Assembly: GCF_033845285.1 (NCBI RefSeq) | Contig: NZ_JAWXCX010000001.1 | Location: 2,991,495-3,055,494 of the forward strand | DNA: 64,000 bases | DNA from: Marinococcus sp. PL1-022 | GTDB taxonomy: Bacteria; Bacillota; Bacilli; Bacillales; Marinococcaceae | Direction: 5' to 3' | Shown here: positions 1 to 64,000 of the stretch, one piece after another | Layout: the number at the start of each line of letters is the position of its first letter | Numbering within the stretch: position 1 is the stretch's first letter | Made by a program: the position numbers and the translations under genes | Notes under the pieces: generated by a model | Database searches by the model: none | What the model was told of the DNA's origin: nothing | What the model saw: only the letters and a program-made list of their open reading frames with translations

Positions 1-953
1 AAGTTAGACACCATATCATTCTCCATATACCTCATGAATACTTCCAACGGGGTGCAATAGTCTAACGACTTTCTTGGGATGTGATTTCTTCCGGAGGCCA
101 CAGCGGAAACATACGACTGGTCCACATCCTGAAAATCCATGTGCTTAGGCAGGCCATCCTTTCGGAGGAGGCCATTTGAATGTTCATTTAATCCGCGTTG
201 GGAAGGCGTTCCTGGATCCGCAAAATAAATGGCAAGGTCGTGCCTGTTGCTGATCGACTGCCAGTTGGAAAACTCCTTGCCGCAGTCAAAGGTGATGGAT
301 TTGAATAAGTGTTTCGGGAAACGGCTGCACCACCGGTGCAGCGTGGTTTCAATATCTCTGGCCTTACGGCCGGCTGGTTGAAGGGTAACGATCACTTTCG
401 ATAAACGCTCAACCAGAGTGATCACAGCACTTTGATGGTGACGACCAACAATGGTGTCTCCTTCCAGGTGCCCGAATTCCTGCCGAAAGGCCGGGTACTC
501 CCGGTCCCTGTCCGCAAGAGTCCGCCGAAACGCCTGCTTTCCCCGGCGTTCCTGATGCCCGTTTGGTTTCCGCTTCCCTTTCATTGGCAGGGTGCTTCGA
601 TCCAGCATCCATCGCTCAAACATCCGGTACAGGGTGCGTCCGGAACAGGGAAGCGGACGCTCCCGGCGTCCGGCGATGACATCAGGGGTCCATCCTTCCT
701 TGATTTTCTCGGTGACATAGACCTGGTCGGCGGGCGTTAAGACCGTCGGTCTTCGACCACACCGCTGTTTATTGGCTTGATACCGCTGAACATAATCAAG
801 GGCCCGATGCCCTTCCCGTAAGTAGCTCACGACGTTGTGGATCGTTTGACGGGCACGCCCGAGCTGCCTGGCAATCCGGAAAACCGGGAACTCATTCTGG
901 TTATATGCTTCTATGAGGACAACTTCATTCGTGCTAAGATGGGTGTAGGTCAT
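1..953 (-). CDS. IS30-family transposase, C-terminus cut by window edge
   Basis: This is an uninterrupted reading frame of about 317 codons starting at ATG 951-953 and still open at base 1. The N-terminal third has a helix-turn-helix (RIARQLGRARQTIHNVV), as in IS30 transposases. A DDE-type catalytic core follows, with Asp in GHLEGDTIVG, Asp in SITFDCGKEF and Glu in QRGLNEHSNGLLRK. It would catalyse cut-and-paste or circle-mediated transposition of its own element. No frameshift or internal stop is visible, so the gene may be active. Typical IS30 transposases are 300-380 residues, so only a short C-terminal piece should be missing. Its GC-rich coding style differs sharply from the AT-rich recombinase remnant beside it. 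Confidence 0.9.
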   Translation of the reverse strand, partial: MTYTHLSTNEVVLIEAYNQNEFPVFRIARQLGRARQTIHNVVSYLREGHRALDYVQRYQANKQRCGRRPTVLTPADQVYVTEKIKEGWTPDVIAGRRERPLPCSGRTLYRMFERWMLDRSTLPMKGKRKPNGHQERRGKQAFRRTLADRDREYPAFRQEFGHLEGDTIVGRHHQSAVITLVERLSKVIVTLQPAGRKARDIETTLHRWCSRFPKHLFKSITFDCGKEFSNWQSISNRHDLAIYFADPGTPSQRGLNEHSNGLLRKDGLPKHMDFQDVDQSYVSAVASGRNHIPRKSLDYCTPLEVFMRYMENDMVSN

Positions 954-1030
954 TCGTGATCACTCCTATGATTTCTTTGGTCGGAAATTCATCTTGAGTG
1001 TATCACGAGTGATCTTTTTCGTTGTCTAGC
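1..1030 (-). mobile_element. IS30-family insertion sequence, left end outside window
   Basis: The element consists of one transposase gene read on the minus strand plus about 75 bases of non-coding DNA upstream of it. The right boundary is placed near 1030, where the sequence changes to AT-rich recombinase coding DNA; this is an estimate good to several bases. GTCTAGCTT near 1024-1032 resembles the inverted complement of AAGTTAGAC at the window start, but the true left terminal repeat is not in view, so repeats and target duplication cannot be confirmed. Confidence 0.8.
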
Positions 1031-1465
1031 TTAATTTTACAATCGGCGTACTTTATAGATAGAGAAAAAAATACTCAAAAAAAGTTAAACAATCTTTTAA
1101 ATTTTATTTCTAATGGACAATTAACAAATACCCCTTCTTCTGTTCTAGAAGAAATAAACAAGCTTGATATCGAAAAAAAAGAAATTCAAGATCAGATAAA
1201 GGATTTAAAACAACAACTTAGTCAACCTACCATTGCTCATGTTTCACTAGAACAGATCAAAAATCATTTAACTAATTTCTCTAAAATTTTACCTAATTTA
1301 AAACCAGAACAGCAAAAAGACTTTTTGCATACAATAATTAAAGAAATCACTGTAAATAGTGGTTCATCTCCTTCTAAAAGAACAATCAAACACATAGAAT
1401 TGTTCTTTGACACTTCTTCTGAAACAGACTTTGTGCTTACTTATGATAAGGACTCCCTGCATTAA
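1031..1465 (+). pseudogene. large serine recombinase, C-terminal remnant truncated by IS30 element
   Basis: An open frame of about 145 codons encodes a Lys/Glu-rich coiled-coil segment (EINKLDIEKKEIQDQIKDL) and then a short basic beta-rich tail (PSKRTIKHIELFFD). This is the pattern of the extreme C-terminus of large serine site-specific recombinases (phage integrase, Ccr and TndX types). The catalytic Ser domain, the recombinase domain and the zinc ribbon are absent because the IS30 element replaces everything upstream. The frame stays open into the IS, but the apparent TTG start at 1022 lies in IS DNA and is chimeric. The DNA is far more AT-rich than its neighbours, which indicates foreign origin. 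The stop codon (1463-1465) lies 29 bases inside rlmH, so the recombinase end sits exactly at the presumed attachment site. Confidence 0.75.
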
Positions 1466-1916
1466 TCTGTACTGCACGGTAGATCTGCTCTGTAAGCATC
1501 AGACGTATTAATTGGTGGGGAAAAGTTAGTGCGGAAAACGACCATTTGAAATCAGCCCGTTTTAACACTTCCCTGGATAGACCGAGGGAGCCCCCGATCA
1601 CAAAAACGATCGTACTCGTTCCCTGTACGGCCAGATCCTGGAAGGTTGCAGCCAGCTGTTCAGAAGAAATCATTCTGCCTCCCGGATCGAGAGCAATCAC
1701 GTATCCACGTTCGGGAATCTTTTTGAGAATGCGTTCACCCTCTGTGTCCTTTACCTGCTCATTTTCCTTCTCACTGGCCTGCTCGGGTGTTTTTTCATCC
1801 TTTACTTCAACAATTTCCACTGAGCCCTGCCTGCTCAGTCTTTTTTTATATTCTGCGATTCCTTCATTGATAAATGCTTCTTTGCATTTTCCGACAGCGA
1901 CAATTAATATATTCAC
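1437..1916 (-). CDS. rlmH: 23S rRNA (pseudouridine1915-N3)-methyltransferase RlmH
   Basis: RlmH is a SPOUT-class methyltransferase that methylates pseudouridine 1915 in helix 69 of 23S rRNA using S-adenosylmethionine. The GTG start at 1914-1916 is preceded by GGAGGGGG and gives VNILIVAVGK and 159 residues, the usual family length; a longer frame reaching 1961 is rejected. The knot region is clear: VIALDPGGR, FVIGGSLGLS, and the C-terminal LTEQIYRAVQ...PYHK. Its last codons overlap the end of the serine recombinase remnant. The residues before PYHK read INAGS, whereas B. subtilis has INRGE as I recall, so the tail may have been altered by element integration. It is the last gene of the left-arm block, separated from htrC by a DnaA-box cluster. 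Confidence 0.93.
   Translation of the reverse strand: MNILIVAVGKCKEAFINEGIAEYKKRLSRQGSVEIVEVKDEKTPEQASEKENEQVKDTEGERILKKIPERGYVIALDPGGRMISSEQLAATFQDLAVQGTSTIVFVIGGSLGLSREVLKRADFKWSFSALTFPHQLIRLMLTEQIYRAVQINAGSPYHK
1441..1448. other. putative chromosomal attachment core in rlmH 3' end
   Basis: On the minus strand these bases read TATCATAA, spanning the last Tyr-His-Lys codons of rlmH. The same octamer is the conserved core of SCC attachment sites in staphylococci. The recombinase remnant ends across this site. The second attachment half lies outside the window, so the element boundary is inferred. Confidence 0.5.
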
Positions 1917-1940
1917 AGGTCTTATCCCCCTCCAAATTAT

Positions 1941-2235
1941 TTTTCCACAGAAATTGTCCACATATTCACAAGTAAAAGATCCTAAATTGTCACAGCAAAT
2001 TCTGCTTTTTCTTTACAATACTCACAGGCTGTGGACATTTTTTGGTTTTCATCCACAATATTATCCACAGACGGGGCCCTCCCTTCTCCTTTTTCCACTG
2101 CGTCATCCAACGCTTCTTCTATATGCTCTCTACAGCACTGTATCAACGGTTTACCCTTCTTTCTTCATGCAAATTTTTCCGCATTTATTGTAGCACATCT
2201 TCTCTTTACTCCGTTCATGTTTATATTTATCCACA
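1941..2235. promoter_or_regulatory. DnaA-box cluster upstream of rlmH
   Basis: Two perfect TTATCCACA boxes lie at 2061-2069 and 2227-2235. One-mismatch boxes lie at 1941-1949, 1954-1962, 1962-1970 and 2049-2057. Weaker matches occur at 2018-2026 and, inverted, at 2030-2038. The stretch from 1962 to 2226 holds no convincing gene; the plus-strand frames here are rich in Ser/Leu/Phe and look like chance frames. As I recall, B. subtilis has a DnaA-bound cluster upstream of the same gene (yydA). Confidence 0.7.
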
Positions 2236-2260
2236 AAAAAGGGCCTTCTAACGAAGGCCC
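2235..2260 (-). terminator. rho-independent terminator of htrC
   Basis: GGGCCTTC (2241-2248) pairs with GAAGGCCC (2253-2260) around a short loop. On the minus strand the stem is followed by a run of T. It lies 10 bases after the htrC stop. Confidence 0.85.
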
Positions 2261-2269
2261 CTGAATGCT

Positions 2270-3526
2270 TTATTCACCTGTGGATGCGGTCTGAGTTAAT
2301 TCTATCTCCGCCGTCTGCTTTTCTCCGTCCCGGTAATACGTTATGGTGACTGTATCCCCGATCTCGGCACTATTATACAGATACTCCCGGAGATCGCTGC
2401 CTTCCTGGACCTCTTCACCGTCAATTTGAGTGATTACATCGTTTTGTTCAAGCCCTGCTTTCTGCGCATCAGAGTTTGGCTGAACCTGGGTCACGTACAC
2501 TCCGTGATCTACATCTTCAGGAAGCCCCAGCTCCTCTGTCCAGTTGTAGCTGGATAGTTCAGAAATGGACTGAATAGCTACACCCAGCTGCGGGCGTTCT
2601 ACTTCGCCGTCCTCTTCTAAATCCTCAATGATCGGCACTGCCACTGACGTTGGAATCGAAAACCCGATGCCCTCCACCGAGGACTGGGCAATTTTCATGG
2701 AATTAATTCCAATTACCTGGCCGGAGCTGTTAACTAAAGGACCACCACTGTTACCCGGGTTAATCGCTGCATCCGTCTGCATAACATCTGCTTCCCAGTC
2801 ATTCTGGCCGTCCCCGTTGTAATCCACAGGAATACTACGGTCTTTTGCGCTGATAATACCTTCAGTCACCGTCCGTGTTAAATCTGTGCCAAGCGGATTC
2901 CCAATAGCAATGGCCTGATCGCCCACCTGCAGGTCATCGGAGCTGCCAAAATCAGCTACGCTGTCAATCTGTCCGCCGTCTACTTTTAATACGGCCAGAT
3001 CGGTATAAGGGTCAGTACCAACAATCTCTGCATCAAGCCGGGTGTCATCCTCCAGACTGATTTCTACAGAGTTTGCTCCTTCCACTACGTGGTTGTTGGT
3101 AACAATGAACGCTGAACCATTTTCCTTTTTGTAAATGACGCCGGAGCCAGTGCCCTGTTCCACAGAGCCATCCTCCTGTTCTTCACTTCCCTGACTCCCC
3201 TGAATACCAGCGTTTTGTGCCTGAACCTGATTAAACACTCCGACTACAGCCCCGGAAACTTCATTTGCCGCCGCTGTCACCGTCCCAGCTTCTGCACTGA
3301 CTTCTTCTGTAGAGACGTCGGATCCGGAACCATTGTTCGATAAATCCGCCGTCCCGTCGATGGTTTCAGTATTTTCCCCTGAAACAGAATCATATATAAA
3401 TGGTGCTGATACTGTCATTACCCCCGCACCGATAATTGCCCCCACAAAGCCTGCGATACCTACATTTCTGCGACTTTTTCTATGCTGCTGGTTTTCCTTT
3501 TTTGCGTGGTCATTATAATAACCCAT
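2270..3526 (-). CDS. htrC: membrane-anchored HtrA-family serine protease (HtrC/YyxA type)
   Basis: This is a DegP/HtrA-type extracytoplasmic quality-control protease. A basic N-terminus (HRKSRRN) leads into one membrane segment at about residues 22-46 (VGIAGFVGAIIGAGVM). An acidic Ser/Glu-rich linker follows, then the trypsin-like domain with His in TNNHVVEGA, Asp in YTDLAVLKV and Ser in NPGNSGGPLVN. A single C-terminal PDZ domain occupies roughly residues 310-410. All three catalytic residues are present, and 418 residues is normal for the family. It lies downstream of walJ, as in B. subtilis, but a strong terminator between them (3650-3685) means it probably has its own promoter. The very acidic linker fits a salt- or alkali-adapted cell surface. 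Confidence 0.9.
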   Translation of the reverse strand: MGYYNDHAKKENQQHRKSRRNVGIAGFVGAIIGAGVMTVSAPFIYDSVSGENTETIDGTADLSNNGSGSDVSTEEVSAEAGTVTAAANEVSGAVVGVFNQVQAQNAGIQGSQGSEEQEDGSVEQGTGSGVIYKKENGSAFIVTNNHVVEGANSVEISLEDDTRLDAEIVGTDPYTDLAVLKVDGGQIDSVADFGSSDDLQVGDQAIAIGNPLGTDLTRTVTEGIISAKDRSIPVDYNGDGQNDWEADVMQTDAAINPGNSGGPLVNSSGQVIGINSMKIAQSSVEGIGFSIPTSVAVPIIEDLEEDGEVERPQLGVAIQSISELSSYNWTEELGLPEDVDHGVYVTQVQPNSDAQKAGLEQNDVITQIDGEEVQEGSDLREYLYNSAEIGDTVTITYYRDGEKQTAEIELTQTASTGE

Positions 3527-3649
3527 ATTCCGACACTTCCTTTTTCATAAGATACCGGGACCTGCTCCAGTGCTTTTGACGCATATTGAAGTAAAGACCC
3601 TTTATCATACCCGTCTCGGGTGCCGGGATGTATGTTTATTGTACGAAGA

Positions 3650-3685
3650 AAAAGCACGCCCCGTCTAGTAAAAGGGCGTGCTTTT
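3650..3685 (-). terminator. terminator at the end of the walRKHIJ operon
   Basis: A 12-base-pair stem (3650-3661 with 3674-3685, core GCACGCCC/GGGCGTGC) is followed on the minus strand by TTTTTCTT. It lies between the walJ stop and the htrC start. Both stem ends are A/T-rich, so it could act in both directions. Confidence 0.85.
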
Positions 3686-3739
3686 GATAATTTTTTACGT
3701 TTATGGAGAATACCCCGCAGGTGTACCACATTTCTTAGC

Positions 3740-4534
3740 TTAGAGCGTATGCAGACTCGTCGGAAGAAAGGGGTCCGTATCATAAAGGTGAAACGTATGA
3801 CCTATTCCTGTGTCCTCTTCCTCCAGTACCTGCTTCACCGTCATCCGTGCCAGGTCCTTCATGTTATTGTCCCGGCTTAAATGCGCGAGATAGATTCTGC
3901 TCGTCCGTTCTCCGACAATATCAGCGAGCGCGTAAGCGGAATCTTCGTTTGAAACGTGCCCGGAATCGCCAAGAATACGCTTTTTGACATTCCATGGATA
4001 GCGGCCCATACGAAGCAGGTTAATGTCATGATTTGATTCAAAAATGTATGCATCGGCATTCTTGAGCGTGCCTTTAATCTGATCACTGACATATCCCATA
4101 TCTGTGGCAAGCGCCAGCTTTTTTCCTTCGTGGTGAAACACGAAAAACATGGGATCTGCTGCATCGTGCGAAACGTGGAAAGGCTCAAGCTCAATATTGC
4201 CAAATGCAGCAGCCTGGTTTCGGTCCAGGTGAAATTTCTGTTCAAGGGGCACCTTGCCGATAAGCCCCTCCATGGCCTGCCATGTTTTTAAATTGGCATA
4301 CACCGGCAGCTGGTATTTCCGGCTTAATACCCCGACACTTTTAATATGATCGCTGTGTTCGTGAGTGACTATCAGTGCGTCCAGAGCTGCCGGGTCCACG
4401 CCGATCGCATGTAAATTTTCCACTATTTTTTTGCCGCTCAGGCCTGCATCAATCAACAAACGCTGCTTCCCGGTCTGTACGTATATAGCATTGCCTGTAC
4501 TGCCGCTGGCAAGTACGCTGAACTGCAGTGTCAT
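3740..4534 (-). CDS. walJ: MBL-fold metallohydrolase WalJ (YycJ)
   Basis: This is a beta-lactamase-fold metal-dependent hydrolase of the YycJ/WalJ family, a conserved member of the WalRK operon linked to coordination of cell-wall growth with replication; its substrate is not established. The metal-binding motif THEHSDH is at about residues 57-63. Later ligands are visible in HVSHDA, ATDMG, ESNHD and DSGHVSN. Length (264 residues) is normal. It begins 18 bases after the walI stop, with GAGGATAGA just before ATG, so it is co-transcribed with walI. The operon terminator follows at 3650-3685. Confidence 0.9.
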   Translation of the reverse strand: MTLQFSVLASGSTGNAIYVQTGKQRLLIDAGLSGKKIVENLHAIGVDPAALDALIVTHEHSDHIKSVGVLSRKYQLPVYANLKTWQAMEGLIGKVPLEQKFHLDRNQAAAFGNIELEPFHVSHDAADPMFFVFHHEGKKLALATDMGYVSDQIKGTLKNADAYIFESNHDINLLRMGRYPWNVKKRILGDSGHVSNEDSAYALADIVGERTSRIYLAHLSRDNNMKDLARMTVKQVLEEEDTGIGHTFHLYDTDPFLPTSLHTL

Positions 4535-4552
4535 TCTATCCTCCTGCTTTCT

Positions 4553-5488
4553 CTATTCATTAGCCGGTTCATTAGCCGGTGCTTCTTCCCCGTTTTCCGC
4601 TGAGCCATTTTCTTCCGGGTCAGAACCATTTTCCGGCACTTCCGGTTCAACCATAATGTCCTCTTCGCTATTATCCTCCATCACCTGCTCCCATGACTGG
4701 ACGCGCTGGGTTCTGGCATTCACAAGGTACCTGGATTCTCCGTTTACTTCCACAATATACATGGGTGTATATAAATAAACATTTTCTCCCTGAGGGGTAA
4801 CCTGGTTAAAGTAACCGACGCTTACATCGGTCACCGTATCGTTTGTCTGCAAAATCCCATTGCTCGGGTTCCCCAGCGCTTCAATAGCATCCTCTGCCGG
4901 GATGGTGCTGTCTGCCGGAGTAGCGTCGAGCTCAAAATACGACTGGCGGAAGCCGACAATCTCGTTTTGATCATTAAACACCAGCTCAAGCTGGGCGGAC
5001 GTTTCCGGTTTATAAATTTGTTTATCATCGAATGTCTGGTAATAATACTGCCTGTTTAACTCTTCATCCATCTGTCCCTGCTCATAGTCCTCTGCATTCC
5101 AGACATAATTGTTTAAAAAGGAGGCCAGATCCTCGTTCCGGTTATCCTCAGATATTTCCACCGGTTCCTCGAGTGTGGCGCTCATTCCAATCAGTCGTTC
5201 ATTTGATATATACGTAATGTCATTAATGTTTGAATTGTTTTCTACCTTCTGGGAGCGGCCGCCGCTCTCAAAATCCACATAGCTCGCTTCGAGATGAAGC
5301 TGTTCAATCCGGTCCGGCAGATCCTCTTCAGCATAACCGTATAGCCGCTGTTCCGATTCTTCCCCGCCAGTCTGGGAAGCAGAGCTTTCCTGATAGTTAG
5401 TCTGCTGCTCTAAGTAACTGGAAAGCAAAAACGTATTAAGAAGCAGGAAAACAACAATAAAAATGGTCTTTGTTCTTGCCCAATCCAT
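4553..5488 (-). CDS. walI: two-component regulatory protein WalI (YycI)
   Basis: WalI is a membrane-anchored extracytoplasmic protein that, with WalH, modulates the WalK kinase. The start chosen is MDWARTKTIFIVV at 5486-5488, after GGAGGAGC; a frame extending 50 codons further upstream overlaps walH and is rejected. One N-terminal membrane segment occupies about residues 6-24. The remainder is an extracellular YycI domain (about residues 40-270), and the tail is extremely acidic, rich in E, D, N and P. The C-terminus repeats ANEP/ANE. At 311 residues it is slightly longer than the B. subtilis protein because of this tail. It abuts walH with no gap. Confidence 0.9.
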   Translation of the reverse strand: MDWARTKTIFIVVFLLLNTFLLSSYLEQQTNYQESSASQTGGEESEQRLYGYAEEDLPDRIEQLHLEASYVDFESGGRSQKVENNSNINDITYISNERLIGMSATLEEPVEISEDNRNEDLASFLNNYVWNAEDYEQGQMDEELNRQYYYQTFDDKQIYKPETSAQLELVFNDQNEIVGFRQSYFELDATPADSTIPAEDAIEALGNPSNGILQTNDTVTDVSVGYFNQVTPQGENVYLYTPMYIVEVNGESRYLVNARTQRVQSWEQVMEDNSEEDIMVEPEVPENGSDPEENGSAENGEEAPANEPANE

Positions 5489-5489
5489 T

Positions 5490-6854
5490 TTATGCTCCTC
5501 CTTCTTCGTTATCGTCTCCGCTAAAATCCACCGGTGACCAGCTGCCGTCGCAGCGGACAAACCAACCAGGCTCCATATCGTAATAACCGGAGTTCTCCCC
5601 GTTTCTTGAAATGCTGTAGCCGATTTGTATATCTTCAATCAACGAAGAGCTGCACTGCTCCTGCACGGCATCGAGCGTTTCCTCTCCGGTTGGAAGGTCG
5701 GTGGAAACGCCGGCATCCCCGGTTCTGACCGGGTTGTTTTCCAAATCAAACAGCGGCCGGGAATATCCACTCGTCTGCGTTCCTACGTTCGACACCTGAA
5801 TGGAAGCAAAATCACTGCCATTGGAATCCCGGAAAACTGGAAGACCGCCTTTATTCATTCTGAATGTAACCGTCGTTTCCCCGTCCACAGTATTGGAATC
5901 ATAATACTGGTAATCGTCCGACCAGCCGGCATGATTGTTTACAAACTCGAAGGAGGAAACGAGACTGCTTGTATCATTTCCGTCTGTCTGCTCTGAGTAG
6001 GTCGGGTTGGCGTAACGAAGGTAATCTCCGGTGTCATTTATACGCAGCTCTCTCGTGCCGTCTGTGATGACTTCCGACGAATCATAATTGTACGTCTGAA
6101 GGTTTTGTCCGTTCCCTTCCGGCAGTAACACCTGCTGAAAGCTGTTGGCTGATAAACTCGTAGAAGCATAGGTGTAGTTCGTTCGGGAGCCCGGATCCTC
6201 GGGGATATAAATATGCTTCTCGTACCCGTCTTCATCAGCACTGTAGGTAAGCATGCTTTCATGCTCTGAGAGGTATCGTTCGTACTCTATATCGCTTTTA
6301 TCAAGGCTTGTATTGCTGTTTACGATCACGCCCTGATCATAGGAAACAAACGCAGCATTCAGCTCCTCGCTCCCCGGTGAAGCTGTTAATATTATACGGT
6401 CAACCGAACCATCCAGGATACTCGCTGCTTCATCGTTTTCATCTTCAAAGCTGAACAGTTCATTGATCATCGACCACGATACGGACGATGGAAATACGAA
6501 TTCCATCGAATATGCTGCTGAAGCTGCGTTTTGGTAGAGCTCGTCATGCTCCAGGTCAGTCGCTGTCGTTTCAGTAATACTTGCCTCTTCGAGCTGCCGG
6601 AAGGCCTTATCCAGATCAGATGAAGCCTGATCCTCTGCCATGAGAGCACTTCTTCCATCGGAACGCACTACTCCCTGATTTGGCCGGACAATTTCCGCCG
6701 GCTCCCGGGTTTCAGCTATTTCTGTCGTTTCCTGTACGGTTTCGGAGGAATTGACGCTTTCATATTCGGGCTGAAATGACCAGTTCTGCCAGGTAAGAAG
6801 CAGACTGCCTACCACTAAAATCGTCAACACCCAGGATTTGATTGTTTCTTTCAT
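5490..6854 (-). CDS. walH: two-component regulatory protein WalH (YycH)
   Basis: WalH is the second membrane-anchored regulator of WalK. The N-terminus has one membrane helix (SWVLTILVVGSLLLTW, about residues 7-22). A long extracytoplasmic region rich in Asp, Glu, Ser and Tyr follows, matching the three-domain YycH architecture; 454 residues is in the normal range. It overlaps walK by four bases (ATGA), a sign of translational coupling, and walI starts immediately after it. The acidic bias is much stronger than in the cytoplasmic proteins around it. Confidence 0.9.
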   Translation of the reverse strand: MKETIKSWVLTILVVGSLLLTWQNWSFQPEYESVNSSETVQETTEIAETREPAEIVRPNQGVVRSDGRSALMAEDQASSDLDKAFRQLEEASITETTATDLEHDELYQNAASAAYSMEFVFPSSVSWSMINELFSFEDENDEAASILDGSVDRIILTASPGSEELNAAFVSYDQGVIVNSNTSLDKSDIEYERYLSEHESMLTYSADEDGYEKHIYIPEDPGSRTNYTYASTSLSANSFQQVLLPEGNGQNLQTYNYDSSEVITDGTRELRINDTGDYLRYANPTYSEQTDGNDTSSLVSSFEFVNNHAGWSDDYQYYDSNTVDGETTVTFRMNKGGLPVFRDSNGSDFASIQVSNVGTQTSGYSRPLFDLENNPVRTGDAGVSTDLPTGEETLDAVQEQCSSSLIEDIQIGYSISRNGENSGYYDMEPGWFVRCDGSWSPVDFSGDDNEEGGA

Positions 6855-8701
6855 GATCCAGCCTCCGCTTTATTAATCACTGAATATGGCAGCGTAATTA
6901 ATATAGTGGTTCCTTTTTTCCATTCACTGTCCGCCGCAATCCGTCCACCGTGCGCATGGATAAATTCCTTGGCAATCGCAAGCCCGAGCCCGGTGCCGCC
7001 GAGGTTTCTCGCTCTCGCTTTATCCACCCGGTAAAACCGGTCAAAAATACGGTGCTGGCTTTCTTTCGGAATGCCTACGCCCTGGTCGCTGATTTCAACA
7101 TCTACAGCATCGGCACGCGTAAACATCTGCACACTGATCTCCCCGCCATCCGGCGAATATTTCACGGCATTCGAAAGCACGTTATCAAAAACTTGATAAA
7201 TTCTGTCCTTGTCCATGTCTACGTAAACCGGATAGGAAGGAACCTCTTTATAAAAAGCAATATTTTTATCCTTGTTAATCATTTCAAACCGTTCAATCAC
7301 CTGATTGATCATTTCAGACAGGTCCACAGTAAAAAAGTCTAAGCTGATTTCGTCACTGTCCATCCGCGAAAGCTGCAGCAGGTCGTTCACGAGCCGGATC
7401 ATTCGGTCTGTCTCGTTCTGGGTCACCTGTAAAAAGCGGGGACCCAGATTTTCGTCCTGCATCGCCCCGTCTTCGAGAGCTTCCATGTAGCTTTTCAGCG
7501 TAGTCAGCGGGGTTCTTAATTCGTGGGATACGTTTGATACGAATTCCCGGCGCTCTCTTTCGATCTTTTCCTGTTCTGTAACGTCATGAAGCACGGTAAT
7601 CAAGCCGGTAACCGGTCCGTCTTCGTTTCGTACAATTGAAAAGTTGGCCTGCAGCAGAAAATCCTGTTCCTCGCTGCTGAAATCCAGCATGATTGCTTCA
7701 TTGTAATCATACAAATCGCTCGAGGTCAGTGTCTCTGAGAGGTGCAGGGCTTCTGTAATATATGTGCCTTCCATTTCCTCACTGTTTTTGTTTAACAGCT
7801 GCTCAGCGCGTTTGTTCATCAAAATAATGCGGCCGAGTTCGTCAGTCGCTATAACCCCATCTGTCATATGAGTCAGAACCGAGCTTAATTTCTTTCGTTC
7901 GTCCTCGGTGCTTGCCTGGCTTTCTTTTAATTTCAGCGTCAGCTGGTTAAAGGAATGGGCGAGCTGTCCAATTTCATCGTTGCCGTACACGCGGACTCTC
8001 CGGGAAAAGTCTCCCTCTCCCATAATTTTTGCCTGGCGCTGCATATCTGCGATAGGCCGTGTAATCGTGCGGGCAAGCAAAATACCAAGGATCGCGTTTA
8101 AAATCAGCACAATAATGCTCGCTGCAATTAAGATACTGCTGATGTCATTTACCAGGCTGTACACGCTCGACATATCAGAACGCACGTACAATACACCCAG
8201 AATTTCTCCGTCTTCTTCGATCGGCCGCACAATTAAGCTGACCCTGTGACCGCTGTCCGCGTCCCAGCGTACTTCTTCAAGCGTGTTCCCTAATAACGCC
8301 CGCTGCACAAGGTCGTCGTTTGATTGGTTATTGACGATATCCTGCTCATTTATGTTCGACGTGCCTAAAATAATCTGGTTGGAGCCAATAACCCTGGCTT
8401 CCGGACTTGAATGGCCGGGATCATTGTTTGCTCCTGAATTGGCAAACTGGCTTAATAAACTGTCGATATCCTCCTGCACCGTATTATCGTCTTCTCCCCG
8501 ACTCTGTGCCAGTTCTTCCTGCACATTATACTCCAGAAGATCTGTCTGCTCGGCGAGCGTATCATTAAAATTTTCCACGAGCGTGTCTTCAAGGGCGCTC
8601 GTGAAAAATACGGTAATGAACTGCATCGCTACAAAAATCAGCAGCACGAAGATCAAAATGAGTTTAAAATGAATCGATTTGAAAAAATCGATAATTTTCA
8701 T
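6851..8701 (-). CDS. walK: cell-wall metabolism sensor histidine kinase WalK
   Basis: WalK is the essential sensor kinase that phosphorylates WalR to control autolysin genes. Domains in order: membrane helix 1 (about residues 12-33), an extracellular PDC-like sensor, membrane helix 2 (about 185-208), HAMP with TRPIADMQRQ, a PAS domain (about 260-370), HisKA with the phospho-acceptor in FVSNVSHELRTPL, and HATPase with DNVLSNAVKYS, DQGVGIP and GTGLGLAIAKEF. All catalytic boxes are intact, and 616 residues is normal. It starts 3 bases after the walR stop and overlaps walH by four bases. Confidence 0.96.
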   Translation of the reverse strand: MKIIDFFKSIHFKLILIFVLLIFVAMQFITVFFTSALEDTLVENFNDTLAEQTDLLEYNVQEELAQSRGEDDNTVQEDIDSLLSQFANSGANNDPGHSSPEARVIGSNQIILGTSNINEQDIVNNQSNDDLVQRALLGNTLEEVRWDADSGHRVSLIVRPIEEDGEILGVLYVRSDMSSVYSLVNDISSILIAASIIVLILNAILGILLARTITRPIADMQRQAKIMGEGDFSRRVRVYGNDEIGQLAHSFNQLTLKLKESQASTEDERKKLSSVLTHMTDGVIATDELGRIILMNKRAEQLLNKNSEEMEGTYITEALHLSETLTSSDLYDYNEAIMLDFSSEEQDFLLQANFSIVRNEDGPVTGLITVLHDVTEQEKIERERREFVSNVSHELRTPLTTLKSYMEALEDGAMQDENLGPRFLQVTQNETDRMIRLVNDLLQLSRMDSDEISLDFFTVDLSEMINQVIERFEMINKDKNIAFYKEVPSYPVYVDMDKDRIYQVFDNVLSNAVKYSPDGGEISVQMFTRADAVDVEISDQGVGIPKESQHRIFDRFYRVDKARARNLGGTGLGLAIAKEFIHAHGGRIAADSEWKKGTTILITLPYSVINKAEAGS

Positions 8702-8704
8702 ACA

Positions 8705-9415
8705 TTACTTCTCCTGTTCTGGATGTTTTAAGTAGTACCCAACACCACGTCTTGTCACAATCCACTCAGGGAAGCTCGGATTGTCTTCTACTTTCTCTCT
8801 CAAGCGACGTACTGTTACGTCCACGGTACGTACGTCTCCAAAGTAATCGTAGCCCCACACGGCCTGGAGAAGATGCTCTCTTGTCATTACCTGGCCAATA
8901 TGGCGGCCGAGATAAAGAACCAGTTCAAACTCACGGTGCGTAAGATCTATCGGCTCGCCGCGTTTTGTCACTAAATACGCGTCCGGATCTACAAGGAGGT
9001 CACCAATTTTTATAGCATTCTGCGGCTCAGTGCTGCCTTCTTCTGCTGCCGGCTGCTTTCTGCGGAGATTGGCTTTTACTCTGGCCAGAAGCTCCCGGTT
9101 GCTGAACGGTTTGGTTACATAATCATCTGCTCCGAGCTCGAGGCCGAGCACCTTATCGATTTCCCCGTCCTTAGCCGTTAACATGATGATTGGCATATCA
9201 AACCGCTTCCGGACCTCTCTGCATACCTCCATGCCGTCCTTGTTTGGGAGCATGACGTCGAGAAGAATCAGATCCGGACCGAAATTATCCACCTTTTCTA
9301 AAGCCTCATCGCCGTCATATGCACAAACAACCTGAAACCCTTCCTTTTGAAGATTAAATTCCAATATATCAGCAATTGGCTGTTCATCATCGACTACTAA
9401 TATTTTCTCATCCAT
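8705..9415 (-). CDS. walR: response regulator WalR
   Basis: WalR is an OmpR-family regulator of cell-wall genes. The start is [13 protein letters not shown] at 9413-9415; a longer frame to 9454 adds a non-homologous leader and is rejected. The receiver domain (about residues 1-118) has the acidic pocket DDE, the phospho-acceptor Asp in [14 protein letters not shown], and Lys in [11 protein letters not shown]. The C-terminal winged helix (about 135-232) contains [13 protein letters not shown] and [11 protein letters not shown]. Length is 236 residues. It is the first gene of the walRKHIJ operon. The 180 bases between it and the tRNA terminator must hold its promoter, but I found no clear consensus boxes. 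Confidence 0.97.
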
Positions 9416-9593
9416 GTTCCCACCGCTCCATTCCTCAAATGTGAAAAGGCACAAATTCAGTCATCTATGTGTAGTAACACCCTGCACAGGTATGCCTCTT
9501 TATGTTTATTGCAAAATGTTTAAGAGGATTACAATTCTCTTTCACATTGTAACACAGCTCTTTATCTGTTCCTATCGAGGCCTGAAGCCTGTG

Positions 9594-9625
9594 AAAAAAG
9601 CGCCTGGACGTCAATGTCCAGGCGC
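9594..9625 (-). terminator. terminator of the tRNA operon
   Basis: GCGCCTGGAC (9600-9609) pairs perfectly with GTCCAGGCGC (9616-9625). On the minus strand the 10-base-pair stem is followed by TTTTTT. It lies 17 bases after the tRNA-Phe CCA end. Confidence 0.93.
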
Positions 9626-9641
9626 TGGTTATTATTTAAAG

Positions 9642-9717
9642 TGGTGGCTCGAGACGGAATCGAACCGCCGACACGAGGATTTTCAGTCCACTGCTCTACC
9701 GACTGAGCTATCGAGCC
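9642..9717 (-). tRNA. trnF: tRNA-Phe (GAA)
   Basis: The 76-base cloverleaf has acceptor GGCTCGA/TCGAGCC, D-arm TAGCTCAGTCGGTAGAGCA, anticodon loop CTGAAAA (GAA), T-loop GGTTCGATTCC and an encoded CCA. It is the last tRNA of the minus-strand cluster Lys-Glu-Asp-Phe. Confidence 0.97.
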
Positions 9718-9910
9718 ATATTAAGAGAAATGCTTTTGCTTGAGTGCTGCTCTTGCTTTTGGAGCCACTGTCCTTACCCTCATTCTTTGCTTATTCGAAG
9801 AAGCAATTCGGGACGGACAACTCGCAGAACATTCGGAGAAGTATTGCTTGTTGCTCTACCGACTGAGCTACCTGGCCATATTAAGAGAAATGCTTTTGCT
9901 TGAGTGCCGC
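9692..9910. repeat. direct repeat pair, 160-base offset, in the tRNA cluster
   Basis: About 59 bases at 9692-9750 recur at 9852-9910 with only a few differences. Each copy covers a tRNA D-arm/acceptor part followed by the spacer TTAAGAGAAATGCTTTTGCT. In the first copy the tRNA part belongs to the complete tRNA-Phe; in the second only a 5' fragment is left. The pattern indicates a segmental duplication of a tRNA-plus-leader unit followed by decay. The 9750-9850 spacer itself shows no gene. Confidence 0.85.
9851..9877 (-). pseudogene. 5' tRNA fragment (decayed tRNA gene)
   Basis: On the minus strand the fragment reads GGCCAGGTAGCTCAGTCGG then TAGAGCAA: an acceptor strand and a complete D-arm. 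It then stops before any anticodon arm. The acceptor strand differs from that of tRNA-Phe, so it is a remnant of a different tRNA or of a diverged copy. It lies between tRNA-Asp and tRNA-Phe. Confidence 0.75.
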
Positions 9911-9939
9911 TTTATCATGCGTAAACCGGAAAAATAAAA

Positions 9940-10015
9940 TGGCGGGCCTGACGGGATTTGAACCCGCGATCTCCTGCGTGACAGGCAGGCATGTTAACCG
10001 CTACACCACAGGCCC
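9940..10015 (-). tRNA. trnD: tRNA-Asp (GTC)
   Basis: The 76-base cloverleaf has acceptor GGGCCTG/CAGGCCC, anticodon loop CTGTCAC (GTC), T-loop GGTTCGAATCC, discriminator G and an encoded CCA. It is the third tRNA of the cluster. Confidence 0.97.
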
Positions 10016-10204
10016 CTTTTAAAAAGAATACACTGCGAATTTTGTCGTCTGCTGCTCTCGTTCACTGCAGTCACGTACGCCTTGTACGTTCCTTTGCTCT
10101 CTCTCTGGCATCCTCAACCTTCTGGTGTCTTCTTTCCAAAAGGAGTATGGGGAGAATACACTTCGAATCTTTTTGCCTGTTCATTTTCTGTCTGATAAAG
10201 AAAA

Positions 10205-10279
10205 TGGTGACCCGTACGGGATTCGAACCCGTGTTACCGCCGTGAAAGGGCGGTGTCTTAACCACTTGACCAACGGGCC
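10205..10279 (-). tRNA. trnE: tRNA-Glu (TTC)
   Basis: The 75-base cloverleaf has acceptor GGCCCGT paired to ACGGGTC (one G-U pair), anticodon loop CTTTCAC (TTC) and an encoded CCA. It lies 5 bases after tRNA-Lys. The 189-base spacer to tRNA-Asp (10016-10204) contains no gene; GAATACACTGCGAAT at 10026 recurs with one change at 10154. Confidence 0.97.
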
Positions 10280-10284
10280 TTTCA

Positions 10285-10360
10285 TGGTGAGCCATGGAGG
10301 ATTCGAACCTCCGACCCTCTGATTAAAAGTCAGATGCTCTACCAACTGAGCTAATGGCTC
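10285..10360 (-). tRNA. trnK: tRNA-Lys (TTT)
   Basis: The 76-base cloverleaf has acceptor GAGCCAT/ATGGCTC, anticodon loop CTTTTAA (TTT) and an encoded CCA. It is the first tRNA of a minus-strand operon whose order Lys-Glu-Asp-Phe matches the B. subtilis trnY cluster between purA and walR. Confidence 0.97.
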
Positions 10361-10374
10361 CTGACAAGAAGAAA

Positions 10375-10396
10375 TTGTCGCTGTGGATAACGACAA
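10375..10396. promoter_or_regulatory. DnaA box within an inverted repeat in the tRNA-operon leader
   Basis: TTGTCG (10375-10380) and CGACAA (10391-10396) form perfect inverted arms. The ten-base loop contains a consensus DnaA box, TGTGGATAA at 10382-10390. It lies just downstream of the tRNA promoter -10 box, so DnaA bound here could block transcription, or the arms could form a leader hairpin. Confidence 0.5.
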
Positions 10397-10404
10397 CATG
10401 AGTA

Positions 10405-10433
10405 ATATTATCACGTCACAGATGCAATTTCAA
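10405..10433 (-). promoter_or_regulatory. sigma-A promoter of the tRNA operon
   Basis: On the minus strand TTGAAA (10428-10433) is followed by a 17-base spacer and TAATAT (10405-10410). It lies about 45 bases upstream of tRNA-Lys and points into the cluster. Confidence 0.8.
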
Positions 10434-10463
10434 CTAGTTTTATATGAAAAAAACGATTAGTTG

Positions 10464-10494
10464 AAAAAAGCATCCGCCTCTATGGCAGATGCTT
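10464..10494 (-). terminator. terminator of purA
   Basis: On the minus strand AAGCATCTGCC pairs with GGCGGATGCTT, followed by TTTT. It lies 8 bases after the purA stop and separates purA from the tRNA promoter. Confidence 0.85.
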
Positions 10495-10502
10495 AGTGAA
10501 TT

Positions 10503-11876
<1,374 letters not shown>

Positions 11877-11923
11877 CTAAAGTTTTCATGTACGAATTTT
11901 ATTATGGAGAAAATCCCTTAGAT

Positions 11924-11952
11924 AGTCTATCAACCACGGCACACAAAGTCAA
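11924..11952 (-). promoter_or_regulatory. sigma-A promoter of purA
   Basis: On the minus strand TTGACT (11947-11952) and TAGACT (11924-11929) are separated by exactly 17 bases. The promoter lies about 130 bases upstream of the purA start, giving a long leader, and directly abuts the paired PurR boxes. Confidence 0.8.
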
Positions 11953-11954
11953 TA

Positions 11955-11999
11955 AAACACGAACATTAAAAGTTTTATTTGCTTAATTTGTTCGCTTAT
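11955..11999. promoter_or_regulatory. paired PurR boxes upstream of purA
   Basis: AAACACGAACATT at 11955-11967 matches the PurBox pattern AWWNCCGAACWWT with one mismatch. An inverted second copy, ATAAGCGAACAAA on the minus strand, lies at 11987-11999 with two mismatches. The two face each other across 19 bases, immediately upstream of the purA -35 box, which is the known B. subtilis PurR operator geometry. Confidence 0.6.
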
Positions 12000-12001
12000 A
12001 C

Positions 12002-12028
12002 AAAAAGCCCAGAGCCTAAGCTCCGGGC
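12002..12028 (-). terminator. terminator of dnaC
   Basis: GCCCGGAGC and GCTCTGGGC form a 9-base-pair stem with a four-base loop on the minus strand, followed by TTTTTG. The stem overlaps the last codons and stop of dnaC. Confidence 0.85.
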
Positions 12029-13380
12029 GGAATTTGATTATCGTCGTGTCGCCGGTCCAAATTAACGAATTTATTATATTCTTTAATAAAAGCGAGCTCA
12101 GCCGTACCAACCGGGCCGTTACGCTGCTTGGCAATAATAATTTCAATGATATTCTGGTTTTCGGATTCCTGGTCATAGTAATCATCACGGTATAAAAACG
12201 AGACAATATCGGCATCCTGCTCAATACTTCCGGATTCCCTTAAATCAGACATCATCGGGCGTTTGTCCTGTCTGGACTCCACCCCGCGGGAAAGCTGGGA
12301 CAGAGCAATTACCGGAACGTCAAGTTCACGCGCGAGAGCTTTTAAATTACGCGAGATTTCCGAAACCTCCTGCTGGCGGCTCTCCCCGCCTCTGCTGCTG
12401 CCCTGGATCAGCTGCAGGTAATCGATCAAAATCATTCCGATACCCCGCTCCTGCTTCAGACGAAGGCATTTCGCCCGTATGTCGTTCACCCGGATGCCCG
12501 GGGAATCATCAATAAAAATGCCGGCCGAAGACAAGCTTCCCATCGCCATCGTGAGCTTTTCCCAGTCCTCTTCCTGCAGTGCACCGGTACGAAGGCGATT
12601 GGCATCAATGTTTCCTTCTGCACAGAGCATCCGCTGCACAAGCTGGGCGGCACCCATCTCCAGGCTGAAAATCGCCACATTTTCCTCGGTTTTCGTCGCA
12701 ATGTTCTGGGCGATATTTAAGGCAAAGGCCGTTTTCCCCATCGAGGGCCTGGCAGCCACAATGACTAAGTCACTGCGCTGAAAGCCGGCAGTCATATGGT
12801 CGAGCTCGGCAAAGCCGCTTGCGATTCCGGTTACATCATTTTCCCGGTTCTGCAGCATTTCAATATTGTCGTATGTCTCAATGAGGACGTCTTTGATGGA
12901 AACGAAGGCAGACGAACGACGCTCCTGCGATACTTCCATTATGGTCTTTTCAGCTTCGTTAAGTACTTCCTCTACATCATGTTCTCCACTGTAGCCTTCA
13001 TTCACTATGTTAGTTGCTGCCCGTATCAGCCGTCGCAGCAGGGACTTGCTGTATACGCCCTGACTGTAATAACCGACATTGGCCGCCGTCGGTACAGCGT
13101 TTGCCAGATCGGTAAGATAAGAAAGACCACCGATTTCTTCGAGCACCTGCTTCGCCTGCAGCTCCGTGCTGACCGTAATAAGATCAACCGGCTCTCCGCG
13201 TTCGGACAGCTCAATCATCGTATTAAAAATACGCTGATGCGACTGACGATAGAAGTCATCCGGCATTAAATGCTCCGTGGCAGTGATGAGCGCTTCTCCT
13301 TCTAAAAAGACAGCACCTAAAACAGCCTGTTCTGCTTCAATATTCTGCGGGGGCACCCGTTCTGTGAAAATATCATTCAT
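12016..13380 (-). CDS. dnaC: replicative DNA helicase (DnaB family; DnaC in Bacillus naming)
   Basis: This is the hexameric 5'-3' helicase that drives the replication fork. The ATG at 13378-13380 follows GAGGTG and gives MNDIFTERVPPQNIEAE and 454 residues, as in B. subtilis. The N-terminal primase-interacting domain covers residues 1-100. The RecA-like motor has Walker A in ARPSMGKTAF, Walker B in GMILIDYLQLI, and a late SDLRESGSIEQDAD loop. No intein is present. It follows rplI with a hairpin between the two, so it may also be transcribed from its own start. Confidence 0.97.
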   Translation of the reverse strand: MNDIFTERVPPQNIEAEQAVLGAVFLEGEALITATEHLMPDDFYRQSHQRIFNTMIELSERGEPVDLITVSTELQAKQVLEEIGGLSYLTDLANAVPTAANVGYYSQGVYSKSLLRRLIRAATNIVNEGYSGEHDVEEVLNEAEKTIMEVSQERRSSAFVSIKDVLIETYDNIEMLQNRENDVTGIASGFAELDHMTAGFQRSDLVIVAARPSMGKTAFALNIAQNIATKTEENVAIFSLEMGAAQLVQRMLCAEGNIDANRLRTGALQEEDWEKLTMAMGSLSSAGIFIDDSPGIRVNDIRAKCLRLKQERGIGMILIDYLQLIQGSSRGGESRQQEVSEISRNLKALARELDVPVIALSQLSRGVESRQDKRPMMSDLRESGSIEQDADIVSFLYRDDYYDQESENQNIIEIIIAKQRNGPVGTAELAFIKEYNKFVNLDRRHDDNQIPPGA

Positions 13381-13406
13381 TGCTTTCACCTCGATAGAAC
13401 GTGTTG

Positions 13407-13458
13407 AAAAAAGAGCCTGATTCTTACCCTCTGTTTATGACGGGGAAACAGGCTCTTT
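13407..13458 (-). terminator. terminator-like hairpin after rplI
   Basis: AAAGAGCCTG (minus strand) pairs with CAGGCTCTTT across about 30 bases, followed by TTTTCAAC. It lies between the rplI stop and the dnaC start. The long loop suggests partial read-through. Confidence 0.7.
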
Positions 13459-13475
13459 CTTCATCCACGCAGCTG

Positions 13476-13919
13476 TTACTCTTCCGTCACGTGTACGTTT
13501 ACGACAGCTGTGACTTCAGGATGAATCTTGATCGGTACTTTGGTATATCCAAGTGAACGAATTGGCTGGTCAATTTCTATTTTGCGTTTGTCCACTTTCA
13601 TATTCATGCTTTTCAGCTTTTCAGCAATCTGTTTTGTGGAAACCGCTCCGAACAGACGGCCGCCTTCTCCCGCTTTGGCGGTAAGCTCCACCTCCGTTTT
13701 TTCAAGCTGCTCCTTAAACTTCTTCGCCTGCTCAAGCTCTTCCTGCTCACGTTCTTTTTGTTTTTTCTGCGTAGCTTCCAGGTCACGCAGATTGCCTTTG
13801 CTAGCTTCCACGGCAAGGTTTTTCTTTAATAAATAGTTTCTGGCGTACCCTTCGGATACGTCTGCGACTTCACCTTTTTTCCCCTGGCCTTTAACGTCTT
13901 GTTTCAGTATGACTTTCAT
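13476..13919 (-). CDS. rplI: 50S ribosomal protein L9
   Basis: L9 binds 23S rRNA near the L1 stalk. Two domains joined by a long helix are visible. The N-terminal domain (about residues 1-52) reads [31 protein letters not shown] in outline. A charged connecting helix covers about 45-75, and a C-terminal domain with [13 protein letters not shown] covers about 78-147. Length (147) is normal. The start overlaps the gdpP stop by four bases (ATGA), so the two are translationally coupled, as in other Firmicutes. Confidence 0.97.
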
Positions 13920-15895
13920 TCGGATGTGCCCCCTTGCAAATATTCATCAATGGCCTGCTTCAGGCGTTTTTCCGCTTCTTCAATCGTAGCATCGGTCAGC
14001 TGTGTTGCCGCATTCGTTAAATGACCGCCTCCGCCCAAAGCCTCCATTATTAACTGCACGTTCACTTCACCAAGTGAACGGGCGCTGATACTAATTTTAT
14101 CATCCTGACGCTTAGATATCACAAACGAACCTTTGATATCGTTCATCGTAAGCAGGGTGTCGGCTGCCTGGGCGATTAAAATCTGCCCGTACATTTCGTC
14201 TTCCGCAGCGGCGGCAACAGCCATACCGTCCCGGTAAACCTCCGCCCGTTCAATGAGGTGCGACCGTTCGACGTATTGATCGAGATCTTCTTTTAACAGC
14301 ATCTGTACCATAGTCGTATCGGCACCGTGCATTTTTAAAAATGATGCTGCATCGAATGTTCTCGATCCTGTCCGGATGGCGAAGCTTTTCGTATCCACAA
14401 TAATGCCTGCAAGCATCGCTGTTGCTTCAAGCACATCCATACTGAGCTTTTTCGGCTGATACTCCAAAAGCTCTGTTACAAGCTCGGCGGTGGATGAAGC
14501 GTACGGTTCCATGTATACAAGCACCGGATCTTCAATAAACTCCTCTCCCCGGCGGTGATGGTCAAGAACAATCGTACGATTCACGCGGTCAATCAGCCGC
14601 GGCTCGATAACCATGGATGGCTTGTGCGTATCCACAACGACAAGCAGCGTATGCTTTGTCACTTCATCCATTGCTTCTGACGGCGTAATAAATTGAGACC
14701 ACAGGTATTCATGGTTTTCGATTTCTTCCATGAGCTTTTTCACATCCGGGTTAATTTCATCCGGATCCACGACGACATACGCATCTGTGTTATTTACTTC
14801 AGCGATTTTAAGCACACCAATCGCAGCACCAATCGCGTCCATATCCGGATTTTTGTGCCCCATCACAATAACCTGGTCGCTTTCAAGGACAAAATCCCGC
14901 AGGGCGTGGGAAATAACCCTGGCGCGTACCCGGGTGCGCTTTTCAACAGCATTGGACTTCCCGCCGTAAAAGCGCACTTTCCCGTTCGCCTCCTTGATGG
15001 CTACCTGGTCGCCGCCGCGTCCGAGTGCAAGATCGAGACTGGACTGGGCCAGCGAACCAAGCTCCTGCAAAGACGGCTCCCCAGCTCCGATACCAATACT
15101 CAGGGTGATGGTCACCTTCTCTTTACTCGTAATATCACGTACGTAATCGAGCAGTTCAAATTTCGTCTGCTCGAGATGGTTGAGGGCATCCTGATTCATG
15201 ACAGCCATAAACCGGTCTACAGCGATGCTGCGCAGTAAAATGTCATGATCCCCCGCCCACTCATTCAAAGCGGTAGTCACATGACTCATCAGCCGGCTTC
15301 TTGTCTGATCATCCATGCCCTGGGTAACTTCGGTGAAGTTATCTAAATAAATAAATGCAACGACTGATTTCTCTTTTTGGTACATTGCCTGAATATCTGT
15401 CGTTTCAGTCATATCAAAGAAATAGAGCAGCCGCTCTTCGCTGTGAATATACACGGTATAATGACGATTTCTCATCGTTAAGTGTATTTCGCTTTCCCCC
15501 TGCTTAATCGCTGCAGCCAGACGTTCAGACACAGTACCGATCGGCTTTCCCATGAATTCTTTCGGCAGATAGGAAAGGATGAAGGGGTTCGCCCACTGTA
15601 TTTGATAATTCTTATCATACAGGAGGATGCCAATAGGCATCTCAGTAACCGCTTCTTCCCCTGCCTTGTTCACACGGTGGGTCAGCGTAGATATATACCG
15701 TTCAAGCTCTTTTTCAAATGAACGCTCTGCCTGAATGACATAAATAGCCAAAGCTCCGAGCAGGATAAATCCTACCGCCCCTATTTCCCATTGAAACCAG
15801 GTGAGAAAGGCAAGTGCTATTCCGGCTAATATGAACAATCCGACGATATGATAGCCGTACCACCGCCGTATTAAAAACTTCGGCATGTAACTCAA
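13916..15895 (-). CDS. gdpP: cyclic-di-AMP phosphodiesterase GdpP
   Basis: GdpP hydrolyses c-di-AMP to pApA and so controls potassium and osmolyte balance and wall-stress tolerance. Two membrane helices lie at about residues 12-55. A PAS domain that can bind haem covers about 85-180, and a degenerate GGDEF domain about 185-300. A DHH phosphoesterase domain follows with [21 protein letters not shown] and [17 protein letters not shown]1 domain ends the protein with [12 protein letters not shown]. The metal-binding His and Asp residues are intact. At 659 residues it is full length. It sits between yybS and rplI, as in B. subtilis. Confidence 0.96.
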
Positions 15896-15898
15896 CCC

Positions 15899-16837
15899 CT
15901 ACTTCGTGTCGGTTTGAATGCGTTGCTTCAAGTTTAGACCTAAATCTATTATACCTAAAATGCGGGCTAAAAATAATGCTATTGTTGATAATAATATACT
16001 CCCGACGATAATGAGAACCCCGTAGTATTTTGGATAGGATTTAGCATGCAGAAAATAAAAGATCACAGTAAAGCCCTGAATTGCCACAGCCAGCTCCAAT
16101 AGGGGAAAAAGGTTCATGACAACTATATACATAGCTGTTCCTTCTTCAAGCCCGATCAGAATAAATATAGAACCCGTCAAATAATACCATATGAGTGATC
16201 TCGGAAAGCTCCAGTTTCGAAAAGCCGGAAACTGCTGATAGTCCATCCGGACACGCTTCAAAATAACATGAGCGAACACCTGGGTTATAAATGAAAGAAT
16301 AATGCCTGTACCAATAAGGAGCACCGGGCCGATATATTGAATCAGCGTGACCATTTCTGCTAAAGCATCCAGATTTGAGGTATCCTGACCGATGCTCTCC
16401 ATCATGCTTCTCGCCTGGGAGATAGAGTCATTCAATGTTTGCTGGATTAATTGAATCGGATCAATATTAAATAGAAGAATCGAGCTTAAATAAAATAAAA
16501 CCAGGCCGATTATATATGCCACAGTTCCTGCAGCAAAAACGGCAAACGCCGGCTTCTTTTGATGAATAAGCGCACCTGCCGCAATCCCGCCGAGACCGAA
16601 TATCAATGCCGTCGGAAAACCAATTCCGCCTGTAAACAGAGTGGCAAGCAGCGCACAGACGATAAACATAAAAATGCCCGGCTTCCATCCGTTTCTTGCC
16701 ACAAAAATAATAAACGGAAGCGGCATCGCTATCGTTAATATACTGCCCACGACCGGCACAAAGATCAACAGCAGTACCAGCACCAGAAAAACCGCGCTAA
16801 AGACGGCTGCTTCTGCGACACTTCTAGCGTTTTTCAC
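15899..16837 (-). CDS. yybS: DUF2232 membrane protein YybS
   Basis: This is a polytopic membrane protein of the YybS/DUF2232 family with about eight hydrophobic segments (for example VAEAAVFSAVFLVLVLLLIF near residues 7-26 and ALIFGLGGIAAGALI near 77-91). No catalytic motif is visible and the function is not established. Members resemble small-substrate transporter S-components, but that is family inference. The GTG start at 16835-16837 follows GAGGTGAACGTGAA. It is 312 residues, directly followed by gdpP with a 3-base gap, so it shares an operon with gdpP and rplI. Confidence 0.87.
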   Translation of the reverse strand: MKNARSVAEAAVFSAVFLVLVLLLIFVPVVGSILTIAMPLPFIIFVARNGWKPGIFMFIVCALLATLFTGGIGFPTALIFGLGGIAAGALIHQKKPAFAVFAAGTVAYIIGLVLFYLSSILLFNIDPIQLIQQTLNDSISQARSMMESIGQDTSNLDALAEMVTLIQYIGPVLLIGTGIILSFITQVFAHVILKRVRMDYQQFPAFRNWSFPRSLIWYYLTGSIFILIGLEEGTAMYIVVMNLFPLLELAVAIQGFTVIFYFLHAKSYPKYYGVLIIVGSILLSTIALFLARILGIIDLGLNLKQRIQTDTK

Positions 16838-16992
16838 TTCACGTTCACCTCATTTACAAAGGCAGTCAAATAAATGTGCAGCAGCCGCCCGATTGCTTTT
16901 ACTCCGACATTATCCCAGTACTGCCTTTATCCCTTCGTTTTCATGGAAATTCCATTCGTTCATTTTAGCTTATTCCTTTTCAAAAAGAAAGA

Positions 16993-17050
16993 CGAACAGC
17001 CGAATAGTCAAAGGCTGTTCATATCTAAAAAACGCTGACTACCGTCAGCG
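16993..17050 (-). terminator. two tandem hairpins after the 45-residue ORF
   Basis: GAACAGCC/GGCTGTTC (16993-17020) and CGCTGAC/GTCAGCG (17033-17050) form two stems. On the minus strand the 17033-17050 stem is followed by TTTTTTAG and is the better terminator. The remaining bases up to yybS (16838-16992) show nothing recognisable. Confidence 0.7.
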
Positions 17051-17087
17051 CCTTATTCCGTTTATTTATCTGCGGCAGAACTTCTAT

Positions 17088-17225
17088 TTATTCTTCATTC
17101 GGCAGCTTGAAAGAAGAATCGTTTGGCACTTCCGCTTCTATGTTTTCATCTTTGGCCTGAATATCGTCCTGCTTTAGTTCTTCAAGCTGTTTATTAATTT
17201 TCGTAATATAAGACTGAACGTCCAT
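17088..17225 (-). CDS. small acidic protein of unknown function, 45 residues
   Basis: ATG at 17223-17225 follows a strong AAGGAGG ribosome-binding site by 7 bases. The frame encodes 45 residues and ends at TAA 17088. The N-terminal half is helical and charged (DVQSYITKINKQLEELK). The second half is Asp/Glu-rich (KDENIEAEVPND), and the end is SSFKLPNEE. There is no membrane segment or Cys. It stands between the rpsR terminator and the yybS operon and is followed by its own terminator. I do not recognise a family. The strong ribosome-binding site and own terminator support a real gene, but conservation must be tested. Confidence 0.6.
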   Translation of the reverse strand: MDVQSYITKINKQLEELKQDDIQAKDENIEAEVPNDSSFKLPNEE

Positions 17226-17324
17226 ATGAAGACCTCCTTCCCGGTATATAAAAAGCTTCATTGATTACTTCATTTATACCCCGGGGAGGAAGCAGATTAA
17301 ACCTGCAGCCAGTTTCCACACAAT

Positions 17325-17366
17325 AAAACACCCTTTCCCAGGCATCCGGCCTGAAAAAGGGTGCTT
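17325..17366 (-). terminator. terminator of the rpsF-ssb-rpsR operon
   Basis: AAAGCACCCTTT and AAAGGGTGTTTT (minus strand) form a long stem with an internal CAGGCCGGATGCCTG hairpin. It lies 11 bases after the rpsR stop. Confidence 0.85.
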
Positions 17367-17377
17367 TAATGCTATCC

Positions 17378-17614
17378 TTACTGCTCACGCACAAAAGGAA
17401 GCAATGCTACGTGACGGGAACGCTTGATAGCGCGGGTCAGCTTACGCTGATATTTCGCACTTGTACCAGTTACGCGGCGTGGAAGGATCTTTCCTCTTTC
17501 TGAAATAAACTTCTTCAAGAGCTCTGTATCCTTGTAATCAATATGGGTAATTTTGTTTACTGTGAAGTAACAAACTTTCCGTCTTTTTCCTCTACGACGT
17601 GCTGCTGCTGCCAT
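17378..17614 (-). CDS. rpsR: 30S ribosomal protein S18
   Basis: S18 forms a heterodimer with S6 on the 30S platform. The 78-residue product has a basic N-terminus ([16 protein letters not shown]), the core [20 protein letters not shown] and the conserved tail [18 protein letters not shown] single Cys in KVCYF means it is not the four-Cys zinc form. It is the last gene of the rpsF-ssb-rpsR operon. Confidence 0.97.
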
Positions 17615-17658
17615 TGTTTATCCTCCTTTATAAAAGATTGTTTATGCTCTCAGGGGTT

Positions 17659-18147
17659 TTAAAATGGCAAATCGTCATCTGAAATGTCGATTGGCTGCCC
17701 GTTATCCGAAAACGGATCATCGTTTAAATTGGACGAATCGCGATTTTGCTGGCCTGAACCTGAACTCTGGCTGTTCTGCTGCTGAGAATAGCCGCCTCCC
17801 TGCGAAGAACCTCCGCCTCCGGATGCTCCACGCGGTTCAAGGAACTGTACGCTCTCCGCCTGAACTTCTACTACCGTTACACGACGGCCCTCCTGGTTTT
17901 CATAACTCCGGCTCTGCATACGCCCATCCACACCGGCCAGGCTGCCTTTTTTCAAGTAATTGGCCACATTTTCTGCCTGCTTCCGCCAAATGACGCAGTT
18001 AAGAAAGTCTGCTTCGCGTTCGCCCTGCTGGTTGGTAAATGGACGATTTACCGCAATGCGAAAGTTAGCGACTGCTACGCCGTTCGGGGTATAACGCAGA
18101 TCAGGGTCCGCGGTCAGCCGACCGACTAACACGACACGATTTATCAT
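17659..18147 (-). CDS. ssb: single-stranded DNA-binding protein Ssb
   Basis: Ssb coats single-stranded DNA at forks and repair sites. The OB fold (about residues 1-105) begins [20 protein letters not shown] and includes FRIAVNR and [15 protein letters not shown] Gly/Ser/Gln-rich disordered linker (about 108-140) leads to the acidic tip DDDLPF, which binds partner proteins such as RecG, PriA and DNA polymerase. Length is 162 residues. It lies between rpsF and rpsR, as in B. subtilis. Confidence 0.97.
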
Positions 18148-18174
18148 TTAAACCCCTCCTGATTGTTAATGAAA

Positions 18175-18462
18175 TTAGTCGTCGTTACGAACAACTAAGT
18201 GGCGGATTACGTTATCATCGATTTTAACCAGACGGTCAAATTCGTTGGTAGCGTCCGCGGTGCCTTTAATGTAGGTTACAACGTAATACCCGTCACGAAA
18301 ATCGTTGATTTCGTATGCGAGACGTTTTTTTCCTACTTCGTCTACTTTTTCAATTTCAGCGCCATTATCCGTTAAGATTTTGTTGTACCGTTCAATTGTG
18401 TTTTTCACACCATCTTCGTCAACATTCGGGCTGATAATGTAAAGTACCTCATAATTCCGCAT
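18175..18462 (-). CDS. rpsF: 30S ribosomal protein S6
   Basis: S6 is a 95-residue platform protein that pairs with S18. It begins MRNYEVLYIISPNVDED, contains KVDEVGKKRLAYEINDFRDGYYV and ends with NVIRHLVVRND. The ribosome-binding site is AAGGAGGTGACGCAGC. It is the first gene of the rpsF-ssb-rpsR operon behind a clear sigma-A promoter and a leader of about 85 bases. Confidence 0.97.
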   Translation of the reverse strand: MRNYEVLYIISPNVDEDGVKNTIERYNKILTDNGAEIEKVDEVGKKRLAYEINDFRDGYYVVTYIKGTADATNEFDRLVKIDDNVIRHLVVRNDD

Positions 18463-18465
18463 GCT

Positions 18466-18520
18466 GCGTCACCTCCTTTTGGTCTTCGGCTCTTTTCCGG
18501 TGGAAAAGAACAAGGAGCAA
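18466..18520 (-). promoter_or_regulatory. possible S6:S18 autoregulatory leader hairpin
   Basis: On the minus strand TCTTTTCC-ACC-GGAAAAGA forms a tight hairpin directly upstream of the rpsF ribosome-binding site, followed by GCCGAAG. Firmicute rpsF leaders are known to bind the S6:S18 pair through a hairpin with a CCG bulge. The match here is suggestive only. Confidence 0.35.
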
Positions 18521-18554
18521 AAAACGCTTATCCGTTTTTAACTCGCAAGTTAAT

Positions 18555-18583
18555 ATTATATCAGCTTGACTTTCTTTTTACAA
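18555..18583 (-). promoter_or_regulatory. sigma-A promoter of rpsF-ssb-rpsR
   Basis: On the minus strand TTGTAA (18578-18583), a 17-base spacer and a perfect TATAAT (18555-18560) lie about 95 bases upstream of rpsF. Confidence 0.82.
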
Positions 18584-18600
18584 TATTCCAGCCAGAAAAA

Positions 18601-19701
18601 TTAAACATTGAAGCGGAAGTGAACGACGTCGCCGTCCTTAACGATATATTCCTTGCCCTCAAGCCTTACCTTGCCTGCTTCTTTGGCGCTGTTCATTGCA
18701 CCTGCCTGCATCAGGTCCTCGTATCCGACAACCTCAGCACGGATAAAGCCCTTTTCAAAATCACTGTGAATCACTCCGGCTGCCTGAGGAGCCTTTGTAT
18801 TTTTTCGGATCGTCCAGGCCCGGACCTCCGGTTCACCTGCAGTAAAGTACGTCTGCAGGCCAAGCAGGGAATAAGCCTCCCGGATCAGCTGGTCGAGTCC
18901 CGGCTCTTCGATGCCGAGATCCTGAAGGAATTCGCTTTTTTCTTCTCCTTCAAGCTCTGCGAGTTCTTCTTCAATTTTCCCGGAGATGACTACAACGCCT
19001 GCCCCTTCGGCTGCTGCAAATTCTTTAACGCGGGAGACGTGTTCATTGTCTTCTTCTTCCATTAAGTCGTCTTCGCTGACGTTGGCGACGTATAACACCG
19101 GCTTCATCGTGAGAAGCTGGAAGCCTTTAACAATTTTCAGCTCTTCCTCGGTCCATTCCAGACTGCGTACGGGCTGCTCTTCCTTCAATGCTTCGACAAT
19201 CTTTTCGAGTACCGCATGCTCCTGCATGGCGTCTTTATCCTTGGATTTGGCAAGCTTTGCTACTTTATCCATCCGTTTTTCCGCCGTTTCAAGGTCTGCA
19301 AGAATCAGTTCAAGGTTAATTACTTCGATATCATGGATCGGATCTATTTTCCCGGAAACGTGGGTCACATCATCACTGTCAAAGCAGCGTACCACATGGG
19401 AGATCGCATCCACTTCCCGGATATGCGAAAGGAATTTATTGCCGAGACCTTCTCCCTTGCTCGCTCCTTCGACAATGCCGGCAATGTCTGTAAACTCAAA
19501 TGCGGTAGGAATTGTTTTTTTCGGCTGAAACATATTTGTTAACTGTTCGAGCCTGCTGTCCGGCACTTCCACAATACCTACGTTCGGATCAATTGTGCAG
19601 AACGGGTAGTTGGCAGACTCCGCCCCTGCCTGGGTGATCGCGTTGAACAATGTTGACTTCCCGACGTTTGGAAGTCCGACTATACCTGTTGTTAAAGCCA
19701 T
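18601..19701 (-). CDS. ychF: redox-regulated ATPase YchF (OLA1 family)
   Basis: YchF is an Obg-related ribosome-associated P-loop NTPase that prefers ATP. Walker A is GLPNVGKST near residue 9, followed by ANYPFCTIDPN and the G3 motif FTDIAGIVEGASKGEGLG; the G4 position reads YVANVSE in place of NKxD, the hallmark of the ATP-preferring YchF. A helical domain and a TGS domain end the protein (residues about 280-366, TIRKNTKAPQAAGVIHSDFE). At 366 residues it is full length. It lies between yyzM and rpsF, as in B. subtilis, and has its own promoter at 19807-19835. Confidence 0.96.
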   Translation of the reverse strand: MALTTGIVGLPNVGKSTLFNAITQAGAESANYPFCTIDPNVGIVEVPDSRLEQLTNMFQPKKTIPTAFEFTDIAGIVEGASKGEGLGNKFLSHIREVDAISHVVRCFDSDDVTHVSGKIDPIHDIEVINLELILADLETAEKRMDKVAKLAKSKDKDAMQEHAVLEKIVEALKEEQPVRSLEWTEEELKIVKGFQLLTMKPVLYVANVSEDDLMEEEDNEHVSRVKEFAAAEGAGVVVISGKIEEELAELEGEEKSEFLQDLGIEEPGLDQLIREAYSLLGLQTYFTAGEPEVRAWTIRKNTKAPQAAGVIHSDFEKGFIRAEVVGYEDLMQAGAMNSAKEAGKVRLEGKEYIVKDGDVVHFRFNV

Positions 19702-19806
19702 TTATTATTTCCTTCTTTCTTTCAGTTAATATTTCTCTAAACATAACAAAGAGGACAACCGCAGCTGTCCTGAAAAGCAACTCTTTATCGTTAGTATATT
19801 GCTTTG

Positions 19807-19835
19807 AGTATAGTATAATTTCACTTTTGCGACAA
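19807..19835 (-). promoter_or_regulatory. sigma-A promoter of ychF
   Basis: On the minus strand TTGTCG (19830-19835) and TATACT (19807-19812) are separated by 17 bases, about 105 bases upstream of ychF. The leader contains the hairpin AGGACAGC/GGTTGTCCT (19752-19771). Confidence 0.65.
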
Positions 19836-19855
19836 CAAGAGCAGCTTTACCTGAA

Positions 19856-20053
19856 TTATTCGAGCACCTTTTTTACCTTTTTACTGAACTCTTTTCTTGG
19901 AAGCATAACGCTGTGCCCGCATCCTTCGCATTTAATCCGGATATCGGCGCCCATCCGGATAATTCTCCAGCGGTTTGCCCCACATGGGTGCTGTTTCTTC
20001 ATTTCTACAATACTGTTGATATCAAAAGGCTGCTTCTCCACCATGAGTTCCAT
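19856..20053 (-). CDS. yyzM: DUF951 protein YyzM
   Basis: This is a small conserved protein of the DUF951 family; its function is unknown, and a zinc- or nucleic-acid-binding role is only suggested. The ATG at 20051-20053 follows AAAGGAG by 5 bases and gives 65 residues. Family motifs are VEMKKQHPCGANRWRIIRMGADIRIKC in outline and CEGCGHSVMLPR, with Cys residues in HPCG, IKC and CEGCG positioned like a metal site. It is transcribed away from yyaC and towards ychF. The 200-base divergent gap to yyaC shows no clear boxes. Confidence 0.88.
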   Translation of the reverse strand: MELMVEKQPFDINSIVEMKKQHPCGANRWRIIRMGADIRIKCEGCGHSVMLPRKEFSKKVKKVLE

Positions 20054-20253
20054 TTTCTCCTTTCTTCTCATTTCACCTGAATGCTTCGATACTTTTCATC
20101 CTATCGCACTCCGCCAAAAACCTCAATTAAACTGTCATCTTCCTGTTTTAGGGCGGCTGCTGCTTAAATATGCCAGTTATTTTTATCCAAACGCGGGTAT
20201 AGGAGGCTAATACAATTATTTTTAGAAAGGATTCTGGAAGGGAGTTATCTGCT

Positions 20254-20976
20254 ATGGGGAAAAAATCTGTTTCACGTGAAGCCTATCGTACTCACTGCCA
20301 CGTCAGCATGGAGGAGCCCGGAAGTGCTGGAGAGCTGGCGGATTGCCTTGCCGGTCATATCCGGGAGCGTGTCACAGATGAAGATATCATCCTGGTCTGT
20401 ATTGGCACAGACCGCTCCACCGGAGATTCTCTCGGGCCACTAACCGGAAGCAAGCTTCTTGAAAAGCAACTGGAAAACTTTTATATATACGGCACTCTTC
20501 AGTACCCGGTCCACGCTGTTAATCTGGAAGAAACGCTTTCCAGCATTGCAGCAGAGCATCCGCATGCTTTTATAATCGCTGTGGACGCCTGTCTTGGCTA
20601 TCTTCAGAATGTAGGGAAGGTTACTTTAAATGAAGGCGGAGTGACTCCGGGAGCTGCAATGAAAAAGAAGCTCCCGATGGTGGGAGACATGCATATTAAC
20701 GGCATAGTAAATGTCAGCGGGATGATGGAATACTTTGTACTGCAAAATACCCGGCTGTATACTATCGACACGATGGCTTCATTAATAGCAGAAAGCTTTC
20801 TCCTCGCCGACCGTTCAATATCAAAGCAGCACGTTCTCCAGGAGGAAGAAAGCACCACCCCTGCGGTTACTTTTCACGATGATGACGACCATGCCCGCTT
20901 TCTCCGGGAGGCTTCATCCGCCGAACAGACGAATGATAAACACAAAAAAAGCCACCATTGGTATCGCCGGAAGTAG
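20254..20976 (+). CDS. yyaC: spore protease YyaC (DUF1256, GPR-like)
   Basis: YyaC belongs to the DUF1256 family related to the germination protease GPR and is linked to sporulation. Visible motifs are IILVCIGTDRSTGDSLGP, ALDACLG in the form AVDACLGYLQNVG, GGVTPGAAMKKKLP and GDMHINGIVNVSG. The start follows GGAAGGGAG. The core ends near residue 190. The rest is a long His/Asp/Lys-rich tail (HDDDDHARF, HKKSHHWYRRK) that makes it about 35 residues longer than the B. subtilis protein, and its last 63 bases overlap the convergent DUF554 gene. It is one of few genes on the left arm transcribed against the fork. A near-parS sequence lies in its first codons. Confidence 0.88.
   Translation: MGKKSVSREAYRTHCHVSMEEPGSAGELADCLAGHIRERVTDEDIILVCIGTDRSTGDSLGPLTGSKLLEKQLENFYIYGTLQYPVHAVNLEETLSSIAAEHPHAFIIAVDACLGYLQNVGKVTLNEGGVTPGAAMKKKLPMVGDMHINGIVNVSGMMEYFVLQNTRLYTIDTMASLIAESFLLADRSISKQHVLQEEESTTPAVTFHDDDDHARFLREASSAEQTNDKHKKSHHWYRRK
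20268..20283. promoter_or_regulatory. near-consensus parS site in yyaC
   Basis: TGTTTCACGTGAAGCC matches the parS pattern TGTTNCACGTGAAACA at 14 of 16 positions with the central CACGTG core intact. It lies within codons 5-10 of yyaC, about 2.3 kb from the exact parS in spo0J. Confidence 0.5.
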
Positions 20977-21624
20977 ATTGGCTACCCGGATTTCTAACAG
21001 GCCTGCGAGCTTTAATCCGATAGCGATAATCATCACGCCTCCGGTAGCCGTCATTTCAGTAACAAAGGTATCCATTGCCTCCTGTGGCACCAGCCTGTCA
21101 ATTTGGACAGCAAAAAGAGCGATGGAGCCCTGGTAAATAACGACCGGAATAAACGAAAATAACACTCCAACACCCATCGTCGTCGTAAAAATAAGCGCTG
21201 AAAATCCATCGAGCATTGATTTTGTAAATAAAACATCATGCTCCTGGCGCAGACCGCTGTCCATTGCCCCAAGTACCGCCATCGCTCCCACCACATATAC
21301 CAGCGTGGCGGTTACAAAACCCTTGGCTACTGTATTCTCTGTATCGCTCTTTCCTATTCGTCTTTCCACCCACTGGCCAATAGATTCCAGACCGTCTTCG
21401 ATTCGCAGGCGCTCTCCTGCCCAGGCTCCAGTCACCAGACTACCCACGACGATTAAAAATTGTTCTGTCTGCAGCCCCATCTGGATCCCGAGAAGGACAA
21501 CTGCCAACGCCAGCGCCTGCATAATGGTGGTTTTCATTCTTTCCGGTATACGGTGAAACAAAAGCCCCATCAATGATCCGATAATAATAGTCACTCCATT
21601 GACCAATGTTCCTGTCAGCACCAT
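20914..21624 (-). CDS. DUF554 membrane protein (YdfK type)
   Basis: This is a polytopic membrane protein of the DUF554 family with about six to seven hydrophobic segments, including ALALAVVLLGIQMGL (about residues 38-52) and the Gly-rich MDGFSALIFTTTMGVGVLFSF. A two-repeat, transporter-like architecture is typical, but the substrate is unknown. It is 236 residues, with a GGGAG ribosome-binding site before ATG 21622-21624. Its 3' end overlaps yyaC by 63 bases in tail-to-tail orientation. The 280 bases upstream (21625-21904) separate it from the divergent GNAT gene and show only AT-rich DNA with no recognised element. Confidence 0.85.
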   Translation of the reverse strand: MVLTGTLVNGVTIIIGSLMGLLFHRIPERMKTTIMQALALAVVLLGIQMGLQTEQFLIVVGSLVTGAWAGERLRIEDGLESIGQWVERRIGKSDTENTVAKGFVTATLVYVVGAMAVLGAMDSGLRQEHDVLFTKSMLDGFSALIFTTTMGVGVLFSFIPVVIYQGSIALFAVQIDRLVPQEAMDTFVTEMTATGGVMIIAIGLKLAGLLEIRVANLLPAIPMVAFFVFIIRLFGG

Positions 21625-21904
21625 AAATGTCCGCTCCCTTTTCCCTTTGTTTCTTTATTTCTATTTTTTTTATTATTATTTGTGTGCTTTTCCGCTTTAT
21701 TTCTTCCTGAATGAACGAAATTTTATCCCTCCTGCTCAAAAACTGCATGCACCCCTACACATGGACTGTCCTCTTTTCATTAACAATTGGACTTTAAATA
21801 TTTTACTATAAAATGAACCGAAGCGGGACTATCTTAAACGGCAAAGATTCCATAGCTGAAGTCTTTTATCGTTCTTTCCGCCTCTTTCATTTTAAGGAGA
21901 GATT

Positions 21905-22366
21905 ATGATGATCGTCCTGTTACCTAACCATAAATACAATACTGCTAAAAATATACTTGCTTTGCAGCAGCAATCCTATTATACAGAAGCTGTACTTATC
22001 GACAATTTTGATATCCCTGCTCTGAATGAAAGTGTGGAATCTATCCGTTCCTCGAAGGAAACCTTTATTGGCTACTTTGTAGAAGGCGTCCCTCGCGCTT
22101 TTATTGCTTATGAATACCAGAAGAAAAAACTGCAAATCACAAGACTCGTCGTCCATCCGGATTTTTTCCGGCGGGGCTTTGCCTCTTATCTGTTGAAATA
22201 TCTGTTAAACCACCATCTCGACACATTAATCTACGTCTGCACCAGCGAAAAGAACCAGCCGGCAATCGATCTTTATCATTCGTTCGGGTTTGTCATTTCC
22301 CGTACATTCAGCCTTTCCGACGGGCATCCAATGGTAGTGCTTGAGCGTCATTCCTCCTATACCTGA
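21905..22366 (+). CDS. GNAT-family N-acetyltransferase
   Basis: This 153-residue protein fits the GNAT acetyl-CoA fold. The acceptor-side strand FIGYFVEGVPRAFIAYEY is followed by LQITRLVVHPDFFRRGFASYLLKYLL, which carries the R-R-G-F-A pyrophosphate-binding motif A. Motif B reads VCTSEKNQPAIDLYHSFGFV. The substrate cannot be told; similar proteins act on small molecules or on protein N-termini (RimI-like). The start ATG follows AAGGAGAG. It is transcribed against the left-arm trend and is separated from spo0J by a hairpin at 22398-22444. Confidence 0.83.
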   Translation: MMIVLLPNHKYNTAKNILALQQQSYYTEAVLIDNFDIPALNESVESIRSSKETFIGYFVEGVPRAFIAYEYQKKKLQITRLVVHPDFFRRGFASYLLKYLLNHHLDTLIYVCTSEKNQPAIDLYHSFGFVISRTFSLSDGHPMVVLERHSSYT

Positions 22367-22397
22367 CATTTCTCACCCGCCTTTATCCTTTGAACCA

Positions 22398-22444
22398 TAA
22401 AAATGAGCAAAGGCTCCCGGCTGATGAACCGGAAGCCTTTGCTC
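22398..22444 (-). terminator. terminator of soj-spo0J
   Basis: GAGCAAAGGCTTCCGG and CCGGGAGCCTTTGCTC (minus strand) form a long stem with few mismatches, then ATTTTTATGG. It begins at the spo0J stop codon. The stem also faces the end of the GNAT gene. Confidence 0.8.
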
Positions 22445-23292
22445 TATTCTTTTTCTTCGCTCAGAAGCTGAAGAATACGATCCAGGTCCTCATCTGAAAA
22501 GAATTCGATCTCAATCTTTCCTTTATTTTTTCCCTGCTGAATAGAAACGGAGGTGCCAAAGTACGACTGGAGCTCCTCTGCTTTTTGTTCCAGGAAAGGA
22601 GAGGCTGGCTGTTTTTGCTTTGTTTCACGTGGAACACCTTCGTTCATCTGCTGAACAAGTGCTTCCGTCTGTCTGACATTGAGTGCCTGCTTAACAATTT
22701 GTTCGCTTACCTTCACCGCAAGCTCTTTCTTTTTCAATCCAAGAAGCGTTCTGGCGTGCCCCATGGAGATTTCTTTTGTCTCAACAAGCTTTTGCACTTC
22801 TGTCGGCAGCTGCAGCAGCCGGATATAGTTGGCAATGTGCGGTCTGCTTTTTCCGAGCCGCTTGGAGAGCTCATCCTGAGTAATATCGAGTGATTCCACC
22901 AGACGCTGATACGCATGGGCTTCCTCTAATGGATTCAGATCTTCCCGCTGCAGATTTTCAATTAAAGCAACTTCCATCATCCGCTCATCGCTTAAATCCT
23001 TTACGATCGCCGGAATTTCTTTCAGGCCTGCTGCCGAGGCAGCACGGAAACGCCGTTCCCCGGTAACAATATCGTACCCTTTAATACTTTTACGGACGAG
23101 AATTGGCTGCAAAACACCAAACTCCGCCACAGAATGCTTCAGCTCTTCAATCGCTTCTGCTTCAAATCGTTTTCTCGGCTGATAAGGGTTCGGCCGTAAT
23201 TCCTGTACTGGTACGGCAGTGATTTGATCTTCGTTGCCGCCTGTTTCTTCCGGAAAAAAAGCGTTCAATCCTCTACCTAGACCTTTGGCCAC
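22444..23292 (-). CDS. spo0J: chromosome-partitioning protein ParB (Spo0J)
   Basis: Spo0J is a CTP-dependent sliding clamp that loads at parS, recruits SMC and regulates Soj. The GTG start at 23290-23292 gives [16 protein letters not shown], matching Spo0J; an upstream TTG at 23298 is less likely. The N-terminal CTPase domain has NPYQPRK and GERRFRAA. The helix-turn-helix (about residues 130-190) has [19 protein letters not shown] and [11 protein letters not shown]. The C-terminal dimerisation domain ends with [18 protein letters not shown]. Length is 282 residues. An exact parS lies inside the gene. It overlaps soj by about 20 bases. Confidence 0.97.
22621..22636. promoter_or_regulatory. parS centromere site within spo0J
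   Basis: TGTTTCACGTGGAACA is an exact parS (equal to TGTTCCACGTGAAACA on the other strand). It occupies the codons for VPRETK, the same in-gene location as in B. subtilis spo0J. Confidence 0.93.
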
Positions 23293-24046
23293 CAGCAACC
23301 ACTTCCTTTGCTAATTCTAAATAGACCTCGGCACCCTTAGACTTTGCGTCATACATAATAATGGGAAGACCGTGGCTTGGAGCTTCCCCGAGACGTATAT
23401 TCCGGGGAATAATCGTTTCGAATACTTTTTCCTGAAAATATTTTTTTACTTCTTCTATAACCTGAAATCCAAGATTAGTTCTTGCATCGAGCATCGTAAG
23501 CAGGACACCCTCGATTTCCAGGTCATGGTTTAAGTGCTTTTGCACAAGCCGGACAGTATTGAGCAGCTGGCTCAGTCCTTCCAGAGCGTAGTACTCGCAC
23601 TGCACAGGGATTAAAATCGAATCTGAAGCGGAAAGTGCGTTAATCGTTAAAAGTCCAAGGGAAGGAGGGCAATCGATTATTATGTAGTCGTACTGCGCAG
23701 CCACATCCTTCAATGCATTTTTCAGCCTGATTTCCCGGGAAATAGTGGAGACCAGTTCAATTTCTGCCCCGGACAGCTGTATGGTGGCAGGCACTACGTC
23801 CAGCTGTTCCAAAGCAGTGCCCCGGACAATATCACGAATATCTGTGTCTTCAACGAGGACGTTATATATGCATTTTTCAACGTCCCCTTTTTCAATGCCG
23901 GCCCCGCTGGTGGCGTTGCCCTGCGGGTCAATGTCCACAAGAAGTACCCGCTGTCCTACATGTGCCAGACAGGCACTAATGTTTACTGCTGTTGTTGTTT
24001 TCCCAACGCCGCCTTTCTGGTTGGCGATAGCAACAGTTTTTGCCAT
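23273..24046 (-). CDS. soj: chromosome-partitioning ATPase ParA (Soj)
   Basis: Soj is a Walker-type DNA-binding ATPase that works with Spo0J in origin segregation and regulates DnaA. The deviant Walker [13 protein letters not shown] is at residues 11-22. DIDPQGNAT, the Walker [14 protein letters not shown] and [16 protein letters not shown]-type motifs (here [16 protein letters not shown]) follow. Length is 257 residues. It lies directly downstream of noc and overlaps spo0J. A perfect Noc-binding palindrome lies inside the gene. Confidence 0.97.
23730..23743. promoter_or_regulatory. Noc-binding site in soj
   Basis: ATTTCCCGGGAAAT is a perfect 14-base palindrome equal to the published B. subtilis Noc-binding consensus. 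It is within soj, downstream of noc itself. Confidence 0.8.
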
Positions 24047-24086
24047 CGATACACCTACTTTCCCAGTTCCTTGCTGTTCTTCTTAT

Positions 24087-24929
24087 TTACTGCTTCGATT
24101 TTGGTATTCGAATGGTCACCTGATAATAACCATCATAGTCTTCTTCATCCGTATCGATTGCCATGCCGCTTTTTGTCACCATGTCTATCGACTCCCGGAT
24201 CGTATTTAAGGCAATACGGGTATCCCTGGATACGTGTTTTTTCGGCTGCTTTGTCTTTTTCGGCTTTGGATCAAGCAAAGCAGCAATCTTATCCTCCGTC
24301 TGTTTTACGTTCCAGTCCTTTTCAATGGCTTCATCAACGATCTGATTCTGGCGTTCTGCCTCCGGCAGCTTCAGAAGTGCTCTGGCATGCCGTTCGGTAA
24401 TTTCTTTTTCGGACAGCTTCTCCTGAACGTATTCAGACAAATGCAGCAGACGAAGCTTGTTAGCAATGGTGGACTGGCTTTTCCCCAGCCGCTGCGCCAG
24501 ACTTGCCTGCGTAAGCTGGTTCATTTCCAGCAGCCTGGCGTATGCGGCTGCCTCTTCAAGCGCTGTTAATGCTTCCCGCTGCAGGTTTTCAATGAGCGCA
24601 ATGGAAGCTGTCTGGGTATCATTAAATTCTTTCACCAGAGCCGGTATCTCTTTCCATCCAAGCTTCTGCGACGCGCGCCAGCGCCTTTCCCCGGCAATAA
24701 TTTCATAGCCGCCGGACTGCTTTCTGACCGTTATTGGCTGCAAAAGGCCATGCGTCTGCAGCGATTGGGCTAATTCCGAAAGCTTTTCATCTGAAAAGAT
24801 CGTACGCGGCTGAAAAGGATTCGCCATGATCTGATGAATAGGAATCATTTTGACTTCATGTTCATTAATGCCGCTTTTTTCGGCCTGGTTGTCCCCCAGG
24901 CCGAACCATTTTTGAATAGACTGTTTCAT
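24087..24929 (-). CDS. noc: nucleoid occlusion protein Noc
   Basis: Noc is a ParB-like CTP-binding protein that prevents division over the nucleoid. The N-terminus MKQSIQKWFGLG is the amphipathic membrane-targeting helix that distinguishes Noc from Spo0J. The CTP-binding domain has NPFQPRTIF and GERRWRAS, and the helix-turn-helix has LAQRLGKSQSTIANKLRLL. A Lys-rich linker (PKPKKTKQPKKH) precedes the C-terminal dimer domain. Length is 280 residues. It sits between rsmG and soj, as in B. subtilis. The 117 bases to rsmG probably hold a promoter. Confidence 0.95.
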   Translation of the reverse strand: MKQSIQKWFGLGDNQAEKSGINEHEVKMIPIHQIMANPFQPRTIFSDEKLSELAQSLQTHGLLQPITVRKQSGGYEIIAGERRWRASQKLGWKEIPALVKEFNDTQTASIALIENLQREALTALEEAAAYARLLEMNQLTQASLAQRLGKSQSTIANKLRLLHLSEYVQEKLSEKEITERHARALLKLPEAERQNQIVDEAIEKDWNVKQTEDKIAALLDPKPKKTKQPKKHVSRDTRIALNTIRESIDMVTKSGMAIDTDEEDYDGYYQVTIRIPKSKQ

Positions 24930-25046
24930 ACCCGTATATCACCTCACTTAAAAACTGCGGCCCTTGTTGCTTCACTTCTGGAGTTCGTACATTTGCTATT
25001 TTCATTCTATCACGTTTCTAAAGGTTGTCGAATGAGCCGTGAGTGA

Positions 25047-25760
25047 TTATAAAGGATTTTTTGTCGGGGTTCCTGGTTTTCTCGGATACGCTTTTGGGGT
25101 TTTTTTCTTTTTTTCGAATGTTAAAAGCACCCGTTCACTCTGTTCTTCCGGGAGCTTCATTTTCTTCGGTGCCGCTGCTGCTGCTTCCAATTTTACCAGG
25201 GCGTTTTCCGCCTCATGCAGCTCTTCTTCTCCGCTTGCTCCCTTCCACGCGATGAAAACACCTCCCGGTTTTACAAACGGCAGGCAGAGTTCAAGCAGCA
25301 CCGGAAGCTTGGCCACGGCCCGGGCGCTCGCTGCGTCAAACTGATCCCGGTACGCCTTTTGACGTGCGAGCTGCTCGGCCCTGTCATGGACGAGGGTCAC
25401 CCCTTCAAGCCCGAGTTCACTGACAATTTCTTCTAAAAAACCGATGCGTTTTTTTAAAGAGTCGACGATGGTAACCTGAAGCTCCGGAAAGCAAATCTTA
25501 AGAGGCAGACTTGGGAAGCCGGCTCCCGAACCGACATCGATCAGGCTTCCCTCTGCCTTAAAGGCCGCCAGGGAAGCTCCGGTAAGGGAATCATAAAAAT
25601 GTTTTTCATATACCTCCCGTTCTTCAGTAATGCCTGTCAGGTTCATACGCTCATTCCATTCGACAAGCAGCTGGTAATACTGCTCGAACTGCTTTTTCTG
25701 CTTATCGTCCAAAGAAATATGTATGGCTTCAAGCCATTCGGGAAACTTTTCTTTACTCAT
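25047..25760 (-). CDS. rsmG: 16S rRNA (guanine527-N7)-methyltransferase RsmG
   Basis: RsmG (GidB) methylates N7 of G527 in 16S rRNA. The Rossmann SAM-binding core reads SLIDVGSGAGFPSLPLKI. NLTGITEEREVYEKHFYDSL is the family signature near residues 40-60, and DAASARAVAKLPVLLELCLPFVKPGG follows. The C-terminus is a Lys/Pro-rich tail (KKKKTPKAYPRKPGTPTKNPL). At 237 residues it is near normal length. It is separated from mnmG by a strong terminator, so unlike in B. subtilis it is probably not co-transcribed with mnmG. Confidence 0.96.
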   Translation of the reverse strand: MSKEKFPEWLEAIHISLDDKQKKQFEQYYQLLVEWNERMNLTGITEEREVYEKHFYDSLTGASLAAFKAEGSLIDVGSGAGFPSLPLKICFPELQVTIVDSLKKRIGFLEEIVSELGLEGVTLVHDRAEQLARQKAYRDQFDAASARAVAKLPVLLELCLPFVKPGGVFIAWKGASGEEELHEAENALVKLEAAAAAPKKMKLPEEQSERVLLTFEKKKKTPKAYPRKPGTPTKNPL

Positions 25761-25843
25761 TCTTTTCTTTCCTGCCCTTCACTGGATAATACGACAACGC
25801 CCAATCCCCTCGTGTCTCCACCTCAGAAAGACGGCGTATCTTG

Positions 25844-25876
25844 AAAAAAGCCCCTGCTTTCGGTAAGCAGGGGCTT
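25844..25876 (-). terminator. terminator of mnmG
   Basis: On the minus strand AAGCCCCTGCTT and AAGCAGGGGCTT form a 12-base-pair stem with a short loop (ACCG, positions 25861-25864), then TTTT. It starts 12 bases after the mnmG stop. Confidence 0.92.
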
Positions 25877-25888
25877 AATCACGCACTG

Positions 25889-27769
25889 TTACGTTGTTGC
25901 CATACGGCCCTGTTCAATATACACAAGCAGTATAGATATATCGGACGGATTTACCCCGGATACCCGGGACGCCTGGCCGACAGAAAGCGGGCGTACTTCT
26001 GAAAGCTTTTGTCTCGCTTCAATCGCAATACCGGAAATGGAATGGTAATCGATACTCTCCGGAATTTTCTTCTCTTCCATTTTCTTCATCCGCTCGACCT
26101 GTTCAAGCTGCTTGGAAATATATCCTTCGTATTTCACCTGGATTTCCACCTGCTCAGCTACATCCGGCGCAATAGACGAAGGTGCGTCTGCAAATGGAGC
26201 GACATCCGCATAACCGATTTCCGGCCGCTTCATCAGATGGGCTGCCGAAGCTGCTTCCTTCATCGCTGTAGAGCCGCGGGAAATGAGCATGTCATTAATT
26301 TCTTCATGCGGCTTCAGGGTAAAGCTTTCCAATCGTTTTTTCTCGGCCTCGATCGATTCTTTTTTATGCACAAATCGTTCGTAGCGGGCCTCCGGAACTA
26401 ATCCGATCTCCCGGCCGATTTCGGTTAAACGCAGGTCGGCGTTATCATGACGGAGAAGCAGGCGGTATTCCGCCCTGGACGTTAACAGACGGTATGGTTC
26501 ATTTGTGCCCTTCGTGACCAGATCATCGATCAACACACCAATATAGGCATCCGAACGGTCCAGGATAACGCCTTCCCTGCCCTGTGCTTTGCGGGCTGCG
26601 TTGATTCCGGCCATAATTCCCTGCCCGGCGGCTTCTTCATATCCGGACGTACCGTTAATCTGTCCGGCAGTAAAGAGGCCTTCCACGGTTTTTGTTTCAA
26701 GGGTCGGCCACAGCTGCGTCGGTACAATGGCATCGTATTCGATCGCATAACCCGGACGCATCATTTTTACATTTTCAAGTCCCGGGATCGTTTTGAGTAT
26801 GCCGAATTGAATGTCCTCCGGAAGACTGGTCGACAGTCCCTGCACGTATACTTCATCTGTATTTCTGCCTTCAGGCTCGAGGAAAATCTGGTGCTTCGGT
26901 TTATCATTAAAACGGACGATTTTGTCCTCAATTGAAGGACAGTACCTCGGACCAGTGCCTTCAATCATACCGGAATACATTGGGGAGCGCTGCAGATTGT
27001 TTGTAATCAGCTCATGCGTTTCTGCGCCGGTATAGGTGAGCCAGCACGGCAGCTGATCGGTAATAAATTCCACCGTTTCGTAGGAAAAGGCCCTCGGCTG
27101 CTCATCACCGGGCTGGATCTCCGTTTTGCTGTAATCGATGGAGTTGCTGTTCACCCGCGGCGGCGTTCCGGTTTTGAACCGGACCATATCAAGACCGAGC
27201 GCTTTAATGCTGTCCGACAAATTGATGGAAGGCTGCATGTTATTCGGACCGCTTTCGTACGCGAGTTCGCCGAGAATAATTTTGCCGCGCAGATAAGTGC
27301 CTGTTGTCACTACAACCGAAGAAGCGTAGTAGCTCGCCCCAGTATTAGTAACTACGCCCTTGCATACGTTATCTTCAACGATCAGTTCCTCCACCAGGCC
27401 CTGGCGGATCGTTAAATTATCTGTGTTCTCAAGGGTCCGCTTCATTTCCTGCTGATAAAGAAACTTATCCGCCTGCGCACGGAGCGCCTGTACCGCAGGA
27501 CCCTTTCCTGTATTAAGCATCCGCATCTGGATGTGCGTTTTATCAATATTTTTCGCCATTTCTCCGCCGAGCGCATCAATTTCGCGGACGACAATTCCTT
27601 TTGCCGGCCCTCCCACAGACGGGTTGCACGGCATAAACGCTACGGCGTCCAGGTTCAGCGTCAGCATCAATGTACTTGCCCCCATGCGTGCAGAAGCAAG
27701 CCCTGCTTCTACGCCCGCATGTCCGGCGCCGATGACAATCGTGTCATAATTTCCTCCGTTGTAACTCAT
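25889..27769 (-). CDS. mnmG: tRNA uridine-5-carboxymethylaminomethyl synthesis enzyme MnmG
   Basis: MnmG (GidA) is the FAD-dependent partner of MnmE that installs the cmnm5 modification at U34 of tRNAs. The start [19 protein letters not shown] at 27767-27769 follows GGAGGAACC; a longer frame to 27853 overlaps mnmE and is rejected. The FAD-binding GAGHAGVEA, the Cys-containing [41 protein letters not shown] and the helical C-terminal domain ([29 protein letters not shown]) are present. It has 626 residues. It follows mnmE by 46 bases. Confidence 0.97.
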
Positions 27770-27815
27770 TACGGTTCCTCCTTCTAGTATTACCCTCCGC
27801 CTGCAGCGGATGTAT

Positions 27816-29192
27816 CTATTTTCCGAGACAAAACTGGGCAAACAGCTGATCAATTAATCCGTCATGCACGTTTTCTCCGACAATTTCTCCGAGCTGTTCC
27901 CAGGCCCGGGTAATATCAATTTGTACCATATCTACCGGCACTCCCATTTCCACAGCCTCCAGAGCGTCATTTACCGAACGTTTTGCCTGGTTCAACAACC
28001 CAATATGACGGGCATTGGACAAATAATTCATGTCCGCTGCCTCTACTCCTTCATCAAAAAAGAGGTGGGCGATGGCTTCTTCAAGGCTGTCGATGCCTTC
28101 ATCATTCAGAAAAGAAGCGGCAATGATCGGCCGGCCGGATGTATACTCCCGGAGTTCTTCCTCATCCACCTGTTTGGGGAGATCCGTTTTATTCATTATA
28201 ACAATAACATTCATGCCTTGAACTGCCTGAAATAATGCTCGGTCTTCATCGGACAGCGGCTCTGCACTGTTGATGACAAGAAGGATCAGCTCCGCCTCCT
28301 GCAGCACCTGGCGGGAGCGCTCTACGCCGATCTTTTCCACAATATCTTCAGTTTCACGTATGCCGGCGGTGTCAATTAAACGAAGGGGTACCCCCCGGAC
28401 GTTTACATACTCCTCGAGCACGTCTCTCGTGGTGCCGGGCACTTCCGTTACAATTGCTTTATTTTCATGCACCAAATTATTCATCAGGGAGGATTTTCCT
28501 ACGTTCGGCCGGCCAATAATCGCTGTGCCGAGCCCTTCCCGCATAATTTTTCCCTGCCGGGCTGTTACGAGCAGCTGGTCAATCTCTTCGCCGACAAACG
28601 CTACATTTTCCTTTAAAACATTCGTCGTCACAACATCCGCATCAAATTCAGGGTAGTCAATATTTACTTCCACATTGGCCACTGTTTCGAGAAGCTTCTG
28701 GCGAAGCTTACGGATCCGTTCGGAAAGTCTTCCTTCAACCTGCTTTAAAGCACTCTGCATGGCCCGGTCGGTTTTGGCTCTGATCAGGTCCATGACACCT
28801 TCTGCCTGCGTCAGGTCAATGCGCCCGTTTAAAAATGCCCGTTTCGTAAACTCTCCAGGCTCCGCCAGCCGTGCTCCCTGACTTAATACGTTATCAAGGA
28901 CACGATTGACTGAGACGAGCCCTCCGTGACAGTTAATTTCCACAATATCTTCTCTTGTAAATGTTTTTGGGGCTCTGAGAACAGAAATCATGGATTCTTC
29001 AATCACGGAGCCGTCCGCCGGGTCGATAATATGCCCGTAATGGATCGTATGAGTTTCCACTTCATGAAGAGACTTTTTGCCCTTATACACATGATCCGCA
29101 ATAGCAAGCGCCTCGTCTCCGCTCAGGCGGACTATCGCAATAGCCCCTTCTCCGCTCGGAGTGGAAATCGCAGCAATCGTATCTGTTTCCAT
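27816..29192 (-). CDS. mnmE: tRNA modification GTPase MnmE
   Basis: MnmE (TrmE) is a potassium-activated GTPase that works with MnmG on U34. The N-terminal formyl-THF-binding domain (residues 1-118) includes [22 protein letters not shown] and [13 protein letters not shown] helical domain and the G domain (about 220-375) follow, with [10 protein letters not shown], the switch GTTRDV, DTAG and NKTD. The C-terminal catalytic motif CLGK ends the protein. Length is 458 residues. A perfect pair of DnaA boxes and a terminator lie between it and jag upstream. Confidence 0.97.
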
Positions 29193-29329
29193 TCATCAAC
29201 CCTCCCTGGGTTTTTTCATCTTTTAGACACACGAAAAGGACGACACCTCTTTTCGGCATCGTTTTCGTCGTTTCCTTATATGCTTCTAACTAAATAGAAT
29301 ATCATATGAAAGCATTTCGCAAAAGGTTT

Positions 29330-29347
29330 TTATCCACATGTGGATAA
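29330..29347. promoter_or_regulatory. head-to-head pair of perfect DnaA boxes between jag and mnmE
   Basis: TTATCCACATGTGGATAA is an 18-base perfect palindrome made of two consensus DnaA boxes on opposite strands with no gap. A one-mismatch box, TGTGTATAT, follows at 29350-29358. It lies about 1.7 kb left of the oriC DnaA-box field, in the mnmE upstream region. Confidence 0.75.
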
Positions 29348-29368
29348 CCTGTGTATATCTGCCTATTT

Positions 29369-29396
29369 AAAAAACCGCCCGGTAGTCCCAGGCGGC
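29369..29396 (-). terminator. terminator of jag
   Basis: On the minus strand CCGCCTGG pairs with CCGGGCGG (one G-U), followed by TTTTTTAAA. It uncouples jag from mnmE. Confidence 0.85.
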
Positions 29397-29409
29397 AGTT
29401 TCTCTTATT

Positions 29410-30039
29410 TTAGCTTTTCTTTTCAACGGGAGTAATTACTACATGGCGTCTTGGTTCTTTTCCTGACGACGTTGTTTCAATGCTGTTGTGCTGGTGCAGG
29501 GTCTGATGAATAATTTTTCGCTCCGCTGCGTCCATGGGCTCAAGTTTAATTGTTCTGGATTCCCGGAGTGCTTTCCCAGCCATCCGGTCTGCAAACCGCT
29601 GCAGTGATTCTTTTCGTTTCCCACGATAATTTTCAGCGTCAAGTACAATATGCTGTTTGGCATCAGCATATTTATTGGCAGCTGTGTTCGTAAGATGCTG
29701 GAGCGCATCGAGGGTTTTTCCGCGTTTTCCAATCAGCAGGCCCAGCGAAGAGCCTTTGATCTCCATCGCAGTATGCTTTCTTGAGATCTGTACTTCCACT
29801 TCTGCTTCCACATTCATAGCCTGAACCAGGTCTTTTAAGTACGCAGCCGCTTCCTCCACAGGATCGATTCGAAGAATTACTTCAACAGAAGCCTGCTTCG
29901 CTCCAATACCCAAAAATCCTTTTCTTGGTTCTTCAAGCACCTGATACTCGATACGGTCTATTGTCGTTTCCCATTTCTGTACAGCTGTATCCAAAGCTTC
30001 TTCTACTGTTTTCCCGGAAACCTTCATCGATTGGTTCAC
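29410..30039 (-). CDS. jag: RNA-binding protein KhpB (Jag)
   Basis: Jag/KhpB is a KH/R3H RNA-binding protein, partner of KhpA in other Firmicutes, linked to cell elongation and sporulation. The GTG start at 30037-30039 follows GAGGAGGGCGGGG. Domains in order: Jag-N (about residues 5-55, ending RKGFLGIGAKQASVEV), KH (SLGLLIGKRGKTLDALQHLTN, about 105-135) and R3H (RFADRMAGKALRESRTIKLEPMDAAERKIIHQ). Length is 209 residues. In other Bacillus genomes spoIIIJ directly precedes jag, but here the 228 bases up to rnpA contain no membrane-protein gene. Confidence 0.93.
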   Translation of the reverse strand: MNQSMKVSGKTVEEALDTAVQKWETTIDRIEYQVLEEPRKGFLGIGAKQASVEVILRIDPVEEAAAYLKDLVQAMNVEAEVEVQISRKHTAMEIKGSSLGLLIGKRGKTLDALQHLTNTAANKYADAKQHIVLDAENYRGKRKESLQRFADRMAGKALRESRTIKLEPMDAAERKIIHQTLHQHNSIETTSSGKEPRRHVVITPVEKKS

Positions 30040-30267
30040 CGTTACCCCGCCCTCCTCGTTCCTTACGTTGCTCAGTGCCTTATTTTCGTTTATTACGGGC
30101 ATGGCTATATCACGTATGCCGCATATACATATATGTGTAAGATAATTTGAAGTTCATTTACGCATGGCTCCTGTAAACAATTTCTTCAGTACCAGCGGAA
30201 ATTCCTCTATTTTAAAAGTATTTTCGCTTCCGCCCGCTGCCGGTACAGAAACGAAAACAGCTTTTTT

Positions 30268-30630
30268 CTATTTTTCGGGCTTTGCTTTACCTGAGTTTAA
30301 CAAACCGGCCTTTTTAAATACATGGGTCAGACTTTTTTTCGTTTCATGGTAGTCCATATCCGCTACTGGTTTCCTCGCTATCACTACCAGGTCGTAGCCT
30401 CCTTGGATCCGGGGCTCAAGCTCCGATACAGCTTCGCGCAGATAGCGCTTGATCCTGTTGCGCATGACGGCGTTTCCCATTCGCTTACTGACGGTGAGTC
30501 CTGCCCGGTAATGAACCTGTTCGTCTTTTTTTAAGGTATAAAGCACAAATTGCCGGTTGGCAAAGGAAGTTCCGTGCGCAAAAATATAGCTGAACTCGTG
30601 ATTCTTTTTTAAACGATTTTGCTTTTTCAT
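30268..30630 (-). CDS. rnpA: ribonuclease P protein component RnpA
   Basis: RnpA is the protein cofactor of the RNase P ribozyme that matures tRNA 5' ends. The signature SKRMGNAVMRNRIKRYLREA (about residues 49-68) and NRQFVLYTLKKDE are clear. ATG 30628-30630 follows GGGGAACCGG; a GTG one codon earlier is an equally possible start. Length is 120 residues. A hairpin separates it from rpmH. Downstream, 30040-30267 contains no open frame matching YidC; only a weak TTTTCG/CGAAAA hairpin is seen there. Confidence 0.95.
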   Translation of the reverse strand: MKKQNRLKKNHEFSYIFAHGTSFANRQFVLYTLKKDEQVHYRAGLTVSKRMGNAVMRNRIKRYLREAVSELEPRIQGGYDLVVIARKPVADMDYHETKKSLTHVFKKAGLLNSGKAKPEK

Positions 30631-30695
30631 CACCCGGTTCCCCTTTTTCCTATAATAACCGCCGGCATTTTTATTTTTCGTTCCGGCTGAAGACA

Positions 30696-30733
30696 GAAAA
30701 AAAGACCACTGGATAGAATCCGTGGCCTTCTTA
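30696..30733 (-). terminator. terminator or attenuator between rpmH and rnpA
   Basis: On the minus strand AAGGCCAC pairs with GTGGTCTT (one G-U), extended by GGAT/ATCC, followed by TTTTTTT. It begins at the rpmH stop codon and would lower read-through from rpmH into rnpA. Confidence 0.8.
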
Positions 30734-30868
30734 TGCAGATAATACTTTTCTACCTTTACGACGACGATTTTTCAAAACCTGACGACCGTTCTTTGTTCCC
30801 ATTCTCGCACGGAAACCGTGTACTTTTTTACGCTTCCGGTTGTTAGGGGTAAATGTTGGTTTTCCCAT
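30731..30868 (-). CDS. rpmH: 50S ribosomal protein L34
   Basis: This 45-residue basic ribosomal protein contains the family signature [15 protein letters not shown] and ends [11 protein letters not shown]. The ATG at 30866-30868 follows GGAGGTGCG; a longer frame to 30949 covers the promoter and is rejected. It is the first gene left of oriC and is expressed from a perfect consensus promoter. Confidence 0.98.
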
Positions 30869-30920
30869 AGTGTATCGCACCTCCTCAAGGAGTAATAAAC
30901 GTTCGAAAACATTCCCGTAA

Positions 30921-30949
30921 ATTATATAGAGAATAAGAAAAACTGTCAA
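30921..30949 (-). promoter_or_regulatory. perfect sigma-A promoter of rpmH
   Basis: On the minus strand TTGACA (30944-30949), a 17-base spacer and TATAAT (30921-30926) match the consensus at all twelve positions, about 55 bases upstream of rpmH. Confidence 0.95.
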
Positions 30950-31014
30950 CCACCCCCTGAGCGATACCGGCAGCTGTTTTTCCTATGTTTGTACACAGCA
31001 ATTCTTTGTTACTG

Positions 31015-31288
31015 TGTGGATAGATAAAAGCGAACATAAAAAATGCCCACAGCGTTATAAACAACTTGTACACATAATCTAGTGCTGTGGATAGTTTCTA
31101 TACACAAGTTCTTGAGTTTGTGGATAAACAAATATGTTCCCGTTGTTATTCGTCTTTTTATTTGCTATTATGGATTAAGTTTCTGTTAATAACATTTCAT
31201 ACAATGCAATCTTATCCACAGCTGTTGATAACTTTGTGGATAATTTTCCACAGCCATTGGACAATGTTATTCACAGCCCTGTGTATTA
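31015..31288. other. oriC, DnaA-box field upstream of dnaA
   Basis: Consensus DnaA boxes lie at 31119-31127 (minus), 31212-31220 (plus), 31235-31243 (minus) and 31267-31275 (TTATTCACA, plus). One-mismatch boxes lie at 31015-31023, 31066-31074, 31086-31094, 31098-31106, 31223-31231, 31244-31252 and 31280-31288. The dense set corresponds to the upstream half of the bipartite B. subtilis origin. The 624-base gap 30869-31492 otherwise holds only the rpmH and dnaA promoters. Confidence 0.93.
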
Positions 31289-31375
31289 TGTGTATTTCTT
31301 TTTTTACATAATTTTATTATTATTTCAAAATAATTTTATACCGTATACAATATGCATTTCCCGCATATTCACTTA

Positions 31376-31405
31376 TTGGGTTTCTTTCTTTCACCATGAT
31401 AAGAT
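31376..31405 (+). promoter_or_regulatory. probable dnaA promoter
   Basis: An extended -10 TGATAAGAT (31397-31405) lies 18 bases after a weak -35, TTGGGT (31376-31381). It is about 90 bases upstream of the dnaA start and downstream of the DnaA-box field, consistent with autoregulation by DnaA. Confidence 0.45.
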
Positions 31406-31492
31406 AGAAGCCTTTTCTGTCTTTCCAGCGATTTGAGTCTCCAGCCAAACCATTGTATACTGCTAAGCCTGTACGAGAGGAGTGCGTCCTTA

Positions 31493-32833
31493 TTGGAAAA
31501 TATTACTGATTTATGGAACCAGACATTGGAACTAATGCAGGAAAAAGTAAGTAAACCAAGCTATGAAACGTGGTTGAAAGCAACAGAGGCCTCGGATCTT
31601 CAAGGAGATACCGTCATTATTGAAGCACCGAACGAGTTTGCCCGTGACTGGCTTGAGAGCCGTTATACAAACCTGATTACTGACGCTTTAGAAGATATCA
31701 CCGGATCCGCGCTGCAGGTAAAATTTGTGATCCCGCAGGCTGAAGCCCCGGTGGAAAATGAACCAGCGCCCCTAAAAGCAGCTCCGTCCGGTTCCAGCCA
31801 GGACCCTCCAAAGAGCATGCTGAATGATAAATACTCATTTAATACTTTCGTGATCGGCTCCGGGAACCGTTTTGCCCACGCTGCCTCGCTTGCAGTAGCT
31901 GAAGCACCGGCCAAAGCGTACAATCCATTGTTTATTTACGGCGGGGTCGGCCTTGGAAAAACCCACTTGATGCATGCCATCGGCCATTACGTTATTGATC
32001 ATAATCCCAATGCCAAGGTTATGTACTTGTCCTCTGAAAAATTCACCAACGAGTTTATCAACGCTATCCGGGACAACAAAGCTGTGCATTTCCGGAACAA
32101 ATATCGAAACGTCGATGTACTGCTCATCGACGATATTCAGTTTTTAGCGGGAAAAGAGCAGACCCAGGAAGAGTTTTTCCACACCTTCAATGCTCTTCAT
32201 GAAGAAAGCAAGCAAATTGTCATTTCCAGTGACCGCCCGCCAAAGGAAATACCAACGCTTGAAGACCGGCTCCGATCCCGGTTTGAATGGGGATTAATCA
32301 CTGATATCACGCCGCCGGACCTGGAAACAAGAATCGCTATTCTGCGTAAAAAAGCAAAGGCGGAAATGCTCGATATTCCAAACGAGGTCATGCTCTATAT
32401 TGCCAATCAAATTGATACAAACATTCGTGAACTTGAAGGGGCGCTCATCCGTGTTGTCGCTTATTCTTCGTTGATCAATCAGGACATGAATGCTGACCTC
32501 GCAGCTGAAGCCTTGAAAGATATCATTCCTACCGCCCAGCCTAAGACAGTCACTATTGAGCACATCCAGGAACGGGTGGCGACCCAGTTTCAGATGCCTG
32601 TGCCGGAATTAAAAGCAAAAAAACGTACGAAGAGCATTGCTTTTCCGCGTCAGATCGCCATGTATCTGTCCAGGGAAATGACCGATGCCTCCCTGCCAAA
32701 AATCGGCGAGGCTTTTGGCGGCAGAGACCATACGACAGTCATTCATGCCCACGAAAAAATATCAAATCTAATGTCTACAGACACAGAACTGCAAAAAACA
32801 GTCCAGGGAATCATCGATCAGTTACGCACATAG
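31493..32833 (+). CDS. dnaA: chromosomal replication initiator DnaA
   Basis: DnaA is the AAA+ initiator that opens oriC. The TTG start at 31493-31495 follows GAGAGGAG and gives [15 protein letters not shown] and 446 residues, the B. subtilis length; a longer frame from 31433 is rejected. Domain I covers residues 1-85 and a Pro/Glu-rich linker about 86-108. Domain III has Walker [14 protein letters not shown], Walker [14 protein letters not shown] and the initiator-specific motif. Domain IV has the helix-turn-helix signature [15 protein letters not shown]. All motifs are intact. Confidence 0.98.
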
Positions 32834-32834
32834 G

Positions 32835-32967
32835 TGTGGATAACACCCTGAAGTTATACACAACTTACTCACAGGGGCAAATGCCTGAATTGGCAGTTCA
32901 AATCTTATTTATCCACATTACTAACAAGCCCTACTACTATTACTACTTTAAAAACAATATATATAAA
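32835..32967. other. oriC, unwinding half between dnaA and dnaN
   Basis: Perfect DnaA boxes lie at 32835-32843 (minus), 32854-32862 (TTATACACA) and 32909-32917 (TTATCCACA), with a one-mismatch box at 32865-32873. They are followed by repeated TAC triplets (CTACTACTATTACTAC, 32931-32946), which match the DnaA-trio pattern, and by AT-rich DNA ending in ATATATA (32947-32967). This is the basal unwinding system layout of B. subtilis, so strand opening should occur just before dnaN. Confidence 0.9.
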
Positions 32968-32979
32968 GGGAGATGACCT

Positions 32980-34122
32980 ATGCATTTCACCGTCAATCGA
33001 GATCAATTTGTGCAACATGTACAAAACGTAAATAAAGCTGTCTCCTCCAGAACGACAATTCCGATACTGACTGGAATTAAAATCGTTGCAGCCGCCGATG
33101 GAGTAACGTTAACCGGCAGCGATTCTGACATATCCATTGAAACGTTCATTCCAACAGAAGAGAACGATACTCAGTATGTTCAGGTGCACGAGCAGGGGAG
33201 CATTGTACTTCAGGCCCGCTTTTTTGCAGAAATAGTGAAAAAGCTTCCGGGAGAAGAGATCGAAGTGGTGGTACAGGATCAGTTTGCCACTACGATTCGT
33301 TCGGGCTCTGTCGTGTTTAACCTGAACGGTCTGGACCCGGAAGAATATCCACGGCTGCCAAAGCTTGATGATACAAATATGTTCCATCTGCCACAGAGCT
33401 TACTCAAGGATATGATCCGCCAGACAGTTTTTGCCGTGTCAGCCCAGGAAACGCGACCGGTACTGACAGGTGTAAACCTTGAAAGCGAAAACGGAGAACT
33501 CATCTGTACTGCTACAGACAGTCACCGGCTCGCTCTCCGGAAAGCTAGTCTCGAGGCAGGTTCAGACGCTCCTGATTTATCCAACATTGTCATTCCGGGT
33601 AAAAGCCTGAATGAATTAAGCCGTCTGCTGAGCGATGATGATTCCACTGTCGAAATTATTATCACGGAAACCCAGGTGATGTTCCGTTTTCCACATCTTC
33701 TGTTTTATTCCCGGCTTCTTGACGGGAAATATCCGGTGACCAAAAATATGATCCCTTCTGAAACCAAAACCGGCGTGGAGCTGTCCACAAAGGAATTACT
33801 GCAGTCACTCGACCGGGCACTGCTGCTTTCAAGAGAAACGAAAAACAACGTAATCAACTTAAAAACACTTGGAGACGGAAGGGTCGAGATTAACTCCGTT
33901 TCTTCCGAAATTGGGAAAGTGACGGAAAACATCGATTGTGATAAAATAGACGGAGAAGAGCTTCGCATTTCGTTTAACGGAAAAAATATCACAGATGCCC
34001 TAAAAGTAATCGACAGTGAAAAAATTCATATTCAATTTACCGGGGCGATGAGCCCGTTTGTAGTGCGTCCGACAGACCATGATCAGATGCTGCATTTATT
34101 CTCCCCGGTCCGCACGTATTAA
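32980..34122 (+). CDS. dnaN: DNA polymerase III beta sliding clamp DnaN
   Basis: DnaN is the ring-shaped processivity clamp. The ATG follows AAAGGGAGATGACCT. Three repeats of the clamp fold are discernible, with ATDSHRLALRKASLE near residue 175 and the C-terminal PTDHDQMLHLFSPVRTY, which forms the partner-binding pocket edge. Length is 380 residues. The gene is directly downstream of the origin unwinding region and followed by a terminator. Confidence 0.98.
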   Translation: MHFTVNRDQFVQHVQNVNKAVSSRTTIPILTGIKIVAAADGVTLTGSDSDISIETFIPTEENDTQYVQVHEQGSIVLQARFFAEIVKKLPGEEIEVVVQDQFATTIRSGSVVFNLNGLDPEEYPRLPKLDDTNMFHLPQSLLKDMIRQTVFAVSAQETRPVLTGVNLESENGELICTATDSHRLALRKASLEAGSDAPDLSNIVIPGKSLNELSRLLSDDDSTVEIIITETQVMFRFPHLLFYSRLLDGKYPVTKNMIPSETKTGVELSTKELLQSLDRALLLSRETKNNVINLKTLGDGRVEINSVSSEIGKVTENIDCDKIDGEELRISFNGKNITDALKVIDSEKIHIQFTGAMSPFVVRPTDHDQMLHLFSPVRTY

Positions 34123-34137
34123 AAGTCGAACAATTAT

Positions 34138-34172
34138 ACGGCCTTTTGTATAAAACAGGAGGCCGTTTTTCT
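34138..34172 (+). terminator. terminator of dnaA-dnaN
   Basis: ACGGCCTTTTG pairs with CAGGAGGCCGT (core ACGGCC/GGCCGT), followed by TTTTCTT. It ends the dnaA-dnaN transcript, so rlbA-recF-remB-gyrB likely start from a promoter in 34173-34324. Confidence 0.82.
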
Positions 34173-34324
34173 TATGTTAAGCTGACAGGGAATGTGAAAC
34201 GAATAGTGCGATATACTGGCATTTTCCGCTTATTTTTAGTAAAATATAGAGTATGAATGAAATATGTTCGGAAACAGGCAGAAGTAATAATTATGCTTTA
34301 ATATCCGGCGTCGGGAGGATCGAT

Positions 34325-34549
34325 ATGGGAGAGGCGATTAATATCACAACCGAATATATAACACTCGGCCAGTTCCTCAAAGAAGCTGGAATCATCGATA
34401 CAGGTGGCATGGCAAAGTGGTTTCTCTCTGAATTCGCTGTGGAAGTGAATGGAGAAGAAGAAGCCCGCAGGGGAAGAAAGCTGTATCCAGGGGACGTAGT
34501 GGAAGTCGAAGAGAACGGAAGCTTCACTATCGGTACCGGCGAAGGATGA
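34325..34549 (+). CDS. rlbA: S4-domain protein RlbA (YaaA)
   Basis: This small S4-like RNA-binding protein is found next to recF in many Firmicutes. ATG 34325 follows GGGAGG by 6 bases and gives MGEAINITTEYITLGQFLK and 74 residues; the longer frame from 34253 adds 24 non-homologous residues. The S4 motif GGMAKWFLSEFAVEVNGEEEARRGRKLYPGDVV is typical in pattern. In B. subtilis it is linked to ribosome assembly. The stop is 11 bases from the recF start. Confidence 0.92.
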   Translation: MGEAINITTEYITLGQFLKEAGIIDTGGMAKWFLSEFAVEVNGEEEARRGRKLYPGDVVEVEENGSFTIGTGEG

Positions 34550-34559
34550 GCACAGGCCT

Positions 34560-35678
34560 GTGTATGTAAAAAATATTCGGCTCAAGCAGTATCGCAACTA
34601 CGGTGATATTGCCCTGCAGATAGAGAACACCGTAAACGTTATTGTCGGGGAAAATGCCCAGGGAAAAACAAACCTGATGGAAGCCATTCATATGCTTGCT
34701 TTTGCGAAATCCCACCGGACTTCCAAAGACAGGGAGCTGATTGGCTGGGATCACGACTTTGCCCGTATCGAAGCTTCAGTAGAGCGGGAGCAGCGTCATG
34801 TTGATCTTGAGGTTATTCTTTCGGCTAAAGGAAAAAAGGTAAAAAAGAATGGCATCGAACAAAAAAAGCTAAGTGAATATATAGGCGCATGCAACGTCGT
34901 CATGTTTGCCCCGGAGGATTTGAACCTTGTAAAAGGCGGGCCGAATATGAGGCGGCGTTTTATTGATATGGAGATTGGTCAGATCAGCCCGGTGTACCTG
35001 CACGATCTTTCCAAGTATCAGCGTATTCTAAAGCAGCGCAACCAGCTGCTGAAGGGCATGTTTCCCGCACCGAGCCGGGAACAGGAATTAACACTTGAGG
35101 TCATCGACGAGCAATACATTGAAGCAGCCGTAAAAGTAATCCAGCGGCGTTACGGATTTTTGCAGCAGCTTGAAGGATGGGCCTCAGAGATTCATACACG
35201 GATCACACAGGACCGCGAGCAGCTTAAGCTGCAGTACGACCCCTCTGCAAACATTCATGCGGAAATGGAAGCCTCAGTACTCGCTGAACAGCTTCGCGCA
35301 GAGCTTGAGCGCCGCAGAGAAAATGAAATCCGGCGGGGACTGTCGCTTGCAGGGCCGCACCGGGATGAAATGAAGCTTCTGGTCAACGACAGGGACGTAC
35401 AGACTTACGGCTCCCAGGGCCAGCAGCGAACAGCTGCCTTATCGTTAAAAATGGCAGAGATAGAGCTGATCCGGTCTTACGTAGGGGAGTATCCCATCCT
35501 GCTGCTTGATGACGTCCTCTCTGAACTGGATCAGCATCGGCAGTCTCATTTACTGGACGCGATCCAGGGAAAAGTACAGACCTTTGTTACAACAACAAGC
35601 ATTGAAAGCATCAAGCACGAGACAATCGAGCGGGCAACGGTATTTACGGCCCGCCAGGGACAATTGGAAAAACAGTAG
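34560..35678 (+). CDS. recF: DNA replication and repair protein RecF
   Basis: RecF is an SMC-like ATPase that, with RecO and RecR, loads RecA at gaps. The GTG start at 34560 gives MYVKNIRLKQYRNYGD. Walker A is VGENAQGKTNLMEA, the ABC signature region reads LSLAGPHRDEMKLL...GSQGQQRTAALSLKMAE, and Walker B is ILLLDDVLSELD. Length is 372 residues. It lies between rlbA and remB, as in B. subtilis. Confidence 0.97.
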   Translation: MYVKNIRLKQYRNYGDIALQIENTVNVIVGENAQGKTNLMEAIHMLAFAKSHRTSKDRELIGWDHDFARIEASVEREQRHVDLEVILSAKGKKVKKNGIEQKKLSEYIGACNVVMFAPEDLNLVKGGPNMRRRFIDMEIGQISPVYLHDLSKYQRILKQRNQLLKGMFPAPSREQELTLEVIDEQYIEAAVKVIQRRYGFLQQLEGWASEIHTRITQDREQLKLQYDPSANIHAEMEASVLAEQLRAELERRRENEIRRGLSLAGPHRDEMKLLVNDRDVQTYGSQGQQRTAALSLKMAEIELIRSYVGEYPILLLDDVLSELDQHRQSHLLDAIQGKVQTFVTTTSIESIKHETIERATVFTARQGQLEKQ

Positions 35679-35691
35679 GTGGTGAATCACA

Positions 35692-35976
35692 TTGTTTATA
35701 CATTTAGGCGACGGCACTGTAATACGTTCAAAAGACGTTATCGCTATTTTAGACAGCAACAGCCAGGATTCTTCAAGCATTACAAGACAGTTCCTGCAGG
35801 CAGTGGAAAATGATGATAAAGAACAAATTGCAGATTCCGAAGCAAAGTCCGTCGTGGTTACAAAAGAGAAGGTTTATTTCTCCCCTATTTCTTCGTTAAC
35901 GCTGAAGCGCAGATCGCAGATTATTTCAGAATATGATGAATATCATGAAGAAATACAGTCTGCCAAAGAAAACTGA
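35692..35976 (+). CDS. remB: extracellular-matrix regulator RemB (YaaB, DUF370)
   Basis: RemB belongs to the RemA/DUF370 family. In B. subtilis RemB promotes biofilm-matrix expression, probably by binding DNA as RemA does. The TTG start at 35692 follows AGGTGGTG and gives MFIHLGDGTVIRSKDVIAIL. The core ends VVTKEKVYFSPISSLTLKRRSQ. At 94 residues it is slightly longer than the B. subtilis protein because of an acidic tail. It precedes gyrB by about 90 bases. Confidence 0.9.
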   Translation: MFIHLGDGTVIRSKDVIAILDSNSQDSSSITRQFLQAVENDDKEQIADSEAKSVVVTKEKVYFSPISSLTLKRRSQIISEYDEYHEEIQSAKEN

Positions 35977-36019
35977 GCATACAGAGTGATGAAAACGACG
36001 GCAGGTAATTACGGACTAA

Positions 36020-37975
<1,956 letters not shown>

Positions 37976-37999
37976 GAGCCGTTATTAAGGTGAAACAAA

Positions 38000-38033
38000 G
38001 AAACCCCCGCAAAAGATTAAAGCGGGGGTTTCT
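38000..38033 (+). terminator. hairpin terminator between gyrB and gyrA
   Basis: AAACCCCCGC (38001-38010) pairs with GCGGGGGTTT (38022-38031), followed by a short T-rich end. It suggests that gyrA has its own promoter in the 60 bases that follow, or that read-through is partial. Confidence 0.85.
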
Positions 38034-38094
38034 ATCGAATATAGCAGAAACAGGCACTTCAGCCTGCTGGAATAGAAAGTAGGAGGTTACTGCA

Positions 38095-40563
38095 ATGGCA
38101 GAAAACGAATCCAGAGTCACGGAGATTGGTATTGGCGAGGAAATGCGGACCTCGTTTTTAGACTACGCGATGAGTGTTATCGTCAGCCGGGCCCTCCCGG
38201 ACGTTCGCGACGGAATGAAGCCGGTGCACCGGCGTATTTTATTTGCAATGAGCGAACTCGGCATGACGCCGGAAAAACCGTTCCGGAAGTCGGCCCGTAT
38301 CGTTGGTGACGTTATCGGTAAATACCATCCGCACGGCGACTCCGCGGTTTATGAAACGATGGTGCGGATGGCCCAGGATTTCAGCTACCGCCACCCAATC
38401 GTTAACGGACACGGAAACTTCGGTTCCGTGGACGGAGACGGAGCAGCAGCAATGCGTTACACTGAAGCGAAAATGTCTAAAATATCGCTTGAGATGGTCC
38501 GCGATATTAACAAAGACACAATTGATTACCAGGAAAACTATGACGGCAACGAGCGGGAGCCCGTGGTTCTGCCGGCGCGTTTCCCGAACCTGCTGGTCAA
38601 CGGCACCTCCGGAATTGCCGTAGGCATGGCTACCAATATTCCGCCGCACCGTCTTGAAGAAGTTATTGACGGGGTACTTGCCCTGAGTGAAGATCCTGAT
38701 ATTACAGTAGAAGAGCTGATGGACTATATTCCCGGGCCGGATTTTCCAACGGCTGCTTCCATTTTAGGCCGCTCCGGCATCCGGAAGGCGTATCAGACGG
38801 GCAAAGGCTCAATAATCATCCGTTCGCACGCCTACATTGAAGAAGATAAAAAAGGTAAGGAAACAATCATCGTAGATGAGCTGCCGTACCAGGTGAACAA
38901 AGCCCGGCTGGTGGAGCGTATTGCAGAGCTTGTGCGCGATAAAAAAATCGATGGCATTACTGATCTGCGCGACGAATCAGACCGTAACGGCATGCGGGTC
39001 GTCGTGGAAGTACGAAGAGATGCCAACGCCAACGTTATTTTAAATAACCTGTACAAGCAGACGGCGCTGCAGACGAGCTTTGGTATTAACATGCTGGCTC
39101 TTGTGAACGGCCAGCCGAAGGTGCTGAACCTCAAGGAATGTCTGTATCACTACCTCGAGCACCAAAAAGTAGTTATTAAGCGCCGGACTGCTTTTGAACT
39201 TCGAAAAGCAGAGGCCCGGGCCCACATTGTGGAAGGCCTGCGGGTGGCGCTTGACCATCTGGATGCGGTGATTGAACTGATCCGGGGATCGGAAACCACA
39301 GACATCGCAAGAAACGGTTTGATGGACAACTATGATTTGAGTGAAGATCAGGCTCAGGCTATTCTCGACATGCGTCTGCAGCGTTTAACCGGACTCGAAA
39401 GAGATAAGATTGAACAGGAGTACCGGGAGCTGATGGAGCGGATCCGGGAGCTGAAGGAAATTTTGGCTAACGAAGAACGGGTGCTCGAAATTATCCGGGA
39501 AGAGCTTACCGAAGTGAAGGAAAAATTCGGTGATGACCGGCGGACACGTCTCGAAGCCGGAGAGAATTCCATCGAAGATGAAGACCTTATTCCGCGGCAG
39601 GATGTAGTAGTCACTATCTCGCATCAGGGCTACATTAAACGTATGCCGATTGATACGTACCGGAGCCAGCGCCGCGGTGGACGCGGGGTCCAGGGAATGG
39701 GTACAAACGAAGATGACTTTGTAGAGCATCTGCTGACGACCAATTCCCACCAGACCATTCTTTTCTTCACCAACAAAGGAAAAGTATACCGTCTGAAGGC
39801 TTACGAAATTCCTGAATTAAGCCGTACGGCTAAAGGGATTCCGTTAATTAATCTCCTCCAGATTGATAAAGGGGAGTATATCAGCACCGTCATTCCGATC
39901 GAGGAATTCTCGGAAAACGCTTATCTTTTCTTCCTGACGAAAAAAGGAATTTCGAAAAGAACCGTTCTCTCTGCCTTCTCAAATATCCGTAAGGGCGGCC
40001 TGTTCGCTATTAACGTCCGGGAGGACGATGAGCTTCACGGCGTACGGCTTACCTCCGGAGATGATTCCTTAATCATCGGTACAAAGCAGGGAATGTCCAT
40101 TCACTTTGATGAAGAGGACGTGCGCTCGATGGGGCGGACCGCTTCCGGAGTTAAAGCAATTTCGCTTCGTGAGGATGACGAAGTAGTAGGTATGGATATT
40201 TCAGTGGAGAATGAAATGATCCTGATGGTGACAAACAAAGGATACGGGAAGCTTACCTCAATTGAAGAATTCAGTAAGCAGAACCGTGGCGGAAAAGGGT
40301 TAAAGGCGATTAAACTCACAAGCCGCACGGGAGAACTCGCAGCGATGCGTTCAGTACCGTTGGACATTGATCTGATGGTGATGACCATTCACGGGGTTGT
40401 TATCCGGATGCAGGTTGGTGACGTTTCAAGACTCGGCCGGTACGCCCAGGGCGTGCGACTTATCCGCCTTGATAAAGGCGAAGCTGTGTCCACAGTAGCA
40501 CCTGTAATTGAACACGAAGCTGCCGAAGAAGAAAATGTTCCAGCAGAATCAGAAGAAGAATAA
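38095..40563 (+). CDS. gyrA: DNA gyrase subunit A
   Basis: GyrA is the DNA-cleaving subunit. The ATG follows AGGAGGTTACTGC. The quinolone-resistance region is [20 protein letters not shown] with Ser and Glu at the wild-type positions, and the catalytic Tyr is in [12 protein letters not shown]. The C-terminal beta-pinwheel has the GyrA-box QRRGGRG that distinguishes gyrase from topoisomerase IV. The tail is Glu-rich ([12 protein letters not shown]). It has 822 residues. Unlike in B. subtilis, no rRNA operon follows. Confidence 0.98.
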
Positions 40564-40567
40564 TTTG

Positions 40568-40602
40568 AGACCCGGCCGTATTTTAAACGGCCGGTCTTTT
40601 TT
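40568..40602 (+). terminator. terminator of gyrA
   Basis: AGACCCGGCCG pairs with CGGCCGGTCT (one bulged C), followed by TTTTT. It lies 5 bases after the gyrA stop. Confidence 0.92.
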
Positions 40603-40718
40603 ATGTGAAAAATGGAATTTTATTCTAAAATTCTGTATAAGAACGGTGAAAGTAGTGGTATTTTTCAAGGAAAATAGTAAAATAGAATTATTATATCAGG
40701 AAGAATGGAGGAGTCTCC

Positions 40719-41744
40719 ATGCGAATACATATTAATCAGGCAGTGCCAGGATGCGTGCTGGTGAATGATGTCTATGCAGTGAATGAAACGCCGGTGGTCA
40801 GAAAACAAACGGCGCTGACAGAGCATTTAGTCGATATTATCAAACAGTTTCTTGTGGAGTATATTGAAGTAAAGCCGGTGCTTGTCAACGGTGATCCCTT
40901 TTCTCCAGCGGAAGAGACTGAGACAGCCAGAGAGCATCGGCCGGTGTTTGAAGACGTTTACGATACAGCGGTGGAGGCTCATGAAGCCATGTGGCGCTCC
41001 TGGACAGCCGGAGCTCCCATCGAAATGAAAAAAGCACGGGCGGTTGTGGCCCCCCTGCTCGAGGATATTGAAGAAAACGCTTCTCATATATTTACAAGCT
41101 ACCAGTTTGCAGAGCTGGAAAAGTACGAGAGTCATCATGCGGTATCAGTGGCGCTTTTGGCTGCGCTGCTGGCTAAAAAGCATGGCTGCAGCCGGAAGGA
41201 ATGGCTCGGAGCGGCACTCGCCGGGCTCTTGTGTGACGCTTCCCTGGCCAGAGTTTCTGCTGCAGAGCGGCAGAAGGCGGGAAAGCATCCAATTCAGAGC
41301 TACCAGATGGCGAAGGCTACCGGATTGATCAGCGATGAGGTATTGCTTGCTATTTTGCAGCACCATGAACGCGAAGACGGAAGCGGTTATCCACTTGGGA
41401 TGAAAGGCGGCAAAATATATGTGCTGAGCAGCCTCGTAGCAGCGGCAGACATGTATCACGCCATGGCAGGCGAACGGCTGGAAAATGAGGGAAAATCGGC
41501 TTTTCATGCGATGCGTGAGCTGACGATGCAATCGTTTGGAAAGCTTCCTCCTGCTGTAGTGGAAACATTAACAGAGCAGTTCATTACTGTGATGACCGGA
41601 AAGAAGGTGCAGCTCGCCGACGGCAGCTCTGCTTCGATTGTGCACCTGGACCGCCGTGAGATAGAATATCCGCTGGTCCAGCTTGAGCAAGATGGGAAGG
41701 TCGTCCAGCTGAATGAAAAATCAGCCATCCATCATGTGATCTAG
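40719..41744 (+). CDS. HD-GYP domain protein with altered HD dyad
   Basis: The C-terminal half (about residues 130-300) is an HD-GYP domain: ESHHAVSVALLAALLAKKHG, then LGAALAGLLCDASLARV, HPIQSYQMAK, LQHHEREDGSGYPLGMKGG and LVAAADMYHAM. Active members hydrolyse cyclic di-GMP using iron or other metals. Here the canonical HDIGK motif reads CDASL, so the metal-binding His and the Lys are lost, while HHE and GSGYP are intact. Reduced or no phosphodiesterase activity is likely; it may be a c-di-GMP receptor. The N-terminal 120 residues match no domain I recognise. It starts after GGAGG and is a single gene between gyrA and guaB, where B. subtilis has rrnO and yaaC. Confidence 0.85.
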   Translation: MRIHINQAVPGCVLVNDVYAVNETPVVRKQTALTEHLVDIIKQFLVEYIEVKPVLVNGDPFSPAEETETAREHRPVFEDVYDTAVEAHEAMWRSWTAGAPIEMKKARAVVAPLLEDIEENASHIFTSYQFAELEKYESHHAVSVALLAALLAKKHGCSRKEWLGAALAGLLCDASLARVSAAERQKAGKHPIQSYQMAKATGLISDEVLLAILQHHEREDGSGYPLGMKGGKIYVLSSLVAAADMYHAMAGERLENEGKSAFHAMRELTMQSFGKLPPAVVETLTEQFITVMTGKKVQLADGSSASIVHLDRREIEYPLVQLEQDGKVVQLNEKSAIHHVI

Positions 41745-41856
41745 CATGGTGGATCCAGCTTTGTAATCCTTTACATAATTATTAGCGCCTGTTTATAAAT
41801 TTTCGGAAAAATAAAACATATTCCTTTTACTTCTGAGACTGGCCCAAACGTGATAA

Positions 41857-43395
<1,539 letters not shown>

Positions 43396-43400
43396 GAATG

Positions 43401-43433
43401 AAGGACGGGGGCCAGTGGCTCCCGTCCTTTTTT
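43401..43433 (+). terminator. terminator of guaB
   Basis: GGACGGGGGCC pairs with GGCTCCCGTCC (one mismatch) around AGT, followed by TTTTTT. It starts about 6 bases after the guaB stop. Confidence 0.92.
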
Positions 43434-43445
43434 AATGTAAAAGGT

Positions 43446-43459
43446 ATTTCCCGGGAAAT
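43446..43459. promoter_or_regulatory. Noc-binding site downstream of guaB
   Basis: ATTTCCCGGGAAAT is a second perfect 14-base Noc palindrome, this time in the guaB-dacA intergenic gap on the right arm. Confidence 0.78.
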
Positions 43460-43573
43460 ATTTGTGGATGCTGTCGGACACAGACGGCTTTATAAAAGGA
43501 ACAATGGCAGGTATGTTTTAAAATGGGGCTGTGGTAAAATATGCGATAGCAAAACACCACGGAGGTGCAGAGA

Positions 43574-44827
43574 TTGAGGAGAAATAAGTTGAAAACAGCA
43601 GGTGTTTCCTGCGTGGCGGCTGCAGCCATATGGATGTTCGGCAGCACGCCGGCTCAAGCAGCAGAGCCTGATATAGAAGCCAGTGCTTCTATTATGATAG
43701 ATGCAGACACGGGGCAGGTAGTTTTTGAAGACAATACCGATGAGCTTCTTCCTGCAGCCAGCATGTCCAAAATGATGACAGAATACATAGTAAACAAAGC
43801 GATCGAAGACGGAGATATCAGCTGGAACGATGAAGTAGCAATCAGCGATAAAGTCCGCGAGCTTTCTCTTCAGACAAATTTATCCAACGTGCCTCTTCGT
43901 CAGGACGAAGCCTATACGGTCGAAGAGCTCTACGAGGCTATGGCCATTTACTCTGCGAACGGAGCAACGATCGCTCTGGCAGAACACATTGAGGGCAGTG
44001 AGGCAGCTTTTGCCGACCGGATGAATCAGCAGGCCGGGGAGCTTGGCATGGAGAATTATGAATTTGTAAATGCGACCGGGCTGAATAATTCTACGATGAT
44101 GGGCTACGCCCCGGAAGGCAGCGAAGAAAATGCAGAAAACATGATGTCAGCAAACGATACTGCCCTTTTGGCTTATCATCTTTTGGATGAGTACCCTGAG
44201 GTGTTGGATGTGGCAGGCATTCCGAAAAAAACATTCAACGAAGATTCGGAAGAACCAATCGATATGATTAACTGGAATAAAATGCTCCCGGGGCTTGAAC
44301 AGGAATACGAAGGAGTGGACGGCCTGAAAACAGGTACGACTGATCTGGCCGGAAATGCTTTTACCGGAACAATTGAACAGGACGGAAACAGATATATATC
44401 GGTAGTGATGAATGCAGAAACGAAGATGTCGCGTTTTACCGAAACGGCTAAACTATATGATTATGCTGAAAGAGAGCTAAAAAGCCAGACCCTCGTGGAA
44501 AAAGGGGCAGAAATCGATGGGGAATCCTCCATTGAAATCGAAGGCGGACAGGAAGAAAGCATAGATGTGACAGCTGGAGAAGAGCTCGAGCTGATTTCGT
44601 CAGAGGAAATAGAACCGGAATATGAGATTGCTGTGTCCAAAAATGAAGCCCCGATTGAAAAAGGGGAAGAAGTCGGGACAGTGGTTGTTACCAACAGCGA
44701 AGCCTCATATGTGCAGGACGGCGCTAGTCGCACAGAAGTGCCTCTGATAGCGGATGAAGCTGTAGAGAAGCGCGGATGGTTTGGAAATATTGTTCAGAGC
44801 GTCAGCAACCTTTTCAGCAGCGTCTAG
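43574..44827 (+). CDS. dacA: D-alanyl-D-alanine carboxypeptidase DacA (PBP5)
   Basis: DacA trims the terminal D-Ala from peptidoglycan stem peptides outside the cell. The TTG start at 43574-43576 lies 7 bases after GGAGGT; a GTG at 43565 falls inside the ribosome-binding site. A signal peptide ends at AQA before AEPD (about residue 28). Active-site motifs are SMSK (nucleophile Ser), SAN and KTGT, in the right order. The C-terminal domain (about 300-390) is acidic, and the last 20 residues (RGWFGNIVQSVSNLFSSV) form an amphipathic membrane anchor. It has 417 residues. A likely extended -10, TGGTAAAAT, is at 43532-43540. Confidence 0.96.
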   Translation: MRRNKLKTAGVSCVAAAAIWMFGSTPAQAAEPDIEASASIMIDADTGQVVFEDNTDELLPAASMSKMMTEYIVNKAIEDGDISWNDEVAISDKVRELSLQTNLSNVPLRQDEAYTVEELYEAMAIYSANGATIALAEHIEGSEAAFADRMNQQAGELGMENYEFVNATGLNNSTMMGYAPEGSEENAENMMSANDTALLAYHLLDEYPEVLDVAGIPKKTFNEDSEEPIDMINWNKMLPGLEQEYEGVDGLKTGTTDLAGNAFTGTIEQDGNRYISVVMNAETKMSRFTETAKLYDYAERELKSQTLVEKGAEIDGESSIEIEGGQEESIDVTAGEELELISSEEIEPEYEIAVSKNEAPIEKGEEVGTVVVTNSEASYVQDGASRTEVPLIADEAVEKRGWFGNIVQSVSNLFSSV

Positions 44828-44992
44828 CACGCGGCGGCTGGAAAATAAAAGCTGGCAGAAAAGCTTTTTTGGCTGCAAACAAGATGCTTTATCCGGATAT
44901 AGTATAGTGTTACAATAGGGCTACTGAGCGTTATTATTACACCGCAAAAATCGGTGGCAGCAGATAGAATAATGGAGCTGGAGGGCTGAAGT

Positions 44993-45877
44993 ATGGCAGA
45001 GAGAGGAACAGACCGCGTTAAAAGAGGCATGGCGGAAATGCAAAAGGGCGGCGTTATCATGGACGTCGTTAACGGAGAACAGGCGAAAATCGCCGAAGAG
45101 GCAGGAGCAGTAGCTGTTATGGCACTGGAACGGGTGCCGTCAGACATCCGTGCTGCCGGAGGCGTAGCCCGCATGGCAGACCCTACGATTGTCCAGGAAG
45201 TGATGGACGCTGTATCGATTCCTGTAATGGCAAAGGCCCGTATCGGTCACATCGTGGAAGCCCGGGTGCTCGAGTCGCTCGGTGCTGATTATATTGATGA
45301 AAGCGAAGTGCTTACACCGGCGGACGATGTGTATCATATGGATAAAACCGAATATACAGTACCGTTTGTCTGTGGAGCCCGCGATCTTGGGGAAGCGACC
45401 CGCCGTATTGGCGAAGGAGCTTCCATGCTTCGCACAAAAGGGGAGCCGGGCACCGGCAACATTGTGGAAGCAGTACGTCATATGCGTTTGATCCAGTCTC
45501 AAATCCGCAAAGTGATCGGCCTGTCGAAGGACGAATTAATGACGGAAGCGAAAAATCTTGGTGCGCCGTACGAGTTGCTGCTTCAAATTCGCGACAGAGG
45601 CCGCCTCCCAGTTGTTAACTTTGCAGCAGGCGGCATAGCAACACCAGCTGACGCTGCTTTAATGATGCAGCTTGGCGCCGACGGCGTATTCGTGGGCTCC
45701 GGCATTTTCAAATCCGAATATCCGGATAAATTTGCCCGGGCCATCGTAGAGGCGACGACTCACTATGAGGATTATGAACTGATCGCTAAGCTGTCCAAGG
45801 GACTGGGCACTGCAATGAGCGGTATGGATATTTCCCAGCTTGAAGGCTTTGACCGCATGCAGGACCGCAGTCAGTAA
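44993..45877 (+). CDS. pdxS: pyridoxal 5'-phosphate synthase subunit PdxS
   Basis: PdxS is the synthase subunit that makes PLP from ribose 5-phosphate, glyceraldehyde 3-phosphate and ammonia. Motifs are [35 protein letters not shown] and the catalytic Lys in [12 protein letters not shown]. The second Lys region is [19 protein letters not shown], and the C-terminal [11 protein letters not shown] completes the subunit contacts. It has 294 residues, with ribosome-binding site GGAGGG. TGTTACAAT at 44908-44916 may be its -10. It forms an operon with pdxT. Confidence 0.98.
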
Positions 45878-45900
45878 TATAAATACAGGGGGTTTTACTC

Positions 45901-46491
45901 ATGATGAAAATCGGCGTTTTAGCTCTTCAAGGCGCTGTTCGTGAACATGCCAAAAGCTTGGAGGCCCCTGATACGGAAGTTATTATCGTAAAACGGCCGG
46001 AACAGCTTGAAGAAATCGATGGATTGGTCTTTCCAGGCGGCGAAAGCACGACGATGCGGCGGCTGGTGGAAAAATATCAATTTTTTGAGCCGCTGCAGGC
46101 ATTTGCCAAGGCAGGAAAGCCCATATTCGGCACATGTGCCGGCTTGATTTTAATGGCAACCGACGTGGTAGGCGAGCCGGAAGGCCATCTCGAGCTGATG
46201 GACATGACGGTTCAGCGTAATGCATTCGGCCGCCAGCGTGAAAGCTTTGAAACCGAGCTTTCCATTCGCGGAGTTGCAGATGATGTCGAAGCGGTATTTA
46301 TCCGGGCTCCGTTGATTACGGAAGTTGGACAGAATGTCGAAGTGCTTGCAGAATATAAAGATGAAATTGTGGTGGCGCGGCAGGATCATCTGCTTTCCTG
46401 CTCCTTTCATCCGGAGCTGACGAACGACCGCAGATTTCATCAGTATTTCGTACAGATGGTACGAGAAGCACAGGCGGCAGTAAATGTGTAA
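45901..46491 (+). CDS. pdxT: pyridoxal 5'-phosphate synthase glutaminase subunit PdxT
   Basis: PdxT releases ammonia from glutamine and channels it to PdxS. Class I glutaminase motifs are visible: [10 protein letters not shown], the catalytic Cys in [11 protein letters not shown], and the His-Glu pair in [13 protein letters not shown]. It has 196 residues, starts 24 bases after pdxS with AGGGGG before ATG, and is the last gene before the serS leader. Confidence 0.97.
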
Positions 46492-46526
46492 ATACAATCG
46501 CGTTGATGGACAATAGTACTTTTGCA

Positions 46527-46736
46527 TGCTTCTCCAGAGAGTCGGTGGCTGGTGTGAACCGATGAAAATGCGGAAGGAATCCCGTCCGGAGTAAAACGGT
46601 GAACTTGAGTAGCCGTTTTCGATTCGTCCCCGTTAACGGATGAGAGAAAAAGCCGGCAGTAACGTTTACTGCAACAAGGGTGGCAACGCGGGAATTAAAG
46701 TCTCGTCCCTGATTCACAGGGGCGGGGCTTTTTTAT
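46527..46736 (+). promoter_or_regulatory. T-box leader of serS
   Basis: The conserved T-box sequence AAGGGTGGCAACGCGG (46676-46691) precedes a terminator stem GTCTCGTCCCTG/CAGGGGCGGGGC with a T run (46700-46735). A long stem I region (about 46530-46660) with the purine-rich GGAAGGAATCC and the AGTA bulge lies upstream. Uncharged tRNA binding would favour the antiterminator and allow serS expression. Serine specificity is inferred from the gene; I could not assign the specifier codon with certainty. Confidence 0.9.
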
Positions 46737-46775
46737 AATATATAAACAGCTACTATTATGAAGGAGGCATCACCT

Positions 46776-48056
46776 ATGCTGGACCCTAAACGATTACGAA
46801 ATGATTTTGATGCAGTAAAAGAGCAGCTTTCAAAACGAAACGAAGATATCAGCGAACTGGATTCCTTTGAAGAACTCGACCGTGAACGCAGAGACCTGAT
46901 TCAGGAGACAGAGGAGTTAAAACAACGGCGTAACACCGTCTCCGATGAAATCGCAGCTAAAAAGAAAAATAAAGAAGACGCCGATGAACTGATTGCAGAA
47001 ATGCGGGACGTATCAGGCAGGGTTAAAAAACTGGATGAGCAAATCCGTGAAAAGGATGAGCGCCTGCAGCAGATTCTGCTTTCCATTCCAAATGTTCCAC
47101 ATGAAACAGTTCCGGTTGGCGAAGATGAATCGGATAACGAAGAGGTAAGGGTCTGGGGAGAAACGCCAGTGTTTGATTTTGCCCTGAAGCCGCACTGGGA
47201 ACTTGGTGTGGAGCTGAATATGCTTGATGCTGAGCGGGCTGCAAAAGTAACCGGAAGCCGGTTCATGTTTTATAAAGGAGCAGGGGCCCGTCTGGAACGG
47301 GCACTGATTCAGTTTATGATGGATCTGCACAGCGATGAACACGGCTATGAAGAATTGATTCCTCCGTACATGGTAAACCGTGAAAGCATGACCGGCACCG
47401 GCCAGCTTCCAAAATTTGAGGAGGACGCCTTTCAGATTCGGGAAGAGGACTATTTTCTCGTACCAACGGCAGAAGTGCCTGTCACGAATATGCACCGAGA
47501 AGAAATTTTCGCAGGAAAAGAGCTGCCGAAAGCCTATACGGCATTCAGTGCCTGCTTCCGCTCTGAAGCAGGCTCGGCAGGACGCGATACCCGCGGCTTA
47601 ATCCGCCAGCACCAGTTTAATAAAGTGGAGCTTGTGCGGTTTACGACGCCGGAGGATTCCTATGAAGAGCTGGAAGCATTGACCGGCCATGCGGAAAAAG
47701 TACTGCAGCTGCTCGAGCTTCCGTATCGCGTGATGAACATGTGCACGGGGGACCTGGGCTTTACGGCAGCGAAGAAATACGATATCGAAGTATGGCTCCC
47801 GAGCTATGAAGACTATAAAGAAATTTCGTCCTGCAGTAATTTTGAGGATTTCCAGGCCAGGCGCGCGAACATCCGCTTTAAGCGGAACCGCGATGCGAAA
47901 ACAGAATTTGTGCACACGCTAAACGGCTCAGGACTTGCTCTGGGACGAACGGTGGCAGCGATCATGGAAAATCACCAGCAGGAGGACGGCAGCATTAAAA
48001 TTCCTGAAGTGCTGCGCGGCTATATGGGCAACAAAGAATATATTACTGCAAAATAA
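46776..48056 (+). CDS. serS: seryl-tRNA synthetase SerS
   Basis: SerS is the class II synthetase that charges tRNA-Ser. The start [17 protein letters not shown] at 46776 follows AAGGAGG; an ATG at 46758 lies before the ribosome-binding site. The N-terminal antiparallel coiled coil (about residues 25-100) binds the long variable arm. Motif 2 is [21 protein letters not shown], and motif 3 is [18 protein letters not shown]. It has 426 residues. Expression is controlled by the T-box just upstream; tRNA-Ser(TGA) is encoded at 55.6 kb in this window. Confidence 0.98.
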
Positions 48057-48068
48057 GCAGGCTTCGAT

Positions 48069-48103
48069 AAAACTCTGGACGCTTTAGGCGGCCAGAGTTT
48101 TTT
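48069..48103 (+). terminator. terminator of serS
   Basis: AAAACTCTGG pairs with CCAGAGTTTT, followed by further T. It lies 12 bases after the serS stop. Confidence 0.9.
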
Positions 48104-48139
48104 ATAGTTATGCAAAATGCTTGCGAAGAAGTAATTGAA

Positions 48140-48154
48140 TTGAAAGCGATTACA
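48140..48154 (+). promoter_or_regulatory. cre (CcpA) site upstream of the Lrp-type regulator
   Basis: TTGAAAGCGATTACA fits the catabolite-responsive pattern WTGNAANCGNWWNCA at every position. It lies about 240 bases upstream of the Lrp-type gene. The rest of 48104-48395 is AT-rich and contains the inverted pair GTAAT/ATTAC-like sequences but no gene. Confidence 0.65.
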
Positions 48155-48395
48155 TTGTAGTATTGGGAGTATCTTCGGGCTGTTTTCGAATCATATGGCG
48201 TTATATAATCTTACAAAAAAATTCATAAAATTCTTTCACGAATATTGCAATAATAAGAACAATTACTTATAATTACGTTAATCCACCCGGGGAATTGTTA
48301 CGAAATTACTAACGTGAGCTGTGGTTATCTCGGTGATTCGTAATAAAGGATGCAAGGTCATCAAGGTGAGAATGGGAAAAAGAGAAGGGATGCCA

Positions 48396-48854
48396 ATGAG
48401 CGTTTCATTAGACCAGGTAGATATGTCGATACTCGGGTATCTGCAGGCTAACGGCAAGGAGTCATACAGTGAAATTGCCCGCTGCCTGGGAGTGAGTGAG
48501 GGGACTGTCCGTTCAAGAATTAACAAAATGCTGCGGCATAGTGTTTTTGAATTTATCATACATACCAATCCGAACAAAATAGGGCTCGATGTGCAGACAA
48601 TTATCGGGCTGAGCACAAAGCTCGGAATGCAGGATGAAATTGCGAGTAAGCTCCAGCGTTTTTCTGAAGTAAGGTTTGTCGGTGCTTTCTCCGGTAATCA
48701 TGATTTAATTTTACAGGCTTATTTTAGAAATAACGAGGACTTAGTGAATTTTGTTAACAGAGATTTAGCACAGATTGACGGAATTTTGAACGCCGATGTG
48801 AATGTTGAATTAAAGCAGTATAAGGATTCATTTTCTTATTTAACTCCTGAATGA
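48396..48854 (+). CDS. Lrp/AsnC-family transcriptional regulator
   Basis: The N-terminal helix-turn-helix (about residues 8-55: DQVDMSILGYLQANGKESYSEIARCLGVSEGTVRSRINKM, given in outline) is Lrp-type. The remainder is an AsnC/RAM ligand-binding domain (GLSTKLGMQDEIASKLQRFSEVRFVGAFSG in pattern). It would bind DNA as an octamer-like assembly in response to an amino acid. ATG 48396 follows AAGGGA; the frame from 48321 is too long. It has 152 residues. Its target is unknown; opp lies less than 1 kb downstream, so it could control peptide uptake, which is inference only. Confidence 0.83.
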   Translation: MSVSLDQVDMSILGYLQANGKESYSEIARCLGVSEGTVRSRINKMLRHSVFEFIIHTNPNKIGLDVQTIIGLSTKLGMQDEIASKLQRFSEVRFVGAFSGNHDLILQAYFRNNEDLVNFVNRDLAQIDGILNADVNVELKQYKDSFSYLTPE

Positions 48855-48906
48855 AAATAAACATTAAAGGTGGTGGTACCACGGGCGCAGATGAATCTGG
48901 AACAGT

Positions 48907-49278
48907 TTAATTAGCTGCGTAGTATACAGCAAGCAGTAAAAGATCCAGAACTATCAGCGATACGGTTTGAAAGAAAAGCACACGGAAAAAAGAAGTCTGG
49001 ATGACCTCAGAAGGCGCAAGCCGTTGTTCCCAGCCTTGATTTGAAGGTCTGGAGGGGGCGAGCCGGTGAGCCACTTTCCGAAAGCTGTGGGTAATGGCAT
49101 CAAAAAACCCTCCGCGCATTACAAACGCTGCAATGAAAATGATTAAATAAAACAGACCTACATAAAACACATAATTGATCATATTCAGCAGTCCAAAGGC
49201 CGGAGAAAAAATGAATAACAGCAGACCGGCGGCTATTAAATTAGCGGCAAATACGAAAAGATTCAGCTTCCAATGCAT
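48907..49278 (-). CDS. DUF3899 membrane protein
   Basis: This 123-residue protein has three hydrophobic helices: LFVFAANLIAAGLLLFIF (about residues 6-23), INYVFYVGLFYLIIFIAAFV and FFQTVSLIVLDLLLLAVYY near the end. Between the second and third is a basic loop (HSFRKVAHRLAPSR). This matches the DUF3899 family, which has no known function. ATG 49276-49278 follows AGAAGGAG. It is the only minus-strand gene on the right arm in this window. It lies between the Lrp-type gene and oppA. Confidence 0.78.
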   Translation of the reverse strand: MHWKLNLFVFAANLIAAGLLLFIFSPAFGLLNMINYVFYVGLFYLIIFIAAFVMRGGFFDAITHSFRKVAHRLAPSRPSNQGWEQRLAPSEVIQTSFFRVLFFQTVSLIVLDLLLLAVYYAAN

Positions 49279-49549
49279 AGACGGTACTCCTTCTGGAATT
49301 TTATAACGCCCATTATTATAGCACAACTGCTGCCTGCCGCTGAACGAAACATTTCATTTACGAATAATTGCCCTGTGGGCAAAAACATTAATGCTTTTCG
49401 TATAGACAAAGCGGATAAATTTTCATTTTCGCAAAAAATTAAAAAATTAATGAAAATATTCGCAACATCTTGTATACTTTGTAAATACAGAGAAAACAGA
49501 AATTTTACACAATAAGAACATAAAAGTTTTGGGGAGGTCAACATATCTT

Positions 49550-51241
49550 ATGAAAAAAACAAAAATGACAGTATTAGCTTCTGCATTAATCTCGAGTACA
49601 GTACTTGCAGCGTGTTCCGGCGGCGGGGGCGGAGAATCCGGCGGAGACGGCGGTGGTGACGGAGGCGGCGAAGGCCAGGCAAGCGGTGATCAGGTAGTCA
49701 ACCTGGCGCAGTCGGGTGATATTCCTTCCATGGATCCATCTCTTACTACAGATGAGTTTGGAATACAGTGGACTGGAGAAACTTATGAAGGCCTGTACCG
49801 CCTTGGCGAAAATGCGGAAATTACTGATGGTGTTGCTACGGGGGAACCAGAGATTAGTGAAGACGGTACAACATGGACGTTTAACCTTCGGGAAGACTCC
49901 ACCTGGACGAACGGAGACCCTGTAACAGCCGAAGATTTCGTTTATTCCTGGCAGCGTGCAGTAGACCCGGAAACAGCTTCCGAGTACGGACCTTATATGA
50001 TGGGCGGTGTTATTGAAAACGCTACTGCCATCAGTGAAGGTGAAATGGAGCCGAGTGAACTCGGGGTAGAGGCGGTAGACGAACATACGCTGGAAGTTTC
50101 TCTTGAAAAGCAGACTCCATATTTTGAATCCTTAACAACGTTCCCGACCTTCTATCCATTGAATGAGGAATTTGTTGAAGAGCAGGGCGATGATTATGCG
50201 CTCAATCCTGACAACATGCTCACAAACGGACCATTTACGATGGAAGAGTGGAACACTGGAGACAGCATGAAATATGTAAAAAATGAAGATTACTGGGATG
50301 CAGACACTGTGCAGCTGGAGGAAATTAACGTACAGGTCGTTAAAGAACCTTCCACAGGGACTAACCTGTATGAAACCGGGGAATTGGATCGAACTGGATT
50401 AACCGCAGAATTCGTGGATGAGTACAGCACGGATCAGGATTACCGGGCAGTAGAACAGCCAACCTCCTGGTACGTTAAAATGAACCAGGAAAATGAAATT
50501 CTTGCGAACGAAAATACACGTAAAGCCATCCAGATGGCTGTGAACAAAGAGGACTTAACAGAAACTATTCTCAATAATGGTTCAATGCCTCTGGGCGGCT
50601 TGATGCCGGGGGACTTCGTCTTCAGCCCTGAAGGAGAAGAGGACTTCCGCGAAGTAAATGGCAACCTCTCAGCAACTGATAAAGAGCAGGCCCAGGAGCT
50701 TTGGCAGCAGGGTCTCGAAGAAATTGGCGCCGATAGCGCAGAGCTAGGTTACCTTACAGGTGATACTGAATCAGCTCAAAATATGAGTGCATATATTAAA
50801 GAGCAGCTGGAAAACACTCTGGACGGATTGACTGTAAATGTGCAGCAGGTACCGTTCCAGGAGCGTCTCGATCGCGACACAAATATGGAATATGACCTGT
50901 TGATGTCCGGTTGGGGACCTGACTATGTGGATCCAAACACATTCATGAACCTGTTTGTCACAGACAGCGGCAACAACCATACTGGGTATTCCAGTGAAGA
51001 GTACGATTCCCTGATCGAAGAAGCAAACAACGAATTGGCTGATCAGCCGCAGGAGCGTTGGGACAACTTCCTGGAAGCAGAAAAGCTTCTAATTGAGGAA
51101 GACGCAGTAATTGCTCCAATGTACCAGGAGGCTCAGGCGTATCTCTGGAATCCGGCACTCCAGGGTGTTGTCGTAAACTCCGCTGGTCCTGATTTTGAAT
51201 ACAAATGGGCCTACATGAACGAAGACGCCACAGAGGAATAA
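49550..51241 (+). CDS. oppA: oligopeptide ABC transporter substrate-binding lipoprotein OppA
   Basis: OppA captures oligopeptides outside the cell for the OppBCDF importer. A lipoprotein signal peptide (MKKTKMTVLASALISSTVLA) ends in the lipobox LAAC. A Gly/Ser/Asp/Glu linker (about residues 25-50) anchors the large SBP_bac_5 domain, whose hallmark segment is RDQVVNLAQSG...PSMDPSL with DSTWTNGDPVTAEDFVYSWQR. The mature protein is very acidic. It has 563 residues. ATG 49550 follows GGGGAGGTC. A TATACT at 49473-49478 is the likely -10. It is the first gene of oppABCDF. Confidence 0.95.
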   Translation: MKKTKMTVLASALISSTVLAACSGGGGGESGGDGGGDGGGEGQASGDQVVNLAQSGDIPSMDPSLTTDEFGIQWTGETYEGLYRLGENAEITDGVATGEPEISEDGTTWTFNLREDSTWTNGDPVTAEDFVYSWQRAVDPETASEYGPYMMGGVIENATAISEGEMEPSELGVEAVDEHTLEVSLEKQTPYFESLTTFPTFYPLNEEFVEEQGDDYALNPDNMLTNGPFTMEEWNTGDSMKYVKNEDYWDADTVQLEEINVQVVKEPSTGTNLYETGELDRTGLTAEFVDEYSTDQDYRAVEQPTSWYVKMNQENEILANENTRKAIQMAVNKEDLTETILNNGSMPLGGLMPGDFVFSPEGEEDFREVNGNLSATDKEQAQELWQQGLEEIGADSAELGYLTGDTESAQNMSAYIKEQLENTLDGLTVNVQQVPFQERLDRDTNMEYDLLMSGWGPDYVDPNTFMNLFVTDSGNNHTGYSSEEYDSLIEEANNELADQPQERWDNFLEAEKLLIEEDAVIAPMYQEAQAYLWNPALQGVVVNSAGPDFEYKWAYMNEDATEE

Positions 51242-51271
51242 CAACTAAATAAAATAATATTTTCAGGGGGC

Positions 51272-51312
51272 AAGAGAGTATATCCATAATAATTGGCTTA
51301 TACTCTCTTTTC
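51272..51312 (+). terminator. intercistronic hairpin between oppA and oppB
   Basis: AAGAGAGTATA pairs with TATACTCTCTT across about 18 bases and is followed by TTCCC. Such partial terminators after binding-protein genes usually keep the binding protein in excess over the permease. Confidence 0.7.
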
Positions 51313-51381
51313 CCTTGTATCTAAATCTAAAAGGTTCAAACCATGAATAAACATCGCGACATTTACAAGGAGGAAATATGT

Positions 51382-52308
51382 ATGGCACGTTATATTGCCA
51401 CTAGAATCGTATACATGGCGATTACCTTATTTATTATCGCCAGTGTTACGTTCTTTTTAATGAAATTGATGCCCGGCACGCCGTTAAGCTCGGCAGACCG
51501 GCTGTCGGAATCCCAGCAGCAGATTGTGCTGGAGCAGTACGGATTGGATAAACCAGTGCCGCTTCAATATGTAGACTATATGCTGGGACTTGTGCAGGGA
51601 AACTTAGGTATCTCCTTTCAATTTGACAACCGGGAAGTAACCGATATCCTTGGAAATCGGATTGGCCCTTCTCTGCAGCTGGGCATTCAAGCGCTTTTCA
51701 TCGGTTCGATTTTAGGAGCTCTTTTAGGATTGGTCGCGGCTATTTTTCATAACGGTATTTTAGACTTTGGTTCCACCCTGCTCGCAGTTATTGGAACTTC
51801 GATCCCATCCTTTATTTTTGCAGGATTGCTTCAATACTTTTTAGGTGTGCAATGGCAGTTGTTCCCGGTCGCGACATGGGGAACGTTCGCCCATTCAATA
51901 ATGCCGACAATCGCGCTACTTATATTTCCAATGGCCATTTGTGCGAGATTTATGCGTACAGAAATGCTGGAGGTATTAAACAAAGACTACATCACTACAG
52001 CCAGAGCCAAAGGCGTCGGCTGGTCAGCAGTTATTTTCAAGCATGGACTGCGTAACGCCCTGATTCCTTTAATTACGATTTTAGGGCCGCTTGCAGTGAG
52101 TCTTTTAACAGGAACTCTCGTTATCGAGCAGATTTTTGCGGTGCCGGGGATCGGGGAACAGTTTGTTACGGCTGTAACGACAAACGATTACCCAATGATT
52201 ATGGGCACGACGCTGTTTTTTAGTTTCTTATTTGTTTTGATTATTTTAATCATCGATATTCTTTACGGTATCATTGATCCGAGAATCCGCCTGGATGGAG
52301 GGAAGTAA
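51382..52308 (+). CDS. oppB: oligopeptide ABC transporter permease OppB
   Basis: OppB is one of two membrane subunits of the importer. Six membrane helices start with the typical RIVYMAITLFIIASVTFFLMKLMPG. The binding-protein-dependent permease motif (EAA loop) reads EVLNKDYITTARAKGVGWSAVIFKHGLRNALIP in pattern. ATG 51382 follows AAGGAGG by 8 bases; the frame from 51343 begins before the ribosome-binding site. It has 308 residues. Confidence 0.95.
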   Translation: MARYIATRIVYMAITLFIIASVTFFLMKLMPGTPLSSADRLSESQQQIVLEQYGLDKPVPLQYVDYMLGLVQGNLGISFQFDNREVTDILGNRIGPSLQLGIQALFIGSILGALLGLVAAIFHNGILDFGSTLLAVIGTSIPSFIFAGLLQYFLGVQWQLFPVATWGTFAHSIMPTIALLIFPMAICARFMRTEMLEVLNKDYITTARAKGVGWSAVIFKHGLRNALIPLITILGPLAVSLLTGTLVIEQIFAVPGIGEQFVTAVTTNDYPMIMGTTLFFSFLFVLIILIIDILYGIIDPRIRLDGGK

Positions 52309-52313
52309 AAGTT

Positions 52314-53471
52314 ATGCAGCACGAAAATGATAAAGAAAAAAAATACGACAAAGAACTATTCTCTCCAGCTGATGTACGGGAAGATGATATGGAGCAAATT
52401 AACCGTCCAAGCCGGACTTTCTGGCAGGATGCTTTCCGGGCGCTGCGTAAAAACGTAGCGGCGATGATTTCTTTAATAGCATTATTACTCATCGTATTTT
52501 TTGCTATCTTCGGTCCAATGATGAATGAATACACCCCGAGAGAACAGGATTTGTCACGGTCGAATTTACCTCCAAAGGTTCCTGTGCTTGAAAATATCGG
52601 CTGGTTGGGCATGGACGGCCAGGAAACATATGTTTTTGAAAATATTACAGCGGAGCAGGCTCAAACAAATGCCGAGAGCCGTTTTGGCAATGAAGATTAT
52701 GTTCAATACGAAACATTAAGCGAAGGCGATGGCTCTGTAGGCTCTGCTCAGGTGCAGGTTAGTGTGGACAGCTATGCGGCAGCCGGAGTAGAAGAAAATA
52801 ATTTTTGGTTCGGAACGGACCGGTTGGGAAGAGACCAGTGGACAAGGACGTGGGACGGTACAAGAGTTTCCTTGTTCATTGCTCTCATCGCGACGCTGCT
52901 TGACTTGTTTATAGGTGTTGCCTACGGCGGTATTTCCGGGTTCTTTGGCGGAAAGACAGATAACATTCTGCAAAGAATACTCGAAGTTCTTTCCGGGATA
53001 CCGAATTTGGTTATTTTAATTCTGATGATTGTCGTCCTGGATCCAGGTATTCTCTCTATATCGCTTGCGATTGCGATTACCGGGTGGATTGGCATGTCAC
53101 GTATCGTCCGGGGCGAAATCTTAAAGCTGAAAAACGAAGAATTTGTGCTGGCCTCGCAGACGCTTGGGCTGTCAAATTCGAAAGTAATTACCAAGCACCT
53201 TGTGCCGAACACTATGGGCTTAATCATTATCAACACAATGTTTACAATTCCAAACGCGATTTTCTTTGAAGCTTTTCTGAGCTTTATCGGCCTGGGGCTG
53301 CAGCCTCCAAATGCCTCGCTCGGGGTGTTGATTGATAACGGCTTTGACGCCCTGCAGACGACGCCGCACGTATTAATATTCCCGGCCGTTGTGCTGTCGG
53401 TGTTAATGATTGCCTTTAACATTCTGGCTGACGGTATGCGTGATGCGTTTGATCCGAAGATGCGCGATTAG
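52314..53471 (+). CDS. oppC: oligopeptide ABC transporter permease OppC
   Basis: OppC is the second membrane subunit. An N-terminal cytoplasmic stretch (about 45 residues) leads to the first helix (AMISLIALLLIVFFAIFGPMM). A longer than usual extracellular loop of about 110 residues precedes FWFGTDRLGRDQWTRTWDGTRVS, the family signature. The EAA loop is LKNEEFVLASQTLGLSNSKVITKHLVPN. At 385 residues it is about 80 longer than enteric OppC because of the acidic loop. It starts 5 bases after oppB. Confidence 0.94.
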   Translation: MQHENDKEKKYDKELFSPADVREDDMEQINRPSRTFWQDAFRALRKNVAAMISLIALLLIVFFAIFGPMMNEYTPREQDLSRSNLPPKVPVLENIGWLGMDGQETYVFENITAEQAQTNAESRFGNEDYVQYETLSEGDGSVGSAQVQVSVDSYAAAGVEENNFWFGTDRLGRDQWTRTWDGTRVSLFIALIATLLDLFIGVAYGGISGFFGGKTDNILQRILEVLSGIPNLVILILMIVVLDPGILSISLAIAITGWIGMSRIVRGEILKLKNEEFVLASQTLGLSNSKVITKHLVPNTMGLIIINTMFTIPNAIFFEAFLSFIGLGLQPPNASLGVLIDNGFDALQTTPHVLIFPAVVLSVLMIAFNILADGMRDAFDPKMRD

Positions 53472-53489
53472 AATGTGGGAGGAACGAAC

Positions 53490-54542
53490 ATGAGTAATGA
53501 AACCATTTTAGACGTAAAAAATTTAAGTGTTTCCTTTAAAACACCGAACGGGGAAGTTCAGGCTGTAAGAGATGTCAGCTTTTCGGTCGGAAAAGGGGAG
53601 ACGCTGGCGATTGTAGGCGAATCCGGATCGGGCAAATCGGTAACGACAAAAGCGCTGATGGGCCTGCTCCCGGCACCGAAGGGGTATATTAAAAACGGCA
53701 ATATTCTATACGGGGATGAGGATTTTGCCAAGCTGAGCGATAAGCAGATGACCAAATACCGCGGCAAGGATTTTGCGATGATTTTCCAGGATCCAATGAC
53801 GTCCCTGAACCCGACGATGAAGGTGGGAACGCAGGTGATGGAAGGGCTGCGGATGCACCGCGGCATGAACAAAGAGGAAGCGAAAACAGAAGCGGTACGG
53901 CTTTTGGAGCTGGTCCGGATACCGGACGCGAAGGCGAGAATGAATCAGTACCCGCACCAGTTTTCCGGCGGTATGCGTCAGCGGGTGGTAATTGCTATTG
54001 CGCTTGCCTGCGATCCGAAGGTGTTGATCGCAGACGAGCCGACAACAGCGCTTGACGTAACGATTCAGGCGCAGATTCTGGATATTATGAAAGACATCCA
54101 GGAAGAGTTCGAAACCTCGATCATTTTCATTACGCACGATCTGGGTGTTGTTGCTAACGTAGCGGACCGTGTGGCGGTCATGTACGCCGGTAAAATTGTA
54201 GAAATCGGCTCTGTCGATGAGCTTTTTTATAACCCCAAGCACCCTTACACCTGGGGGCTTCTCGGCTCTATGCCGACGGTGGATCAGCGCGAGGAGGAAT
54301 TGTTTGCCATCCCGGGAACGCCTCCGGATCTGCTTCACCCGCCAAAGGGAGACGCCTTTGCTCCGAGGAACCGGTACGCGTTGAAAATTGATTACGAAGA
54401 GCAGCCACCGATGTTTCAGGTTTCAGAGACGCATTACGCGGCCACATGGCTGCTGCACGAAAACTCACCGGACGTACAACCACCCGCCTCAGTACAGCAG
54501 CGCATTGACGAGATGGACGGGAAATGGGAGGCAGGACAGTAG
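53490..54542 (+). CDS. oppD: oligopeptide ABC transporter ATP-binding protein OppD
   Basis: OppD is one of two ATPase subunits. Walker A is [10 protein letters not shown], the Q-loop is in [14 protein letters not shown], the ABC signature is [12 protein letters not shown], and Walker B is [12 protein letters not shown] with the H-loop in FITHDLG. The oligopeptide C-terminal domain (about residues 235-330) follows. ATG 53490 follows GGGAGG. It has 350 residues and ends 2 bases before oppF. Confidence 0.96.
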
Positions 54543-54544
54543 AT

Positions 54545-55477
54545 ATGAGCGATGAGAAATTACTGGAGATCAAAAATCTGAGTCAGCACTTTAAAACAGG
54601 CAGGAAGAGTGTCGTGCGGGCAGTAGATGGCTTGAATTTTGATATATACAAAGGGGAAACATTCGGACTTGTCGGGGAGTCGGGCTGCGGAAAGTCAACG
54701 ACCGGGCGCTCGATTATCCGCCTGTACGAAGCGACAAGCGGAGAGGTTCTGTTCAAGGGAGAAAACGTTCAGGGAAAAAAATCCAAGTCGGAGCTGAAAA
54801 AGTTTAACCGGCAGATGCAGATGATTTTCCAGGATCCATATTCCTCATTGAACCCGCGGATGAAGGTCATTGATATTATTGCGGAAGGCATTGATATTCA
54901 TGGACTCGCAAAGGATAAAGAAGAGCGTCGCCAGCGCGTGTATGAGCTTCTCGAGACAGTGGGGCTGAGCAGGGAACACGCGGAGCGCTATCCACACGAA
55001 TTCAGCGGGGGCCAGCGCCAGCGGATCGGCATCGCGCGCGCACTGGCTGTGAAGCCGGAATTTATTATAGCTGACGAGCCTATTTCGGCTCTCGATGTGT
55101 CAATTCAGGCACAGGTTGTCAACTTAATGAAAAAGCTTCAGCGGGAAGAGGATTTAACGTACTTGTTTATTGCCCACGATCTGTCCATGGTAAAATATAT
55201 CAGCGACCGCATCGGTGTCATGTACTTCGGACGGCTTGTAGAGCTTGCTTCGAGTGAAGAACTTTACAAAAATCCGCTGCACCCATATACAAAATCACTT
55301 CTATCCGCGATTCCACAGCCCGATCCGGTGCACGAACGCACAAGACGCCGGCTCGCTTATAACCCTGAGGATCATGACCAGAGTGAAGAGCCTGAATTCC
55401 GGGAAGTAACAAAGGATCACTACGTGCTGTGCACTAGTAAAGAATTTGAAGAAATGCAGCAGCAGGCACCCGTATAA
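54545..55477 (+). CDS. oppF: oligopeptide ABC transporter ATP-binding protein OppF
   Basis: OppF is the second ATPase subunit. Walker A is [12 protein letters not shown], the Q-loop is in [16 protein letters not shown], the signature is [15 protein letters not shown], and Walker B is [12 protein letters not shown]. The C-terminal extension has [18 protein letters not shown]. It has 310 residues. ATG 54545 follows GGAGGCAGG, within the end of oppD. It is the last gene of the operon; the 126 bases to tRNA-Ser include a short GGGACGG/CCCGTTCC-like stem. Confidence 0.96.
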
Positions 55478-55603
55478 ATTATTTCTCCCCGTTCCGTAAG
55501 CCATAGAGGGACGGGGAAAATTTCTTGCTGTATGGGTTGATCAAAGGTTGGGCCTGTGCTATGATTATCGTTGTCAGTCACCAAGCTACATATTTTTCAG
55601 CAC

Positions 55604-55696
55604 GGAGGAGTACCCAAGTCTGGCTGAAGGGAGCGGTCTTGAAAACCGCCAGGGGCTTTGCGGCCCGCGGGGGTTCGAATCCCTCCTCCTCCGCCA
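55604..55696 (+). tRNA. trnS: tRNA-Ser (TGA)
   Basis: The 93-base class II tRNA has acceptor GGAGGAG/CTCCTCC, anticodon loop CTTGAAA (TGA), a long variable arm, T-loop GGTTCGAATCC and an encoded CCA. It sits between opp and tadA; in B. subtilis a tRNA-Ser also follows serS. Confidence 0.97.
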
Positions 55697-55712
55697 TTAA
55701 TTTACCAGTGAG

Positions 55713-55738
55713 AACTGCCCCAGACGGCAGTTTTTTTT
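55713..55738 (+). terminator. terminator of tRNA-Ser
   Basis: AACTGCC pairs with GGCAGTT, followed by TTTTTT. It lies 16 bases after the tRNA. Confidence 0.93.
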
Positions 55739-55740
55739 AA

Positions 55741-56265
<525 letters not shown>

Positions 56266-56351
56266 CTTTACAGTCGTTTAATTCTATTTGGAATATAGAA
56301 GCAGGTCATGCTATATTTAACAAAATTATTGAATAAACAGGGGGTTTTCCA

Positions 56352-56522
56352 GTGCGTTCAAATCAATTTACCGTGGAAACGGCGCAGAAGCTATCTGAAA
56401 AGCTGAATGTCCCGGCTGAGCAAATCATGCATACACCGCCTCATCTGATTAAAGAAAAAATTGCCGAGTGGGAAGAAAAAGAAGTCGGTAAAGGTCCATA
56501 TAAATCTATGTCTGCTGATTGA
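56352..56522 (+). CDS. YycC-like small protein
   Basis: GTG 56352 lies 7 bases after AGGGGG and opens a 56-residue frame ending at TGA 56520-56522. The sequence QFTVETAQKLSEKLNVPAEQ followed by IMHTPPHLIKEKIAE resembles the YycC family (Pfam YycC-like) of small Bacillus proteins of unknown function. It is helical and charged, with no membrane segment. It is a single gene between tadA and the SRP RNA. The family call is by eye from memory. Confidence 0.68.
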   Translation: MRSNQFTVETAQKLSEKLNVPAEQIMHTPPHLIKEKIAEWEEKEVGKGPYKSMSAD

Positions 56523-56605
56523 ACCTCACCGGTTGCATAATGCTGAAAAAATAGATATACTTATTAATGCGCTTCGATAAGAAGTGCCTAAATAGAGTGA
56601 ATCCA

Positions 56606-56877
56606 TTTGCCGTGCTAAGTGGGGAGGTAGCGGTGCCCTGTACTTGCAATCCGCTATAGCAAGACCGAATCCCTTTCCGAGGCTTTATTTTTGTAGGGTC
56701 TGCCCTGCGTAAGTGGTGTTGACGTCCAGGTTCTGCGCAACGGAAACCCGCGAACCCTGTCAGGTCCGGAAGGAAGCAGCAGTAAGCGGACTCTTCCGTG
56801 TGCCGCAGAGCTGCCTGGACCGAGCAAACTGCGCAGGTAACGCTTATGAAAATATTGTCGAAGAAAGGTGCACGGCT
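56606..56877 (+). ncRNA. scr: signal recognition particle RNA, large Bacillus type
   Basis: The SRP54-binding hairpin GTCAGGTCCGGAAGGAAGC followed by AGC (near 56759-56780) and the Alu-domain region GTGGTGTTGACG are clear. The ends GCCGTGC (56609-56615) and GCACGGC (56870-56876) pair to close the molecule. The length of about 270 matches the large B. subtilis scRNA, including the Alu domain absent from enteric 4.5S RNA. Exact ends are set by base pairing and may be off by a few bases. Confidence 0.93.
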
Positions 56878-56894
56878 CTATAAACATATCAGTT

Positions 56895-56928
56895 AAACGA
56901 TTCCGTCTCAGGGGTCGTTTTATTTTTA
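56895..56928 (+). terminator. terminator of the SRP RNA
   Basis: AAACGATTCC pairs with GGGGTCGTTT (two G-U pairs) around GTCTCA, followed by TATTTTTA. Confidence 0.82.
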
Positions 56929-57026
56929 TATTTGCATGCCTCCTCAGGTTGTTTGAGTTTTGAAAATACCTTTATAAATAGGTATAATGAATAGAGGAAG
57001 AAACGGAAAAGAAGGGGGGAATATGG

Positions 57027-58778
57027 TTGGGCCATCAAGCTTTATACCGGATGTGGCGGCCGCAGCTGCTTGAAGACGTAGTAGGTCAGGAACATATTAC
57101 AAAAACGCTTCAAAACGCCCTCGTTCAGGAAAAATTCTCCCATGCTTACTTATTCAGCGGCCCACGGGGAACAGGAAAAACGAGTGCCGCTAAGATTTTC
57201 GCCAAAGCGATTAACTGTGTGCAGGCTCCGACAGCTGAACCATGTAACGAATGTGATGCCTGCAGAGGGATCATGGACGGTTCCGTTGTGGATGTAATAG
57301 AAATTGACGCTGCCTCCAATAACGGGGTGGATGAAATTCGTTATATCCGCGAAAACGTGATCGCCGCTCCGAGGGATATCCGTTATAAAGTGTATATTAT
57401 TGATGAGGTGCACATGCTGTCGACCGGGGCTTTCAATGCGCTGCTGAAAACATTGGAAGAGCCTCCGAAGCATGCTGTTTTTATTTTGGCGACGACGGAG
57501 CCGCACAAAATTCCGCTTACGATTGTTTCCCGCTGTCAGCGTTTTGATTTTAAGCGTATCCAGCCCGAGACTCTGGTCGAACGCATGAAATATATACTCG
57601 ATGAGCAGCAGGAGTCGGCGGAGGAACAGGCGCTCTACCTGATTGCCCGGGCGGCCGAAGGTGGAATGAGGGATGCGCTCAGCCTGCTTGACCAGGCCAT
57701 GTCGTTTGCTGAGGAAGCGGTGCAGGCAGAGGACGTACTGGCGATCACCGGAGCCGTGTCGCAGCAGTTTTTGACAGATACTGTGCGGGCATTGAAGGAG
57801 CAGAATACAGCCGAAGCTGTTCAGGCAGCCGACCGCCTGGTAAAGGAAGGCAAAGATCCTGTTCGCTTTATGGAAGACATTATCTACTATCTCCGGGATA
57901 TGCTGCTGCATCAGGCAGCGCCGGGGATGCAGGAGCTGCTGGACCGGGCCACGCTCGACCAGGAGTTTGAATCCCTGTCTTCTGACGTCCCGGCAGAATG
58001 GATTTATCAGATGATTGATCAGTTAAATAAAATCCATCAGGATATGCGCTGGTCGAGCCATCCTAAAATCTTTCTGGAGGTTGCGCTGATTCAGTCCTGC
58101 CATGCCTCTGCCGGTACTACCGCGCCAGCGGCAGAAAGCAGTATTTCAGATGACAGAGCTGCGCGTCTGGAAAACCGCATTGCGTCGCTTGAGAAAGCAT
58201 TGAAAGAAACACCGGCGCCGCCGGCAGCTCCGGTTCAGGAAGCCCCTGCAGCCGAAGAGCCTAATCCGGAGCCGGCCAGGCGTGCTTCCAAAAAAGGAGC
58301 TTCTTCTTCTCCGTCCCAGGGTAAAGTCAGAGAGATCCTAAAAACAGCGACAAAGCAGGACCTGCAGGATCTGGCCAACCAATGGCACAGCGTGATGAAT
58401 GCGATGCGGGAGAAAAGCGTACCCGGCCACGCCTGGCTGAACAACTCCAAACCAGTGATTGTGAATGAGACAGCCGTACTTTTGGCTTTTAAAAACGAAA
58501 TGCACCGCAATATGATTGAAACAAAGTTCCGCCAGGAAGTTATCGACGCCCTTCGGGAAATTACAGGAAAAGAATTGGAGCCGTACACGATTCTTTCGAA
58601 CGAATGGGAAAGGGTTAAAGAAGAGTATAAGCAGACTCAGCAGGAAAACGGTACAGAAGAAGCCGAGGACGAAGAATCCGAAGCTCCGGAAAATTCGCAG
58701 GAAGAGCCGCCGGATCCACTGGTGGATGAAGCAGTGAAGCGCTTCGGCTCTGAATTTGTCGAAGTTGTGGATCACTAA
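57027..58778 (+). CDS. dnaX: DNA polymerase III gamma/tau subunit DnaX
   Basis: DnaX is the clamp-loader ATPase and polymerase organiser. The TTG start follows AAGGGGGG and gives MGHQALYRMWRPQLLEDVVGQEHITKTL in pattern. Walker A is FSGPRGTGKTSAAK, the zinc site has CNECDACRG, Walker B is YIIDEVHML, and sensor 1 is ATTEPHKIPLTI. A Pro/Ala/Glu-rich linker (about residues 370-420) precedes the tau C-terminal region, and the end is acidic. It has 583 residues. An A6 run at 58290-58295 is not in the frame needed for the enteric -1 frameshift. Confidence 0.96.
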   Translation: MGHQALYRMWRPQLLEDVVGQEHITKTLQNALVQEKFSHAYLFSGPRGTGKTSAAKIFAKAINCVQAPTAEPCNECDACRGIMDGSVVDVIEIDAASNNGVDEIRYIRENVIAAPRDIRYKVYIIDEVHMLSTGAFNALLKTLEEPPKHAVFILATTEPHKIPLTIVSRCQRFDFKRIQPETLVERMKYILDEQQESAEEQALYLIARAAEGGMRDALSLLDQAMSFAEEAVQAEDVLAITGAVSQQFLTDTVRALKEQNTAEAVQAADRLVKEGKDPVRFMEDIIYYLRDMLLHQAAPGMQELLDRATLDQEFESLSSDVPAEWIYQMIDQLNKIHQDMRWSSHPKIFLEVALIQSCHASAGTTAPAAESSISDDRAARLENRIASLEKALKETPAPPAAPVQEAPAAEEPNPEPARRASKKGASSSPSQGKVREILKTATKQDLQDLANQWHSVMNAMREKSVPGHAWLNNSKPVIVNETAVLLAFKNEMHRNMIETKFRQEVIDALREITGKELEPYTILSNEWERVKEEYKQTQQENGTEEAEDEESEAPENSQEEPPDPLVDEAVKRFGSEFVEVVDH

Positions 58779-58796
58779 TATGAGGAGGAATTTATA

Positions 58797-59108
58797 ATGA
58801 AAAACCAGGCAAATATGATGAAGCAGATGCAGAAAATGCAGAAGGATATGCAGAAGGCTCAGGAAGAACTGAAGGAAAAATCAGTAGAAGCAACAGCCGG
58901 CGGCGGAGCGGTAAAAGTAGTGGCTTCCGGAGACAAGCAGATTTTAGACATTGAGATTGACGAAGATGTTGTCGATCCGGACGATGTGGAAATGCTTCAG
59001 GACCTCATGCTTGCAGCAATGAACGAAGCGCTGAAGAAGGTGGATGAGCTCGTTGAGCAGGACATGGGGAAATTTACTAAAGGAATGAACATTCCCGGAA
59101 TGTTCTAG
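58797..59108 (+). CDS. yaaK: nucleoid-associated protein YaaK (YbaB/EbfC family)
   Basis: This is a dimeric DNA-binding protein of the YbaB/EbfC family, conserved between dnaX and recR. ATG 58797 follows AGGAGGAATTTATA. The N-terminal helix is Met/Lys/Gln-rich ([19 protein letters not shown]). The core reads [20 protein letters not shown], and the end is GMNIPGMF. It has 103 residues. Its exact role in recombination or replication is not established. Confidence 0.95.
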
Positions 59109-59119
59109 GAGGAGATCAG

Positions 59120-59716
59120 GTGCAGTATCCGACACCTATTTCGCAATTAATCGACAGCTTTATGAAGCTGCCCGGCATCGGCCCGAAAACGGCTGGCCGG
59201 CTGGCCTTTTATGTATTAGATATGAAAGAAGACGATGTTCTCGAGTTTGCTAAAGCGCTTGTTAACGCAAAGCGGGAGCTTACGTATTGTTCGGTCTGCC
59301 ACCATATTACTGATACGGATCCGTGTTATATCTGTCAGGATAAGCAGCGCGACCGCTCTATTGTGTGCGTCGTGCAGGACGTCAAAGACGTTATAGCGAT
59401 GGAAAAAATGCGGGAGTTTTCAGGGCTGTACCACGTGCTGCACGGGGCGATTTCCCCTATGGACGGCGTCGGGCCTGAGGACATTAACGTGCCGGATCTG
59501 TTGACCCGGCTGCAGGATGAGCAGATTCAGGAAGTGATCATCGCGACGAACCCTACGATCGAGGGAGAAGCTACAGCCATGTATATTTCGAAGCTGCTGA
59601 AGCCGACCGGCATGAAGGTGACAAGAATTGCTCATGGCCTGCCGATCGGCGGAGACCTGGAATACGCTGATGAAGTAACATTATCAAAAGCGATTGAAGG
59701 ACGTCGCGAGCTGTAG
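59120..59716 (+). CDS. recR: recombination protein RecR
   Basis: RecR forms a clamp-like ring and works with RecF and RecO at gaps. The GTG start follows AGGAGGAGATCAG. A helix-hairpin-helix ([17 protein letters not shown]) is followed by a four-Cys zinc finger ([16 protein letters not shown]). A Toprim domain ([30 protein letters not shown]) and a Walker B-like tail complete it. It has 198 residues. Confidence 0.97.
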
Positions 59717-59726
59717 GGGGATCTGT

Positions 59727-59957
59727 ATGCCACTGAAAAAAAAGCTGAAAAAACAGGAGCTCGAACGGCTGAAGGACCATATTTACGCTGCGAAGGAAAA
59801 AATGGAGCAGTACCAGCAGCTGTTGAACAAAAGCGTGGAGCCATCGGAAGAGCTTACGATTCAGTTCAAAATTCATCAGGCCAAATACGTTTTTTTGCTC
59901 AAAGAAGCAAGACATCAGAGATATGAAGTAAAAACGAGTCCGTTTACCGGACATTAA
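59727..59957 (+). CDS. yaaL: DUF2508 protein YaaL
   Basis: This small helical protein of the DUF2508/YaaL family follows recR in Bacillus. ATG 59727 follows AGGGGGATC, 10 bases after the recR stop; a frame from 59694 inside recR is rejected. It has 76 residues: a Lys-rich N-terminus (PLKKKLKKQELERLKDH), the central SVEPSEELTIQFKIHQAKYVFLLKEA in pattern, and a short tail. No function is known. In B. subtilis bofA comes next, but here a terminator and a sugar-uptake locus follow. Confidence 0.88.
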   Translation: MPLKKKLKKQELERLKDHIYAAKEKMEQYQQLLNKSVEPSEELTIQFKIHQAKYVFLLKEARHQRYEVKTSPFTGH

Positions 59958-59964
59958 TACAAAC

Positions 59965-60011
59965 AAGCCGTTTTAGGCTTCTGGTATGCCCAGAACCTGG
60001 AGCGGCTTTTT
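59965..60011 (+). terminator. terminator of dnaX-yaaK-recR-yaaL
   Basis: AAGCCG (59965-59970) pairs with CGGCTT (60003-60008), enclosing an inner TTCTGG/CCAGAA stem, followed by TTTT. Confidence 0.78.
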
Positions 60012-60100
60012 ACATAATAGGAAACACTCAGATTAAGAAAGTAGATATTATTCAAATTTTGTTATATTACTTCATGGAAAGGCAGATGATACGATTGTTT

Positions 60101-60115
60101 TTGAAAGCGATTACA
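60101..60115 (+). promoter_or_regulatory. cre (CcpA) site upstream of the sugar-binding protein
   Basis: TTGAAAGCGATTACA matches the catabolite-responsive pattern fully and lies 20 bases before the start codon, downstream of a possible -10 TATATT at 60064-60069. CcpA bound here would block transcription when preferred sugars are present. It is identical over 17 bases to the site at 48140. Confidence 0.78.
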
Positions 60116-60134
60116 TTAATGAGGGGGATAAATC

Positions 60135-61415
60135 ATGGGGAGTACATGGAAAAAGCCGGTGGCGGCTTCATTGGCTGGCGTACTGGCACTTGGGGGGCTG
60201 GCTGCCTGCGGAAATGACAGCGGCAGCGGCGGAGATGACGATGTGGTCACGCTCAGCTACTGGAAATCGGCTGATACAGGCCGCCCTGACTTTGAAGCAT
60301 TCATGGAAGTAGTAAATAAATTCAATGATGAGCATGAGGATATTCAACTGGATGTAAATACAACACCGAACGACGATTATCGTACAAGGTTGAACACACG
60401 GGCCGCTGGCGGGGACCTGCCGGATGTGTTCCAGGTGTGGCCGGGAGCAGAGCTGCGACCGCTTGTAGAAGCCGGAGCGGTGGAGCCAATCGATGATATT
60501 GAAGATTACTGGCTTGACAGCGGTTTGCTGGAGGAAGGCTCCTTTGACGAATTTACTATAGAAGACAACACATACGCAGTACCGGTGAATAGTAACCCGA
60601 CCCATTTTATATACTATAACAAGGATATGCTGAGTAAAGCAGGGTATGACAGCTTTCCTGAAGATTACGACGGATTTCTGCAGCTTATTGAAGATTTAAA
60701 GGATGAAGAGGTAACTCCAATCTCCCTTGGGAATTCAGGAGGATGGGTGTTGCAGTCAGTCTACATTTCAACTATAGCGGATCGATTTACAGGTCCTGAC
60801 TTCCTGGAGGACGTGGAAAATGGAGATAGAAAATTTACTGATCCCGAGTTTATTCAGGGTCTTGAAGTCATCGAAGAATTAAATAACATGGAAGCGTTTA
60901 ATAATGATTTGAATACGATTGACAGCATGCAGATGATAGACCAGTTTCTGCAGGAGGAGTCCGCCATGGTAATGGACGGCAACTGGGCGGCTACTGAAAT
61001 TATCGAAAATAAACAGGAAGATCAGGATATCGGTATTACTACTATTCCTTTAGGGGATCGTAACAGTATCTCAAATACTATGGGAAGTGCGAGCGCGATT
61101 AACAGTGATATCTCTGACGAGAAAAAAGAAGCAGCCAAGGAATTCTTAAAATGGCTTTACAACGAAGAGTTGTTTAAAGAGCTTCAATCTGTAGGCCGGA
61201 TTGTGCCAACGAATGTAGAAAATCCAAATGATGAACTGGATCCGCTAATAAATGAAATGATGGAAATTACGCAGGAAGCCGAAAATGCGCCGGTGTATGA
61301 CGCCACTCTTACACCGAGTTTAAATGATGAATTGGAAAATCAACTCCAGGCTTTAACACTTGGGGAAGCAACGCCGGAAGAAATCGGTGAAGCTCTGCAA
61401 AAAGAAGTAGAGTAG
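60135..61415 (+). CDS. sugar ABC transporter substrate-binding lipoprotein
   Basis: This is a family 1 extracellular solute-binding protein (SBP_bac_1) for a carbohydrate importer. The signal peptide (MGSTWKKPVAASLAGVLALG) ends in the lipobox LAAC. An acidic Gly/Ser/Asp linker is followed by VTLSYWKSADTGRPDFEAFM, LPDVFQVWPGAEL, TYAVPVNSNPTHFIYYNKDM and a C-terminal FLKWLYNEELFKE. It has 426 residues. The cre site and the YesM/YesN-type pair that follows suggest a regulated oligosaccharide system. The permease genes are not in the window. The substrate cannot be read from sequence. Confidence 0.9.
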   Translation: MGSTWKKPVAASLAGVLALGGLAACGNDSGSGGDDDVVTLSYWKSADTGRPDFEAFMEVVNKFNDEHEDIQLDVNTTPNDDYRTRLNTRAAGGDLPDVFQVWPGAELRPLVEAGAVEPIDDIEDYWLDSGLLEEGSFDEFTIEDNTYAVPVNSNPTHFIYYNKDMLSKAGYDSFPEDYDGFLQLIEDLKDEEVTPISLGNSGGWVLQSVYISTIADRFTGPDFLEDVENGDRKFTDPEFIQGLEVIEELNNMEAFNNDLNTIDSMQMIDQFLQEESAMVMDGNWAATEIIENKQEDQDIGITTIPLGDRNSISNTMGSASAINSDISDEKKEAAKEFLKWLYNEELFKELQSVGRIVPTNVENPNDELDPLINEMMEITQEAENAPVYDATLTPSLNDELENQLQALTLGEATPEEIGEALQKEVE

Positions 61416-61524
61416 TTCAGCCTATCTGCCCGTTAAAGATAATTTCGTATATACTAGGTAAAAGGAGGATGACCGAATTTCAGGTTTATCCTTCTTTTTG
61501 TTCAGAGAAAGGAGGGCGGATGCA

Positions 61525-63348
61525 GTGCGTAAAAAGCTTCAAGTAAAGGACTGGAGTCTCAAAACAAAATCAACCATCATATTTCTCTGTCTGGCTACAC
61601 TTCCTATTTTAGCAGTAAGCGTTATCTTTTTTTATCAGTCCAACAACATTCTGCGCCAGCAGGCACTGGAAACCTCCAATCAAAATCTTTCCTCCATTGA
61701 AGCTGATTTAAATAATACAATGAGAGAGATTGAAGATATCTCGGAATACATTATATATAATAATGAATTTTATCAGTATTTGACTTTGGAAGACGGGGAG
61801 GCCACGGTGGAAGAATTCAGCAACATGAATGAAAATCTGCGTGCATTCTTCACCTTCCATTTAACAAATAAAAGCTACTTCCAGTCTGTTTTTATTGAAG
61901 GGGAAAATGGTCGCTCCATTATGATGGGGGACTATATTGAAAATGAAAATAAAAAGTGGATCAAGGCTTCGAGAGAACTGGAGGGCCGCGTGCTGTGGAC
62001 AGATCCATATGAAGTGCAGACAGGTTTTCCGGCAGAAGAGAAAAAAGTGATCAGCCTGTTTCGCCAGATTAACAGCCGGTATGATTTTACGAATTCAATA
62101 GGGGAGGTGCGAATCCACCTAAATGAGCAGCAATTGTATGATTATTTAATGAGTGATCTGGAAAATGACTCCAGCGACTTATTTGTACTGAGAGAAGATG
62201 GTACATTGATGCTTCATGCAGACAAAGAAACCGCCGGATGCTCTTTTTCCGACCAAACCCTTATGCGGCGGATAAAAAACGAACAGGAGGAGCCCTTTAA
62301 ATACAGCTACAACGGTGAAGATTATTACGTTTCTTCCAAGCAGCTCGAAGATTTATATCTTGTCTCCATGGTGAAGGAATCGTATATAGCAACAGAGCTT
62401 TCTAACGTTCGCCACATTACTGCCGGTATTATTATTGGCACCATTCTTTTGAGTATCCTTGTCATCATAGGCTTTTTCATGTTTGTTTTGAAGCCTATCG
62501 GAGCCTTAACACGAGAAATTAAAAGGGTGGAAAAGGGTGATTTTACTGCCCGTGTGGAAGTGGCTTCCAAAGATGAAATCGGTACATTAAGCAGACGCTT
62601 CAACCGAATGGTGCAGGAAATTCAATCACTGATTAATACAAAATATAAATTGGAGCTTAAGACAAAGGAATCAGAGCTGAAGGCGATGCAGAGTCAGATC
62701 AATCCGCATTTTCTATACAACACCCTGGACATGATCCGATGGTCAGCGAGGCTGGAAAAAGCCCCAGACACTGGTAAAAGCATTGAAGATCTTTCCCGGA
62801 TTTTCCGGCATACGTTAAGCAAGGGCAACACCTGGGTGGACCTTGAGGATGAATTAATGAGTACGAAGAGTTATTTGGAGCTTCAAAAACGAAGAATGGG
62901 GGCAAAACTTCATTATTCCTTATTTGTAGAAACGGGACTGGAGAAGGTGCCGGTAATGAAAATGATTGTGCAGCCCTTAATTGAAAACAGCATTGAGCAT
63001 GGGATGGGGGCAAATAAGCAGACCATCCATATCGATGTCCGGGCTTACCGGATGGAGGAGAAGCTTATTATAGACGTTATAGACAACGGTCTTGGCATTG
63101 GAGCCTTAAATATTAAAGAGTTAAAAAGCAGCTCTCCTAAATCGCGTCAGGGATTTGCGCTGCAAAATATTGAGAAGCGTATTACCAACACGTACGGAGA
63201 GGCATTTGGTTTGAACATAGTGCCGGTAAAGACAGGCACGCATATTCAAATACGTTTTCCTGTTTTAAAAGAAAAAAATAATGAATTGCACCTCAACCAG
63301 GAGGAGGGGGAGGAAAATGACAACGAAAATACTGATCGTGGACGATGA
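61525..63348 (+). CDS. YesM-type sensor histidine kinase
   Basis: This is a sugar-responsive membrane kinase of the YesM group (HPK7/8-like). The GTG start at 61525 lies 9 bases after GGAGG. One membrane helix (about residues 18-38) precedes an extracellular Cache-like sensor (about 40-290) and a second helix (GIIIGTILLSILVIIGFFMF). HAMP follows (KPIGALTREIKRVEKGDFTARVE in pattern). The His_kinase domain has the acceptor in QSQINPHFLYNTLDMIRW, and the ATPase has IVQPLIENSIEHG and DNGLGIG. It has 607 residues. It overlaps the response-regulator gene by about 30 bases and follows the sugar-binding protein. Confidence 0.9.
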   Translation: MRKKLQVKDWSLKTKSTIIFLCLATLPILAVSVIFFYQSNNILRQQALETSNQNLSSIEADLNNTMREIEDISEYIIYNNEFYQYLTLEDGEATVEEFSNMNENLRAFFTFHLTNKSYFQSVFIEGENGRSIMMGDYIENENKKWIKASRELEGRVLWTDPYEVQTGFPAEEKKVISLFRQINSRYDFTNSIGEVRIHLNEQQLYDYLMSDLENDSSDLFVLREDGTLMLHADKETAGCSFSDQTLMRRIKNEQEEPFKYSYNGEDYYVSSKQLEDLYLVSMVKESYIATELSNVRHITAGIIIGTILLSILVIIGFFMFVLKPIGALTREIKRVEKGDFTARVEVASKDEIGTLSRRFNRMVQEIQSLINTKYKLELKTKESELKAMQSQINPHFLYNTLDMIRWSARLEKAPDTGKSIEDLSRIFRHTLSKGNTWVDLEDELMSTKSYLELQKRRMGAKLHYSLFVETGLEKVPVMKMIVQPLIENSIEHGMGANKQTIHIDVRAYRMEEKLIIDVIDNGLGIGALNIKELKSSSPKSRQGFALQNIEKRITNTYGEAFGLNIVPVKTGTHIQIRFPVLKEKNNELHLNQEEGEENDNENTDRGR

Positions 63349-64000
63349 ACCTATGATCTGTGAAGGACTTTCTCAAACGATTGATTGGGAAAGCATCGGT
63401 GTGAAGGTGGAAGGTGTAGCTTATGATGGTATCGAGGCGTTGGATATATTAAATGAACAAACAATAGACATCGTTCTTACGGATATTACGATGCCTAATA
63501 TGGATGGGCTTGCTTTAACAGAAGAATTGACAGCGCTTCATCCGGGAGTAGAAGTGATCATGTTCAGTGGATATGACGAATTTGAATACGCCAGGCAGGC
63601 TCTCCGCCTGGGAGTGAATGATTTTTTACTGAAGCCGATTAACATTGAAGAGCTGTTAACAATCGTAAAACGACTTCAGCACAAAAAACATTATGCTGGT
63701 AACGACCATAATGACCCGGGGGAGAAGCTGAAGCTCGCGGTGCAAAAACAGCTTTTCCGCCACCATGTTACAGCTGAAGAAATGATTCGGTGGGAAGAAC
63801 AGTACAAAAGCTGTTACGTAGTGGTTGCAGAAATAAAAGGGTATGCCCAGGGGAAAGAAAAGATGGAAAAAGAAGGGCAGAAAGAGCAGTTAATGCAGAT
63901 GATTGAAGAAAATCTGGCACGGTGGACCAAGCAATTCGCCCGTGTATGGAGGCATGAAAATGAATGGATATATATATGCTGCGGGGATGACTCAGACTCT
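63317..64000 (+). CDS. YesN-type response regulator, C-terminus outside window
   Basis: ATG 63317 follows GGAGGAGGGGGAGG inside the end of the kinase gene, and the frame is open to the window edge (228 codons). The receiver domain is complete: ILIVDDEPMICEGL, the phospho-acceptor Asp in IVLTDITMPNMDG, FSGYDEFEYARQAL and Lys in FLLKPINIEELL. The YDEFEYA segment is typical of YesN regulators, whose AraC-type DNA-binding domain lies at the C-terminus and would be beyond base 64000. It probably activates sugar-uptake genes with the kinase upstream. Confidence 0.9.
   Translation, partial: MTTKILIVDDEPMICEGLSQTIDWESIGVKVEGVAYDGIEALDILNEQTIDIVLTDITMPNMDGLALTEELTALHPGVEVIMFSGYDEFEYARQALRLGVNDFLLKPINIEELLTIVKRLQHKKHYAGNDHNDPGEKLKLAVQKQLFRHHVTAEEMIRWEEQYKSCYVVVAEIKGYAQGKEKMEKEGQKEQLMQMIEENLARWTKQFARVWRHENEWIYICCGDDSDS

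Follow-up and report, generated by a model that had tools for sequence, protein, structure and literature searches.

How does the gene of a recombinase come to end inside rlmH, and what becomes of that recombinase when its element enters or leaves the chromosome? The question is raised by the left edge of the window, by which we mean the whole 64,000-nucleotide stretch of Marinococcus sp. PL1-022 DNA analysed here (C1:2991495-3055494 of a 3.2-Mb genome; negative positions lie to its left). Window 1022-1465 is a plus-strand open frame of 147 residues in the open reading frame list, and it overlaps minus-strand rlmH. The junction has three parts:

1049-1465, plus strand: C-terminal remnant of a Ccr-related large serine recombinase (LSR), from matches to PHROG 95 and to a protein of genome G046
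1437-1916, minus strand: rlmH, 159 residues with a GSPYHK-stop end, its start inferred from the congener G001
1440-1456, no strand: rlmH-side att core CTTATGATAAGGACTCC (TATCATAA on the rlmH strand)

The rlmH product scores 195.7 bits against PF02590, and the gene's stop at 1437 places its final codons within the att site. The remnant ends with a TAA at 1463-1465, inside rlmH, and its own final codons are antisense rlmH. Searched alone against Pfam and the PDB sequences, the fragment gave just weak, unrelated matches. It does match PHROG 95 (integrase) with an E value of 1.2e-9, and the C-terminus of a 536-residue G046 protein, which has Resolvase, Recombinase and zinc-ribbon domains, at 42% over residues 11-137 (E 1.8e-23); these two matches rule out a chance open reading frame. 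A phage or plasmid origin was also rejected, there being 0 matches in 50,697 phage records, 0 in viral contigs and 1 in plasmids, the last a Paenibacillus cellulosilyticus megaplasmid record. The initial annotation had described a C-terminal piece of a serine recombinase on the plus strand with its stop inside minus-strand rlmH, which the PHROG 95 and G046 matches bear out. It had the recombinase part begin at 1031; the true start is 1049, and window 1-1048 belongs to an insertion sequence (IS). Window 1437-1465 codes for the RlmH C-terminus on one strand and for recombinase residues of the LTYGTV type on the other.

-15 to 1048, minus strand: IS30-like insertion sequence of about 1064 bp, from Pfam and a comparison of two copies
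3-953, minus strand: IS transposase open reading frame, Pfam rve and HTH_38

The hallmarks of the IS30 family are an rve core with HTH_38, imperfect terminal inverted repeats and a length of about 1.06 kb. All are seen here (the inverted repeats by eye), with transposase scores of 33.1 for rve (cut-off 32.6) and 26.0 for HTH_38, just under its cut-off of 27. The genome has another copy at C1:1199471-1200505 that matches the stretch from window -15 to 1049 base for base, the match at the last base probably being due to chance. Because two copies could be compared, the IS ends are known to within a base or so; the comparison showed that ends set by an inverted repeat with TTAA flanks, which we had considered, were off by about 20 bases. 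TAC stands on both sides of the IS (-18 to -16 and 1049-1051) and is likely a target duplication, judged by eye. The other piece of the remnant lies left of the IS, at about -132 to -16. Both pieces share one frame (VFNRLEE...ESLNY, then FIDREKN...) and match adjoining parts of the G046 protein. This copy of the LSR is dead, because just the C-terminal part, and no catalytic N-terminus, was seen between the two rlmH-end repeats described next.

-3375 (start; L002 16520), outside the window: distal att core copy TTTGTGATAAGGACTACC, the second rlmH-end repeat
1428-1436, no strand: element-side attP arm ACTTTGTGC, by eye
about -3343, at the island's distal end: inverted attP arm AACAAAGTT, by eye

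The distal core has one change (TATCACAA in place of TATCATAA) and lies 4815 bp from the rlmH-side core, which makes an island of about 4.8 kb. Without the IS, its G+C content is 0.263, against 0.472 and 0.478 in the 10-kb flanks. The ATGTAAAAAGCGCT that follows the distal copy matches sequence 3' of rlmH in G001 and G002, and is therefore the chromosome side of an integration. All three congeners lack the island in the 15 kb downstream of rlmH, and the fragment has no match anywhere in their genomes. The cleanest empty site is that of G002: after an rlmH stop at 617, the homologous chromosome picks up again at 659 of L037, ahead of a DUF4190 gene. In G001 and G003 the island's place is taken by some 0.5-0.9 kb of different DNA; in G001 a 233-residue open reading frame (L036 707-1408), coiled-coil and lipoprotein-like by eye, is found there downstream of rlmH. 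Insertion at the rlmH 3' end, direct repeats of the TATCATAA type and a recognisable empty site are features of SCC elements, and all three are seen here.

Between the repeats, a KwaA-like and a KwaB-like gene lie side by side together with a DUF3800 gene. The KwaA-like protein scores 70 bits with PADLOC and 62 bits against NCBIfam KwaA, below the cut-off of 100; the KwaB-like protein scores 45 bits with PADLOC and 55 bits against Pfam KwaB (cut-off 26), and has no NCBIfam match. The adjacency of the two genes resembles Kiwa (KwaA, KwaB), from which the putative pair differs in that its KwaA is under the NCBIfam cut-off. We read the island as a small defence island with a Kiwa-like pair. The DUF3800 protein also matches the candidate defence model PDC-M04A, and its gene adjoins the pair at L002 16924-19523, left of the window, possibly as one defence unit. 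The initial annotation had expected an rlmH-targeting island with cargo to the left of the window, another copy of the rlmH end further left, relatives with an empty rlmH site and a core shared with SCC; the cargo, the copy at -3375, the three congeners and TATCATAA at 1440-1456 on the rlmH strand match these expectations. Neither of the two findings that would speak against such an island, the fragment without a further repeat in relatives or a lack of kinship with serine recombinases, was made.

To place the remnant, we turned to its relatives. The fragment matches at E 0.001 or better in at least 35 of 397 genomes, its own included, many of the matches being weak. In 12 of 30 relative loci, again including the window's own, rlmH is found within the 1.5-kb flanks. 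Three classes were set by eye from the letters just after rlmH; G012 and G091 were added to this set, as their recombinase matches adjoin their rlmH, and G183, one of the 12 loci near rlmH, was not assigned to a class and does not enter the class counts. The class of the window, class A, comprises G000, G046, G132, G061 and G087, and in G275 a further class A C-terminus stands next to a second copy of the rlmH end. Where class A loci were read beside rlmH, the recombinase is flush with att, and its stop lies 28 bases inside rlmH in four of the five rlmH-adjacent loci; G087 is the exception, its frame staying open further.

Resolvase, Recombinase and zinc-ribbon domains are over the Pfam cut-offs in both relatives tested. 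All three domains precede the split described below, and the enzyme belongs to the serine family and not to the tyrosine integrases. Four intact relatives of the window's type score 379-411 bits against NCBIfam CcrB, whose cut-off is 900; the best scores among five proteins were 411 of 900 for CcrB, 350 of 900 for CcrC and 138 of 700 for CcrA. By the NCBIfam cut-offs, the recombinases are relatives of Ccr and not Ccr itself. A likeness to a phage-type integrase had been suggested for this locus; by the above scores, the recombinase stands closer to CcrB and CcrC than that likeness implies. An XRE regulator lies just upstream in three intact relatives (HTH_3 over cut-off in all three), which also have a small resolvase (G046 by Pfam, L091 and L094 read from the open reading frame list). 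At a matching position, the same three have a minus-strand protein that is over cut-off for Phage_CRI in L094, below cut-off for Rep_trans in G046 and without a match in L091; we take it for a Rep-like protein. With genes of these three kinds on board, replication of the element in circular form is possible. Cargo varies, with a DndB/DGQHR protein in L094 and Hypoth_Ymh in L091.

We read the excised (attP) form by joining the two element ends by script. In the joined form, the recombinase frame crosses the att core and runs for 19 more codons at the opposite element end before it stops. This tail ends with IYISI in G000 and G132 and with VFISI in G046, and the Paenibacillus cellulosilyticus plasmid record, from the same species as L093, also has IYISI after 19 codons; the pattern is (I/V)(Y/F)I-x-I plus stop. 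G087 and G275 have no such tail, their distal end being of another class or decayed. In one species-genome scan, an intact 19-codon tail follows the distal core in 12 of 20 loci, including Pontibacillus salipaludis L096 (which is G132), and the window's own island has one too. An early stop breaks the tail of L102, and no tail was found in the available DNA of L095, L099, L100, L105, L106, L107 and L108 (7 of the 20). The distal candidates of this first set were chosen by eye. No rlmH match was seen at the intact-tail loci L097, L098, L104 and L109, and in L092 rlmH is 7 kb from the tail; these five may be composite or displaced elements. The class A tail keeps its exact length and its ending in genera ranging from Paenibacillus to Pontibacillus. 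Of 11 class A loci, 10 have a hairpin behind the tail stop, at -12.7 kcal/mol or lower and equalled by no more than 1 of 200 mononucleotide shuffles; L094 (160 of 200 shuffles as low) and the window's own island (156 of 200) have no such hairpin. Among the earlier remarks, the one on a recombinase ending across the site was the important one: in relatives the gene continues at the other end of the element. The sequences argue strongly that attP lies inside the integrase gene, and that 19 conserved codons, in most loci along with a hairpin, are cut off from the remainder on integration.

A profile of C-terminus and tail was run on the 15 source genomes, and the two were found at separate places. 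A tail-type match was seen in 14 of the 15 (none in G410), a count that is partly by construction because the profile was made from most of these tails. An intact attP-form gene in one piece turned up neither in the 15 source genomes nor among the scored candidates of 394 genomes. The sole joined copy seen is L147 of G717, in which C-terminus, core, tail and hairpin are contiguous in the predicted order with a frameshifting 5-bp insertion in the arm; judged from this arrangement, it is a decayed joined copy. Among 394 Paenibacillaceae genomes, at least 69 have a tail-type match, at least 27 a C-terminus-type match and at least 15 both; among the scored candidates, 54 of the 69 tail-bearing genomes gave no C-terminus match. 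Remnants, non-autonomous elements or search sensitivity are possible reasons for tail-only genomes. Tail-only ends such as L150, L153, L154 and L155 have no rlmH in the 1.5-kb flanks where inspected, and there are sometimes several per genome. Ends of the tail type that lack a recombinase are possibly non-autonomous or fossil elements.

Judged by eye, L093 has a dyad at attP, TTTGTGCTTA...TAAGCACAAA, centred at a Val|His codon boundary; the tail is therefore what lies beyond the crossover. The arm covers eight tail codons, and the remaining eleven are outside it together with the stop. We compared codons among the 13 intact tails. Outside the arm, stop included, 42.3% of differing codon pairs were synonymous, versus 13.0% after column permutation, with 0 of 3000 permutations as high; such counts are not strict probabilities, because the tails are related by descent and their independence is overstated. 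The corresponding values were 39.2% and 12.5% with the stop excluded (0 of 3000), and 39.2% and 11.9% for 8 non-redundant tails (0 of 3000). The arm codons have no synonymous excess (680 of 3000 permutations as high). The final isoleucine is ATA or ATT, the serine codon TCN or AGY, and the stop TAA, TAG or TGA.

Given that the first distal candidates had been picked by eye, we made a search with the core and arm DNA only. It matched 60 of the 394 Paenibacillaceae genomes, and a reversed-pattern control matched 0 among the hits listed. We read 30 loci of 70 places listed, decayed-looking copies included; three of the 30 tails (L174, L186, L187) were also in the first set. The stop is exactly at the expected codon in 20 of the 30 and absent from it in 10, and there is a premature stop in 4. 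The synonymous share was 29.8% versus 14.2% permuted (0 of 400 as high), and among 17 non-redundant tails, decayed ones included, 21.8% versus 12.0% (20 of 1500). The set picked by its arm agrees with the first, more weakly. On this evidence, codons outside the attP arm vary in the manner of a selected protein-coding sequence.

In integrated copies, the LSR frame reads into antisense rlmH and stops after 3 to 48 residues. Three residues are added in seven of nine rlmH-adjacent loci (PPD, HRG, HPS, HLY, PPD, LPD and PPD); L095 adds 13 and L091 adds 48. A long frame and the catalytic motif are kept in 5 of the 14 copies listed (L090, L091, L094, L095 and L096). Where the Pfam domains are intact, the integrated gene still codes for them, with a different C-terminus. 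An AlphaFold2 model of the C-terminus (5 sequences) had a mean pLDDT of 59.4, and less than 50 over residues 456-521, too poor to place the C-terminus. Recombinases of classes B and C cross the att core in seven of eight loci: those of G012, G094, G091, G169, G090, G361 and G208 have their ends within rlmH, at 56 to 152 bases from the rlmH stop, and that of G226 stops 40 bases short of the rlmH stop. The distal tails of these types are TVVI (G091, G087) and TVTLDRVN or TVTLNRVK (G090, G226, G208), each followed by a stop; no distal end was found for G012, G094, G169 and G361. Hairpins follow four of the five tails of G091, G087, G090, G226 and G208 (0 of 200 shuffles as low), the value for G208 being 16 of 200. 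RlmH itself ends with GEPYLV in L087 (G208) and GEPYHR in L085 (G361), not GEPYHK.

We think it likely that the locus is a decayed 4.8-kb rlmH island brought in by a Ccr-related LSR, whose gene is split at attP and whose C-terminus may act as a switch. The island would have entered the rlmH 3' end through such an LSR, with attP inside the LSR gene, whose final 19 codons and stop, in most cases followed by a terminator-like hairpin, lie at the other element end. Integration would swap the element-encoded tail for host-encoded residues from antisense rlmH. The host's rlmH would stay functional, its final codons being provided by attP. We infer that the full gene is expressed from the excised circle only, and that the tail matters for integration, so that its loss would alter either the reaction preference, favouring one direction, or the half-life of the enzyme.

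A central question about serine integrases is what decides between integration and excision, and the usual answer is a separate directionality factor. We tentatively propose that the present enzymes could do without one: the tailed enzyme made from the circle would integrate, integration would exchange the tail and with it the reaction preference or lifetime, and this would apply to at least three rlmH LSR classes, whose tails are unrelated. If this is true, a recombinase whose C-terminus is rewritten by its own reaction would be a built-in and testable answer to the directionality question, and possibly a one-way tool. Annotated integrated copies give a C-terminus different from that of the circle, and an enzyme produced as annotated there would have the host-altered C-terminus.

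The tail could instead be conserved purely as DNA, as an extended recombinase-binding site or a terminator, the open frame being a by-product. The palindromic arm repeat (TTTGTGCTTA/TAAGCACAAA, by eye) accounts for the conserved K-H-K residues, and the arm codons lack a synonymous excess, as this explanation would have it. It fits poorly with the conserved I-Y-I-x-I and stop, which by eye are some 45-60 bp away from the centre of symmetry, when the attP of A118 is described in part of PMC3556126 as needing 50 bp in all, or with the largely synonymous outer changes, which include TCN/AGY serine codons and all three stop codons. We consider it improbable. Still less probable is that the junction is the edge of an ordinary SCC element with a pseudogene: target and core are as in SCC and the best NCBIfam matches are CcrB and CcrC, but the scores are under half of the Ccr cut-offs, and a single recombinase lies flush with att and not within the element.

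Two further alternatives accept the swap and differ in what it does. Compactness might explain why attP overlaps the gene end, both C-termini being equivalent. The range of integrated C-termini beside rlmH, from 3 to 48 residues, and the unlike tails of the three classes are compatible with a swap of no consequence; the exact length and ending of the class A tail, kept from Paenibacillus to Pontibacillus, are not readily so, and we regard this as somewhat unlikely. A degradation tag is, in our estimate, less likely again. The integrase made from the circle would be short-lived and stabilised by integration (or the reverse), by analogy with mycobacteriophage repressors, for which PMC8092301, in the part available, describes the same architecture of a longer viral and a shorter prophage form with a stop at attL. 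Hydrophobic residues at the end of the tail would suit such a tag, against which stands the absence of an ssrA-like ending (XXXAA). A tag would be a variant of the split-gene switch that we favour, not its denial.

The ccr genes of SCC lie inside the element; here, one LSR spans attP and scores below the Ccr cut-offs. SCC and the enterococcal cassette chromosome (CcrAB, CcrC) otherwise resemble the present island in their target, their TATCATAA core, att repeats of about 50 bp, a Ccr-related LSR and IS involvement, and the enterococcal element shares with SCC the rlmH end and that core, according to passages of PMC6222049. Islands with an LSR downstream of rlmH, composite ones included, are reported across Bacillota with Pol-SSB primases in portions of PMC10061031. 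These islands likewise have rlmH-end repeats, composite tandem arrangements and conflict genes, so that rlmH islands outside staphylococci are already in print; the same portions of PMC10061031 do not mention an LSR gene split at attP, as is found here. The archaeal SSV1-type 'suicidal' integrases, outlined in part of PMC8371274, have attP in the integrase gene, which is split on integration. In both cases the integrase frame crosses the crossover site and continues at the other end of the element. They are tyrosine enzymes whose split form might be inactive, whereas the present serine recombinase keeps its Pfam domains and changes in its C-terminal tail alone.

In the integration-dependent immunity of mycobacteriophages, attP lies in the repressor gene and yields a longer viral and a shorter prophage protein, with the stop at attL (PMC8092301; the repressor analogue also appears in parts of PMC13314858 and PMC9262239). 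There, the repressor gene is switched and the integrase belongs to the tyrosine family; in the present case, it would be the integrase that is switched. For A118, the relevant part of PMC3556126 gives 50 bp of attP as needed in vitro, with specific bases in 44. Searches of open-licence literature, outside which most subscription papers lie, brought up no serine recombinase gene split at attP, and this absence is weak evidence of novelty.

Two minor observations concern element ends at other loci. L078 (G275) contains tandem rlmH islands, a 3-kb segment being followed by a class A element end; in rlmH-forward coordinates, rlmH stops at 8026 and cores lie near 11009 and 17123. An element end resembling GCGCTGTCTGTAACGGCAAG recurs beside the core (by eye) outside classes A-C, in the core region of L140, in L092 near 10513, in L098 near 3733 and in L107 near 10090.
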